A stretch of DNA of 45,662 nucleotides from Candidatus Flavonifractor merdavium (lineage in GTDB: Bacteria; Bacillota; Clostridia; Oscillospirales; Oscillospiraceae). Each line of letters starts with the position of its first letter. The stretch's first letter is position 1. This document shows, piece by piece, positions 1 through 45,662 of the stretch. Both the position numbers and the translations under genes were made by a program. The DNA is taken from assembly GCA_019119335.1 (NCBI GenBank), contig DWXF01000035.1, positions 1 through 45,662 on the forward strand, read 5' to 3'. Below the pieces are notes generated by a model. The model was not told where the DNA came from. It saw only the letters and a list, made by a program, of their open reading frames with translations, and did not search any database.

Positions 1-206
<206 letters not shown>

Positions 207-220
207 TTATAAATTCTGTG

Positions 221-565
221 TCACATATTCCGGGTGGCCACAAAGTCCACCCCGGTGCCACAGATATTCTCCACTACCACCTGGCCCACCTGGACGGGGG
301 CCTTGACCGTCACCCCGTCCAGCAGGGAGACAGCCGCGAAGATGTCCCCCTTGGGAATGGGGCCGTTGGTTTTCACCGGACAGCGGGGATAGGCCCCGCC
401 CTCACAGCGGACGGTGGAGGTGACCACCCGGGTGGGATGGGTCAGCTCCGCCCTGCCGTAATCCGTCCCCTTGGGGCAGCTGTTGCCGGTGACGGCGTAA
501 TCCTGTTCCTCGTCCACCTTCAGATGGCAGCCCTTGGGACAGACGATGCAGATAAGCTCCTTCAT
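221..565 (-). CDS. DUF1667 cysteine-rich protein of the glycerol-3-phosphate dehydrogenase cluster
   Basis: A 114-residue protein with a CxxCxxxC group at residues 6-13 and a second SCPKG motif near residue 30, consistent with metal or iron-sulfur binding. In Firmicutes, DUF1667 proteins are usually encoded beside two FAD oxidoreductases that replace GlpABC, as here. A role as the small electron-transfer or structural subunit of that dehydrogenase is inferred from context. Its start overlaps the end of the upstream flavoprotein gene by 4 bp (562-565), indicating translational coupling. Family assignment is good; biochemical role is not established from sequence. Confidence 0.88.
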   Translation of the reverse strand: MKELICIVCPKGCHLKVDEEQDYAVTGNSCPKGTDYGRAELTHPTRVVTSTVRCEGGAYPRCPVKTNGPIPKGDIFAAVSLLDGVTVKAPVQVGQVVVENICGTGVDFVATRNM

Positions 566-1821
566 TTGGACGCCACCTCCTCAATGGATACAGTCAACGT
601 ACCGCTGGCCCCGTCCAGCAGCTTGCGGGGAAGCATAATGTGCTCCATCTCGCCGGGGGCCAGATAGTCTCTGGAATAGGCGGCCACCTGGGCGCCGCCG
701 GAGGTGACCAGAATGCGGCTGGGGCCGCATACCCGGTTCACCCGGAAAAACAGGTCGCAGGCCTTTTCCACCCGGCCGGGCCGGATGTGCTGGGGCACGG
801 TGTAGGTCACTCCGTCCCCGTTCTTCACCTCCAGAACGGGCTGGTTCTCCCCCGGCCCCTCCTGGACGTACTGGGCGGCGGCTTTTCCAGCCCGCTGGCT
901 CTCGGCGGTGACGAAGTCCACCAGATCGTGGACGTGGGCCACGTTGCCCGAGGCAAACACGCCGGGCAGAGAGGTCTCCATATTCTCCCAGACAATCGCC
1001 CCGTTGGTGCGGGGGTCGATCTGGATGCCCGCCTGTCGGGTCAGCTCGTTCTCCGGGATCAGGCCCACGGAGAGCAGCAGGGTGTCGCAGTCGAACACCA
1101 TTTCGGTGCCGGGAATGGGCTGCCGCCGGTCGTCCACCTGGGATACCACCACCTGCTCCACCCGGTCTCTGCCCCGGATATCCGTGACGGTGTGGGAGAG
1201 GTAGAGGGGAATGTCGTAGTCGTGGAGGCACTGGACGATGTTCCGGTTCAGGCCGCCGGAGTAGGGCATGACCTCCACGCAGGCCAGCACCTTGGCCCCC
1301 TCCAGGGTCATCCGCCGGGCCATGATGAGGCCGATATCGCCGCTGCCCAGGATGACCACCCGCTTGCCGGGGAGCCAGCCCTCCATGTTCACATACCGCT
1401 GGGCCGCCCCGGCGGTAAAGATGCCGGCGGGCCGGGTGCCGGGAATGGCGATGGCCCCCCGGGTGCGTTCCCGGCAGCCCATGGCCAGCAGGATGCTCTT
1501 GGCCTCCTCCACCCGGTAGCCCGTCTCTTTGCCCACCATATGTACCTTCCGGTCGGGGGTGACCTCCAGGGCCATGGTGTCCAGGCGCACCTCCACGCCG
1601 GTGTCCTGAAGCATCCGCACAAACCGCCCGGCGTACTCCGGGCCGGTGAGCTCCTCTTTAAAGTAGTGCAGGCCGAAGCCGTTGTGGATACACTGATTGA
1701 GGATGCCGCCCAGTTCCTTGTCCCGCTCCACAATCAAAATGCGGCGCAGGCCGGCCTCCCACGCGGCGCAGGCCCCGGCCAGACCGGCCGGGCCGCCGCC
1801 AAGCACAATCAGATCATACAT
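562..1821 (-). CDS. NAD(P)/FAD-dependent oxidoreductase of the glp operon
   Basis: A 419-residue flavoprotein of the pyridine nucleotide-disulfide oxidoreductase type. An FAD-binding GGGPAG motif lies at residues 8-13, a second Rossmann motif for NAD(P) (VVILGSGDIG) near residue 155, and a C-terminal FAD-contact segment (GVFASGNVAHVHD) near residue 290. A conserved cysteine occurs in LNQCIHNGFG near residue 43. It sits between the GlpA-like gene and DUF1667, sharing one base with the former and 4 bp with the latter. By context it should pass electrons from glycerol-3-phosphate oxidation; it takes the place of GlpB but is not obviously homologous to it throughout. Electron acceptor unknown. 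Confidence 0.88.
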   Translation of the reverse strand: MYDLIVLGGGPAGLAGACAAWEAGLRRILIVERDKELGGILNQCIHNGFGLHYFKEELTGPEYAGRFVRMLQDTGVEVRLDTMALEVTPDRKVHMVGKETGYRVEEAKSILLAMGCRERTRGAIAIPGTRPAGIFTAGAAQRYVNMEGWLPGKRVVILGSGDIGLIMARRMTLEGAKVLACVEVMPYSGGLNRNIVQCLHDYDIPLYLSHTVTDIRGRDRVEQVVVSQVDDRRQPIPGTEMVFDCDTLLLSVGLIPENELTRQAGIQIDPRTNGAIVWENMETSLPGVFASGNVAHVHDLVDFVTAESQRAGKAAAQYVQEGPGENQPVLEVKNGDGVTYTVPQHIRPGRVEKACDLFFRVNRVCGPSRILVTSGGAQVAAYSRDYLAPGEMEHIMLPRKLLDGASGTLTVSIEEVASK

Positions 1822-3251
1822 CAGCGCGCCCCTCCTTTCGTCTCACGGACCAGCAGCCAGGAGCCGGCCCGCTCCTGAGGAATATCTCCGGGAGAGCGGT
1901 GCTGTTCCCGGGCCAGCAGCTCCACCACACGGGGGCCGCAGAAGCCGCCCTGACAGCGGCCCAGACCGGCCCCTGCCCGGCGCTTCACCCCGTCTACCGA
2001 CCGGGGCGGGATGGGACCGGCCAGAGCGTCCAGGATCTCCCCCTCGGTGACGGTCTCACACCGGCAGATCACCCGGCCGTAGGCCGGATGCTCCGCCACC
2101 AGCTTGGCCTTCTCCTCCGGGGACATCTCCCGGAACCGGACCCGCTTCCGGCTGGTCTGGAAGTCCTCCTTCCGCTCCAGGGCCAGGCCCGCCTGGCCCA
2201 GCAGCTCCACGGCGTATTCCCCGATGGCGGGGGCGGCGGACAGGCCGGGAGAGCAGATGCCCGCCAGGTCCAGGAAATGGGGAGCGGACAGCTCAATGAT
2301 AAAGTCCTTGGCGCCGGTGGAGGCGCGCACCCCGGCGAAGTTGCGGATGGAGGTGCGGAAATCCACCGACGGCACCGAACGCAGGGCGGTCTCCCGCACG
2401 AAGGCCAGTCCCGCGCTGGTGGTGGAGGTGTCGTCCCCCTCCACCGGCTCGGCGTCTGGGCCCACGATCAGGTTGCCGTGGACGGTGGGGGACACCAGCA
2501 CGCCCTTGCCCTTCTCATTGGGGCACTGGAAGATCACCCGGCCCACCCGGCCGCCCTCGCTCTTGTCCAGCAGGAAGTACTGGCCCCGGGAGGGGTGGAT
2601 GGCAAAGGAGGGAGAGGCGGCCATCTCGTGGATGGTCTGGGCCTCCAGCCCGGCGGCGTTGACCACGTACCGGGCCTCCAGCACGCCCCGGTTGGTCTCC
2701 ACCCGCCAGCCCTCCTCCGTGGGCGTCAGGCCGGTGACGGCGGTCTCCAGCTGGAGCTCCGCGCCGTTGCGCACCGCCGTCTCCGCCAGAGCCAGGCCGT
2801 ACTCCCAGGGGGAGCAGATGGCGGCGGTGGGGGCGAGAAGGGCGGCGGTGACGGTGGGGGAGAGGTTGGGCTCCAGGGCCCGGGCCTCGTCGCCCGTCAG
2901 CAGGGCAAGGTCGGGCACCCCGTTGGCCACGCCCCGGCGATACAGCTCCTCCAGGTGGGCCTGGTCCTCCGGGGAGAAGCCCAGCACCAGGGAGCCGCAG
3001 GGCAGGTAGGGCACGTCCAGCGCGGCGCACAGCTCCCGGGCCAGGGCGGCGCCCCGGACGTTGAGCCTGGCCATGAGGGTGCCGGGGACGGGATCATACC
3101 CGGCGTGGATGATGGCGGAGTTGGCCTTGGTGGTGCCGCAGGCCACGTCGTTCTCCCGCTCCACGATCCCTACCTTGAGCCGGTACTTGGACAGCTCAAA
3201 GGCGGTGGCCGCGCCCACGATGCCGCAGCCGATGATCACAACGTCGTACAT
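1821..3251 (-). CDS. glpA: GlpA-like FAD-dependent glycerol-3-phosphate dehydrogenase with BFD-type [2Fe-2S] domain
   Basis: A 476-residue DAO-family flavoprotein. The N-terminal motif VVIIGCGIVGAATAFELS binds FAD. The C-terminal part (about 405-460) is a BFD-like [2Fe-2S] domain with a CxC pair (VICRCETV) and a later CxxxxC pair (GRCQGGFCGP). Expected reaction: glycerol-3-phosphate to dihydroxyacetone phosphate. I place the start at the ATG at 3249-3251, preceded by CGGGAGG; an in-frame extension to 3341 would cross the terminator hairpin and has no ribosome binding site. The intrinsic terminator between this gene and glpP is a probable GlpP target. Related DAO/BFD enzymes can act on other hydroxy acids, but the glpP and glpK neighbours favour glycerol-3-phosphate. 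Confidence 0.88.
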   Translation of the reverse strand: MYDVVIIGCGIVGAATAFELSKYRLKVGIVERENDVACGTTKANSAIIHAGYDPVPGTLMARLNVRGAALARELCAALDVPYLPCGSLVLGFSPEDQAHLEELYRRGVANGVPDLALLTGDEARALEPNLSPTVTAALLAPTAAICSPWEYGLALAETAVRNGAELQLETAVTGLTPTEEGWRVETNRGVLEARYVVNAAGLEAQTIHEMAASPSFAIHPSRGQYFLLDKSEGGRVGRVIFQCPNEKGKGVLVSPTVHGNLIVGPDAEPVEGDDTSTTSAGLAFVRETALRSVPSVDFRTSIRNFAGVRASTGAKDFIIELSAPHFLDLAGICSPGLSAAPAIGEYAVELLGQAGLALERKEDFQTSRKRVRFREMSPEEKAKLVAEHPAYGRVICRCETVTEGEILDALAGPIPPRSVDGVKRRAGAGLGRCQGGFCGPRVVELLAREQHRSPGDIPQERAGSWLLVRETKGGAR

Positions 3252-3284
3252 AGCAAAACCTCCCGTAAACCATTGTATCAGACG

Positions 3285-3338
3285 AAAAAAGAGCGAAACA
3301 GAACCGCCCCGGCATGGGGCTGGCGCTGTTTCACTCTC
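3285..3338 (-). terminator. Intrinsic terminator between glpP and glpA, candidate GlpP-controlled attenuator
   Basis: Read on the minus strand, a long hairpin with arms GAGTGAAACAG and CTGTTTCGCTC, and an inner GCCCC/GGGGC stem, is followed directly by TTTTTT. It lies downstream of glpP and about 35 bp before the glpA start. In Bacillus, GlpP with glycerol-3-phosphate prevents termination in glp leader mRNAs. The same arrangement here suggests control of the glpA-glpK part of the operon; this is inference from position and structure. Confidence 0.8.
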
Positions 3339-3375
3339 CAATCTCCAGAAACATCCATATGCACTTGTCCGGGTC

Positions 3376-3945
3376 CTACATACTCCACACAGCGGGGTTG
3401 GTGGAGGACACCGCCACCGCTCCAGCCCCCAGAGCCCCGGTGACGTCCTCCTTGTCGGAGATCAGGCCTCCGGCGATGATGGGCCTGCCGGTGGTCCGGC
3501 AGAGCTGGCGGATGATCTTGGGCATCAGGCCCGGCAGCACCTCCACCAGGTCGGCGGTCTCATGGGATACGTGGCGCTCCAGATTCTTCAGGGCCATGGA
3601 GTCCAGCAGGAAGATCCGCTGGATGGCCACCAGGCCCAGCTCCCTGGCCCGCCGGGTCAGCGTGGCTTTGGTGGAGATCACGCCGTCGGCGGCGGTGCTC
3701 CGGGCGATGAAATCCACGGAGATCTCCCGGGTGGACAGCCCCTCCACCAGATCCAGATGGACAAACGCCCGCTTGCCCGCCTCCCGCACCTGGGCCACCG
3801 TGTCCCGGATGGTGAGAATGTCCCCATAGAGCAGGAAGAGCACCGGAGCCTCGCTGCGCAGGGCCCGCTTCAGGCCGTCGTCGTCCTTCACTGCCGCAAT
3901 CACCGGTCCGTCGGCCAGAAGCTCCAAAAGCTGGGGTGTGTCCAT
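3376..3945 (-). CDS. glpP: Glycerol-3-phosphate-responsive antiterminator GlpP
   Basis: A 189-residue TIM-barrel-like GlpP family protein. Recognisable segments are VIAAVKDDDGL near the N-terminus, the LLYGDI strand, FVHLDLVEGLS, QRIFLLDS and the C-terminal phosphate-binding stretch IIAGGLISDKEDV followed by GAVAVSSTNPAVW. The family binds glycerol-3-phosphate and glp leader mRNA to allow read-through of terminators. Start chosen at the ATG at 3943-3945, preceded by CTTGGAGGG; an upstream in-frame ATG at 4026 lacks a ribosome binding site. It is the first gene of the glp operon and has its own promoter. Confidence 0.93.
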   Translation of the reverse strand: MDTPQLLELLADGPVIAAVKDDDGLKRALRSEAPVLFLLYGDILTIRDTVAQVREAGKRAFVHLDLVEGLSTREISVDFIARSTAADGVISTKATLTRRARELGLVAIQRIFLLDSMALKNLERHVSHETADLVEVLPGLMPKIIRQLCRTTGRPIIAGGLISDKEDVTGALGAGAVAVSSTNPAVWSM

Positions 3946-4037
3946 GCCAGTCCCTCCAAGATCATGTGCGCAAAAAGGGCGCAAAGCAGCCTGAACCACT
4001 CTGCGCCTCTCAAAACCTCCGCACATTGCTTGACTGT

Positions 4038-4066
4038 ATTATAGCAGGATATGGTTAAAATTACAA
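4038..4066 (-). promoter_or_regulatory. Promoter of glpP operon (TTGTAA-17-TATAAT)
   Basis: On the minus strand a -35 TTGTAA (4061-4066) and a perfect -10 TATAAT (4038-4043) are separated by 17 bp, about 95 bp before the glpP start. It diverges from the pfl promoter, whose -35 begins about 60 bp away. Confidence 0.75.
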
Positions 4067-4128
4067 GAGGGAGAAGTGGGGGGAAGATGTTTTTGACAGT
4101 TTGCACAAAAAAGATGGGTGCTTTTTTG

Positions 4129-4158
4129 TTGACAAACGGGGGAGGGCCGTGGTATAAA
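4129..4158 (+). promoter_or_regulatory. Promoter of pflAB (TTGACA-18-TATAAA)
   Basis: A perfect -35 TTGACA (4129-4134) and -10 TATAAA (4153-4158) are 18 bp apart. The predicted start of transcription, about 4165, coincides with the first base of the P1 stem of the riboswitch, supporting both calls. Confidence 0.8.
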
Positions 4159-4163
4159 TGGTA

Positions 4164-4267
4164 CATCATATGACTGACGGATAATGTGGAGCCACCACAT
4201 GGAGTATGATGAGAAAGAAGCCGACCGTCTGGGCGAGGAAAGCCCGGATTGTCGGCTTTTCTTTTTT
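4164..4267 (+). ncRNA. ZTP riboswitch (pfl motif) with overlapping terminator
   Basis: The leader shows the layout of the pfl/ZTP RNA. P1 is formed by CATCATA (4164-4170) and TATGATG (4205-4211). Inside it come the conserved-type segment GACTGACGGATA and a short hairpin TGTGG/CCACA. A purine-rich linker follows, then a 3' domain with CCGACCGTCTGGGC. That 3' hairpin (4218-4258, arms AAGCCGAC and GTCGGCTT) is followed by TTTTCTTTTTTT, so it doubles as the terminator. ZTP binding generally turns such switches on, signalling 10-formyl-THF shortage; PFL makes formate for formyl-THF synthesis. Recognition is from memory of the family consensus, not a covariance search. Confidence 0.88.
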
Positions 4268-4289
4268 TGCAAAGGAGGTATGGTTCCAC

Positions 4290-5018
4290 ATGATTTTGGG
4301 CCGGATCCACTCCCTGGAGTCCATGGGTCTGGTGGACGGGCCGGGGGTACGGGCGGTGGTCTTTCTCCAGGGGTGCGCCCTGCGCTGCCGGTACTGCCAC
4401 AACCCGGACACCTGGGCCATGGAGGGGGGCGAGACCTGCACCCCCCAACAGCTCACCGGCCGGCTGCTCCGCTTCAAGCCCTACTTCGGCCAAACCGGCG
4501 GGGTGACCTTCTCCGGGGGAGAGCCGCTGCTCCAGTCGGCGTTTCTGGCGGAGTGTCTGGCCCTGTGCCGGCAGGCGGGGGTCCACACCTGCCTGGACAC
4601 GGCGGGCTGCGGCCTGGGGGCGTACGGCCCCATTTTACAAAATACCGACCTGGTGCTGCTGGACGTGAAGCACCACGACCCGGAGGGCTACCGGCAGCTC
4701 ACCGGCCGGTCCATGGCGGCCTTTGACCGCTTTCTGGAGCAGGTCCAGCAGGCGGGGGTCCCCCTGTGGGTGCGCCATGTGGCGGTGCCCGGCCTCACCG
4801 ACGGGGCGGAGCACCTAGCGGGGCTGGAACGGTACTTACAGACCATCCGGCACATCCGGCGGGTGGAGCTGCTGCCCTACCACACCCTGGGGGTCCACAA
4901 GTACGCCGCCCTGGGCATCCCCTATCCCCTGGAGGGGACGCCCCCCATGGAGGGGGAGGCCCTGGCGGACTGGAACAGACGACTGAACGAGACTTGCTGC
5001 GAAAAGGAGAACCTATGA
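4290..5018 (+). CDS. pflA: Pyruvate formate-lyase activating enzyme (radical SAM)
   Basis: A 242-residue radical SAM enzyme that abstracts a hydrogen from the glycyl residue of PFL using S-adenosylmethionine and a [4Fe-4S] cluster. The cluster motif CALRCRYC (CxxxCxxC) is at about residues 28-35, followed by the SAM-binding [10 protein letters not shown]. The start is the ATG at 4290 with AAGGAGG at about 4271-4277; the in-frame upstream ATGs fall inside the riboswitch. The stop codon overlaps the pflB start (ATGA at 5015-5018), coupling translation of activase and enzyme. Confidence 0.95.
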
Positions 5019-7258
5019 GCATTGATGTGAATTGCGCCGCCTGGCAGGGCTTCCGCACCGGCGAGTGGCGGCATTTGGTGAACGTGCGGAATTTTATCCA
5101 GAAGAATTACACTCCCTACACCGGGGACGCCGGTTTTCTGGCCGGGATTTCCACAAAAACGGCGGCGGTGTGGAAAAAGGCCCAGGCCCTCATCATTGAA
5201 GAGGTGCAGAAGGGAATCATCGACGTGGAGACCCACGCCGTCTCCGGTATCGACAACTTTGCCCCCGGCTACATCGACCGGGACAACGAGGTAATCGTGG
5301 GCCTCCAGACCGACGCCCCCCTGAAGCGGATCGTCAACCCCTTCGGCGGCATCCGCAACGCCACCTCCGCCCTGGAGCAGTACGGCTACCGGCTGGACCC
5401 GGAGATCGAGCGGCACTTCCGCCTCTACCGCAAGACCCACAACGAGGGGGTCTTTGACGCCTACCCCAAGCGCACCCGGCTGGCCCGGTCGGCAGGGCTG
5501 CTCACCGGCCTGCCCGACGCCTACGGCCGGGGCCGTATTGTGGGGGACTACCGCCGGGTGCCCCTGTACGGCACCGATTTTCTCATCGAGGAGAAGGAGA
5601 AGGACCTGGATCTGCTGGACGGGGCCATGACCGACGAGCGCATCCGCCTGCGGGAGGAGGTGCAGATGCAGATCCGGGCCTTAAAGGAGATGGCCGCCAT
5701 GGCCGCCAGGTACGGCTGCGACATCACCCGCCCGGCGGAGAACGCCCGGGAGGCGGTGCAGAACCTGTACATGGCCTATCTGGCGGGGGTGAAGGAGAAC
5801 AACGGCGCCGCCACCTCCCTGGGCCGCACCGCCACCTTCCTGGATATCTACATCCAGCGGGACCTGGACAAAGGCGTGCTGGACGAGCGGGGGGCCCAGG
5901 AGCTGATGGATCAGTTTGTCATCAAGCTGCGGCTGGTGCGCCACCTGCGTACCCCAGAGTACAATGAGCTCTTTGGCGGCGACCCCACCTGGGTCACCGA
6001 GTCCATCGGCGGCATGGGGGTGGACGGCCGCACTCTGGTGACCCGCAACTCCTTCCGGATGCTCCACACCCTCACCAACCTGGGCACCGCCCCCGAGCCC
6101 AACCTGACGGTGCTGTGGAGCAAGGACCTGCCCGAGGGGTTCAAGCGGTACTGCGCCGACATGAGCATCAGGACCGACTCCATCCAGTACGAGAGCGACG
6201 AGCTGATGCGCCCCATGTACGGGGACGACTATTGCATCTCCTGCTGCGTGTCCGCCATGGCGGTGGGCAAGCAGATGCAGTTTTTCGGCGCCCGGGCCAA
6301 CCTGGCCAAGAGCCTGCTGTACGCCATCAACGGCGGCGTGGACGAGAAGAAGGGCGTCCGGGTGGTGCCCGACATCCCCCTGGATCAGGACGAGGTGCTG
6401 GACTACCCCAAGGTGCTGGGCAACTACAAAAAGGTGCTCTCCTACGTGGCGGAGCTCTACGTGGACACCATCAACATCATCCACTACATGCACGACAAGT
6501 ACGCCTATGAGAGCAGCCAGATGGCCCTCCACGACACCCTGGTGGAGCGGCTGGCCGCCTTCGGGGTGGCGGGGCTGTCCATTGCCGCCGACTCCCTCTC
6601 CGCCATCAAATTTGCCAAAGTACGCCCCGTCCGGGATGAGAACGGCATCGCCGTGGACTTTGAAGTGGAGGGGGACTTCCCCAAGTACGGCAACGACGAC
6701 GACCGGGTGGACGACATCGCCGTGGAGCTGGTGTCCTACTTTTCCGCTGAACTGAAAAAGCACCCCCTGTACCGGAACGCCATCCACACCCTCTCCGCCC
6801 TCACCATCACCTCCAACGTGATGTACGGCAAAAAGACCGGGGCCACCCCCGACGGCCGCAAGGCGGGGGAGCCCTTCGCCCCTGGGGCCAACCCCATGCA
6901 CGGCCGGGACAAGAGCGGGGCCCTGGCCTCCCTCAACTCGGTGGCCAAGCTGCCCTACCGGGCGGTGTGCCAGGACGGGGTATCCAACACCTTTTCCATC
7001 GTACCCAACGCCCTGGGCAGGAGCGACGGGGAGCGCACCGGCAACCTGGTGAACATCCTGGACGGTTACTTCATCCAGGGTGCCCACCACCTGAACGTCA
7101 ACGTCATGAACCGGCAGCTGCTGTTGGACGCCATGGAGCATCCCGAGCAGTACCCCACCCTCACCATCCGGGTGTCGGGCTACGCGGTGAACTTCTCCCG
7201 CCTCAGCCGGGAGCAGCAGCTGGAGGTCATCAAGCGCACCTTCCACCAGCAGATGTAA
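5015..7258 (+). CDS. pflB: Formate C-acetyltransferase (pyruvate formate-lyase)
   Basis: A 747-residue glycyl radical enzyme that converts pyruvate and CoA to acetyl-CoA and formate in the anaerobic cytoplasm. The active-site Cys-Cys pair lies in [11 protein letters not shown] and the glycyl radical loop [13 protein letters not shown] is about 30 residues from the C-terminus, as in true PFLs. Length matches the family (about 740-760). The start is the ATG at 5015 with AAAAGGAG just upstream; an in-frame extension to 4766 is only the pflA gene read in another frame. With pflA it is governed by the ZTP switch, tying formate production to one-carbon demand. Confidence 0.96.
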
Positions 7259-7267
7259 GCACAGCGA

Positions 7268-7311
7268 AAAACCGGGCCCCGATCCAGCGGATCGGGACCC
7301 GGTTTTGTTTT
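7268..7311. terminator. Bidirectional terminator between pflB and gltD
   Basis: Arms AAAACCGGGCCCCGATCC (7268-7285) and GGATCGGGACCCGGTTTT (7289-7306) pair with one mismatch around an AGC loop. T-runs on either side allow it to serve the convergent pflAB and gltBD operons. Confidence 0.88.
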
Positions 7312-7320
7312 GGGTATCGG

Positions 7321-8775
<1,455 letters not shown>

Positions 8776-8777
8776 GC

Positions 8778-11700
8778 TTATTCCCCTGCCTTTCTGGTGT
8801 TGGCGTAGAAGGCCTCCACCTGGGCCTCCTGGCGGCTCATGCCTCGCTCCTCAAAGTGGGCGATGGTGCGCAGCATCCGGTCGTAATCGTGGGGGAGGAG
8901 CTTTTTGAAGAGGGGCAGATATTCCTCAAAATGCTCCAGAATGTGCCGGGCCTTGGCCGAGCCGGTGGCGTCGGCATGGGCCTGGATCAGCTCCCGCAGC
9001 TCGGCGGCGTCGTGGGCCTCGGTCACGGGGGACATGGACACCAGCTCCTTGTTCAGCCGCAGGTACAGATCCCGCTTCTCGTCCAGCACGTAGGCCACGC
9101 CGCCGCTCATGCCGGCGGCGAAGTTCTTGCCGGTGGGGCCCAGCACTACCACCCGGCCGCCGGTCATATACTCGCAGCCGTGGTCGCCTACCCCCTCCAC
9201 CACCGCGGTGGCCCCCGAGTTGCGCACGCAGAACCGCTCGCCGGCCACGCCGCTGAGGAAGGCCTTGCCGCTGGTGGCGCCGTACAGAGCCACGTTGCCC
9301 ACCAGGATGTTCTCCGCCGGGTCAAAGGGGCTGTTTTTGGGGGGATAGACCACAATGGTGCCGCCGGACAGGCCCTTGCCCAGGTAGTCGTTGGCGTCCC
9401 CCTCCAGCCGGAGGGTGACCCCCCTGGGCAGGAAGGCCCCGAAGGACTGGCCGCCGCCGCCGGTACACTGGATGGTGAAGGTGTCCTCGGGCAGGGCATC
9501 CCCGTGGAGCCGGGTGACGTCGGAGCCCAGGATGGTGCCCACCGCCCGATGGGTGGAGGACACTTGCAGGCTCAGCCGCCGGGACTCGCCGGCGGACAGG
9601 GCGCTGCCCAGCTGGGGCTCCAGCACCTTCAGGTCCACCGTGTCCTCCAGCTTGAAATCATATACGTCCGCCGGGTCGAAGTGGGTCTTGTCCTGTCCCG
9701 CCCAGGGGTTGTTCAGAAGAGCCGACAGGTCCACCGTGGCCGCCCGCTGGTTTACCGCCGGGGTGCGGACGGAGAGTAGGTCGGTGCGGCCCACCAGCTC
9801 GCCCACCGTGCGCACCCCCAGCTTTGCCATGTGCTCCCGCAGCTCCTGGGCGATGAAGCGCATGAAGTTGACCACGTACTCCGGCTTGCCGCAGAAGCGT
9901 TTTCTCAGCTCCGGGTTCTGGGTGGCCACACCCACCGGGCAGGTGTCCAGGTTGCACACCCGCATCATCACGCACCCCAGGGTCACCAGGGGGGCGGTGG
10001 CAAAGCCGAACTCCTCGGCCCCCAGCATACAGGCGATGGCCACATCCCGGCCGCTCATCAGCTTGCCGTCGGTCTCCACCACCACCCGAGAGCGCAGGCC
10101 GTTCTGGAGCAGGGTCTGGTGGGTCTCCGCCAGCCCCAGCTCCCAGGGCAGGCCGGCGTGGTGGATGGAGGTGCGGGGAGCCGCGCCGGTGCCGCCGTCA
10201 AAGCCGGAGATCAGCACCACCTGGGCCCCCGCCTTGGCTACGCCGGCGGCGATGGTGCCCACACCCGCCTCGCTGACCAGCTTGACGGAAATCCGGGCCT
10301 GCCGGTTGGCGCACTTTAAGTCGTAGATGAGCTGGGACAGGTCCTCGATGGAGTAGATGTCGTGGTGGGGCGGGGGAGAGATCAGGGACACGCCGGGGGT
10401 GGCGTGGCGGCACTTGGCGATCCAGGGATACACCTTGCCCGCGGGCAGGTGGCCGCCCTCGCCGGGCTTGGCCCCCTGGGCCAGCTTGATCTGGATCTCC
10501 TGGGCGCTCACCAGGTACTCGCTGGTCACCCCGAAGCGGCCGGAGGCCACCTGCTTGATGGCCGAGTTGCGGGCGGGGTCGGCCAGCCGGTCGGGCTCCT
10601 CGCCCCCCTCGCCGGAGTTGGACTTGCCCCCCAGCAGGTTCATGGCCTGAGCCAGACACTCGTGGGCCTCCCGGGAGATGGAGCCGTAGCTCATGGCCCC
10701 GGTTTTGAAGCGCTTGACGATGGCTTCCACGCTCTCCACCTCCTCCAGAGGGATGGGGGCGTCGGCGTACTTCATATCCAGCAGGCCCCGGAGGGTGTGG
10801 GGCCGGGTCTCGTCATCCACCCGCCGGGTGTACTGGCGGAACAGGTCGTAGTCCCCCCGCCGGGTGGCCTGCTGGAGCAGATGGATGGTCTGGGGGTCGT
10901 ACAGGTGGTCCTCGCCGCCGGAGCGGGCCTTGTGGGAGCCCAGGCTGTCCAGCTCCAGGTCCACCTCCAGCCCCAGGGGGTCGAAAGCTTTGGCGTGGTT
11001 GCGCTCCACCGCCGCCCCCATCTCCTCCAGGCCGATGCCTCCTACCCGGGAGACGGTGTTGGTAAAGTATTTGTCGATGACGTCCTGCCGGATGCCCACC
11101 GCCTCAAAGATCTGGGCGGACTGGTAGGACTGGAGGGTGGAGATGCCCATTTTGGAGGCGATCTTCACGATGCCGTGGAGGACGGCCTGGGTGTAGTCCT
11201 TTACCGCTGTGTGGAAGTCCTTGTCCAGCAGGCCCTCCTCGATGAGCTCCACGATAGTCTCCTCCGCCAGGTAGGGGTTCACCGCCCGGGCGCCATAGCC
11301 CAGCAGGGCGGCGAAGTGGTGCACGTCCCGGGGCTCGGCGGATTCCAGGATGATGGACACCGCCGTGCGCTTCTTGGTGCGGATGAGGTACTGCTCCATG
11401 GCGGACACCGCCAGCAGGGAGGGGATGGCCACATGGTTCTCGTCCACCCCCCGGTCGGAGAGGACCACCACGTTGGCGCCCTCCCGCCAGGCCCGGTCCA
11501 CCGCCACCGCCAGCTGGCTCACCGCCCGCTCCAGGGAGGTGTTTTTGTAGTAGAGCAGGGAGACGGTGGCCACGTGGAAGCCCGACTGATCCATGCTCTT
11601 GATCTTCATTAAATCGGTGGAGGTGAGGATGGGGTTCTGGATCTGGAGCACCCGGCAGTTGGACCCCTTCTCCTCCAGCAGATTGCCGTCGTCTCCCACG

Positions 11701-13310
11701 TACACCGTGGTGTCGGTGACGATTTCCTCCCGGATGGCGTCCATGGGGGGGTTGGTCACCTGGGCGAAGAGCTGGTGGAAGTAGTGGAACAGGGGCCGGT
11801 CCACATCGTCCAGCACCGCCAGGGGGATGTCGGTACCCATGGCGGCGGTGGCCTCCGAGCCGGTGCGGGCCATGGGCAGAATGGTGTCGTGGACGTCCTC
11901 ATACCGGTAGCCGAAGGCCTTTTGCAGTCGGTGGAGCTCCTCCCGGCTGTGCCGCTCCACCCGCTTGTTGGGCACGGGCAGGTCGGACAGGTGGATCAGG
12001 TTGCCGTCCAGCCATTCGCCGTAGGGCTGCCGGGCGGCGTAGGCGCTCTTCAGCTCCCCGTCCTCCACAATGCGGCCCTGCTTCAGGTCCACCAGCAGCA
12101 TCCGGCCGGGCCGCAGCCGGTCCTTGCGCACGATCTCCTCCGGCGGCAGGTCCAGCACCCCCACCTCGGAGGCCAGGATCAGCCGGCCGTCTTTGGTGAC
12201 GTAGTACCGGGAGGGCCGCAGGCCGTTGCGGTCCAGCACCGCCCCCACCATGTCGCCGTCGGTGAAGAGCACCGCCGCCGGGCCGTCCCAGGGTTCCATC
12301 AGGGTGGCGTAGTACTGGTACAGGTCCCGCCGGGCCCGGGAGATGGTCTTGTCTCCCATCCAGGGCTCGGGGATACAGGCCATCACCGCCAGAGGCAGGT
12401 CCATCCCCGCCATCATCAGGAATTCCAGGGTGTTGTCCAGCATGGCAGAGTCGGAGCCCGCCGCCGACACCACCGGCAGTACCTTGTCCATCTGGTCCCC
12501 CAGCACCTGGGAGGACATGGTCTCCTCCCGGGCCAGCATCCGGTCCACGTTGCCCCGGATGGTGTTGATCTCGCCGTTGTGGGCCAGCAGGCGGTAGGGA
12601 TGGGCCCGCTCCCAGGCCGGGTTGGTGTTGGTGGAGAACCGGGAGTGGACCAGGGCTAGGGCGGAGTGGTAGTCCGGGTCGTCCAGGTCGGGGTAGAAGG
12701 CCCGCAGCTGGTTGACCAGGAACATACCTTTATATACCACCGTCCGGCTGGACAGGGACACCACGTAGGTGTCCCCGCCGCAGGACTGCTCAAACACACG
12801 CCGGGCCACGTAGAGCTTCCGGTCAAAGTCCAGCCCCTGGGCCACCGCTTCCGGGCGGCGGACAAAGCCCTGCCAAATGGCGGGCATCTTCTCTCTGGCC
12901 CGCTGGCCCAGGATATCGGGATTGACGGGCACTGCCCGCCAGCCCAGAAACTCCAGGCCCTCCTTTTCGGCCACCAGCTCAAAGAGCTTTTTGACCTGGC
13001 TGCGCCGCCGGGTGTCCTGGGGGAGGAAGAACATCCCCACCCCGTAGTCCCGGGGGCCGGGCAGGGGGAACCCCGCCGCCCGGCTGAAAAAGCCGTGGGA
13101 TACCTGGACCAGGATGCCCACGCCGTCGCCGGTCTCCCCCTTGGCGTCCTTACCCGCCCGGTGCTCCAGCTTTTCCACGATCTTCAGCGCGTCGTCCACG
13201 ATCTGGTGGTCCGGCCGGCCGTGGATATCCACCACGGCGCCGATGCCGCAGGCGTCGTGCTCAAAACAGGGCCGGTACAGCCCGCCCTGCGGATAAGCTT
13301 TTGTTTTCAT
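8778..13310 (-). CDS. gltB: Glutamate synthase large subunit
   Basis: A 1510-residue enzyme making two glutamates from 2-oxoglutarate, glutamine and reductant. The N-terminal class II amidotransferase starts at Cys21 (HDACGIG), meaning a short propeptide must be removed. The FMN-binding synthase domain follows, with the [3Fe-4S] motif CVMMRVCNLDTCPVG near residue 1115, and then the C-terminal GXGXG beta-helix (GDANDYLGKGLSGG). Start at the ATG 13308-13310 after a GGAAAGGGG site; upstream in-frame sequence is the antiterminator gene in another frame. A terminator and hexaloop hairpin directly upstream suggest attenuation by the neighbouring ANTAR protein. Confidence 0.96.
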   Translation of the reverse strand: MKTKAYPQGGLYRPCFEHDACGIGAVVDIHGRPDHQIVDDALKIVEKLEHRAGKDAKGETGDGVGILVQVSHGFFSRAAGFPLPGPRDYGVGMFFLPQDTRRRSQVKKLFELVAEKEGLEFLGWRAVPVNPDILGQRAREKMPAIWQGFVRRPEAVAQGLDFDRKLYVARRVFEQSCGGDTYVVSLSSRTVVYKGMFLVNQLRAFYPDLDDPDYHSALALVHSRFSTNTNPAWERAHPYRLLAHNGEINTIRGNVDRMLAREETMSSQVLGDQMDKVLPVVSAAGSDSAMLDNTLEFLMMAGMDLPLAVMACIPEPWMGDKTISRARRDLYQYYATLMEPWDGPAAVLFTDGDMVGAVLDRNGLRPSRYYVTKDGRLILASEVGVLDLPPEEIVRKDRLRPGRMLLVDLKQGRIVEDGELKSAYAARQPYGEWLDGNLIHLSDLPVPNKRVERHSREELHRLQKAFGYRYEDVHDTILPMARTGSEATAAMGTDIPLAVLDDVDRPLFHYFHQLFAQVTNPPMDAIREEIVTDTTVYVGDDGNLLEEKGSNCRVLQIQNPILTSTDLMKIKSMDQSGFHVATVSLLYYKNTSLERAVSQLAVAVDRAWREGANVVVLSDRGVDENHVAIPSLLAVSAMEQYLIRTKKRTAVSIILESAEPRDVHHFAALLGYGARAVNPYLAEETIVELIEEGLLDKDFHTAVKDYTQAVLHGIVKIASKMGISTLQSYQSAQIFEAVGIRQDVIDKYFTNTVSRVGGIGLEEMGAAVERNHAKAFDPLGLEVDLELDSLGSHKARSGGEDHLYDPQTIHLLQQATRRGDYDLFRQYTRRVDDETRPHTLRGLLDMKYADAPIPLEEVESVEAIVKRFKTGAMSYGSISREAHECLAQAMNLLGGKSNSGEGGEEPDRLADPARNSAIKQVASGRFGVTSEYLVSAQEIQIKLAQGAKPGEGGHLPAGKVYPWIAKCRHATPGVSLISPPPHHDIYSIEDLSQLIYDLKCANRQARISVKLVSEAGVGTIAAGVAKAGAQVVLISGFDGGTGAAPRTSIHHAGLPWELGLAETHQTLLQNGLRSRVVVETDGKLMSGRDVAIACMLGAEEFGFATAPLVTLGCVMMRVCNLDTCPVGVATQNPELRKRFCGKPEYVVNFMRFIAQELREHMAKLGVRTVGELVGRTDLLSVRTPAVNQRAATVDLSALLNNPWAGQDKTHFDPADVYDFKLEDTVDLKVLEPQLGSALSAGESRRLSLQVSSTHRAVGTILGSDVTRLHGDALPEDTFTIQCTGGGGQSFGAFLPRGVTLRLEGDANDYLGKGLSGGTIVVYPPKNSPFDPAENILVGNVALYGATSGKAFLSGVAGERFCVRNSGATAVVEGVGDHGCEYMTGGRVVVLGPTGKNFAAGMSGGVAYVLDEKRDLYLRLNKELVSMSPVTEAHDAAELRELIQAHADATGSAKARHILEHFEEYLPLFKKLLPHDYDRMLRTIAHFEERGMSRQEAQVEAFYANTRKAGE

Positions 13311-13335
13311 GTGTGCATCCCCTTTCCAGGTGATC

Positions 13336-13369
13336 AAAAAAGCGGCAGTCCCCGCCTCCGGACTGCCGC
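13336..13369 (-). terminator. Intrinsic terminator in the gltB leader
   Basis: On the minus strand GCGGCAGTCC and GGACTGCCGC form a perfect 10-bp stem with an 8-nt loop, followed by TTTTTT. It ends about 25 bp before the gltB start, so transcripts from glnA must read through it to express gltBD. It lies two bases after the ANTAR-type hairpin. Confidence 0.88.
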
Positions 13370-13371
13370 CG

Positions 13372-13389
13372 AGAGACTGCGTTGTCTCT
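13372..13389 (-). promoter_or_regulatory. Hexaloop hairpin, candidate ANTAR-binding element of the gltB leader
   Basis: Minus-strand arms AGAGAC and GTCTCT enclose the loop AACGCA. Known ANTAR target RNAs have hexaloop hairpins with A at loop position 1 and G at position 4, and this loop fits. It sits between the ANTAR gene stop codon and the gltB terminator. The published motif has two such hairpins; I could not identify the first one convincingly, so this is a candidate. Confidence 0.6.
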
Positions 13390-13390
13390 G

Positions 13391-13942
13391 CTATGATTCC
13401 CCTTCCGCGCTGTCTAAAACCAGCTGGGCCGTCTGGAGCATTTTGGCGCTGTTGTCCATGCTGGTCTTTTGCAAAAACCGGTGGGCCTCCTCCTCCGTCA
13501 TGCCGTTGCGGTCCATCAGCAGCTCCTTGGCCCGGCGGATCACCGCCTGCTCCTCCTCGGAGCGGCGGGGCCGGAGGATCCGCTCCAGCCGCCGCCCCAT
13601 CTGCAGCAGCATCCGCACCGACGCCGTCAGGTCCCCCCGGGACACCGGGGAGGCCAGACGAAAGATGTCCTCGTCCTGCAGCAGGTCCAGCAGGTTCTGG
13701 GTAGCCAGCACCAGCATGGCGCAGGAGGGCGGCAGATCGGCAAACAGAGCCTCCGCCGGCTGGTCGGCCAGCTTGAAGCCGCACACCACCGCGGTGATGT
13801 GGAGCTTGTGGACGGTACGGCGCACCTGTCCGGCGGAGGCGCACAGAATGCAGGAGGCGGTGCCGCTGGACTCCAGGATCTCCTTGACCCGAAGGGCGCT
13901 TTTGGTGCTTTCAAAGGCGACGATCACCTGTTCCATTTCCAT
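13391..13942 (-). CDS. ANTAR-domain response regulator / RNA-binding antiterminator
   Basis: A 183-residue protein with an N-terminal receiver-like region that lacks a clear phospho-acceptor aspartate pocket, a helical middle (about 105-130) and a C-terminal ANTAR domain (about 128-175: AKELLMDRNGMTEEEAHRFLQKTSMD). ANTAR proteins bind hexaloop hairpins in leader mRNA and prevent termination. Here the gene starts 30 bp after glnA and is followed by a hexaloop hairpin and terminator before gltB. It therefore probably controls gltBD, and possibly amt, in response to nitrogen status. The pseudo-receiver suggests control by protein partner or ligand rather than classical phosphorylation; this is inference. 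Confidence 0.88.
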   Translation of the reverse strand: MEMEQVIVAFESTKSALRVKEILESSGTASCILCASAGQVRRTVHKLHITAVVCGFKLADQPAEALFADLPPSCAMLVLATQNLLDLLQDEDIFRLASPVSRGDLTASVRMLLQMGRRLERILRPRRSEEEQAVIRRAKELLMDRNGMTEEEAHRFLQKTSMDNSAKMLQTAQLVLDSAEGES

Positions 13943-13972
13943 TCACTCCCTGCCCCGCCACACACTGGCTTG

Positions 13973-15304
13973 TCAATAGTTGATGATATATTTCTCCCGC
14001 TCCCAGGAGGATACCCGGGTGCGGAACTCGTCCCACTCTTTCTTCTTGCCCTCGATATAGTTGGCGGCCACATGGTCGCCCAGGGTGTCCAGGATCAGCT
14101 GGTCGGCCTCCAGGGCGGCGATGGCTTCGTCCAGAGAACCGGGCAGCGCGTCGATGCCGTGGGCCTTCCGGGCGGCGTCGTCCATGGCGAAGATGTTTTC
14201 GGTGACCTCGGCGGGGGGCGTCATGCCCTTCTCAATGCCGTCCAGACCGGCGGCCAGGCACACCGCCAGCTCCAGATAGGGGTTGCAGGCCGGGTCGGGG
14301 GAGCGCAGCTCCACCCGGGTGGCCTGGCCCCGGGCCGCCGGGATACGGATGAGGGCGGAGCGGTTGGAGGCCGACCAGGCCAGGTAGCAGGGGGCCTCGT
14401 AGCCGGGTACCAGCCGCTTGTAGGAGTTCACCAGGGGGTTGGTCACCGCCGCCATGCCCTTCACGTGGGCCAGCAGGCCCGCGATAAAGGAATAGGCTTC
14501 CTTGGACAGGCCCTTCTCCCCGTCGGGATCGTAGAACACGTTCCTGCCGTTTTTGAACAGGGACATGTTGGTGTGCATGCCCGAGCCGTTGATGCCGAAA
14601 ATGGGTTTGGGCATGAAGGTGGCGTGCAGGCCGTTTTTCTGGGCCAGGGTTTTCACCGCCAGCTTGAAGGTCATGATGTTGTCAGCGGTGTGGAGGGCGT
14701 CGGCATACTTGAAGTCGATCTCATGCTGGCCCTGGGCCACCTCGTGGTGGCTGGCCTCGATCTCAAAGCCCATCTGCTCCAGGGCCATGCAGATCTCCCG
14801 GCGGGTGCCCTCGCCGTGGTCCAGAGGACCCAGATCGAAGTAGCCCGCCTCGTCGTTGGTCTTGATGGTGGGCTTGCCCTCGTCGTCGGTCTGGAACAGG
14901 AAAAACTCCGCCTCGGGGCCCACGTTGAAGGCGTCATACCCCATGTCCGCCGCCTTCTTCAGCGCCCGCTTGAGCACGTTCCGGGGGTCGCCCACAAAGG
15001 GGGTGCCGTCGGGGTTGTACACGTCGCAGATCAGACGGGCCACCTTGCCGTGGCTGGGCCGCCAGGGGAACACCGCGAAGGAGTCCAGATCGGGATAGAG
15101 GTACTGGTCGGACTCGTCGATGCGGACAAAGCCCTCAATCGAGGAGCCGTCGAACATGATCTGGTTGTTCACCGCCTTTTCAATCTGGGAGGCGGTGATG
15201 GCCACATTTTTCAGCTGGCCGAAAATATCGGTGAACTGGAGGCGGATAAACTCGATATCCTCTTCCTTTACCTTACGGATGATATCTTCCTTGGTGTACG
15301 ACAT
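13973..15304 (-). CDS. glnA: Glutamine synthetase, type I
   Basis: A 443-residue GSI of the Gram-positive alpha type: ATP-dependent synthesis of glutamine from glutamate and ammonium. Visible signatures are FDGSSIEGF near residue 55, the metal-ligand strand GPEAEFFLF, the ATP-region [10 protein letters not shown], and [19 protein letters not shown] near residue 315. The adenylylation-loop tyrosine region of the beta type is absent, as expected for this class. Start chosen at ATG 15302-15304 after GAGAGGAG; the 27-bp longer version lacks a site. First gene of the glnA-ANTAR-gltB-gltD operon. Confidence 0.95.
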
Positions 15305-15339
15305 TGCAAGCAACTCCTCTCGTGCCTTCAAATAAGAAA

Positions 15340-15381
15340 GGACAAAGACATTCCTGCCGGATGGCGGGAACCTCTTTGTCC
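15340..15381 (-). promoter_or_regulatory. Leader hairpin of glnA, possible weak attenuator
   Basis: The glnA 5' leader folds into a 9-bp stem, GGACAAAGA with TCTTTGTCC, containing an inner TTCC/GGAA stem. It is followed by the imperfect U-tract CTTTCTTATTT. Position between promoter and ribosome binding site suggests regulation, but the U-tract is weak and no hexaloop of ANTAR type is evident. Confidence 0.5.
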
Positions 15382-15396
15382 TCGACTATGTGCGAA

Positions 15397-15425
15397 AGTA
15401 TACCGGCCAAGCGGCGGAATGTCAA
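15397..15425 (-). promoter_or_regulatory. Promoter of glnA (TTGACA-17-TATACT)
   Basis: Minus-strand -35 TTGACA at 15420-15425 and -10 TATACT at 15397-15402 with 17 bp spacing, a near-consensus sigma-A promoter about 95 bp before glnA. Confidence 0.85.
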
Positions 15426-15623
15426 GGGGAATTGTGAAAGTTTGTTCTTTTTGTGTTGCAGGTCAAAAATGAAAAACAAATATGTGGGCGCATTTATGCA
15501 AGAATTATATATGACACTTTCATTTATGAGGGGCGGGAGTATCCAGTTTGTGGAACCTCCCAAAAAGGGCCCGGCCCATGGCGGGGGCGGTTTGGCCGCT
15601 GTGCCGAAGTTGGCCGGGAGGGG
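15426..15623. other. Intergenic stretch between the divergent glnA and amt promoters
   Basis: About 200 bp, partly AT-rich, containing no reading frame with a ribosome binding site and no recognisable RNA. It may hold upstream control elements for either promoter, but I see no clear palindromic operator. Confidence 0.5.
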
Positions 15624-15652
15624 TTGACAAAGGGGGCGGCGGGGCATAGACT
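15624..15652 (+). promoter_or_regulatory. Promoter of amt (TTGACA-17-TAGACT)
   Basis: A perfect -35 TTGACA (15624-15629) and -10 TAGACT (15647-15652), 17 bp apart. Transcription would start near 15659, giving a structured leader of about 145 nt before the amt start. Confidence 0.78.
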
Positions 15653-15660
15653 GTGCCCAT

Positions 15661-15786
15661 GCAAGGGCGCTGCCGGGAGACCGGCGGCGCTCTTTGTGTT
15701 TGCCGCGGCAAAAGGCGAATGGAGAGACCCGTGCAAAGGCGCGCAGACCGGTAAGGGGGCCGGCCGCGCGCCTTGTTTGTTGTTTG
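15661..15786 (+). promoter_or_regulatory. Structured attenuator-like leader of amt
   Basis: Three hairpins follow the promoter. The first (15665-15692) has 12-bp arms closed by a GAGA loop. The second is the palindrome TTGCCGCGGCAA (about 15699-15712). The third has arms AAGGCGCGC (15736-15744) and GCGCGCCTT (15766-15774) and runs into TTGTTTGTTGTTT, so it resembles a terminator. The phrase GCAAGGGCGC/GCAAAGGCGC occurs at the start of hairpins one and three. No published riboswitch class was recognised. Confidence 0.65.
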
Positions 15787-15802
15787 AGAAGGAGGAGCGC
15801 GT

Positions 15803-17467
15803 ATGGATCTGTCGGTATGGTATCTGGTGGGCGCGGTGCTGGTGTTTTTTATGCAGTGCGGCTTTGCCATGGTGGAGGCCGGGTTTACCCGGGCCAAGAA
15901 CGCCGGCAACATTATTATGAAAAACCTGATGGACTTCTGTATCGGTACGGTGGTGTTCATCCTGCTGGGCTACGGCATCATGAACAGCGAGAACTACTTC
16001 TTCGGCCTTATTGGAAAGCCGGAGTATCAGATGTTTACCGACTTTTACGGCTTTGACTGGTCCAACTTTTTCTTCCAGCTGGTGTTTTGCGCCACGGCGG
16101 CCACCATTGTGTCGGGCGCCATGGCGGAGCGGACCAAGTTTCTGGCCTACTGCGTGTATTCCGGCGTGATCAGCGCCGTCATCTACCCCATTGAGGCCGG
16201 CTGGGTGTGGAACGGTCAGGGCTGGCTGGTGGGCCTGGGCTATGTGGACTTTGCCGGCTCGTCGGTTATCCATATGGTGGGCGGCCTGTCCGCCCTGGTA
16301 GGGGCCTGGATGCTGGGACCCCGGCTGGGCAAGTACACCAGGGAGAAGGACGGCACCCTCCGGGTCAATGCCATTCCCGGCCACTCCCTGACCCTGGGCG
16401 CTCTGGGCTGCTTCATCCTGTGGTTCTGCTGGTACGGCTTCAACGGCGCGGCTGCCGCCGACACCGCCCAGCTGGCCCAGATCCTGGGCAACACCACTCT
16501 GGCCCCCGCGGTGGCCACCTTTGTGTGCATGGTGTTTACCTGGAAGCGGGGCGGCAAGCCTGACGTGTCCATGTGCCTCAACGCCTCCCTGGCCGGCCTG
16601 GTGGGCATTACCGCCCCCTGCGCCACGGTGGACGCCCTGGGCGCCATCATCATCGGCGCGGTGGACGGCATCCTGGTGGTGCTGGTGGTGGAGCTGCTGG
16701 ACTTCAAGCTCCACATCGACGACCCGGTGGGTGCGGTGGCGGTCCACTGTGCCAACGGCATCTGGGGCACCGTGGCCGACGGCCTGTTCAACACCACCTC
16801 CGGCCTGTTCTACGGCGGCGGCTTCTACCACCTGGGGGTCCAGTGCCTGGGTGTGGTGACCATCGGGGCCTATGCCGTGGTAACCATGCTGATTGTGTTC
16901 AAGCTCATTGACAAGACCATCGGCCTGCGGGTTACCCCCGAGGAGGAGATCGTGGGTCTGGACGTGGCAGAGCACGCTATGGCCTCCGCCTATGCCGACT
17001 TCCTGCCCGCCGCTCCAGGCGTGCTGGGCGGAGACGTGGCCTATGAGCCGGTGGATGTGGAGGACCTCACTCCGGTGACTCTGGCGGGGGCGCCCGCCCC
17101 CGATCGGCCCCAGCGGGGCATGACCAAGCTGACCATCATCTGCCGGGAGGAGCGCTTCTCCGCCCTGCGGGACGCCATGGCGGCCATTGGGGTCACCGGC
17201 ATGACGGTGAGCCGGGTCATGGGCTGCGGCGCTCAGATGGGCAAGGTGGGCCAGTACCGGGGCGTCAAGATGAGCATGCACCTGCTGCCCAAGCTTCAGG
17301 TGGACATCGTGGTGGCCAAGGTGGATCCGGCTCTGGTGGTAGCCGCCGCCGAACAGGTGCTGCGCACCGGCAACCAGGGGGACGGCAAGATCTTCCTCAC
17401 CCACGTGGACAACGCGGTGAAGGTGCGCACCGGCGAAATGGATTACGACGCTTTGCAGGACGACTGA
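15803..17467 (+). CDS. amt: Ammonium transporter fused to a C-terminal PII (GlnK-like) domain
   Basis: A 554-residue protein. Residues 1-395 form the Amt channel with about 11 membrane helices and family segments such as FFMQCGFAMVEAGF, GSSVIHMVGG and DDPVGAVAVHCANGIWGT. A linker leads to a complete PII domain from about residue 440 (KLTIICREERF to the end). In this domain, position 51, the tyrosine uridylylated in proteobacterial GlnB/GlnK, is methionine (YRGVKMSMHLLP). The fusion places the inhibitor on the channel, so gating should follow ATP/ADP and 2-oxoglutarate rather than uridylylation. GAAGGAGG precedes the ATG. The glnA neighbour and leader suggest nitrogen control. Confidence 0.94.
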   Translation: MDLSVWYLVGAVLVFFMQCGFAMVEAGFTRAKNAGNIIMKNLMDFCIGTVVFILLGYGIMNSENYFFGLIGKPEYQMFTDFYGFDWSNFFFQLVFCATAATIVSGAMAERTKFLAYCVYSGVISAVIYPIEAGWVWNGQGWLVGLGYVDFAGSSVIHMVGGLSALVGAWMLGPRLGKYTREKDGTLRVNAIPGHSLTLGALGCFILWFCWYGFNGAAAADTAQLAQILGNTTLAPAVATFVCMVFTWKRGGKPDVSMCLNASLAGLVGITAPCATVDALGAIIIGAVDGILVVLVVELLDFKLHIDDPVGAVAVHCANGIWGTVADGLFNTTSGLFYGGGFYHLGVQCLGVVTIGAYAVVTMLIVFKLIDKTIGLRVTPEEEIVGLDVAEHAMASAYADFLPAAPGVLGGDVAYEPVDVEDLTPVTLAGAPAPDRPQRGMTKLTIICREERFSALRDAMAAIGVTGMTVSRVMGCGAQMGKVGQYRGVKMSMHLLPKLQVDIVVAKVDPALVVAAAEQVLRTGNQGDGKIFLTHVDNAVKVRTGEMDYDALQDD

Positions 17468-17479
17468 GGGCGGCCTGCC

Positions 17480-17508
17480 TTGACAAACCTCCGGCGGACG
17501 CTTATAAT
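17480..17508 (+). promoter_or_regulatory. Promoter of purF (TTGACA-17-TATAAT)
   Basis: A fully consensus promoter: TTGACA at 17480-17485, TATAAT at 17503-17508, spacing 17 bp. It starts 12 bp after the amt stop codon and would initiate near 17515, just ahead of a terminator hairpin. Confidence 0.88.
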
Positions 17509-17522
17509 GGGCCCGTCAGAGT

Positions 17523-17564
17523 AAAGGCGCTGTGGCATGAGGCCACAGCGCCTTTTTCTTTTTT
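17523..17564 (+). terminator. Intrinsic terminator inside the purF leader
   Basis: GGCGCTGTGGC (17526-17536) and GCCACAGCGCC (17542-17552) form a perfect 11-bp stem, extended by A/T pairs and followed by TTTTTCTTTTTT. It could end amt transcription. Because the purF promoter is upstream of it, it must also be read through for purF expression, so it may act as an attenuator. Confidence 0.87.
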
Positions 17565-17590
17565 ACGGAAACTGTTGGGAGGGAAACGCT

Positions 17591-18958
17591 GTGTCAATCC
17601 ATGAGGAATGCGGGCTGTTCGGCATCTGGGACCCCAAGGGGGACTGCGCCCGCACCGCCTATTACGGCCTGTACGCCTTGCAGCACCGGGGGCAGGAGGC
17701 CTGCGGCATCGCCGCCATCAACGACCGGGAGCTGTCTTACCACAAGGACGTGGGCCTGGTGGGGGAGGTGTTTGACCCGGACACCCTGGACCGGCTCAAC
17801 GGCACCATGGCGGTGGGCCACGTGCGCTATGCCACCACCGGCGGCGGCCGCCGGGAGAACGCCCAGCCCCTCACCCTAAACTACGTGAAGGGTACCCTGG
17901 CGGTGGCCCACAACGGCAACCTGGTGAATACCAAACAGCTGCGCACCGCCTTTGAGTACCGGGGGGCCATCTTCCAGACCACCACCGACTCCGAGCTCAT
18001 CGCCTATGCCATCGCCCAGGAGCGGCTGCGCTGCGCCTCGGTGGAGGAGGCGGTGTGCCAGGCGGTGAAGGGCCTGCGGGGGGCCTACTCCCTGCTGGTC
18101 ATGTCCCCCCAGAAGCTCATCGCCCTCCGGGACCCCTGGGGCTTCCGTCCCTTGTGCATGGGCCGCCGGGGAGAGGCGGTGCTCTTCGCCTCGGAGAGCT
18201 GCGCCCTCAACGCCGTGGGGGCGGAGTTTGTCCGGGAGGTGGAGCCCGGCGAGATCGTGGTGGTGGAGGGAGGCAAGGTGACCTCCATCCGGGAGAACTG
18301 CGAAAACGCCGCCAGCCATCTGTGCATCTTTGAGTACATCTACTTCGCCCGGCCCGACTCGGTGCTCTGCGGCCAGTCGGTCCACCAGGCCCGGCGCAAC
18401 GCCGGCCGCCTGCTGGCCCAGGCCTGCCCGGTGGAGGCCGACGTGGTCATCGGTGTGCCCGACTCCGGTCTGGACGCCGCCATGGGCTACGCCGAGGAAT
18501 CGGGTATCCCCTACGGGGTAGGCCTGGTAAAAAACCGCTACATCGGCCGCACCTTCATCACCCCCGGCCAGCAGAGCCGGGAGCAGGCGGTGCGCATCAA
18601 GCTGGGGCCCCTGAAAAGCTGCGTGGAGGGCCGGCGGGTGGTGATGATCGACGACTCCATCGTCCGGGGCACCACCTCCCGGCAGATCGTCACCCTCCTT
18701 CGGGAGGCCGGGGCCACGGAGATCCACATGCGCTCCTCCGCGCCTCCCTTCATCGCCCCCTGCCACTTCGGCACCGACATCCCCGACAGGGAAAACCTCA
18801 TCGCCTGCCGTTACTCCGTGGAGGAGATCCGCCAGCTCATCGGGGCGGACAGCCTGGGCTTCCTCAGCCTGGAGGACCTCCACCGCATCGCCCCCGACGC
18901 CGCCTGCGGCTTCTGTGACGGCTGCTTTACCGGCACCTACCCCCTAAACTGTACCTAA
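17591..18958 (+). CDS. purF: Amidophosphoribosyltransferase
   Basis: A 455-residue enzyme for the first step of purine synthesis: PRPP and glutamine to phosphoribosylamine. The class II amidotransferase begins at Cys7 (EECGLFGIWD, short propeptide), and the PRPP-binding motif VVMIDDSIVRGTTS lies near residue 355. Cysteines in SHLCIFEY and in CGFCDGC near the C-terminus match the [4Fe-4S] ligands of the Bacillus-type enzyme. The start is a GTG at 17591 with GGGAGGG at 17578-17584; an in-frame extension upstream would begin within the terminator. Stands alone, not in a pur operon; regulation may be through the leader terminator. Confidence 0.94.
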   Translation: MSIHEECGLFGIWDPKGDCARTAYYGLYALQHRGQEACGIAAINDRELSYHKDVGLVGEVFDPDTLDRLNGTMAVGHVRYATTGGGRRENAQPLTLNYVKGTLAVAHNGNLVNTKQLRTAFEYRGAIFQTTTDSELIAYAIAQERLRCASVEEAVCQAVKGLRGAYSLLVMSPQKLIALRDPWGFRPLCMGRRGEAVLFASESCALNAVGAEFVREVEPGEIVVVEGGKVTSIRENCENAASHLCIFEYIYFARPDSVLCGQSVHQARRNAGRLLAQACPVEADVVIGVPDSGLDAAMGYAEESGIPYGVGLVKNRYIGRTFITPGQQSREQAVRIKLGPLKSCVEGRRVVMIDDSIVRGTTSRQIVTLLREAGATEIHMRSSAPPFIAPCHFGTDIPDRENLIACRYSVEEIRQLIGADSLGFLSLEDLHRIAPDAACGFCDGCFTGTYPLNCT

Positions 18959-18976
18959 TTTGTAACCAAAAATGCC

Positions 18977-19034
18977 TTGACAAAGCGAGGTTACAGTTGT
19001 ACCCTGAGAGTGTGAAGGGTACAACTGTAACCTC
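18977..19034 (+). promoter_or_regulatory. Promoter with two BlaI/MecI-type operators in a perfect 18-bp inverted repeat
   Basis: A -35 TTGACA (18977-18982) is followed 17 bp later by a weak -10 TACCCT. Over and after it lies the perfect inverted repeat 18987-19004 / 19017-19034. Each arm contains a TACAnnTGTA operator core (18992-19001 and 19020-19029), the sequence bound by BlaI/MecI repressors, with centres 28 bp apart. This fits autoregulation by the BlaI-type repressor encoded at 21977. Confidence 0.85.
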
Positions 19035-19056
19035 TATTTTGTCTGGAGGGAGCAAC

Positions 19057-21963
19057 ATGGCGGAATTTCTGCATACTCTGCTGGTGCTGACGGCGCTGGG
19101 GTCGGTCCTCACCGGCCTGCTGCTGCTGTCCCGGCCCCTGATCAGGAGCAAGACCGTATTTTACTATCTCTGGCTGCTGGTGCTGATCCGGCTGTGCCTG
19201 CCGGTGGGGGTGACCATCCCCCTGCCCGCCCGGGCGCCGGAGGCGCCGGCCCAGGCCGTCGTCCAGCAGCAGCCTGCGGCCCGGCCCGTCCAGCCGGAGC
19301 AGGTCCAGCGCCCCGACGGCCAGGGGGAGACGGCGGAGCCTCAGACCCGGCCGGAGATCCAGACAGCCCGGCCCGCCGCCAGCTGGCGGGGCGTGCTCAC
19401 CAGTCCGGTTCTATGGTTTGCCCTATGGGGCGTGGGGGCGGCCTTCTGCCTGGGACGGCAGGTGGTGGGCTACCGCCGGTTTGCCAGGCTGGTCAGGGAG
19501 AGCGGAACATACCCGGAGCCGGGGGCCCTGGCTCTGTTGTCCACCCTGGACCCGTCGGGCCGGGTGGGGTTGACGGTGTGCCCCTACGTGTCCACTCCCA
19601 TGCTGCTGGGGGTAATCCGGCCCACCATTGTGCTGCCCTGTGAGGTGGAGGGGGACCGGCTGGGGGATATCCTGGCCCATGAGCTCACCCACGCCCGGCG
19701 GCAGGACCTGCTCTATAAATGGTTTGCCGTGGCGGTGACCAGCGTTCACTGGTTCAATCCCCTGATGGTGGTGGTGCGGCGGCAACTGAACCGGGCCTGT
19801 GAGCTGTCCTGCGACGAGGCGGTGGTGAAGCGCCTGGACGCCGCCGGGCGGCGGCACTATGGAGAGACCCTGCTGGCCATGGCGGCGGGGCAATCCACCA
19901 GAAGCCTGCTGGCCGTTACCCTGAGTGAGGAGAAGAAACATCTGAAGGAGCGGCTGGTGGGGGTGATGAAATACCAAAAGCAGGGTCCGGCGGCGCTGGC
20001 CCTCACCCTGGCGCTGGCGGTGGTCCTCACCGGCTGCGCGGCCATTTGGGGGGCGCAGCCCGCTCCCTCCGCCGGGGAAGAACCGGACCCGGCGGCCCTG
20101 CTGGACGACCCGGTTCTGTACGACCTGTCCAACGGTCTGACGGCAGCCCTCCCCGCCGACCTGGACGGCCAGCTGCTGGTGGATACCCCGGAGAGCGGCG
20201 AGATCTTCTTCTCGGTGTTTGAGCGGCGCAGCTATGAGGCGGGGGGCGGCGGCGGCACCGAGGGGATGGGCTGGCTCTTTTCCATTGCCCGCTATGACCA
20301 GCCAGCCTTTGAACTGAGCCTCGCTGAGGACAACAGCGGCCGGAGCTTCTTTGCCCGGAAAGACGGTTGGTACTACGCCTGCCTCACCCCCACCGACGTG
20401 CGGTTCTACTCCGAGTCGGAGCCGGAGGAGCAGGCCCGGGAGGAGATCCAGTGGCGGGCGCTGCTTCTGCGGCTGCCGGAGGGGATTTTGCCCGATTTTA
20501 TGGCCCGCAACGGCCTGGAGCCCTTTACCAGCAGCGACTACGCCAACGACGACGGCAGCCTGTGGGACGGCAAGCACTACTATATCCGCTACCACACCCC
20601 CGACTGGAGCGAGTCCATTACCATGCTCCTCTCCCAACCCGCCAGACAGGGGGCGGGGGGCATCTGGTGCGTGGAGGGGTATTTCAACAACCACATCGGC
20701 GGCGCTATCACCACCATTCCCCGGGATACCGGCATGACCATTTCGGACTACTATGCTCAGCTTCAGTCCCAGGCCGACCGGGGCGAGGGTGGCGAACTCC
20801 TCACCCCGGAGGGGGCGGCCCTGGACTGGCTGGCCTCCCGGTATGACGGGGTGACCGCCGATCAGCTCACCCGGCTGGAGGGGGAGCCCGCCTGGGACCT
20901 GTGGTTCCGGGAGCTGAGCCCCATTTTGAGCGAGGCCCTGACGGTGGGCACCCAGGTGTATGTGGATGGGGCGTACACGCAAGTGGAAAATGTGACGGGA
21001 GAGCCGCCCTATCAGCCCACCCTGTATACCCGGCTGTGGGTCAAAGCGGAGGACCCCGGCCCCCTCAACGGCCCGGCGGTGCGGTATGACGCCGGAGAGA
21101 AGGGCGCGGTGATCTTCCTGGAGCAGGACGGCCTGGTGAGGTTGGAGCACGACGGCGAGATATCCTGGTACCGGGATGCCTACGACTACGAAAATACCTC
21201 CTATGAGGTGATGGCAGAACTTCTCCAGGCATGGAAGGAAGCCGAAGCGGCGGAAAAAGCCCCGGCGGCTGACGTGTATGGGGCTTTGGAGCGGGTATTT
21301 GACTACGACTACGATGTGGAGTTTTACGGCTTCAAAGAGCCGGGCAGCGGTCCCGGTACAGTCTTTGTCCGTCAGGCGGAGCTGCCCCAGCTCCGGGAGT
21401 GGCTGGCCGACTGCACCTGGGAAGAGGTGGCAGAGCTGCCTCAGGAGGACTTTGACTCCACCGACCCGCCCGCCGGGTGCTACTCTCTGTGGCTGGTGGG
21501 CAAGGGGAGTTTCACAATGGGCTGGGGCGCTCCCTATGTGAGCAGCCGCAACCAGTATTGGCACTGTACCCAGGGCTATGAGCAGCTGTACCAGCGGATG
21601 GCCGGCCTGTGGGCGGAAAAGCAGGCGGCGGGGTTCCCGTCCAACTTCCGGGGCTGGATCACTCAGGGGGGCGGCCAGCCGCTGCTCTGGATGGGTGAAG
21701 AAAAGCGGGGCTTCTCCGACTGGGAGGAGGTACTGGATCTGATGGACGCCATGACCTGGACGCCCGCCGATCCCGGCCAGGGCCAGGGGATTACCGCCAG
21801 TCCGGAGGACCGGTATGTAACCGTCACCGTCTACCCCGGGAACCTGGTGTATTATGATCTGGAAGGTCATGGGGGACCCTGGTCCTTCTGGTATCAGGGA
21901 TCTGGGGAGACCGACCTGTATGATGTGCTGCTGGACCGCTGGGAGCGGGCCGAAGCGGCGTAA
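19057..21963 (+). CDS. BlaR1-like M56 membrane metallopeptidase with a large unknown C-terminal region
   Basis: A 968-residue protein. The first 330 residues match the BlaR1/MecR1 M56 domain: membrane helices near 5-25, 33-56 and 115-140, the zinc motif HELTH near residues 208-212, the downstream ligand region ELSCDEAVVK, and a last helix near 310-330 (ALALTLALAVVLTGC). BlaR1 proteins cleave the cognate BlaI repressor when an external ligand is sensed. Here the 630-residue extracytoplasmic part is not a penicillin-binding domain; no SxxK-SxN-KTG set is visible and its ligand is unknown. Start at ATG 19057 with GGAGGG. Likely operon with the repressor gene 13 bp downstream. Confidence 0.88.
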   Translation: MAEFLHTLLVLTALGSVLTGLLLLSRPLIRSKTVFYYLWLLVLIRLCLPVGVTIPLPARAPEAPAQAVVQQQPAARPVQPEQVQRPDGQGETAEPQTRPEIQTARPAASWRGVLTSPVLWFALWGVGAAFCLGRQVVGYRRFARLVRESGTYPEPGALALLSTLDPSGRVGLTVCPYVSTPMLLGVIRPTIVLPCEVEGDRLGDILAHELTHARRQDLLYKWFAVAVTSVHWFNPLMVVVRRQLNRACELSCDEAVVKRLDAAGRRHYGETLLAMAAGQSTRSLLAVTLSEEKKHLKERLVGVMKYQKQGPAALALTLALAVVLTGCAAIWGAQPAPSAGEEPDPAALLDDPVLYDLSNGLTAALPADLDGQLLVDTPESGEIFFSVFERRSYEAGGGGGTEGMGWLFSIARYDQPAFELSLAEDNSGRSFFARKDGWYYACLTPTDVRFYSESEPEEQAREEIQWRALLLRLPEGILPDFMARNGLEPFTSSDYANDDGSLWDGKHYYIRYHTPDWSESITMLLSQPARQGAGGIWCVEGYFNNHIGGAITTIPRDTGMTISDYYAQLQSQADRGEGGELLTPEGAALDWLASRYDGVTADQLTRLEGEPAWDLWFRELSPILSEALTVGTQVYVDGAYTQVENVTGEPPYQPTLYTRLWVKAEDPGPLNGPAVRYDAGEKGAVIFLEQDGLVRLEHDGEISWYRDAYDYENTSYEVMAELLQAWKEAEAAEKAPAADVYGALERVFDYDYDVEFYGFKEPGSGPGTVFVRQAELPQLREWLADCTWEEVAELPQEDFDSTDPPAGCYSLWLVGKGSFTMGWGAPYVSSRNQYWHCTQGYEQLYQRMAGLWAEKQAAGFPSNFRGWITQGGGQPLLWMGEEKRGFSDWEEVLDLMDAMTWTPADPGQGQGITASPEDRYVTVTVYPGNLVYYDLEGHGGPWSFWYQGSGETDLYDVLLDRWERAEAA

Positions 21964-21976
21964 GGGGGGAACGGAT

Positions 21977-22351
21977 ATGAACAACGCGGAAGAAAAGATC
22001 ACCGAGGCGGAGCTGGAGGTGATGGAGGTCCTGTGGGACGCGGGGGAGCCCCTTACCCTGGGGCAGATTAAGGAGGCCCTGTCGGAGAAGAACGGGGATA
22101 CCACCAAGACCCTGCTGCGGCGGCTGTGCGCCAAGGGGGCGGTGGGCCAGGAGAAGCGGCAGGTGTACTGGTACACCCCCCTGGTGAGCCGGGAGGAGGT
22201 GCGGGGCAGCCGCACCAAAAGGCTCATCGACAGGCTGTACGCCGGTTCGGCCCGGAACATGGTGGCCGCCCTGGTGCAGGCCGACCAGCTGAACCAGGAG
22301 GACATCGCCCAGCTGCGGGCGCTGCTGGATGAGCTGAGCGAAGAACAGTAG
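21977..22351 (+). CDS. BlaI/MecI/CopY-family repressor
   Basis: A 124-residue winged-helix protein: ITEAELEVMEVLWDAGEPLTLGQIKEAL, then the recognition segment TTKTLLRRLCAKGAV and a helical dimerisation tail. Family members repress their own operon and are inactivated by cleavage by the partner BlaR1. Order here is peptidase then repressor. The start ATG 21977 is preceded by AAGGGGGGAACG. The two operators upstream of the peptidase gene are its expected targets. Confidence 0.93.
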   Translation: MNNAEEKITEAELEVMEVLWDAGEPLTLGQIKEALSEKNGDTTKTLLRRLCAKGAVGQEKRQVYWYTPLVSREEVRGSRTKRLIDRLYAGSARNMVAALVQADQLNQEDIAQLRALLDELSEEQ

Positions 22352-22353
22352 AA

Positions 22354-22388
22354 AAAACCGGGGCCGGGCGAAACATTGCCCGGCCCCG
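22354..22388 (-). terminator. Terminator after the anti-sigma gene (minus strand)
   Basis: Arms GGGGCCGGGC and GCCCGGCCCC form a 10-bp stem; on the minus strand it is followed by GGTTTTTTC. It also ends the plus-strand BlaI gene topologically, but the T-run favours the minus direction. Confidence 0.85.
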
Positions 22389-22400
22389 TTCTGCCTGCTG

Positions 22401-23480
22401 TTATTCCAGAGAGATGACCCAGTTCAGATCCCCGTAGGTGGCGGTATCCTGGGTGCGGACCATACCTCCTCCCAGGCCGTCCCACCAGGTATCGTGCTCG
22501 TAGACCAGCTGGAGGGCGCCGATCTCCACCGCCACGATAGGTTCCTCCACCCAGTCTGGGGCGGCGGCCAGCTGGACGTTCACATGGCCGGAGGTGTAGC
22601 TGCGGAAGCCCTCTCCTGCGTCGGGATAGCGGGTTCCGGAGGCCCCGATGAAGGTGACTTGGTGATGGAACAGGGAGGCCCCCGTCAGCAGCGGCCCGTC
22701 CGCCGTCTCCTCCTGATGGGCGTACACCGACAGCTGCCGGCCGTCCTCGCTGACCAGTGCGGTCACCGTCCCCTCGGCAAAGGCGCGGCTGTCCGAGCGG
22801 GCGGCCTGGGCCTCCACGGGGGTGAGGGTCAGGGATCCGGTGCGGGAGCCGCCCCCCTCCAGGTCCAGCAGCTCATAGGTCAGCTCGGCGGGCATCTCCT
22901 CCGGCAGCTTGTAGAGGAAGGGCATATGGACCCGGGAAAGGTAGCCCTCCTCCCGCCAGGCTACCTCCGGCCCACAGTCCAGATCGGAGAGGGGAACCCA
23001 CGGCTGGCCCTGGCACACGGACTCTGCATGGGGGATCCATTCGGAGTAGACCTGGTCCCCCTGCTCCAGGAGGACGCCCCCGGCGTACACCCGCAGGCTG
23101 CGGGTGGCCAGCTGATGGGCCTCCTCCTCCGGGCTCACCAGGTAGAGCTCCAGCAGCAGGTATTCCCCCTGGCTCACCCCGTCCAGCTGGCACTGCCAGT
23201 CCCCCTCGGTCCAATGGTCGGCCTGCTCCACGACCATCACCGGCGATTGGGAGGCCCCCACGCCGGTGAAATAGCGGACCATCCACCGCACACCGGCGGC
23301 CAGGGCCGGATAATTGACCACCCCCAGCACCACTGCCAGGCAGAGGACCGCCGCCGCCAGCCGCCGCACCGGGACCCGCCGCCGGGCGGTTGTTTGCTCC
23401 GCCGCCGCCAGGGTGTCCTCCACCAGGGCCCGGCTGGGACCGGCCCGGTCAAAGAGATTCCGATAGGTCTGTTCCGTCAT
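22401..23480 (-). CDS. Probable membrane anti-sigma factor (DUF4179-like)
   Basis: A 359-residue protein with a cytoplasmic N-terminus of about 45 residues, one membrane helix (about 43-62, LAAAVLCLAVVLGVVNYPALAA), and a large extracellular domain. That layout and the 4-bp overlap (ATGA) with the end of the upstream ECF sigma gene are typical of sigma/anti-sigma pairs. The similarity to DUF4179 regulators is in the N-terminal and membrane part only; the outer domain is not recognised. The start ATG 23478-23480 follows GGAAAGGAG. A much longer in-frame frame upstream crosses the sigma and trmO genes out of frame and is not used. Confidence 0.78.
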   Translation of the reverse strand: MTEQTYRNLFDRAGPSRALVEDTLAAAEQTTARRRVPVRRLAAAVLCLAVVLGVVNYPALAAGVRWMVRYFTGVGASQSPVMVVEQADHWTEGDWQCQLDGVSQGEYLLLELYLVSPEEEAHQLATRSLRVYAGGVLLEQGDQVYSEWIPHAESVCQGQPWVPLSDLDCGPEVAWREEGYLSRVHMPFLYKLPEEMPAELTYELLDLEGGGSRTGSLTLTPVEAQAARSDSRAFAEGTVTALVSEDGRQLSVYAHQEETADGPLLTGASLFHHQVTFIGASGTRYPDAGEGFRSYTSGHVNVQLAAAPDWVEEPIVAVEIGALQLVYEHDTWWDGLGGGMVRTQDTATYGDLNWVISLE

Positions 23481-23950
23481 AGTTCTTCCGCTCCTTTCCA
23501 TGCGTCCCGCAGCAGGGCCCGCCCCCGGGAGAGCTGACTGCGGACGGTGCCGGGGCTGCGGCCCAGAATGGCCGCGATCTCCTCGGTGGCGTAGCCCTCG
23601 TAGTAGTAGAGGTGGAGTACCGCCCGGTATTTTTGGGGCAGGCCCTCCAGCAGCCCCAGCAGCTCCCCCTCCTCCGGGTTTTGGGCGGGCAGGGCCTCCG
23701 ACAGGGCCACCGTGTGCCGCCGCCAGAAGGAGCCGTGGAGCTTTTTGCAGCAGTTTACCGTCACCCGCAGCAGCCAGGCCTTCCGGTGCTCCTCCTCCCG
23801 AAAGGCGGGGGCGGCGCGGAGGTAGCGGAGAAAGACCTCCTGAAACACGTCGTCGGCGTCGTGGCTGCTGTGGGTCTGGGCCAGGGCCAGGCGGTACACT
23901 ATGTCTCCATAGCGTTCCATCACCTGCCGCAGGCCGGTTTCCTCTCCCAT
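23477..23950 (-). CDS. ECF-type RNA polymerase sigma factor
   Basis: A 157-residue sigma-70 family protein with only regions 2 and 4. Region 2 includes DADDVFQEVFLRYLR and HRKAWLLRVTVNCCKKL; region 4 includes LPQKYRAVLHLYYYEGYATEEIAAILGRSPGTVRSQLSRGRALL. Such factors direct transcription of small stress regulons and are held inactive by an adjacent membrane anti-sigma. The downstream gene fits that partner. No autoregulated promoter was identified in the short upstream gap. Confidence 0.92.
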   Translation of the reverse strand: MGEETGLRQVMERYGDIVYRLALAQTHSSHDADDVFQEVFLRYLRAAPAFREEEHRKAWLLRVTVNCCKKLHGSFWRRHTVALSEALPAQNPEEGELLGLLEGLPQKYRAVLHLYYYEGYATEEIAAILGRSPGTVRSQLSRGRALLRDAWKGAEEL

Positions 23951-24009
23951 GGCGTTTCCCCCTTTCTGCCCCTAACACCCCTGAGGGGGCGGGATTGTTG
24001 CACGACGGG

Positions 24010-24042
24010 TAAAAAAAGCGGGCGGCCTCCAGGCCGCCCGCT
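24010..24042 (-). terminator. Terminator after trmO
   Basis: Minus-strand AGCGGGCGGCCT and AGGCCGCCCGCT form a 12-bp stem closed by a tight GG loop and followed by TTTTTTT. It separates the GTPase-trmO operon from the sigma-factor gene. Confidence 0.9.
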
Positions 24043-24046
24043 CTGT

Positions 24047-24721
24047 CTATTCCACCGCCCGGACGTGGAGCACGTCCCCGTCCACCGAGAAGCGCACCTC
24101 CAGCCCGGCGAAGGCCATGCCGTACACCCGCTCCGGATCGTGCTGGTAGGAGGGCCGGGGGTCCCGGGACAGCACCCCCGCCAGGGCCTCCCGCTTGTCC
24201 TCCGGTACCTTGTCCAGCAGCTCCGCCGGGAAATCCACCTCCAGCACCTTGCCCCCCACGTTGCCGGTAAAGCCCCCCAGAGCCTCCGGGTGGGAATCGG
24301 CGTAGGGGAGATAGGGCTTTATGTCCAGAATGGGGGTGCCGTCCATCAGATCCGCCCCCGCCACCACCAGCACATGACCCAGCTCCGGGTCCTTTTCCAT
24401 GCCCACCAGACGCACGCAGGACAGGCCGATGGGGTTGGGCCGGAAAGGGGAGCGGGTGGCGAACACCCCCATGCGGGTGTTGCCCCCCAGCCGGGGGGGC
24501 CGCACCGTGGGGGACCAGGTATCCCGCACCGCCTGGGAAAACTGCCAGATCAGCCACAGGTGGGAGAATTCCTCCAGCCCCCGCAGGGCGTCGGGGTTGC
24601 GGTAGTCCGGCTCAAAGACCACCGTGGCGCGCAAATCCTCCACCAGCCCGCTCTGCCGGGGTATGCCGAACTTGGTGGGAAAGTCGCTGCGGATGCGGGC
24701 GATGATGTGCATGGGGATCAT
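24047..24721 (-). CDS. trmO: tRNA (N6-threonylcarbamoyladenosine(37)-N6)-methyltransferase TrmO
   Basis: A 224-residue TsaA/UPF0066 protein. These SAM enzymes methylate t6A37 in some tRNAs, fine-tuning decoding. Conserved stretches are IARIRSDFPTKFGIPRQSGLV at the N-terminus, FSHLWLIWQFS, and the family signature ATRSPFRPNPIGLSCVRLVG, then LDIKPYLPYAD. The start (ATG 24719-24721) overlaps the stop codon of the upstream GTPase-nuclease gene by 4 bp, so the two translation-related proteins are probably made together. Confidence 0.92.
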   Translation of the reverse strand: MIPMHIIARIRSDFPTKFGIPRQSGLVEDLRATVVFEPDYRNPDALRGLEEFSHLWLIWQFSQAVRDTWSPTVRPPRLGGNTRMGVFATRSPFRPNPIGLSCVRLVGMEKDPELGHVLVVAGADLMDGTPILDIKPYLPYADSHPEALGGFTGNVGGKVLEVDFPAELLDKVPEDKREALAGVLSRDPRPSYQHDPERVYGMAFAGLEVRFSVDGDVLHVRAVE

Positions 24722-27345
24722 CTGTTTCGTTCCTCCTGTGCCTTTTTCAGAGCGGCCTCCACCGGCCGGGACTTTGTGGGCTTGTTGAGCTGCTTCAGCA
24801 GGGCGGCGATCTGCCCGGACACCTGCTCCACCTCCGCCTTGAAGGTGGTGGCCGACAGCCGCAGGGCCCCGTGGCCCAGGATGATGAGCTGCTCCGCCCC
24901 GTCGGAGGTGGCCACCCGTACCCGGTGGTGCTTTCCGATCTCATAGGTGGCCCGCTCGATATAGGTGTCGGCGGTCTCAGCCTCTTTGGTATATACCACA
25001 TAGATATTGTGGTATTTGTATATGTCCTGAACGCTGCGGGGGACCTTGTAGGCGTCAAACACCAGGATCACCACGCACTTTTTAAACCCCTGGTAGTTGC
25101 TCAGCAGGTCCATCAGCATCTGGCGGGCGGCGTCCAGGTTGGTCTGGGCCACCTGTTTCAGTTCCTCCCAGGCGAAGATGATGTTGTACCCGTCCACCAG
25201 CAGGTACTCCGGCCCCCTGATCTGGGTCTGGACGTTGTACTTCTTGTCGTCCAGGCTGGTGCGGGCGGGCTTGGGGGGCGGGGCGAAGGCCCGGCGCTCC
25301 ACCTTGCCGTAGGTCCGCTCAAAGATGGCCAGCAGCTCCTTGTCCTGCTCCAGGGACAGCCCCCGGTCCATCGGGCGGGCGGGCCGGGGAGCGGGAGCCG
25401 CCTCCTCCGGCGGCGGGGCGTCCAGGGACAGGCCGCTGTCCACGTGGGCCATCTCCTTCACCTGATCCCACTTCACGTTGTACCCCGCCCCATGGGCGCA
25501 GAACACCGAGCCGGTGGGGTTGTCCACGTCCCGCTCCGGGTCGTAGCCCATGGCCTCCACCACAGCCTGCTGGTCATGACAGGGGAAGTAGCCCTTTAGG
25601 GAGCAGCTCAGCCGCCCCATGCCCCTGGTGTAGGCGGCCACCTCCCGGCCGTAGTCCCGCAGGCCCGCCACCGGAGCGGCTCCGGTGAGCACGGTGGTTT
25701 CCCCGGCGGTCTCCGGCGGGTCGCAGTCGCCCCCCATCCGCTGGATGTCGCTCATGGCCCGGCCCACCTGGGGGGCGGGCACCTCCAGCCGAAAGGCGTA
25801 CCAGGGCTCCAGCAGGATATTTTCCGCCTCCATCAGTCCCTGGCGCACCGCCCGGTAGGTGGCCTGCCGGAAGTCACCCCCCTCGGTGTGCTTCAGGTGG
25901 GCCCGTCCCGCCAGCAGGGTGAGCTTCACGTCGGTAAGGGGGGAGCCGGTGAGCACCCCCGGGTGGGCCCGCTCGGCCAGGTGGGTGAGGATGAGCCGCT
26001 GCCAGTTCCGGTCCAGCACGTCCTCCGGACAGGCGGTGGCCAGCTCCACGCCGCTGCCCCGCTCTCCCGGCTCGATGAGCAGATGCACCTCGGCGTAGTG
26101 CCGCAGAGGCTCGTAGTGGCCCACCCCGATGACGGGGGCGGCGATGGTCTCCCGGTATACGATACCCCCCTGACCGAAGGATACCTTCAGGTCAAACCGC
26201 TCCCGGATCAGCCGCTGCAGGATCTCCAGCTGGACCTCCCCCATCAGCTGGGCGTGGATCTCCTGCAAGCGCTCATTCCACACCAGATGGAGCTGGGGGT
26301 CCTCCTCCTCCAGCTGGCGCAGCTTTTGCAGGGCGGTCACCGGGTCCTGGCCTTGGGGCAGCTCCACCCGGTAGGTGAGCACCGGCGTCAGGGCGGGGGG
26401 CGTTCCCTCCCCCTCGAAGCCCAGGCCCTGGCCCGCGGCGGCGGCGCTCAGACCGGTAACCGCCACGACGCTTCCCGCCGGGGCCTCCTCCGCCAGTTGG
26501 AATTTCCGGCCGGAGTACACCCGCAGCTGGTCGGCCTTGTCCTGCCAGCCGGGGCCCTCCAGCAGAGTCTTGACCTTTAAACTGCCGCCGGTAATTTTCA
26601 TCCAGACCAGCCGGGCGCCCTGTTCGTCCCGGGAGATCTTGAAGATCCGGGCGCCGAAGTCGGTGGGGTACGCCGGCCGGGGGGCGTACTGCTCCAGCCC
26701 CTGGAGAAAGTCCGCCACCCCCTCCAGGCGTAGGGCCGAGCCGAACCAGCAGGGGAACAGCTTTCGCCGGGCGATGAGGGCGGTGAGGGCGGCGTCGGGC
26801 ACCGAGCCGTGCTCCAGATAGTCCTCCAGCAGGCCCTCGTCGCACAATGCGGCCTGCTCGTACAGGGCGGGCTTGTCCAGGAAGTGGGCGCACCCCTCGT
26901 CCAGCTGGTCCCGCAGCTGGGCCAGCAGTTCCCCCCGATCCGCCCCCGGCAGGTCCATTTTGTTGATAAAGAGGAAGGTGGGCACCTGATACCGCTCCAG
27001 CAGCCTCCACAGGGTATGGGTGTGGCCCTGGACCCCGTCGCTGCCGCTGACCACCAGAATGGCGCAGTCCAGCACCGAGAGGGTGCGCTCCATCTCGGCG
27101 GAGAAGTCCACGTGTCCCGGGGTGTCCAGCAGGGTGAGCTCCACCGTCTCCAGCGGGAGCACCGCCTGCTTGGAGAAAATGGTGATCCCCCGCTCCTTCT
27201 CCATGGGATCGGTGTCCAGAAAGGCGTCCCCGTGGTCCACCCGGCCCAGCTTTTTCAGTTTTCCGCAGGCGTAGAGCAGCCCCTCGCTGAGGGTGGTCTT
27301 TCCCGCGTCCACGTGGGCCAGGATGCCCACAGCCAGTTTTTCCAT
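24718..27345 (-). CDS. Tet(M)-like ribosomal GTPase fused to a C-terminal NYN (Rae1/YacP-like) endonuclease domain
   Basis: An 875-residue protein. Residues 1-640 resemble ribosomal-protection proteins and EF-G: P-loop AHVDAGKTT (10-18), TIFSKQ switch I, DTPGH (74-78), NKMD (128-131), then domains II-V. After a proline-rich linker (about 645-710), residues 714-875 form a NYN/PIN-like domain with the acidic residues expected for catalysis: D718 (VDGYN), D764 (VFDAYK), D793 (ETADTYIE) and D815 (TSDG). Rae1 of Bacillus is a nuclease cutting mRNA in the ribosomal A site. The tip-loop YSPVST that Tet(M) uses against tetracycline is not present (GRAHLKHTEGGDFR instead), arguing against simple resistance. 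Downstream partner trmO. Confidence 0.88.
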   Translation of the reverse strand: MEKLAVGILAHVDAGKTTLSEGLLYACGKLKKLGRVDHGDAFLDTDPMEKERGITIFSKQAVLPLETVELTLLDTPGHVDFSAEMERTLSVLDCAILVVSGSDGVQGHTHTLWRLLERYQVPTFLFINKMDLPGADRGELLAQLRDQLDEGCAHFLDKPALYEQAALCDEGLLEDYLEHGSVPDAALTALIARRKLFPCWFGSALRLEGVADFLQGLEQYAPRPAYPTDFGARIFKISRDEQGARLVWMKITGGSLKVKTLLEGPGWQDKADQLRVYSGRKFQLAEEAPAGSVVAVTGLSAAAAGQGLGFEGEGTPPALTPVLTYRVELPQGQDPVTALQKLRQLEEEDPQLHLVWNERLQEIHAQLMGEVQLEILQRLIRERFDLKVSFGQGGIVYRETIAAPVIGVGHYEPLRHYAEVHLLIEPGERGSGVELATACPEDVLDRNWQRLILTHLAERAHPGVLTGSPLTDVKLTLLAGRAHLKHTEGGDFRQATYRAVRQGLMEAENILLEPWYAFRLEVPAPQVGRAMSDIQRMGGDCDPPETAGETTVLTGAAPVAGLRDYGREVAAYTRGMGRLSCSLKGYFPCHDQQAVVEAMGYDPERDVDNPTGSVFCAHGAGYNVKWDQVKEMAHVDSGLSLDAPPPEEAAPAPRPARPMDRGLSLEQDKELLAIFERTYGKVERRAFAPPPKPARTSLDDKKYNVQTQIRGPEYLLVDGYNIIFAWEELKQVAQTNLDAARQMLMDLLSNYQGFKKCVVILVFDAYKVPRSVQDIYKYHNIYVVYTKEAETADTYIERATYEIGKHHRVRVATSDGAEQLIILGHGALRLSATTFKAEVEQVSGQIAALLKQLNKPTKSRPVEAALKKAQEERNR

Positions 27346-27375
27346 AGCCGACTTCCTTCCTGTCAGATGCAGTTC

Positions 27376-27404
27376 AGTATATCATGTTTCGCCCCCTGGG
27401 GCAA
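27376..27404 (-). promoter_or_regulatory. Promoter of the GTPase-nuclease gene (TTGCCC-17-TATACT)
   Basis: Minus-strand -35 TTGCCC (27399-27404) and -10 TATACT (27376-27381), 17 bp apart, about 30 bp before the ATG. No long leader peptide or attenuator of the tet(M) kind fits in the short transcript leader. Confidence 0.6.
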
Positions 27405-27495
27405 CGAAAAGCGCGGAGCGGAACCATCTGACCGGCAAGTATAGAAAAACCCGGGGGAAATCCCATGGTTTTCTAACAAAAAAATTGGGAATCGC

Positions 27496-27523
27496 TTGCA
27501 ATCTCAGGACAAGGTGGTATAAT
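27496..27523 (+). promoter_or_regulatory. Promoter of ppdK (TTGCAA-16-TATAAT)
   Basis: A -35 TTGCAA at 27496-27501 and a perfect -10 TATAAT at 27518-27523 with 16 bp between them, about 50 bp ahead of the AGGAGG site of ppdK. Confidence 0.72.
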
Positions 27524-27580
27524 AGCACCGGTTAGCACATTTGAGTATCGTAAGAGCAAAGAAACTAGGAGGAATGTAAA

Positions 27581-30220
27581 ATGAGCAATGCTCACAAGTA
27601 TGTATACTTGTTCTCCGAAGGCAACGGCTCCATGCGGGAGCTGCTGGGCGGCAAGGGCGCCAACCTGGCCGAGATGACCAGCCTCGGTATGCCTGTGCCC
27701 CAGGGCTTCACCATCACCACCGAGGCCTGCACCCAGTACTATGAGGACGGCGAGAAGATCAACGACGAGATCCAGGCTCAGATCATGGAGTACATCTCCA
27801 AGATGGAGGAGATCACCGGCAAGAAGTTCGGCGATATGGAGAACCCCCTGCTGGTCTCCGTCCGTTCCGGCGCCCGTGCCTCCATGCCTGGCATGATGGA
27901 TACCATCCTCAACCTGGGCCTCAACGAGCAGGTCGTGGAGGTCATTGCCAAGAAGTCCGGCAATCCCCGCTGGGCGTATGACTGCTATCGCCGGTTCATC
28001 CAGATGTACTCCGACGTGGTCATGGAAGTGGGCAAGAAGTACTTTGAGGAGCTCATTGATAAGATGAAGGCTGCCCGCGGTGTGACCCAGGACGTGGAGC
28101 TCACCGCCGACGACCTGAAGGAACTGGCCGAGCAGTTCAAGGCTGAGTACAAGGAGAAGGTGGGCACCGACTTCCCCTCCGACCCCAAGGAGCAGCTCAT
28201 GGGCGCCGTCAAGGCCGTGTTCCGTTCCTGGAACAACCCCCGCGCCATCGTGTACCGCCGCATGAACGACATCCCCGGCTCCTGGGGCACCGCCGTCAAC
28301 GTGCAGTCCATGGCCTTCGGCAACATGGGCGACGACTGCGGCACCGGCGTGGCCTTCACCCGTAACCCCGCCACCGGCGAGAAGAAGCTGATGGGCGAGT
28401 TCCTGACCAACGCCCAGGGCGAGGACGTGGTGGCCGGCGTGCGTACCCCCATGCCCATCAGCCAGATGGAGGAGAAGTTCCCCGAGGCTTACAAGCAGTT
28501 CGTGGAGGTTTGCCAGACTCTGGAGAACCACTATCACGATATGCAGGACATGGAGTTCACCGTGGAGAACGGCAAACTCTATATGCTGCAGACCCGTAAC
28601 GGCAAGCGTACCGCCGCCGCCGCTCTGAAGATCGCCTGCGACCTGGTGGACGAGGGCATGATCACCGAGAAGCAGGCCGTGGCCATGATCGACCCCCGCA
28701 ACCTGGATACCCTGCTCCACCCCCAGTTCGACCCCGACGCTCTGAAGAAGGCCACTCCCGTGGCTACCGCTCTGCCCGCCTCTCCCGGCGCTGCCTGCGG
28801 CAAGATCGTCTTCTCCGCTGACGACGCCAAAGAGTGGGCCGCCCGCGGTGAGAAGGTGGTTCTGGTCCGTCTGGAGACCAGCCCCGAGGACATCGAGGGT
28901 ATGGTGGCATCTCAGGGCATCCTGACCGTCCGCGGCGGCATGACCTCTCACGCCGCCGTCGTGGCCCGCGGCATGGGCACCTGCTGCGTTTCCGGCTGCG
29001 GCGCCATCAAGATGGACGAGGCCAACAAGAAGTTTGAGCTGGCCGGCCGCACCTATGTGGAGGGCGACTGGCTGAGCCTGGACGGCTCCACCGGCAACAT
29101 CTACGGCGAGGCCATTCCCACTGTGGACGCCTCCATCGCCGGCGAGTTCGGCCGCATCATGGCTTGGGCCGACCAGTTCCGCGATCTGAAGGTGCGTACC
29201 AACGCCGATAACCCCCGCGATACCGCCCAGGCCGTGAAGTTCGGCGCTCAGGGCATCGGCCTGTGCCGTACCGAGCACATGTTCTTTGAGGCCGACCGCA
29301 TCCCCGCCATCCGCGAGATGATCTGCTCCGATACCGTGGAGCAGCGCGAGAAGGCTCTGGCCAAGCTGGAGCCCATGCAGCAGGGCGACTTCGAGGCCAT
29401 GTACGAGGCCCTGGAGGGCCGTCCCATGACCATCCGTTTCCTGGATCCCCCGCTGCACGAGTTCGTGCCCACCGAGGAGGCCGACATCGAGCTGCTGGCC
29501 AAGGACATGGGCAAGAGCGTGGCCGACATCAAGGCCATCATCGCCTCCCTGCATGAGTTCAACCCCATGATGGGTCACCGCGGCTGCCGTCTGGCCGTCA
29601 CCTATCCTGAGATCGCCGCCATGCAGACCCGCGCCGTCATCAAGGCCGCTCTGAACATCAACGCCAAGCACCCCGACTGGAAGATCGTGCCCGAGATCAT
29701 GATCCCCCTGGTGGGCGAGGTCAAGGAGCTGGCCTTCGTGAAGAAGACCGTGGTGGAGACCGCTGACGCCGTCATCAAGGCCGCCGGCAGCGACATGACC
29801 TATATGGTCGGCACCATGATCGAGATTCCCCGCGCCGCTCTCACTGCCGATGAGATCGCCAAGGAGGCTCAGTTCTTCTCCTTCGGCACCAACGACCTGA
29901 CCCAGATGACCTTCGGCTTCTCCCGCGACGACGCCGGCAAGTTCCTGGAGTCCTACTACGCCAACAAGATCTATGAGAGCGATCCCTTCGCCCGTCTGGA
30001 TCAGAAGGGCGTGGGCAAGCTGGTGAAGATGGCCGCTGAGCTGGGCCGTTCCACCCGCCCCGACCTGAAGCTGGGCATCTGCGGCGAGCACGGCGGCGAC
30101 CCCTCCTCCGTGGAGTTCTGCCACAATGTGGGTCTGGACTATGTGTCCTGCTCCCCCTTCCGTGTGCCCATCGCCCGTCTGGCCGCCGCTCAGGCCGCCA
30201 TCAAGAATCCGCGGAAATAA
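27581..30220 (+). CDS. ppdK: Pyruvate, phosphate dikinase
   Basis: An 879-residue enzyme interconverting pyruvate, ATP and phosphate with phosphoenolpyruvate, AMP and pyrophosphate; in anaerobes it often works in glycolysis. Seen: N-terminal nucleotide-binding domain (YLFSEGNGSMRELLGGKGANLAEM), the phospho-histidine loop GGMTSHAAVVARGMG near residue 455, and the C-terminal PEP barrel ending in CGEHGGDPSSVEFC. Length is exactly typical. RBS AGGAGG at 27570-27575. Codon choice differs from its neighbours: Arg is mostly CGC/CGT rather than CGG, as in strongly expressed genes. Confidence 0.97.
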   Translation: MSNAHKYVYLFSEGNGSMRELLGGKGANLAEMTSLGMPVPQGFTITTEACTQYYEDGEKINDEIQAQIMEYISKMEEITGKKFGDMENPLLVSVRSGARASMPGMMDTILNLGLNEQVVEVIAKKSGNPRWAYDCYRRFIQMYSDVVMEVGKKYFEELIDKMKAARGVTQDVELTADDLKELAEQFKAEYKEKVGTDFPSDPKEQLMGAVKAVFRSWNNPRAIVYRRMNDIPGSWGTAVNVQSMAFGNMGDDCGTGVAFTRNPATGEKKLMGEFLTNAQGEDVVAGVRTPMPISQMEEKFPEAYKQFVEVCQTLENHYHDMQDMEFTVENGKLYMLQTRNGKRTAAAALKIACDLVDEGMITEKQAVAMIDPRNLDTLLHPQFDPDALKKATPVATALPASPGAACGKIVFSADDAKEWAARGEKVVLVRLETSPEDIEGMVASQGILTVRGGMTSHAAVVARGMGTCCVSGCGAIKMDEANKKFELAGRTYVEGDWLSLDGSTGNIYGEAIPTVDASIAGEFGRIMAWADQFRDLKVRTNADNPRDTAQAVKFGAQGIGLCRTEHMFFEADRIPAIREMICSDTVEQREKALAKLEPMQQGDFEAMYEALEGRPMTIRFLDPPLHEFVPTEEADIELLAKDMGKSVADIKAIIASLHEFNPMMGHRGCRLAVTYPEIAAMQTRAVIKAALNINAKHPDWKIVPEIMIPLVGEVKELAFVKKTVVETADAVIKAAGSDMTYMVGTMIEIPRAALTADEIAKEAQFFSFGTNDLTQMTFGFSRDDAGKFLESYYANKIYESDPFARLDQKGVGKLVKMAAELGRSTRPDLKLGICGEHGGDPSSVEFCHNVGLDYVSCSPFRVPIARLAAAQAAIKNPRK

Positions 30221-30248
30221 GACTTCCCGGAGCGAATAGGGTTAATAA

Positions 30249-30285
30249 CGACCGCCCCGAGCCATTCGCTCGGGGCGGTCGCTTT
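30249..30285 (+). terminator. Hairpin terminator after ppdK
   Basis: CGACCGCCCCGAGC and GCTCGGGGCGGTCG form a perfect 14-bp stem with a 5-nt loop, followed by only a short T-run (CTTTC). It is the first of two hairpins between ppdK and the DUF1836 gene. Confidence 0.75.
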
Positions 30286-30320
30286 CACTCCAGGCCCAGT
30301 CCATCCAGAAAAGCAGGGAA

Positions 30321-30365
30321 AGCCCTTTGTGCTCACATAATTTTGTTATGTGAGCACAAAGGGCT
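30321..30365. repeat. Perfect 20-bp inverted repeat with 5-nt loop
   Basis: Arms 30321-30340 and 30346-30365 (starting AGCCCTTTGTG) are perfectly complementary around TTTTG and are followed by CTTTTC. It may be a second terminator for ppdK, or an operator, since it sits just upstream of the promoter of the DUF1836 gene. More AT-rich than the surrounding sequence. Confidence 0.8.
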
Positions 30366-30385
30366 CTTTTCAGTTCTCAAAGGAC

Positions 30386-30415
30386 TTTACTTCCCAAAAA
30401 GTAATGTGGTATAAT
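30386..30415 (+). promoter_or_regulatory. Putative promoter of the DUF1836-degV-prmA operon
   Basis: TTTACT (30386-30391) and a perfect TATAAT (30410-30415) are 18 bp apart, about 50 bp before the start codon of the DUF1836 gene. Confidence 0.6.
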
Positions 30416-30466
30416 TGGACGAAAATTTTGTGACGTGGTTTTGAAAACCAGAAAGGGGGGCTTCCC

Positions 30467-31024
30467 TTGGAGGAAATCCGCGAACTGAAAGAGCGCCTGG
30501 AGCGGGAGCGGCCGGTGGCTTGGGAGGAGCTCCCGGACATCGGACTTTATATGGATCAGCTCATCAGCTACATGCCCCGCCAGCTCATCCGCTATGGGGA
30601 GGGGGAGAGCCTGACCTCCGCCATGGTGAACAATTATATCAAGGACGGGGCCATGCCCCGGGCGGAGGGCAAGCGGTATTCCCGCACCCATCTGGGCTGT
30701 CTGACCGCCCTGTGTGCCCTCAAGCAGGTGCTGTCGGTGAAGGACGCCGCCCTGCTGCTGGACGCGGCGGCGGAGGGGCAGGAGCCCCGGGCCCTGTACG
30801 CCCAGTTCCTGGAGGAGCTGGACCGGGCCCTGGACGTGACGGCGGGCAGCCTGGACGCCAGCGACCGGGAGGAGGACCTGCCTGATCTGGCCCTGGCCCT
30901 GGCCCTGCGCAGCTATGCCGACAAGCTGGCCTGCCAGCGCCTGCTGGAGCTGATCCGGGAGCGGCGGCCCCAGCCGGAAAAGGGCAAAAAGAGCAGAAGC
31001 GGCCGGGAACATCCGGTGGATTGA
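30467..31024 (+). CDS. DUF1836 domain protein, putative HTH regulator
   Basis: A 185-residue protein with the DUF1836 pattern: YMDQLISYMPRQL, then SAMVNNYIKDGAMPRAEGKRYSRTHLGCLTALCALKQVLSV. The middle part resembles a MerR-like helix-turn-helix, so DNA binding is likely but the target is unknown. The start is a TTG at 30467 with a GGGGGG stretch 6 bp upstream; no ATG lies nearby in frame. First gene of a probable operon with degV and prmA. Confidence 0.82.
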   Translation: MEEIRELKERLERERPVAWEELPDIGLYMDQLISYMPRQLIRYGEGESLTSAMVNNYIKDGAMPRAEGKRYSRTHLGCLTALCALKQVLSVKDAALLLDAAAEGQEPRALYAQFLEELDRALDVTAGSLDASDREEDLPDLALALALRSYADKLACQRLLELIRERRPQPEKGKKSRSGREHPVD

Positions 31025-31044
31025 ATACGGGAGGCTATAACGAT

Positions 31045-31917
31045 ATGAATGATTACGTTTTGTTGACTGACTCCTCGGCAGATCTGTCCCAGCAGCTGGT
31101 AGAGGAGCTGGGGGTGGAGGTACTGCCCCTGTGCTTTACCATGGGGGACAAGACCTACCGGAACTGGCCCGACAACCGGGAGATGGACCCGGAGGAGTTT
31201 TATCGTATGCTGCGGGAGGGGGGCATGGCCACCACCTCGGCGGTGAACGTGGGGGACTATACCGAGGCCCTGACCCCCTTCCTGGAGGCGGGAAAGGACG
31301 TGCTGGTACTGGCCTTCTCCTCCGGCCTGTCCGCTACCTGCAATTCCGCCCGGATCGCCGCCCAGGAGCTGAGCGAGCAGTACCCCCAGCGGCGGGTCCG
31401 GGTGGTGGATACCCTGTGCGCCTCTCTGGGCCAGGGCCTGCTGGTATGGCATGCCGCCAGGCTGAAGCAGGCGGGTAAAAGTCTGGACGAGGTGGGGGAC
31501 TGGGCGGAGGAAAACAAGCTCCATCTGTGCCACTGGTTCACCGTCAGCGACCTCCACTTCCTCAAGCGGGGAGGGCGGATCTCCTCCGCCACCGCCGTGC
31601 TGGGCACCATGCTGTCCATCAAGCCGGTGATGCACGTGGACGATGAGGGCCACCTCATCAAGGTGGGTACCGCCCGGGGCCGGGGGGCCTCCCTGAAGGC
31701 CCTGGTGGACCATATGGCCGAGACCGCCGACGATCCCGGCAATCAGGTGGTATTCATCAGCCACGGCGGCTGTCTGGAGGACGCCCGGAAGGTGGCCGAG
31801 GACGTAAAGGCCCGCTTCGGCACCAAAGAGGTGGTCATCAACTACGTGGGGCCGGTGATCGGCGCCCACTCCGGCCCGGGCACCGTGGCCCTGTTCTTCC
31901 TGGGGAGTAAGCGCTGA
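31045..31917 (+). CDS. DegV family fatty-acid-binding protein
   Basis: A 290-residue DegV protein. The two-domain fold binds a fatty acid, and family members (FakB) serve as carrier subunits for fatty acid kinase. Typical segments: LLTDSSADLSQQL at the N-terminus, the TTSAVN loop, FSSGLSATCNSARIAAQEL, and DLHFLKRGGRISS near residue 180. Start chosen at ATG 31045 with GGGAGG upstream rather than the in-frame TTG at 31021. The stop overlaps the prmA start by one base (TGATG). FakA partner is not in the window. Confidence 0.93.
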   Translation: MNDYVLLTDSSADLSQQLVEELGVEVLPLCFTMGDKTYRNWPDNREMDPEEFYRMLREGGMATTSAVNVGDYTEALTPFLEAGKDVLVLAFSSGLSATCNSARIAAQELSEQYPQRRVRVVDTLCASLGQGLLVWHAARLKQAGKSLDEVGDWAEENKLHLCHWFTVSDLHFLKRGGRISSATAVLGTMLSIKPVMHVDDEGHLIKVGTARGRGASLKALVDHMAETADDPGNQVVFISHGGCLEDARKVAEDVKARFGTKEVVINYVGPVIGAHSGPGTVALFFLGSKR

Positions 31918-32858
31918 TGGAGGATATCAAGTGGCTGGAGGTGACCCTGGACACCACGCGGGAGGAGCTGGACGGCCTGTGCGCCCGGCTCACCGCCAAC
32001 GGTGTTACCGGGTTCGCCATTGAGGACGAGGAGGATTTCAAATCCTTCCTGGAGCAGAATCATCAATACTGGGACTATGTGGACGACGAGCTGCTGGAGC
32101 GCATGAAGGGCGTGTGCCGGGTGAAGTTCTACGTCACCGACGACGCCGACGGCAAAAAGCAGCTGGCGGCGTGGACGGCGGGCATTGAGCAGCCCTATAC
32201 CGCCGCTCCCCTGGGGGACAACGACTGGGCCCACTCCTGGCAGAAGTATTACCAGCCCATGGCGGTGGGGGAGAAGCTGTATATTGTGCCCGAGTGGATG
32301 CGGGAGGACCCGGTTCCGGCGGACAAGACCCCCCTCTATCTCAACCCCGGCCTCACCTTCGGCACCGGCAGTCATGCCTCCACCCAGCTGTGCCTCATGG
32401 GGCTGGAAGAGTACACCGTGCCGGGCAAGCCGGTGCTGGACCTGGGCTGCGGCAGCGGCATTCTGTCCATTGCCGCTCTGGCCCTGGGGGCCTCCCACGC
32501 CGCGGCGGTGGATATCGACCCCAAGGCGGTGGACGTGGCCTACGAAAACGCCGCCTTCAACGGCATCGGCAGGGACCGCTACCGGGTACTGGCGGGCAAC
32601 GTGCTGGACGACGGGGACCTGGTGGCCGACCTGGCGAAGGAGAAGTACGCCCTGGTGCTGGCCAACATCGTGGCCGACGTGATCATCCCCCTGTCGGCTA
32701 CGGCGGGGGCCTTTCTGGACGAGGGGGCGGTGTTCCTCTGCTCGGGGATCATCGACACCCGGGCCGACGAGGTGGCCGCCGCCCTGGAGAAAAACGGCCT
32801 GCACGTGTTCAAGCGGCGGGAGCAGAAGGGCTGGGTCTCCCTGGCCGCCCGGCGGTAA
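31917..32858 (+). CDS. prmA: Ribosomal protein L11 methyltransferase
   Basis: A 313-residue class I SAM methyltransferase that trimethylates ribosomal protein L11. An N-terminal targeting domain is followed by TPLYLNPGLTFGTGSHASTQLCL, the SAM motif VLDLGCGSGILSIAALALGA near residue 175, and the NIVADVI motif. Overlaps degV by one base, so translation is coupled. It is followed by a strong terminator. Confidence 0.95.
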   Translation: MEDIKWLEVTLDTTREELDGLCARLTANGVTGFAIEDEEDFKSFLEQNHQYWDYVDDELLERMKGVCRVKFYVTDDADGKKQLAAWTAGIEQPYTAAPLGDNDWAHSWQKYYQPMAVGEKLYIVPEWMREDPVPADKTPLYLNPGLTFGTGSHASTQLCLMGLEEYTVPGKPVLDLGCGSGILSIAALALGASHAAAVDIDPKAVDVAYENAAFNGIGRDRYRVLAGNVLDDGDLVADLAKEKYALVLANIVADVIIPLSATAGAFLDEGAVFLCSGIIDTRADEVAAALEKNGLHVFKRREQKGWVSLAARR

Positions 32859-32869
32859 ATCCAAAAGAG

Positions 32870-32902
32870 AAAGGAACGGTTCCATGGAACCGTTCCTTTT
32901 TT
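32870..32902 (+). terminator. Terminator after prmA
   Basis: The perfect palindrome AAAGGAACGGTTCC/GGAACCGTTCCTTT runs into TTTTTT. It also reaches into the short region before the metallophosphoesterase gene. Confidence 0.9.
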
Positions 32903-32946
32903 GCGCCCTGTGTGGTACAATGTGGGGTAAAAGCGAGGTGGAACCT

Positions 32947-34068
32947 ATGGCGAGAAAGGCGCGGGTGGTGCGCACAGACTTTCCCTCCGGCCGGCGGGTG
33001 CTGGCCATCAGCGATATCCATGGCAACCCGGCCTTTTTCCGGGGGGTGCTGGAGGCGGCCCGCTATACGCCGGAGGACATCCTGGTGCTGGTGGGGGACC
33101 TGATCGAAAAGGGCCCCGACAGCCTGGGCCTGCTGCGGATGGTGATGGAGCTGGCCCGGCGCAATACCGTCTACTGTCTCCGGGGCAACTGCGACGATCT
33201 GGTGTGGGAGTTCGTTCAGAAGGAGCCCTCCGCTCCCGACGCCTTTTACCGCCACTACCTGGGGGTGTGGGGGGAGCGGTGTACCCTGGTCCAGATGGCC
33301 CGGGAGGCGGGCTGTCCCTTCCGTGGGCCGGAGGACCGGCCCGCCCTGGCGCGGGCGATCAAGGAACGCTTCGCCCCCGAGCTGGCCTTCCTGGAGTCCA
33401 TGCCGGAGATCCTGCTCACCCCGGATTACCTCTTTGTCCATGGCGGCGTGCCCGACGAGGAGCATCTGGAAGGGCTGGACGCCTGGCGGTGCATGAAAAA
33501 CGACAATTTTCTCGCCCAGGGCCGCTCCTTCCGCCGCTGGTGCGTGGTGGGCCATTGGCCGGTGACCCTCTACCATCCCCACGTGCCCTCCGCCGCGCCC
33601 CTGCTGCTGCCGGAACGGCACATTGCCAGCATTGATGGCGGGTGCAGCCTGATCATGGACGGCCAGCTCAACGCCCTGGAGCTGCCCGCCGCGCCCGGCG
33701 GCTCCTTCTCCTGGCACGCCTACGACGGCCTGCCCACCGCCGTGGCCCTGGATTCCCAGGCCCCCTCGGCGGACCCCATCAACATCCGCTGGGGCGGCGG
33801 CGTGGTGGAGGTGCTGGCGTGGGGAGAGGAGCTCTCCCGCTGCCGCCACCTGGAGACCGGCCGGGAGCTGGAGGTGCTCACCGACTACCTCTCGGTCCGG
33901 AACGGGGAGGTCTGGTGCCAGGTTTCCACCGACTACCGCCTGCCGGTGTCGCCGGGGGAGGAACTGACAGTGGTCCGCCGCCTGTCCGACCGGGCCCTGG
34001 TGAAGAAAAACGGAGTTGTTGGGTGGTATTTCGGCCGATTGGATGAAAAAAGAAAGGAAAACCCTTGA
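32947..34068 (+). CDS. Calcineurin-like metallophosphoesterase with an extra C-terminal domain
   Basis: A 373-residue protein. The metal-binding set of the family is complete: SDIHGN near residue 23, GDLIEKGPDS, RGNCDD, VHGGV and GHWPV, resembling bacterial Ser/Thr phosphatases and diadenosine tetraphosphate hydrolases. About 110 residues beyond the core include a beta-rich, SH3-like stretch near the C-terminus (EVLTDYLSVRNGEVWCQVS). Substrate unknown. ATG 32947 is preceded by GCGAGGTGG; an upstream in-frame ATG at 32884 lies in the terminator and is rejected. The stop codon lies inside the -35 of the rplU promoter. Confidence 0.85.
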   Translation: MARKARVVRTDFPSGRRVLAISDIHGNPAFFRGVLEAARYTPEDILVLVGDLIEKGPDSLGLLRMVMELARRNTVYCLRGNCDDLVWEFVQKEPSAPDAFYRHYLGVWGERCTLVQMAREAGCPFRGPEDRPALARAIKERFAPELAFLESMPEILLTPDYLFVHGGVPDEEHLEGLDAWRCMKNDNFLAQGRSFRRWCVVGHWPVTLYHPHVPSAAPLLLPERHIASIDGGCSLIMDGQLNALELPAAPGGSFSWHAYDGLPTAVALDSQAPSADPINIRWGGGVVEVLAWGEELSRCRHLETGRELEVLTDYLSVRNGEVWCQVSTDYRLPVSPGEELTVVRRLSDRALVKKNGVVGWYFGRLDEKRKENP

Positions 34069-34093
34069 CTTCTACCGTTTGTGTGGATATAAT
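34065..34093 (+). promoter_or_regulatory. Promoter of rplU-prp-rpmA (TTGACT-17-TATAAT)
   Basis: -35 TTGACT (34065-34070) overlaps the stop codon of the preceding gene; -10 TATAAT at 34088-34093 with 17 bp spacing. The expected transcript has a leader of about 210 nt. Confidence 0.85.
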
Positions 34094-34099
34094 ATTAGA

Positions 34100-34290
34100 G
34101 CCGCTTTGAATGGGTGAGAAGCGCGGAGGTGCCCGGGAGCAGGTCAACAGCGAAATACGCAGACCAAAAAACAGGCTGGCCGCAGGCCAGCGGCATTTTT
34201 GGCGGAGTGTTGAGCAGTTGACCGTTGCGAAGGGCGCGCAGCGTGACAAGGAAAGTGAAGGAAAACCTTCCGCCCCCGACAGCGAGCCCG
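34100..34290 (+). ncRNA. Putative ribosomal protein L21 leader RNA
   Basis: The long rplU leader holds a structured RNA. A long-range stem pairs GGTCAAC (34142-34148) with GTTGACC (34217-34223). Inside is a GC-rich hairpin GCTGGCC/GGCCAGC near 34176-34192. Firmicute rplU genes are known to have an autoregulatory L21 leader in this position. I assign it from place and structure, not from a consensus match. Confidence 0.6.
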
Positions 34291-34311
34291 TAATGAAGGA
34301 GTTGAAACTAC

Positions 34312-34623
34312 ATGCATGCGATCATCGAGACCGGCGGCAAGCAGTACAAGGTGGCGGAGGGCGACACTCTGTTCATCGAGAAGCTGCCCAACGAGGCCGG
34401 CGACGCCGTGACCTTCGACAAGGTCCTGGCCGTCATCGACGGGGACAAGATCACCGTTGGCACTCCCGTGGTGGAGGGCGCCAAGGTGGCCGCCTCCGTG
34501 GTGAAGAACGGCAAGGGCAAGAAGATCCTGGTCTTCAAGTATAAGCCGAAGAAGGGCTACCGGAAGCGTCAGGGCCATCGTCAGCCCTACACCAAGGTGA
34601 CCATCGGCGCCATCTCCGTGTAA
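34312..34623 (+). CDS. rplU: 50S ribosomal protein L21
   Basis: A 103-residue L21. Diagnostic segments are [17 protein letters not shown] at the N-terminus and [21 protein letters not shown] at the C-terminus, which contacts 23S rRNA. ATG follows GAAGGAG at about 34296-34302. First gene of the conserved rplU-prp-rpmA-obgE block. Confidence 0.97.
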
Positions 34624-34625
34624 GG

Positions 34626-34958
34626 ATGACCACCGTCTCCTTCCACATGGAGGGCAGCCGCATCGTGGGCTTCACCGTGAAGGGCCACAGCGGCTATGCC
34701 GAAGCGGGGAGCGACATCGTCTGCGCCGCCGTTACCAGCGCCGTTCGTCTGGTGGAATGCGCCGTCAACGACGTGCTGGGGCTGGAGGCCTCGGTAAAGG
34801 TAAAGGAGCGGGACGCGTCCATTTCCCTGCGTCTCCCCGGCGGACTGGGCCAGACCGCTGAGAGCACCTGTCAGACCCTTCTGACCGCCCTTATGGTCCA
34901 CATGACCAGTCTCCACGAGGAATATCCCGACTATGTGCTGGTGCTGGAGGAGGACTGA
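34626..34958 (+). CDS. prp: Ribosomal-processing cysteine protease Prp
   Basis: A 110-residue protease that removes the N-terminal extension of L27 before ribosome assembly. The catalytic histidine lies in KGHSGYA (about H21) and the cysteine in SDIVCAAVT (about C33), as in the staphylococcal enzyme. It starts 2 bp after the rplU stop and precedes its substrate gene rpmA. Confidence 0.94.
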
Positions 34959-35008
34959 ACCTCCCGGCGCAGCCTTTTATCAACACACAAGTTTGGAGGT
35001 GTGACACC

Positions 35009-35293
35009 ATGCTGAACATCGGTATTCAGTTCTTCGCCCACAAGAAGGGCGTCGGCTCCACCCGTAACGGCCGCGATTCCGAGGCCAAGCGTCTGGGCGT
35101 GAAGCGGGGCGACGGGCAGTTTGTGCTGGCCGGCAACATCCTGGTCCGCCAGCGGGGCACCCATATCCATCCCGGCGTCAACGTGGGCAAGGGCAGCGAC
35201 GACACCCTGTTCGCCCTCAAGAGCGGCAGAGTCAAGTTTGAGCGCCTGGGCAAGGACCGCAAGCAGGTCTCCATTGTTGAAATTGCTCAGTAA
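35009..35293 (+). CDS. rpmA: 50S ribosomal protein L27 with cleavable N-terminal extension
   Basis: A 94-residue L27. The mature start [21 protein letters not shown] is preceded by the nine-residue extension MLNIGIQFF typical of Firmicutes; Prp cleaves after the Phe-Phe. RBS GGAGGTG at about 34994-35000. The mature N-terminus reaches the peptidyl transferase centre, so failure of cleavage is lethal in studied species. Confidence 0.97.
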
Positions 35294-35306
35294 TTATGGG
35301 TAAACG

Positions 35307-35345
35307 AAGCCTCGGACGGAATCCCGTTCCGAGGCTTTTCCTTTG
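35307..35345 (+). terminator. Terminator-like hairpin between rpmA and obgE
   Basis: AAGCCTCGGA and TCCGAGGCTT form a 10-bp stem followed by TTCCTTTG. It probably reduces read-through from the ribosomal protein genes into obgE; no promoter was found between it and obgE. Confidence 0.72.
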
Positions 35346-35361
35346 TACGCAAGGAGGTATT

Positions 35362-36642
35362 ATGGCAGCACCCTTTGTAGATACCGCCCGCATCACCGTC
35401 AAGGCGGGCAACGGCGGCAACGGCGCGGTGGCCTTCCACCGGGAGAAGTACGTGGCCGCCGGCGGCCCCGACGGCGGCGACGGCGGCCGGGGGGGCAGCG
35501 TGATTTTGGAGATCAATCCCCACATGTCCACCCTGATGGACTTCCGCTATAAGCGCAAGTACGTGGCGGGCAACGGCATGGACGGCCAGGGCAAGCGCTG
35601 CTCCGGCAAGGACGGGGAGGACCTGGTGATCAAGGTTCCCAAGGGCACCGTGGTGCGGGACGCCGAGACGCAGGAGATCATCTGCGACATGTCGGAGACC
35701 GACCGCTTCGTGCTGGCCCGTGGGGGCAACGGCGGCTGGGGCAACAAGCACTTCGCCACCCCCACCCGGCAGGTGCCCCGGTTTGCCAAGGCGGGGCTGC
35801 CCGGCCAGGAGCGGCAGGTGATTCTGGAGCTGAAGCTGCTGGCCGACGTGGGCCTGGTGGGCTTCCCCAACGTGGGCAAGTCCACCCTGCTCTCAGTGGT
35901 GTCCAAGGCCCGGCCCAAGATCGCCAACTACCACTTCACCACCCTGTTCCCCAATCTGGGGGTGGTGTACGTGGAGGAGGGGGTGTCCTTCGTGCTGGCC
36001 GACATCCCTGGCATCATCGAGGGAGCCGCCGAGGGAGCCGGTCTGGGCCACGATTTCCTGCGGCACATCGACCGCTGCCGGCTGCTCATCCATGTGGTGG
36101 ACGTGTCCGGCTCCGAGGGACGGGACCCGGTGGCCGACTTTGAGGCCATCCAGGCCGAGCTGAAGGAGTACGGCTCCGGGCTGGAGGACCGGCCCATGCT
36201 CGTGGCGGGCAACAAGGTGGATATCGCCGCCGACCGCTCCGGGCTGGAGGCTCTGAAAGCCCACGTGGAGGCGCTTGGGATGCCCTTCTACGAGATCTCT
36301 GCCGCCGCCCAGATGGGTACCCGGGAGCTGATGCTGGCCGCCGCCCGGCAGCTGGAGCATCTGCCCCCCATTACGGTGTACGAGCCCACCTATGTGGAGC
36401 GGCCCCCGGAGGTGGATACCTCCCAGCCCCTCAACATCATCCATGAGGACGACACCTGGATCGTGGAGGGCCCCTGGCTCCAGCGGCTCATGGCCAACGT
36501 CAACTTCGGCGACTACGAGTCCCGGAACTGGTTTGACAAGATGCTCCGCCAGTCCGGCCTGTTCGACCGGCTGGAGGAAATGGGCATCAAGGACGGGGAT
36601 ATCGTCTCCCTGTATAACCTGGAATTCGAGTATCAGAGATAA
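35362..36642 (+). CDS. obgE: Obg GTPase
   Basis: A 426-residue GTPase for late 50S assembly and stress response. The glycine-rich Obg fold (residues 1-155, GGPDGGDGGRGGSV) precedes the G domain with GFPNVGKST (G1), DIPG (G3), NKVD (G4) and SAAA (G5); the C-terminal OCT domain of about 75 residues ends in SLYNLEFEYQR. Start at ATG 35362 with AAGGAGG, not the in-frame ATG at 35296 before the terminator. It is the last host gene before the prophage. Confidence 0.96.
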   Translation: MAAPFVDTARITVKAGNGGNGAVAFHREKYVAAGGPDGGDGGRGGSVILEINPHMSTLMDFRYKRKYVAGNGMDGQGKRCSGKDGEDLVIKVPKGTVVRDAETQEIICDMSETDRFVLARGGNGGWGNKHFATPTRQVPRFAKAGLPGQERQVILELKLLADVGLVGFPNVGKSTLLSVVSKARPKIANYHFTTLFPNLGVVYVEEGVSFVLADIPGIIEGAAEGAGLGHDFLRHIDRCRLLIHVVDVSGSEGRDPVADFEAIQAELKEYGSGLEDRPMLVAGNKVDIAADRSGLEALKAHVEALGMPFYEISAAAQMGTRELMLAAARQLEHLPPITVYEPTYVERPPEVDTSQPLNIIHEDDTWIVEGPWLQRLMANVNFGDYESRNWFDKMLRQSGLFDRLEEMGIKDGDIVSLYNLEFEYQR

Positions 36643-36727
36643 TATTTTATATAATTTTATTCTGATTTCTTCTGTTTTTTTGAAAAATAGATATTTTTAA
36701 AAGAAAATAATTCTGACATTTTTCTCT

Positions 36728-36753
36728 TTACCGCAAACTTACCGCACGTTTGC
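36728..36753. other. Candidate attachment or integrase arm-binding site
   Basis: TTACCGCA is repeated directly at 36728 and 36739 (11 bp apart). GCAAAC (36733-36738) and GTTTGC (36748-36753) form an inverted pair with 9 bp between. The site lies between obgE and the 3' end of the integrase gene, where attL is expected. The matching attR is not in the window, so the core cannot be confirmed. Confidence 0.4.
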
Positions 36754-36772
36754 AGATAAATAGTTCAAAAAC

Positions 36773-36808
36773 AAGGCCGGGAGTGGTTGATTTCACCCCC
36801 GGCCTTTT
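36773..36808. terminator. Bidirectional terminator next to the integrase gene
   Basis: AAGGCCGGG (36773-36781) and CCCGGCCTT (36798-36806) form a 9-bp stem, with T-runs on both strands. It ends the integrase transcript and any leftover transcription from obgE. Confidence 0.85.
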
Positions 36809-36822
36809 GCTGTCCTTTTGAC

Positions 36823-38256
36823 TTAACGGCTACTGATTTTAGTACCTGCAGTATAGATTGCCTCTGCCAGACATTCGGAGGCCTTCACCTTGGCCTCCTC
36901 GATGGCATGAGCATATACTTTAGCTGTTGTTGTAGGGTCTGCATGGCCTAAAATAGACGCTACTGTTACGATGTCCACCCCGTTGGCAATCAGCAGAGAG
37001 GCCGCACAATGCCGGAATGCGTGGGCATGTACACCCTGCAGGCCATATTTCTTTGAAAAACGATTCAGCCACAGAGTAATGCTTTCTGGGTTGCTTGGCT
37101 TTCCATCCGGTTGCGCAAATAGATATCCTTGGCGGTCATAGGCCGGACCGGCAGCAAAAATTAACTCCAGCTGTTCCGCACGATATTGCCTTAAAAGAGA
37201 CACTACCTCTTGGGGAATCTTTACGGATCGGACAGTTTTGGTTTTTGTGCTGTCCAGAAATATCCCCCGCTCCGGTGTGTAGCTTAACGAATGTTCAATC
37301 TTGATAATCCCATTTTGGAAATCAACATGATCCCATTTTAGCGCCGCAATTTCACCCCGACGGGCCCCGGTGAGCGCTAGCAAGTTTACTATGAGGCGCC
37401 ACTTTAATGGTTCATGAGATAGGCACTCAAAAATGTGGGCCAATTCCTCCGGCTGGATAGCAGACACTTCTTTGTCCTTTGCCTCTGGCCGATCTGCCCG
37501 GTTTACTGGATTATCCTTAACAATTCCCTTCTTTACAGCAGAATGGAATACACCGCCGATGAAGTGAGAATAGAGGAGTATAGTTTTTTCCGACAGGCCG
37601 CTATGGATTGCTGTAATTTTGAACAACTCGCCAATATCTTCGCACAGTTCATTGGCTATTTTTTTAGCCGTGGCCCGCGTGGTGGGCGCCCCGTGAATCG
37701 TCTTGCTCATGGAACTTTTGCTGATTTTACACCGCCTAGCAAGCTCCGCACCACTAATTCCTGCCCGCTCCATTGCCTGCTTGACGGATTCCGTATTGGC
37801 CCGGATATCCTCTTTTCGGATTCTGGATCCCTCACGCCGGAGCCGATCATAAAACGCCTCTATGGCTTCCGGGGTAACTTCATTCAGTGGGAGATTCCCA
37901 AAATCATCCATAATTCTGTCAAGCAGCCGCCGGTATCCGGTGGCTGTTCTGCTTTTATACTCCCCAGAGCGTTCCCGCCGGTCAATCAGTTCCTTTGCAT
38001 AGGCGGAGAAACTCTGGCGGCTGGCATGGCTATTGGTATTGGTAACACTGTCCCCCAACTCTACCTTAATCCGCTCAATTTCCTTTTTGATTTCACGTTT
38101 ATTCATACCCGCTCGCGGCGTAAATGTCTTATAGCGGCGCCGCTGCTTTCCGGTGCGCGGATCTATGCCCCGGCTGACTGTCACCTGGTAGGCTGTGGAC
38201 CCGTCGGCATTCTGGATTACTTTAACGCCCGTGATCCCATCAAGAATGCTGGCCAT
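36823..38256 (-). CDS. int: Tyrosine-type integrase with an embedded XRE-like helix-turn-helix
   Basis: A 477-residue phage integrase. An N-terminal arm-binding region (1-70) and core-binding domain start (82-145) are followed by an insert at about 156-212 that reads as an XRE-type HTH (AMERAGISGAELARRCKISKSSMSK). The catalytic domain comes after, with the full set R299 (TGARRGE), a lysine near 338-340, H412-x-x-R415, H438 and Y448. The protein is about 80-100 residues longer than usual, matching the insert. It overlaps the upstream repressor gene by 17 bp. Confidence 0.93.
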   Translation of the reverse strand: MASILDGITGVKVIQNADGSTAYQVTVSRGIDPRTGKQRRRYKTFTPRAGMNKREIKKEIERIKVELGDSVTNTNSHASRQSFSAYAKELIDRRERSGEYKSRTATGYRRLLDRIMDDFGNLPLNEVTPEAIEAFYDRLRREGSRIRKEDIRANTESVKQAMERAGISGAELARRCKISKSSMSKTIHGAPTTRATAKKIANELCEDIGELFKITAIHSGLSEKTILLYSHFIGGVFHSAVKKGIVKDNPVNRADRPEAKDKEVSAIQPEELAHIFECLSHEPLKWRLIVNLLALTGARRGEIAALKWDHVDFQNGIIKIEHSLSYTPERGIFLDSTKTKTVRSVKIPQEVVSLLRQYRAEQLELIFAAGPAYDRQGYLFAQPDGKPSNPESITLWLNRFSKKYGLQGVHAHAFRHCAASLLIANGVDIVTVASILGHADPTTTAKVYAHAIEEAKVKASECLAEAIYTAGTKISSR

Positions 38257-38833
38257 TTCTTCCCTCTCCTTCTTGATTCACTATTTTATCCAAGGTTTTT
38301 TTCAAGGATTCAACACCAGCTTCATACCAGTGTCTGGCGCACTCGGAATGTGTAGATATAACAAATCCATGTGCCTCTAATTCCTGGCGATATGCATACA
38401 GCTTAGAATTTCCCCAATCATCAAGAGACGGGTTGTCTCGCCTGCTTTCATTGATATACCGGGATATGCAAGCTAAAAATGACGAAAACTCCACCTCCTC
38501 TACGAGCGAACTTAAAACGCTCTGCAGAGGTCCGTAGACTTTAAGATGCTCCACCGCTTTTCCGGATAAACCCGTTTCCTTGCATACCTCGCTATGGGCG
38601 GAAACATGGCCACGCAAGATGAAATCACAATCCACGTCGAAATAGTTGGCAAGGCGAACAATCATATCAAGGCTAAATTTGTTCCTTCCTCCTTCCAGTT
38701 TTGCATAAGTAGACCGTGCCACGCCGAGAGCGTTTGCTACTGCCTCTTGCTTTTCGCCGCGATCTATACGTAGTTGCTTTATTCTCCCGCAGATTGCCGC
38801 ATCGTCAGCGCCTAAATTTGCACGATTTTCCAT
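38240..38833 (-). CDS. CI-like XRE repressor
   Basis: A 197-residue protein. The N-terminal HTH (about 15-70: IKQLRIDRGEKQEAVANALGVARSTYAKLEGGRN) is Cro/CI-type. The remaining 120 residues lack a LexA-like Ser-Lys peptidase and are of unknown function; they may serve in dimerisation or induction by another route. It is transcribed toward the integrase and divergently from the early genes, the usual place for a lysogeny repressor. Confidence 0.85.
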   Translation of the reverse strand: MENRANLGADDAAICGRIKQLRIDRGEKQEAVANALGVARSTYAKLEGGRNKFSLDMIVRLANYFDVDCDFILRGHVSAHSEVCKETGLSGKAVEHLKVYGPLQSVLSSLVEEVEFSSFLACISRYINESRRDNPSLDDWGNSKLYAYRQELEAHGFVISTHSECARHWYEAGVESLKKTLDKIVNQEGEGRNGQHS

Positions 38834-38847
38834 AAAACCACCACTTT

Positions 38848-38897
38848 GTTCTGATTAAGAACATAATATTGAAATGTTCTATTTTATCACTTATGAT
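38848..38897. promoter_or_regulatory. Divergent early promoter and repressor operators
   Basis: The plus-strand promoter has TTGAAA (38869-38874) and TATGAT (38892-38897) with 17 bp spacing. Operator-like half-sites overlap it: GTTCT-N5-AGAAC at 38848-38862, and a third GTTCT at 38876-38880 that pairs with AGAACAT. A weaker minus-strand promoter (TATTAT -10 within the same sequence) would drive the repressor gene. Repressor binding here would block the plus promoter. Confidence 0.65.
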
Positions 38898-38953
38898 TGT
38901 ATCATCGGCACACAACAATGTCAACATCAACAACAAAGAATGGAGGAAGAGTA

Positions 38954-39133
38954 ATGAACAATAAGGAAATTCGTGCCGCAATCAGTAACGCAAAGCTTAA
39001 ATATTGGCAAGTTGCGGAGGCTCTTTCTATGAGCGACGGAGCCTTTAGTCGTAAGTTGCGGAAAGAGTTTTCCCCGGAAGAAAAGAAAACTGTGCTTCAG
39101 GTAATTCACAAACTCGCAAAGGAGGCGGTCTAA
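38954..39133 (+). CDS. Small Cro-like DNA-binding protein
   Basis: A 59-residue protein with one helix-turn-helix: EIRAAISNAKLKYWQVAEALSMSDGAFSRKLRKEF. Its place as first gene of the rightward early operon suggests a Cro-type antagonist of the repressor. ATG 38954 follows GGAGGAAGAG; a longer frame from 38897 begins in the promoter and is rejected. Confidence 0.75.
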   Translation: MNNKEIRAAISNAKLKYWQVAEALSMSDGAFSRKLRKEFSPEEKKTVLQVIHKLAKEAV

Positions 39134-39134
39134 G

Positions 39135-39347
39135 ATGCCTGACATGGCCACAATCCGAGCAACGGCCAGACGCCTAAAGGCGGAAGGGATGCCAGTGGCC
39201 GAATACGCCTTACGGCAATGGGTGAAATCAGGGGCGATTCCATCCATACAATGTGGGCAAAAGGCCTTACTCTTCTATCCCAATGTGTTGGCATATCTCC
39301 GGAGTGAAGGCACAAATGGGGGTGTAAATCATGGGTCGGATCGTTGA
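39135..39347 (+). CDS. Small MerR/excisionase-like DNA-binding protein
   Basis: A 70-residue protein with a winged-helix-like pattern (MPVAEYALRQWVKSGAIPSIQCGQKALLFYPNVLAYL), as in excisionases and helix-turn-helix domain proteins of Firmicute elements. AAAGGAGG precedes the ATG by about 8 bp. It could be the excision factor, but many such proteins act only as regulators. Confidence 0.7.
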   Translation: MPDMATIRATARRLKAEGMPVAEYALRQWVKSGAIPSIQCGQKALLFYPNVLAYLRSEGTNGGVNHGSDR

Positions 39348-39687
39348 CTTGCTCCTTGCCGGGCGCGAAAATGCCATACCGTCCAAAGACTTGGCCAAAT
39401 TGGCCGGTCTCTCCAGTGTGCGTGAATTGCAAAGGCTTATTGCGCGTGAACGGGCTGCCGGCGCAGTGATTCTCTCAACTTGCGAAAGCGGCGGCGGCTA
39501 TTTCCGCCCTGCCTGCCAGGAGGAGATCCGGACATTTGTTAGAACATTGGATGCCCGTGCAAAAAACACCAACTGCGCGTTGAGTTCTGCGCGCGCGGCA
39601 CTAGAAGTAGGCAAAAAAGAAGCCGCCCCAGGTGATAGCAGCACCCAGGGCGGCAAGCTGGCGAAATGCCAACCAAAGACACGGTGA
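39331..39687 (+). CDS. Phage HTH protein, function unknown
   Basis: A 118-residue protein overlapping the previous gene by 17 bp. The first half suggests a winged helix (NAIPSKDLAKLAGLSSVRELQRLIARERAAGAVILST), a pattern seen in small regulators of clostridial phages. The C-terminal half is low in hydrophobics and probably flexible. RBS GGGGGTG is present upstream. No specific function can be given. Confidence 0.65.
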   Translation: MGRIVDLLLAGRENAIPSKDLAKLAGLSSVRELQRLIARERAAGAVILSTCESGGGYFRPACQEEIRTFVRTLDARAKNTNCALSSARAALEVGKKEAAPGDSSTQGGKLAKCQPKTR

Positions 39688-39716
39688 TTATATCACCAGA
39701 AACGAGGTTTTACAAG

Positions 39717-41669
39717 ATGGATATAAAGCTACTGCATCTGGCCATAGACAATTTTAAGGGCTGCCAACACCAGGATTTGAATTTTCAAGGGTGCTCCGCT
39801 TCCATCTATGGAGACAACGCCACCGGGAAAACCACAATCTATGACGCCTTTGCCTGGCTGCTGTTCGGCAAGGACAGCCGTGGCCGTGGTGATTTTGAGA
39901 TCAAGCCGCTGGGTCCCAGCGGGCAGGTAGTGGACCACGCTGCCGTTACTGCTGTGGAGGCCATCCTGGAGGTGGACGGTGTCCCGTTCCAACTAAGGAG
40001 AGCCTACTACGAGCGGTGGAGCGTCAAGCGCGGTGGAGGTCAGACCACCTATGACGGCAACACCAGTGAATATTTTGTTGACGGTGTGCCCATGAAAAAA
40101 AGCGAATACGAGAACCGGATCCGGGAACTTGTGAGCGAGGATGTTTTCCGAGTACTTACCAATGTATCTTGGTTTTGTGAGGGGATGGACTGGCGCAGGC
40201 GGCGGGATATGCTATTCCAGGTCTGTGAGTTGCCTGGAGATAAAGACATTATGGCCGCTAATCCGTGCTTTGAGCCGCTGGCGGCCGCCATGGGCGGGCT
40301 TTCCATGGAGGACTACAAACGGAAGATTCAGGCGGAGCGAAAGGGCCTCAACGCGAGCCGGAACACTATTCCCGCCCGACTGGACGAACAGAAAAAGAGC
40401 ATTGAGGCGTTTTCCGGAATTGACTTTCCTGCCATCCGCGCCCGGAGAGATACCACGGCAGCAAAACTGGAGCAACTGCAGGCGGAACTTACAAAGCTGG
40501 GCCACGGCGCGTTGCTGGACGCCAAGCGCAACGAGCTGGCCGCAGCGAGAAATGCCATTGAGGCGGAGATCAACCGCAACACCAGCCACCGGCAGAGCCA
40601 GACGGTCCCGGTGGAGGACCGCCGCCCTGCCATTAAAAGCGCCATGGACAAGGCTGCCGCCGAGGCCGCCCGCTGGCGGCGCATGGCTGCTGGAGAGGAA
40701 AATACCATTGGGGACCTGGAGGCAAAAATACAGGCTTGCCGCGATTCCTGGGCGGTTGAGAATGCGAGGAGTTTCCAGACGAAAAACTGCCCCACTTGCG
40801 GCCAAACGCTTCCTGAGGCTGCCCTGAGGGCCGCGCGTGACCGTTTCGAGGCAGACAAGAAGAAATCTCTGCAGGAAGCCGTAGACCGCGCCAACGATGC
40901 CAAGTCTTCCCTGGCTGCCGCCCGTGGGCGCCGGGAGGAGTACATACAGGCCGCCATCGGCATGGAGAGTGAGGCCGGCAGGCTGAGGGCAGAGCTGGAG
41001 GCATACCAACCGGAAGCGCAGCCGGAGATTCTGGATCTGCCCGGCCACACGGAGAGACTGGCCGCCGCCGAGGAAAAGGCCCGCTCCCTGGCCGCCGAGG
41101 TGGAGCGGCTGGAGGGCGAAACAGCCGCCATCCAGGCGGAAAGTACCGCCAGGGTGGGCACGCTGCAGGCCGAAGTGGAGGCACTGAATGGAGAGCTGGC
41201 AAAGGAGGCCATGCTTACCTTTGCGCGGCGGAGGTCTGATGAACTGCGGGAGGAGGCCCGGAAAGCGGCCACGGCCCTCGATGAAGTTGATCGGATGCTG
41301 TTCCTCTGCGAGGAATTCGCCCGGCACAAAGTCCGCTATGTGGAGGACGCTATCAACAGTCGGTTCCAGTTGATCCGTTGGAAACTCTACGACCAGCAGG
41401 TAAATGGCGGTCTGGCGGACTGCTGCGAGGCAACGGTGAACGGCGTTCCCTACGCCGCGCTGAACAACGGCGGGCGTATCAACGCCGGTCTGGATGTGAT
41501 CGGCGCCCTGTCCAGCTATTACGGCGTGGGAGTGCCGCTGTTTATCGACAACGCGGAATCGGTTACCCGGCTGCTGCCGATGGACGGACAGGTGATCCGG
41601 CTGGTGGTCAGCAATGCAGATAAGGAATTGAGGTGCGAATATGGCGCTCAAAGTAAAAGATCGAGCTAA
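39717..41669 (+). CDS. SbcC/Rad50-like AAA ATPase with zinc hook
   Basis: A 650-residue ATPase. Walker A is YGDNATGKTT near residue 36. A long coiled coil (about 200-540) has a central zinc hook CPTCGQTL near residue 357. The C-terminal part has the family end FIDNAESVTRLLP, the likely Walker B region. Similar proteins in phage early modules take part in DNA recombination or repair. No Mre11-like nuclease is adjacent; the MBL-fold protein two genes down is a possible partner. Start at ATG 39717 with CGAGG; the earlier in-frame ATG 39666 lacks a site. Confidence 0.85.
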   Translation: MDIKLLHLAIDNFKGCQHQDLNFQGCSASIYGDNATGKTTIYDAFAWLLFGKDSRGRGDFEIKPLGPSGQVVDHAAVTAVEAILEVDGVPFQLRRAYYERWSVKRGGGQTTYDGNTSEYFVDGVPMKKSEYENRIRELVSEDVFRVLTNVSWFCEGMDWRRRRDMLFQVCELPGDKDIMAANPCFEPLAAAMGGLSMEDYKRKIQAERKGLNASRNTIPARLDEQKKSIEAFSGIDFPAIRARRDTTAAKLEQLQAELTKLGHGALLDAKRNELAAARNAIEAEINRNTSHRQSQTVPVEDRRPAIKSAMDKAAAEAARWRRMAAGEENTIGDLEAKIQACRDSWAVENARSFQTKNCPTCGQTLPEAALRAARDRFEADKKKSLQEAVDRANDAKSSLAAARGRREEYIQAAIGMESEAGRLRAELEAYQPEAQPEILDLPGHTERLAAAEEKARSLAAEVERLEGETAAIQAESTARVGTLQAEVEALNGELAKEAMLTFARRRSDELREEARKAATALDEVDRMLFLCEEFARHKVRYVEDAINSRFQLIRWKLYDQQVNGGLADCCEATVNGVPYAALNNGGRINAGLDVIGALSSYYGVGVPLFIDNAESVTRLLPMDGQVIRLVVSNADKELRCEYGAQSKRSS

Positions 41670-42276
41670 GCCCAAGATCCCGCCTGTGGAACCCGGCGTG
41701 TACATCGCAATTTGCGTGGGGGCCTTGGATCTGGGAGAGCAGTACAGCGAGAAGTTCAAAAACTACCGCAATGAGGTGCAGTTTGTCTGGGAACTGTGCG
41801 GCGAGACAGTGGAGGTTGACGGGGAACAGAAGCCCCGTCAACTGTCCCGTATCTTCTCCGTGGCTGCCAGCAAAAAAAGTAATCTGCGCGGCTTTATCAG
41901 CGGCTGGAACGGTGTGCAGTATAGTGATGACCAGTTTGCCGACCTGGATTTGTTCACTCAGGTGGGAAAGGCCTGCCAGCTGAACGTGGTTTTGAACGAT
42001 ACCGGCGAGTACGCCAACGTAGACAGTGCGATCCCGTTACCCAAGGGAATGCCTGGGCCCGTTACCGACACGGCCCCAATCCTGTGGAATATGGACGAAT
42101 GGGACGACAAAGCATTTGAAACCCTGCCGGACTGGGTGCGGGAAAAAATCAAGAAATCCACACAGTATCAACAGATGCACGCCCCCACGGATGCCGTAGA
42201 TTTTCCGACGGATAATATTGCCGTGCCTCCTGGTGTGGAAGCTGTTCCGCCATCTGGAGAGGAGTGCCCAATATGA
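41641..42276 (+). CDS. Phage early protein, possibly DUF669-like
   Basis: A 211-residue protein that overlaps the ATPase gene by 29 bp. The N-terminal 135 residues look like a compact beta-rich domain (VEPGVYIAICVGALDLGEQYSEKF, then FTQVGKACQLNVVLNDTGEY), as in phage DUF669 or single-strand-binding-like proteins. The C-terminal tail is acidic and proline-rich. Position within the recombination/replication module suggests DNA handling. The family call is tentative. Confidence 0.6.
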   Translation: MALKVKDRAKPKIPPVEPGVYIAICVGALDLGEQYSEKFKNYRNEVQFVWELCGETVEVDGEQKPRQLSRIFSVAASKKSNLRGFISGWNGVQYSDDQFADLDLFTQVGKACQLNVVLNDTGEYANVDSAIPLPKGMPGPVTDTAPILWNMDEWDDKAFETLPDWVREKIKKSTQYQQMHAPTDAVDFPTDNIAVPPGVEAVPPSGEECPI

Positions 42277-42983
42277 AATTTCAAGCCCTGGCCAGTTCCT
42301 CCCACGGAAACGCGTATATTGTCGATGATGGAGCAACCCGCATTCTCATTGAGTGCGGGGTCTCTTTCAAACGCCTGCAGCAGTTGTCAGGGTTTCAGCT
42401 GGCCGACCTGTCCGCCTGCTTTATTTCTCACGAACACAAGGACCATGCTAGAAGCTACCGGGAACTGCTGAAAAGCGGAGTGGAGGTCTACACCAGCGCA
42501 GGCACCGCCGCCGCGCTGGAGTGCGAGCAGATTACCGCCATTGAGGAGCGGGAAGCGGTTGTAATCGGGACGCTGGAGGTTATGCCCTTCCGTGTGTTTC
42601 ATGACGCGGCGGAGCCTTTCGGTTTCCTGATGCGGAGCCATGAGGACGGTGACAAGCTGGTCTTTGCCACGGATACGGTAAACCTGCGGTATCAATTCCC
42701 GGGCGTGACGATCCTGGCCGTGGAGTGCAATTATGCGGCGTCTATCATTGATCGCTGTGACAGAATGCCGGAAAAGGTGAGACAGCGGATTAAAAACAGT
42801 CACATGGAGGTGTCCAGATTGTGCCGTTGGCTCTCCGGGTTAGATTTGTCTGACTGTCGAGAGATCCGTTTGCTGCACCTCTCAGACGCCTGTTCCAGTG
42901 AGGTTGATTTTGTGCGGATGGTACAGCGGTGCGTCCCCGCTGGGGTGAAGGTGTCAGTCTGTCCCAAAGTTTCGGAGGCATGA
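42273..42983 (+). CDS. MBL-fold metallohydrolase of the phage early module
   Basis: A 236-residue metallo-beta-lactamase-fold protein. The metal motif is ISHEHKDHAR (HxHxDH) near residue 52, with later conserved positions at FHD, FATDT and HLSD. It most resembles the YycJ/WalJ group of predicted nucleases or phosphodiesterases. ATGA overlap with the upstream gene (42273-42276); GAGAGGAG is the ribosome binding site. A nuclease or DNA-repair role is inferred from context. Confidence 0.82.
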   Translation: MKFQALASSSHGNAYIVDDGATRILIECGVSFKRLQQLSGFQLADLSACFISHEHKDHARSYRELLKSGVEVYTSAGTAAALECEQITAIEEREAVVIGTLEVMPFRVFHDAAEPFGFLMRSHEDGDKLVFATDTVNLRYQFPGVTILAVECNYAASIIDRCDRMPEKVRQRIKNSHMEVSRLCRWLSGLDLSDCREIRLLHLSDACSSEVDFVRMVQRCVPAGVKVSVCPKVSEA

Positions 42984-42985
42984 GA

Positions 42986-43645
42986 ATGGAAGGACGCCGT
43001 AGTTTTGTGCTCTACACCGAATATGAGCAAGCATTTTCCGAATTGGAACCCGAAGAACAGGGGGCGCTTATTATGGCTATTTTCTCCTATGTCCGCACTG
43101 GAGAGGTGGCGCCGCTCTCCGGCGGGGCTGCTATGGCGTTCCTGTTTATTCGTGGTCAACTGGATAGAGACCGGGAAAAATACGATGAAATCCGAGAAAA
43201 GCGGGCCGAGGCTGGGCGGAAGGGCGGCAAGCAAACCCAAGCAAACCGAGCAAATGCTTACAAACCCAAGCAAACCCGAGCAAAACAAGCTGAAAATGGG
43301 AATGTATATGCATTTGATAATGATTCTGATACTGTCTATGGGGATGGTGATGCGGATAAGCGTTCCGGCAGCCCGATCGGTGTAGCGGGGTGGATCCCTC
43401 CTACCATTGCGGAAATAAAAGTGTTTTGCGGTGAACAAGGTTTGACAGTTGATGCGGCCAAGTTTGTAGAGTACTACACAAGCAGGGATTGGCTATTAGG
43501 AGGCGGAGAACCCATGACTGACTGGAGAACAGCGGTGGTAGGATGGGCGAAAAGGGAAAGAGGATCGCACGGCAGCGCGGCAGGTGCTCGCGCCCAACAC
43601 ATTCCTGGCGCGGCGGATTATGACGCGGACAATAATTTCCTGTGA
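42986..43645 (+). CDS. DUF6291-like phage protein, probable replication factor
   Basis: A 219-residue protein. The N-terminal part (RSFVLYTEYEQAFSELEPEEQGALIMAIFSYVRTG) matches proteins found upstream of DnaC loaders in clostridial phages. A lysine- and glutamine-rich linker follows, then a C-terminal DnaD-like stretch (PTIAEIKVFCGEQGLTVDAAKFVEYYTSRDWL with W..TAVVGWAKRE). It probably recruits the loader to the origin. Start at ATG 42986, 7 bp after GGAGG; the ATG at 42980 is too close to that site. Confidence 0.78.
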   Translation: MEGRRSFVLYTEYEQAFSELEPEEQGALIMAIFSYVRTGEVAPLSGGAAMAFLFIRGQLDRDREKYDEIREKRAEAGRKGGKQTQANRANAYKPKQTRAKQAENGNVYAFDNDSDTVYGDGDADKRSGSPIGVAGWIPPTIAEIKVFCGEQGLTVDAAKFVEYYTSRDWLLGGGEPMTDWRTAVVGWAKRERGSHGSAAGARAQHIPGAADYDADNNFL

Positions 43646-43660
43646 TAGGAGGGCAGAAAG

Positions 43661-44503
43661 GTGGATGTAATGCCAGCAATCAGCGCCTTAGCCGAGCGGG
43701 AGAACAGAACCGAGGACGATTATATAAACGAAGCGGACGGGCTTCTGTATTGCGGTAAGTGCCACACGCCAAAGCAGGCGCGGGTGGCGTTCCATCTTGG
43801 CGGCAGACAGGAAAGAGCCGTCCCCATTGTCTGCCAGTGTGAAAATCAAGCTGCAGAGACTGCGCGGGAAATTGCTGGTAAGATGGAATTTCAGAGGCGC
43901 ATGGCAGAATTCCGCAAGGGCGGTATCACAGATCCGGCATATTTACGCTATACCTTTGCCGCCGATGATCGCCAGGACCCCGCCCTTTCCGATGTGTGCC
44001 GCCGCTATGTGGAACGGTGGGCGGAGATGGAAGCGCAGAATATTGGGATTCTGTTTCATGGTACGGTAGGGACTGGAAAGAGCTTCTACGCCTGTGCTAT
44101 CGCCAACGCCTTGGTTGACCAGTGTATACCGGCCATGGTTACCAGTTTCCCCAGACTGCTTAACCTCTTGCAAAGTGCCCAAAACCGGCAAGAGATCATT
44201 GACGGGCTGGGCCGCTACCGGCTTTTGGTCATTGATGATCTTGGCGTGGAGCGGGATAGCTCCTATGCAGCAGAGCAGATATATGGGGTTATCGATGCCC
44301 GTGCAAGATCTGGAAAGCCACTTATCATCACGACAAACCTCCCTTACAGTGAGCTGGAAAAACCGGCGTCCATGCAGCACAAGAGGATATATGACCGTAT
44401 TCTTGAATTATGTCCTGTTGCTCTGAAAATGACCGGGGACAGTCGCCGCACAAAAAACGCCGTCGCAAAAAAGGCGGCAGCCAAGACGTTACTGCAAGGG
44501 TGA
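43661..44503 (+). CDS. dnaC: DnaC-like helicase loader ATPase
   Basis: A 280-residue ATP-binding protein. A possible zinc-binding N-terminus has CGKC and CQC. The AAA+ domain shows Walker A GTVGTGKS near residue 135, Walker B LLVIDDLG near 193 and sensor TTNLPY near 226. The family loads DnaB-type helicase at phage origins. A GTG at 43661 lies 7 bp after GGAGGG and is used as the start; the ATG at 43670 is an alternative. No helicase gene is in the window, so the host enzyme may be used. Confidence 0.87.
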   Translation: MDVMPAISALAERENRTEDDYINEADGLLYCGKCHTPKQARVAFHLGGRQERAVPIVCQCENQAAETAREIAGKMEFQRRMAEFRKGGITDPAYLRYTFAADDRQDPALSDVCRRYVERWAEMEAQNIGILFHGTVGTGKSFYACAIANALVDQCIPAMVTSFPRLLNLLQSAQNRQEIIDGLGRYRLLVIDDLGVERDSSYAAEQIYGVIDARARSGKPLIITTNLPYSELEKPASMQHKRIYDRILELCPVALKMTGDSRRTKNAVAKKAAAKTLLQG

Positions 44504-44531
44504 GCCCATACAAACATTTGGAGGTTAAGCC

Positions 44532-45026
44532 GTGCAAATGGATTCCAATATAGACATTGAGCGGGACCACCTCCTTGATTACCTATCCCAGTATTCCCTT
44601 GCTATATCCGAAAAGCATAGGCTGGAGCGGCGGCTTTCGCAGATTCGATGGGATATGACCCACCTGCATGGCAGACGCCTGCAGGACGTTACTATGGGGC
44701 GAGCGGGACGGGATAAGCGCGAGGGCGGTGGAACGGCTCTTGTTATCAAAGCTGACGAAATAGAAAGAAGGATCATAGAACAAACCTCTGCTGCCTGTGA
44801 TGCGCTACTATGTATTTTTGATATTATGGATTACCTCCCGATCTTATCCATAGAAAGAACTGTACTTGAAATGCGGTATATTGATCTTTACCCGTGGGCA
44901 CTCATTTCGAAGAAAGTTGAAATAAGTAGATCAAGACTATTTGACTACCACAATGCTGGGATTGACCTATTACGCTTAGTGCCCGAAATCAGCATAAAGG
45001 TGGCTCGGTATATCGGTGGTACATAG
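44532..45026 (+). CDS. DUF1492/ArpU-like phage late transcription regulator
   Basis: A 164-residue protein ending in a sigma-region-4-like HTH (LPILSIERTVLEMRYIDLYPWALISKKVEISRSRLFDYHNAGIDLL), the pattern of DUF1492 and RinA/ArpU regulators. In Firmicute phages these switch on the packaging and structural genes just downstream. GTG start at 44532, 7 bp after GGAGG. Last plus-strand gene visible. Confidence 0.8.
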   Translation: MQMDSNIDIERDHLLDYLSQYSLAISEKHRLERRLSQIRWDMTHLHGRRLQDVTMGRAGRDKREGGGTALVIKADEIERRIIEQTSAACDALLCIFDIMDYLPILSIERTVLEMRYIDLYPWALISKKVEISRSRLFDYHNAGIDLLRLVPEISIKVARYIGGT

Positions 45027-45036
45027 CTCCATGTTT

Positions 45037-45088
45037 GGGTCCTTCCGGGGGATGGCGACCGTGCGGCGCAGGGAAGGCCCGGTATTTT
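45037..45088 (+). other. Conserved-looking GC-rich hairpin after the late regulator
   Basis: GGGTCCTTCC (45037-45046) and GGGAAGGCCC (45071-45080) pair with one mismatch around a 24-nt loop and are followed by GGTATTTTTC. It could be the terminator of the early operon. In several siphophages a similar hairpin at this place precedes the small terminase gene and belongs to the packaging site. The two readings cannot be separated here. Confidence 0.5.
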
Positions 45089-45151
45089 TCTCCAAATACA
45101 AGGGAATTTTTTGATGTGTTACGTTACGTTTTACTGGAGCGCAGCGGAAGG

Positions 45152-45175
45152 CTATACCCCCTTTAGGGGGTATAG
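45152..45175. repeat. Perfect 10-bp hairpin with TTTA loop
   Basis: CTATACCCCC and GGGGGTATAG are perfectly complementary. No T-run follows, so it is not a standard terminator. It lies in a 260-bp gene-free gap that also has a direct repeat AAAATGCGAAA near 45197 and 45219. Confidence 0.7.
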
Positions 45176-45226
45176 ACAGGATTCAATACCCACCAAAAAT
45201 GCGAAATGTCATATAAGTAAAATGCG

Positions 45227-45263
45227 AAAGCAGGATTGCCGCGCTAACGGCAACCCTGCTTTT
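45227..45263. terminator. Bidirectional terminator
   Basis: AAAGCAGG-ATTGCCG and CGGCAA-CCCTGCTTT form a long stem with short internal mismatch and T-runs on both sides. It ends the plus-strand early genes and the minus-strand genes to its right. Confidence 0.8.
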
Positions 45264-45289
45264 CGTGTTATCTGTGTATTTCTGGCCTA

Positions 45290-45508
45290 TTATCTGTCGG
45301 AGCCCTGTTCTTTGTCTGCTGCACAACAGCCGTCCATGTACGCTTTGAACTTTCCGGCCAAAAGCTTGGAAATTTCAGATGTGGCCTTTTCTTCTTGTTC
45401 CGTGCGGCCGCGTTCATTTACTGGCAAATCCTTATAGATTGGCGTAGCCGGCAAGAAACTCCCGTCCGGTGCCCTTATGGCCACTATTCCAACTTGAACC
45501 ATTGCCAT
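45290..45508 (-). CDS. Small hypothetical protein
   Basis: A 72-residue protein with no recognised domain: MAMVQVGIVAIRAPDGSFLP at the start, a charged helix-forming middle (NERGRTEQEEKATSEISKLLAGKF) and a cysteine pair near the end (DGCCAAD). ATG 45506-45508 is preceded by GAGGAG with 8 bp spacing. It begins 5 bp after the stop codon of an XRE-type gene, so the two are probably one operon. Confidence 0.65.
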   Translation of the reverse strand: MAMVQVGIVAIRAPDGSFLPATPIYKDLPVNERGRTEQEEKATSEISKLLAGKFKAYMDGCCAADKEQGSDR

Positions 45509-45513
45509 AAGAA

Positions 45514-45662
45514 TCACTCCTCGTTTTCGCAATACTCGAGAATGTCCCCTGGCTGACAGTTTAGCAGTGCACAAATACGGGAGATGTTTGCCCAGGATAC
45601 TAAATCACCTTTGCGGAGTTGTTGGATTGTTGATTCAGCAAGCAGCTTTTCTTTCCGAAGCC
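45514..45662 (-). CDS. XRE-family DNA-binding protein, C-terminal part (runs off the right edge)
   Basis: The last 48 codons are present: LRKEKLLAESTIQQLRKGDL, then SWANISRICALLNCQPGDIL and the end EYCENEE. This is the second half of a short Cro/CI-like HTH protein of about 70 residues, a kind often found in toxin-antitoxin and small regulatory pairs. The start lies outside the window. Confidence 0.78.
   Translation of the reverse strand, partial: LRKEKLLAESTIQQLRKGDLVSWANISRICALLNCQPGDILEYCENEE

Follow-up and report, generated by a model that had tools for sequence, protein, structure and literature searches.

The window analysed here is the whole 45,662-nucleotide contig DWXF01000035.1 of Candidatus Flavonifractor merdavium. 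On its minus strand a single uninterrupted gene joins a translational GTPase to an NYN_YacP (Rae1) endonuclease domain. The open reading frame lies exactly where the first-pass annotation had placed it, and Pfam finds both domains within it. The features of the gene are as follows.

24718..27345, minus strand: fused GTPase-NYN gene, 875 codons plus stop, ATG start (ORF listing and Pfam)
26680..27336, minus strand: GTPase (G) domain GTP_EFTU, residues 4-222, Pfam 171 bits, motif residues all intact
26428..26658, minus strand: EF-G domain II (EF-G_D2), residues 230-306, Pfam 21.1 bits, below the cut-off of 27
26173..26388, minus strand: EF-G domain III (EFG_III), residues 320-391, Pfam
25825..26163, minus strand: EF-G domain IV (EFG_IV), residues 395-507, Pfam
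25867..25908, minus strand: tip of domain IV (loop III), residues 480-493, GRAHLKHTEGGDFR; H483 aligned to H573 of Thermus EF-G
25570..25815, minus strand: EF-G domain V (EFG_C), residues 511-592, Pfam
25444..25623, minus strand: Tet-like C-terminal extension, residues 575-634, motif GYxPCH...NPTGSVFCxHG...V.W..V...H
25207..25443, minus strand: linker, residues 635-713, disorder predicted over most of it, one helix at 666-679
24730..25203, minus strand: NYN_YacP (Rae1) endonuclease domain, residues 715-872, acids D718, D764, D793, E797 and D815

The intact GTPase motifs together with EF-G domains III-V (Pfam, alignment and fold search) place the N-terminal half in the EF2 family. The C-terminal half belongs to Rae1/YacP, with an NYN_YacP match of 167.4 bits against a cut-off of 24.6 and the catalytic acids in place (Pfam and alignment). 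In the alignment of 68 fused sequences, GTPase residues D13, T17, T18, T55, H78, K129 and D131 are invariant (68/68) and N128 is kept in 66, as expected from the earlier statement that all G motifs are intact. The fused NYN matched the B. subtilis YacP structures 5mq8/5mq9 with an E value of 9e-24, and its five acids align with D7, D53, D81, E85 and D104 of that protein, numbers counted by hand on the alignment. Loss of these acids in close homologues was a refuting condition of the first-pass annotation; they are retained in 80 of 80 fused domains. The 33 rows of the same alignment labelled stand-alone include one fragment of a broken fusion (L115), and L084 was omitted as short. The structure-search list was filled by EF-G-type chains, and the NYN fold is assigned from sequence. 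By sequence, both the GTPase and the nuclease active sites are intact.

The gene is a real GTPase-NYN fusion. Both Pfam domains were present in all 120 of the best 120 protein clusters of 7986 scored. Ten of the 120, the window's own protein among them, are 875 aa long with 98-100% identity. End-to-end alignment with the window's protein was obtained for 20 fused genes from other genomes. A sequencing error or chance join of two genes, a concern of the first-pass annotation, is ruled out by this recurrence.

The GTPase half had been called Tet(M)-like, a label that proved too loose. It scores 369.7 bits against the Tet family model NF012153, whose cut-off is 775, and has 26-29% identity to plasmid tet genes. 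Aligned to a Tet(M) and a Tet(W) sequence, one of each, the fused protein has KHTEGG where Tet(M) has the tip YSPVST. In both trees its family forms a clade of its own outside Tet(M) and Tet(W), these being the only two Tet rows. Membership of the Tet(M) family is excluded on these four grounds, and the sequence comparisons show a separate family of EF-G-like factors. Like Tet(M)/Tet(O), the fused protein has EF-G domains I-V and a C-terminal extension, and in the structure search EF-G and TetM folds were found across the GTPase half, the Tet fold matching over 610 residues. It differs from them in identity, in loop III, in an insertion that distinguishes the C-terminal extension and in the NYN domain, which they do not have. 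Compared with EF-G and EF-G2-type paralogues, it has a shorter loop I than EF-G, a Tet-like C-terminal extension and the NYN domain.

From the replaced tip the first-pass annotation had concluded that drug release is unlikely. The replacement itself is correct; the tip alone does not exclude drug release, because Tet(M) can retain activity even with three mutations in loop III (PMC4750697). A tip loop that changed together with the fusion was also considered and rejected, since an AHxKHTEGG-like tip is found alike in fused genes, unfused Bifidobacterium genes and basal unfused genes, and is clearly different only in Lactobacillaceae.

Profile searches were made in the organism's own assembly and in samples of its family, order and phylum; the counts are raw numbers of genomes, uncorrected for kinship. 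The assembly itself has one NYN match only, that in the fusion gene. In the family sample, NYN was found in 99 of 150 genomes, all 99 with the GTPase, and in none did it occur alone. A further 48/150 genomes have neither GTPase nor NYN, so the function is dispensable, which counts against the docking and cutting considered below. A stop was counted inside the match in 25 of 100 rows of the family search, probably where the profile ran past the gene end (as seen for L035). In the family, three genomes depart from the single long ORF: G505, whose gene runs off the contig ends, G436 (602 aa) and G484, split over two frames. The order sample gave NYN in 51 of 147 genomes, again all with the GTPase, the NYN being fused in all 51.

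In the phylum sample, 219 of 398 genomes had an NYN match at E 0.001, 215 of them above the Pfam cut-off. Among the 150 matches listed, ORFs of fused length (874-914 aa) account for 22 and ORFs of 169-302 aa for the other 128. A search with the C-terminal extension motif, which serves as a marker for members of this GTPase family, added six fused genomes, giving 28 in all, each with one NYN match. Two NYN matches were seen in two non-fused genomes (G205 and G300), and GTPase and NYN occurred as separate genes in 4 genomes. The count of domain order that the first-pass annotation had proposed thus stands at 99/99 and 51/51 NYN genomes with the GTPase in family and order, and 28 fused genomes in the phylum. 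Judged by these searches, stand-alone Rae1 has given way to the fusion in this lineage. Because the fusion took over from Rae1, an endoribonuclease described as acting in the A site (PMC6613710, PMC12320835), it can be tied to A-site mRNA cutting, and the earlier link between the two gains support from all three samples.

The GTPase occurs without NYN in Lactobacillaceae, Bifidobacterium, some Bacilli and some Oscillospirales, and therefore has a role of its own. Its function may thus be unrelated to mRNA cutting, a point against the docking and cutting considered below. No NYN was found anywhere in 13 of 17 searched Lactobacillaceae/Bifidobacterium genomes carrying the GTPase. The trees fit one fusion, followed by one loss of NYN on transfer to Bifidobacterium/Lactobacillaceae. 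They were quick trees in which many supports lie at 80-95, and the long EF-G outgroup branch leaves the root unsure. One tree omitted L067, L073 and L105, and L063, L096, L121 and L122 gave no ORF by the pattern used; in the other, L166 was tagged unfused by a strict pattern yet is fused.

B. subtilis Rae1/YacP shares its NYN acidic residues with the fused domain; the B. subtilis protein is an A-site mRNA endonuclease (PMC6613710, PMC12320835), and S1025 is one of the known Rae1 sites (PMC11780869). It is a free protein of ~170 aa that adjoins rlmB and belongs to a group often ending in an EKWRRG tail, whereas the NYN here is fused and relocated and lacks that tail. The KWRR motif was found in 13 of 32 free NYNs versus 0 of 80 fused ones, and a looser tail pattern in 15/32 versus 2/80. 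This count left out L001, L009, L115 and L084, and some fused tails stop at contig ends (L086, L089). KWRR is lacking in 19/32 free NYNs as well, and is not a strict definition of the family. In B. subtilis Rae1 the motif holds R166, and a selection for loss-of-function suppressors of efp yielded R166P (PMC6613710).

Stand-alone rae1 adjoins rlmB in 32 of 32 loci read, a non-random set made up of 8 best matches, 20 chosen loci and 4 Lactobacillaceae loci. When the rlmB neighbourhood of the present genome was read, no NYN gene lay beside rlmB. This adjacency is a habit of the locus and not part of the Rae1/YacP enzyme. Around the fusion, a search for recurring neighbours among 131 flanking ORFs from 110 loci gave two clusters only, of 5 and 4. 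The search selects by length among ORFs of the same strand, taking the longest, and for the window it chose a spurious ORF and missed trmO. These results hint at the absence of a conserved operon around the fusion.

The linker is about 80 residues long in the window's protein and 62-142 across fused proteins. Two AF2 models were obtained, the first with pLDDT 73.1 and pTM 0.50, the second with pLDDT 82.8, pTM 0.59 and a linker below pLDDT 50. In both, the position of NYN relative to the GTPase is unfixed, the NYN being predicted to sit on a disordered tether. Domain IV and the Rae1 domain could hardly occupy the A site together and would compete for it, so docking and cutting would be sequential.

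Cleavage of mRNA in or next to stalled ribosomes is also the work of RelE-type A-site toxins and SmrB-type collision nucleases. None of them is known to have a translational GTPase as part of its own polypeptide. RelE-type A-site toxins also appear in PMC12320835. The fused protein may well dock on paused ribosomes through its GTPase, after which the tethered Rae1 domain would cut the A-site mRNA; we regard this as about evenly balanced. Like EF-G and Tet(M), the GTPase half would bind at the factor site and point domain IV at the decoding centre, and it would provide the recruitment for which stand-alone Rae1 has no partner domain. The absence of the C-terminal KWRR motif of Rae1 from the fused form would agree with such recruitment. 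GTP hydrolysis would then move domain IV out, and the NYN on its ~80-residue linker could reach and cut the mRNA in the vacated A site. The tmRNA/SmpB system would free the ribosome and the mRNA would decay; SmpB is encoded in this genome. More tentatively, the protein is possibly a GTP-driven A-site cleavage and rescue factor of an EF-G-like family distinct from Tet, in which domain IV clears the A site and the exposed codon is cut on the same ribosome, and which replaces free Rae1 across Oscillospirales and relatives.

The two halves may instead do separate jobs, an EF-G-like factor and a Rae1 joined for shared expression or ribosome proximity, with GTP hydrolysis uncoupled from cleavage. 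The long linker, predicted to be disordered, would suit this, as would the halves that occur apart (including both as separate genes in the 4 phylum-sample genomes) and the later loss of NYN in the tree while the GTPase stayed. We nevertheless think it unlikely, given that the fusion is kept across families, that a free NYN was regained in 0 of the 28, 99 and 51 fused or NYN-bearing genomes, and that the fused NYN lost a tail motif many free NYNs keep. It is improbable that rRNA or tRNA, on ribosomes or close to them, is what the NYN processes while the GTPase senses ribosome state during maturation. A part for NYN domains in maturing rRNA and tRNA has been proposed (cited in PMC4342817), yacO (rlmB) and rae1 were placed in one pathway in B. 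subtilis (PMC6613710), and free rae1 keeps its place beside the rRNA methylase gene rlmB. Against this, Rae1 cuts A-site mRNA where studied (PMC6613710, PMC12320835), and the gene is missing in many related genomes, unlike core rRNA maturation enzymes. We give equally little credence to the suggestion of Atkinson 2015 (PMC4342817) that a ribosomal protection protein against tetracycline acquired an RNase to widen its means of resistance. The NF012153 score, the low identity to tet genes, the separate clade and the KHTEGG tip all stand against it, as does a distribution that is fixed, in single copy, across a lineage and not scattered.

The fusion as such is not new; the first-pass annotation had held that a factor of this kind would be a new type of ribosome rescue or translation-quality enzyme. 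Ten Clostridiales species with 'Tet' proteins that bear an NYN, in the same order of EF2-family GTPase and YacP-like NYN, were described by Atkinson 2015, who guessed at resistance (PMC4342817). By domain content the present protein belongs with these Tet-NYN fusions of Clostridiales, its likeness to the ten published members being by their description. They were counted as Tet with a possible resistance role, whereas the GTPase here lies outside Tet(M)/Tet(W). What is added here is the non-Tet GTPase, the retention of the NYN acids in all fused domains compared, the replacement of free Rae1 and its departure from the rlmB locus, the missing KWRR tail of fused NYNs, and a probable single origin with secondary NYN loss. 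We found no functional study of a GTPase-NYN fusion in the open-licence literature. The fusion may already have been described in a 2018 article by Condon, whose title announces a survey of how Rae1 is distributed.

Records labelled 'TetM/TetW/TetO/TetS family' in Agathobacter and Ligilactobacillus are suggested to belong to a different, non-Tet family, and their label should therefore not be read as resistance; the name alone is no basis for calling a resistance gene. In this lineage evolution has joined Rae1 to a protein whose binding to the factor site of the ribosome is very probable, and no free copy is left. What triggers mRNA cleavage in the A site thereby becomes directly testable in common Clostridia.

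The feature under study is a single gene:

24718-27345, minus strand: fused GTPase-NYN gene, a single ORF of 875 codons.

Pfam placed the EF-G-type domains of its product in order, followed by NYN_YacP at residues 715-872 (167.4 bits). Homologues from Intestinimonas massiliensis (91%) and a Flavonifractor sp. (90%) are named 'translation factor GTPase family protein' and 'NYN domain-containing protein', respectively. Both parts were present in all 120 homologue clusters among the matches listed, and the fusion is not the sequencing error that the first-pass annotation had considered. The upstream neighbour is a divergent pyruvate phosphate dikinase gene, and trmO lies downstream with a 4-base overlap. 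No recurring partner gene was found near the fusion in a simple neighbour comparison of 110 loci, a weak test. The linker measures 79 residues here and 62-142 residues (median 80) among fused proteins, and a structure model predicts it to be disordered except for one helix. A short motif recurs in this linker (25207-25443) among fused proteins in two versions, approximately DKEL..IF..TYG and EEID.I...TFYANQGKK; it overlaps the sole predicted helix and may be a docking peptide.

Elsewhere in the window, G+C drops to about 0.50-0.60 across 36826-41666, which is probably an integrated mobile element. The first two features below lie inside this stretch.

36826-38256, minus strand: phage-type integrase.
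39666-41666, plus strand: AAA_23/SMC-like ATPase.
4160-4241, plus strand: ZMP/ZTP riboswitch (RF01750), 58.9 bits.

Judged by their residues, both active sites of the fusion are intact. GTPase residues D13, T17, T18, T55, H78, K129 and D131 were invariant in 68/68 fused sequences. The NYN acids D718, D764, D793, E797 and D815, which align with D7, D53, D81, E85 and D104 of B. subtilis YacP/Rae1 (positions counted by hand), were conserved in 80/80 fused domains and, by eye, in 7 divergent fused genes; their loss in close homologues, which would have spoken against the first-pass reading, is therefore not seen. Two unfused Oscillospiraceae GTPases (L147, L148) have an altered P-loop, AQVDGGKTT instead of AHVDAGKTT.

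By gene content, the fusion has replaced free Rae1 in its lineage. The only NYN_YacP match in the window's own assembly (81.6% complete) is the fusion. The GTPase was scored in the family sample by its C-terminal extension (E < 1e-15) and found in 102 of 150 genomes, 99 with NYN and 3 with GTPase alone, while 48 had neither and none of the 150 had NYN without GTPase; these, like the order and phylum tallies, are raw genome counts ignoring relatedness. Among 147 genomes of the order, all 51 with NYN fell within the 55 with GTPase. Across 398 genomes of the phylum (GTPase threshold E up to 1e-18), NYN_YacP matched in 219 and the GTPase in 34. Twenty-eight of these 34 genomes carried the fusion and had a single NYN match apiece; 4 of the 6 unfused had a separate NYN and 2 fell outside the NYN-matching set. 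Free rae1 adjoins rlmB in 32/32 stand-alone loci inspected, and rlmB in the window's genome is followed by a different gene. One genome with a full fusion also has a second, short C-terminal-extension match in a 220-aa ORF (G367:C4:59018-59239).

In a tree of 113 NYN domains the fused ones group together (SH-aLRT 89); the only 'stand-alone' row among them is a fragment of a disrupted fusion gene. The free NYNs closest to this group belong to two genomes within the same class. In the GTPase tree the first branches are unfused genes from other Bacillota and some Oscillospirales (supports 82, 89), the fused genes come next, and unfused Lactobacillaceae and Bifidobacterium GTPases nest within fused Oscillospiraceae genes (supports 94, 98). 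A second GTPase tree gave similar branching. The simplest history would be one fusion, then one later NYN loss on horizontal transfer. Of 17 genomes searched behind these unfused loci, 4 have a free NYN and 13 lack any; the GTPase thus has a use even where the nuclease is absent. These relatives (L040, L043-L056, L085, L090, L065, L069) belong to this GTPase family, other than Tet; one on a Ligilactobacillus plasmid is annotated as a TetM/TetW/TetO/TetS-family resistance protein.

KWRR occurs within the last 30 residues of 13/32 free NYNs but 0/80 fused ones (15/32 versus 2/80 with a looser pattern). R166 of B. subtilis Rae1 lies inside this motif, and R166P is among efp suppressors, which the authors interpret as inactivating yacO or rae1 (PMC6613710). 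In our reading, the missing KWRR may reflect a takeover of recruitment by the GTPase.

The architecture is already known, since Tet proteins of ten Clostridiales species were reported to have a YacP-like NYN domain, with RNase-based resistance suggested (Atkinson 2015, PMC4342817). No functional study of the fusion was found in the open-licence literature searched. Within the reach of those searches, four points are new: that the fusion replaced free Rae1, that it arose once and was later lost, that its GTPase is separate from Tet, and that its NYN lacks the tail motif.

Rae1 is described as an A-site endoribonuclease (PMC6613710, PMC12320835), and the factors that the GTPase half resembles have binding sites extending to the A site (PMC8161019). 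This site would hardly accommodate domain IV and the NYN domain together, so we propose a sequential order. The fusion would dock on the ribosome and hydrolyse GTP, the tethered NYN would then cleave, and ribosome rescue would follow, SmpB being encoded in the window's genome.
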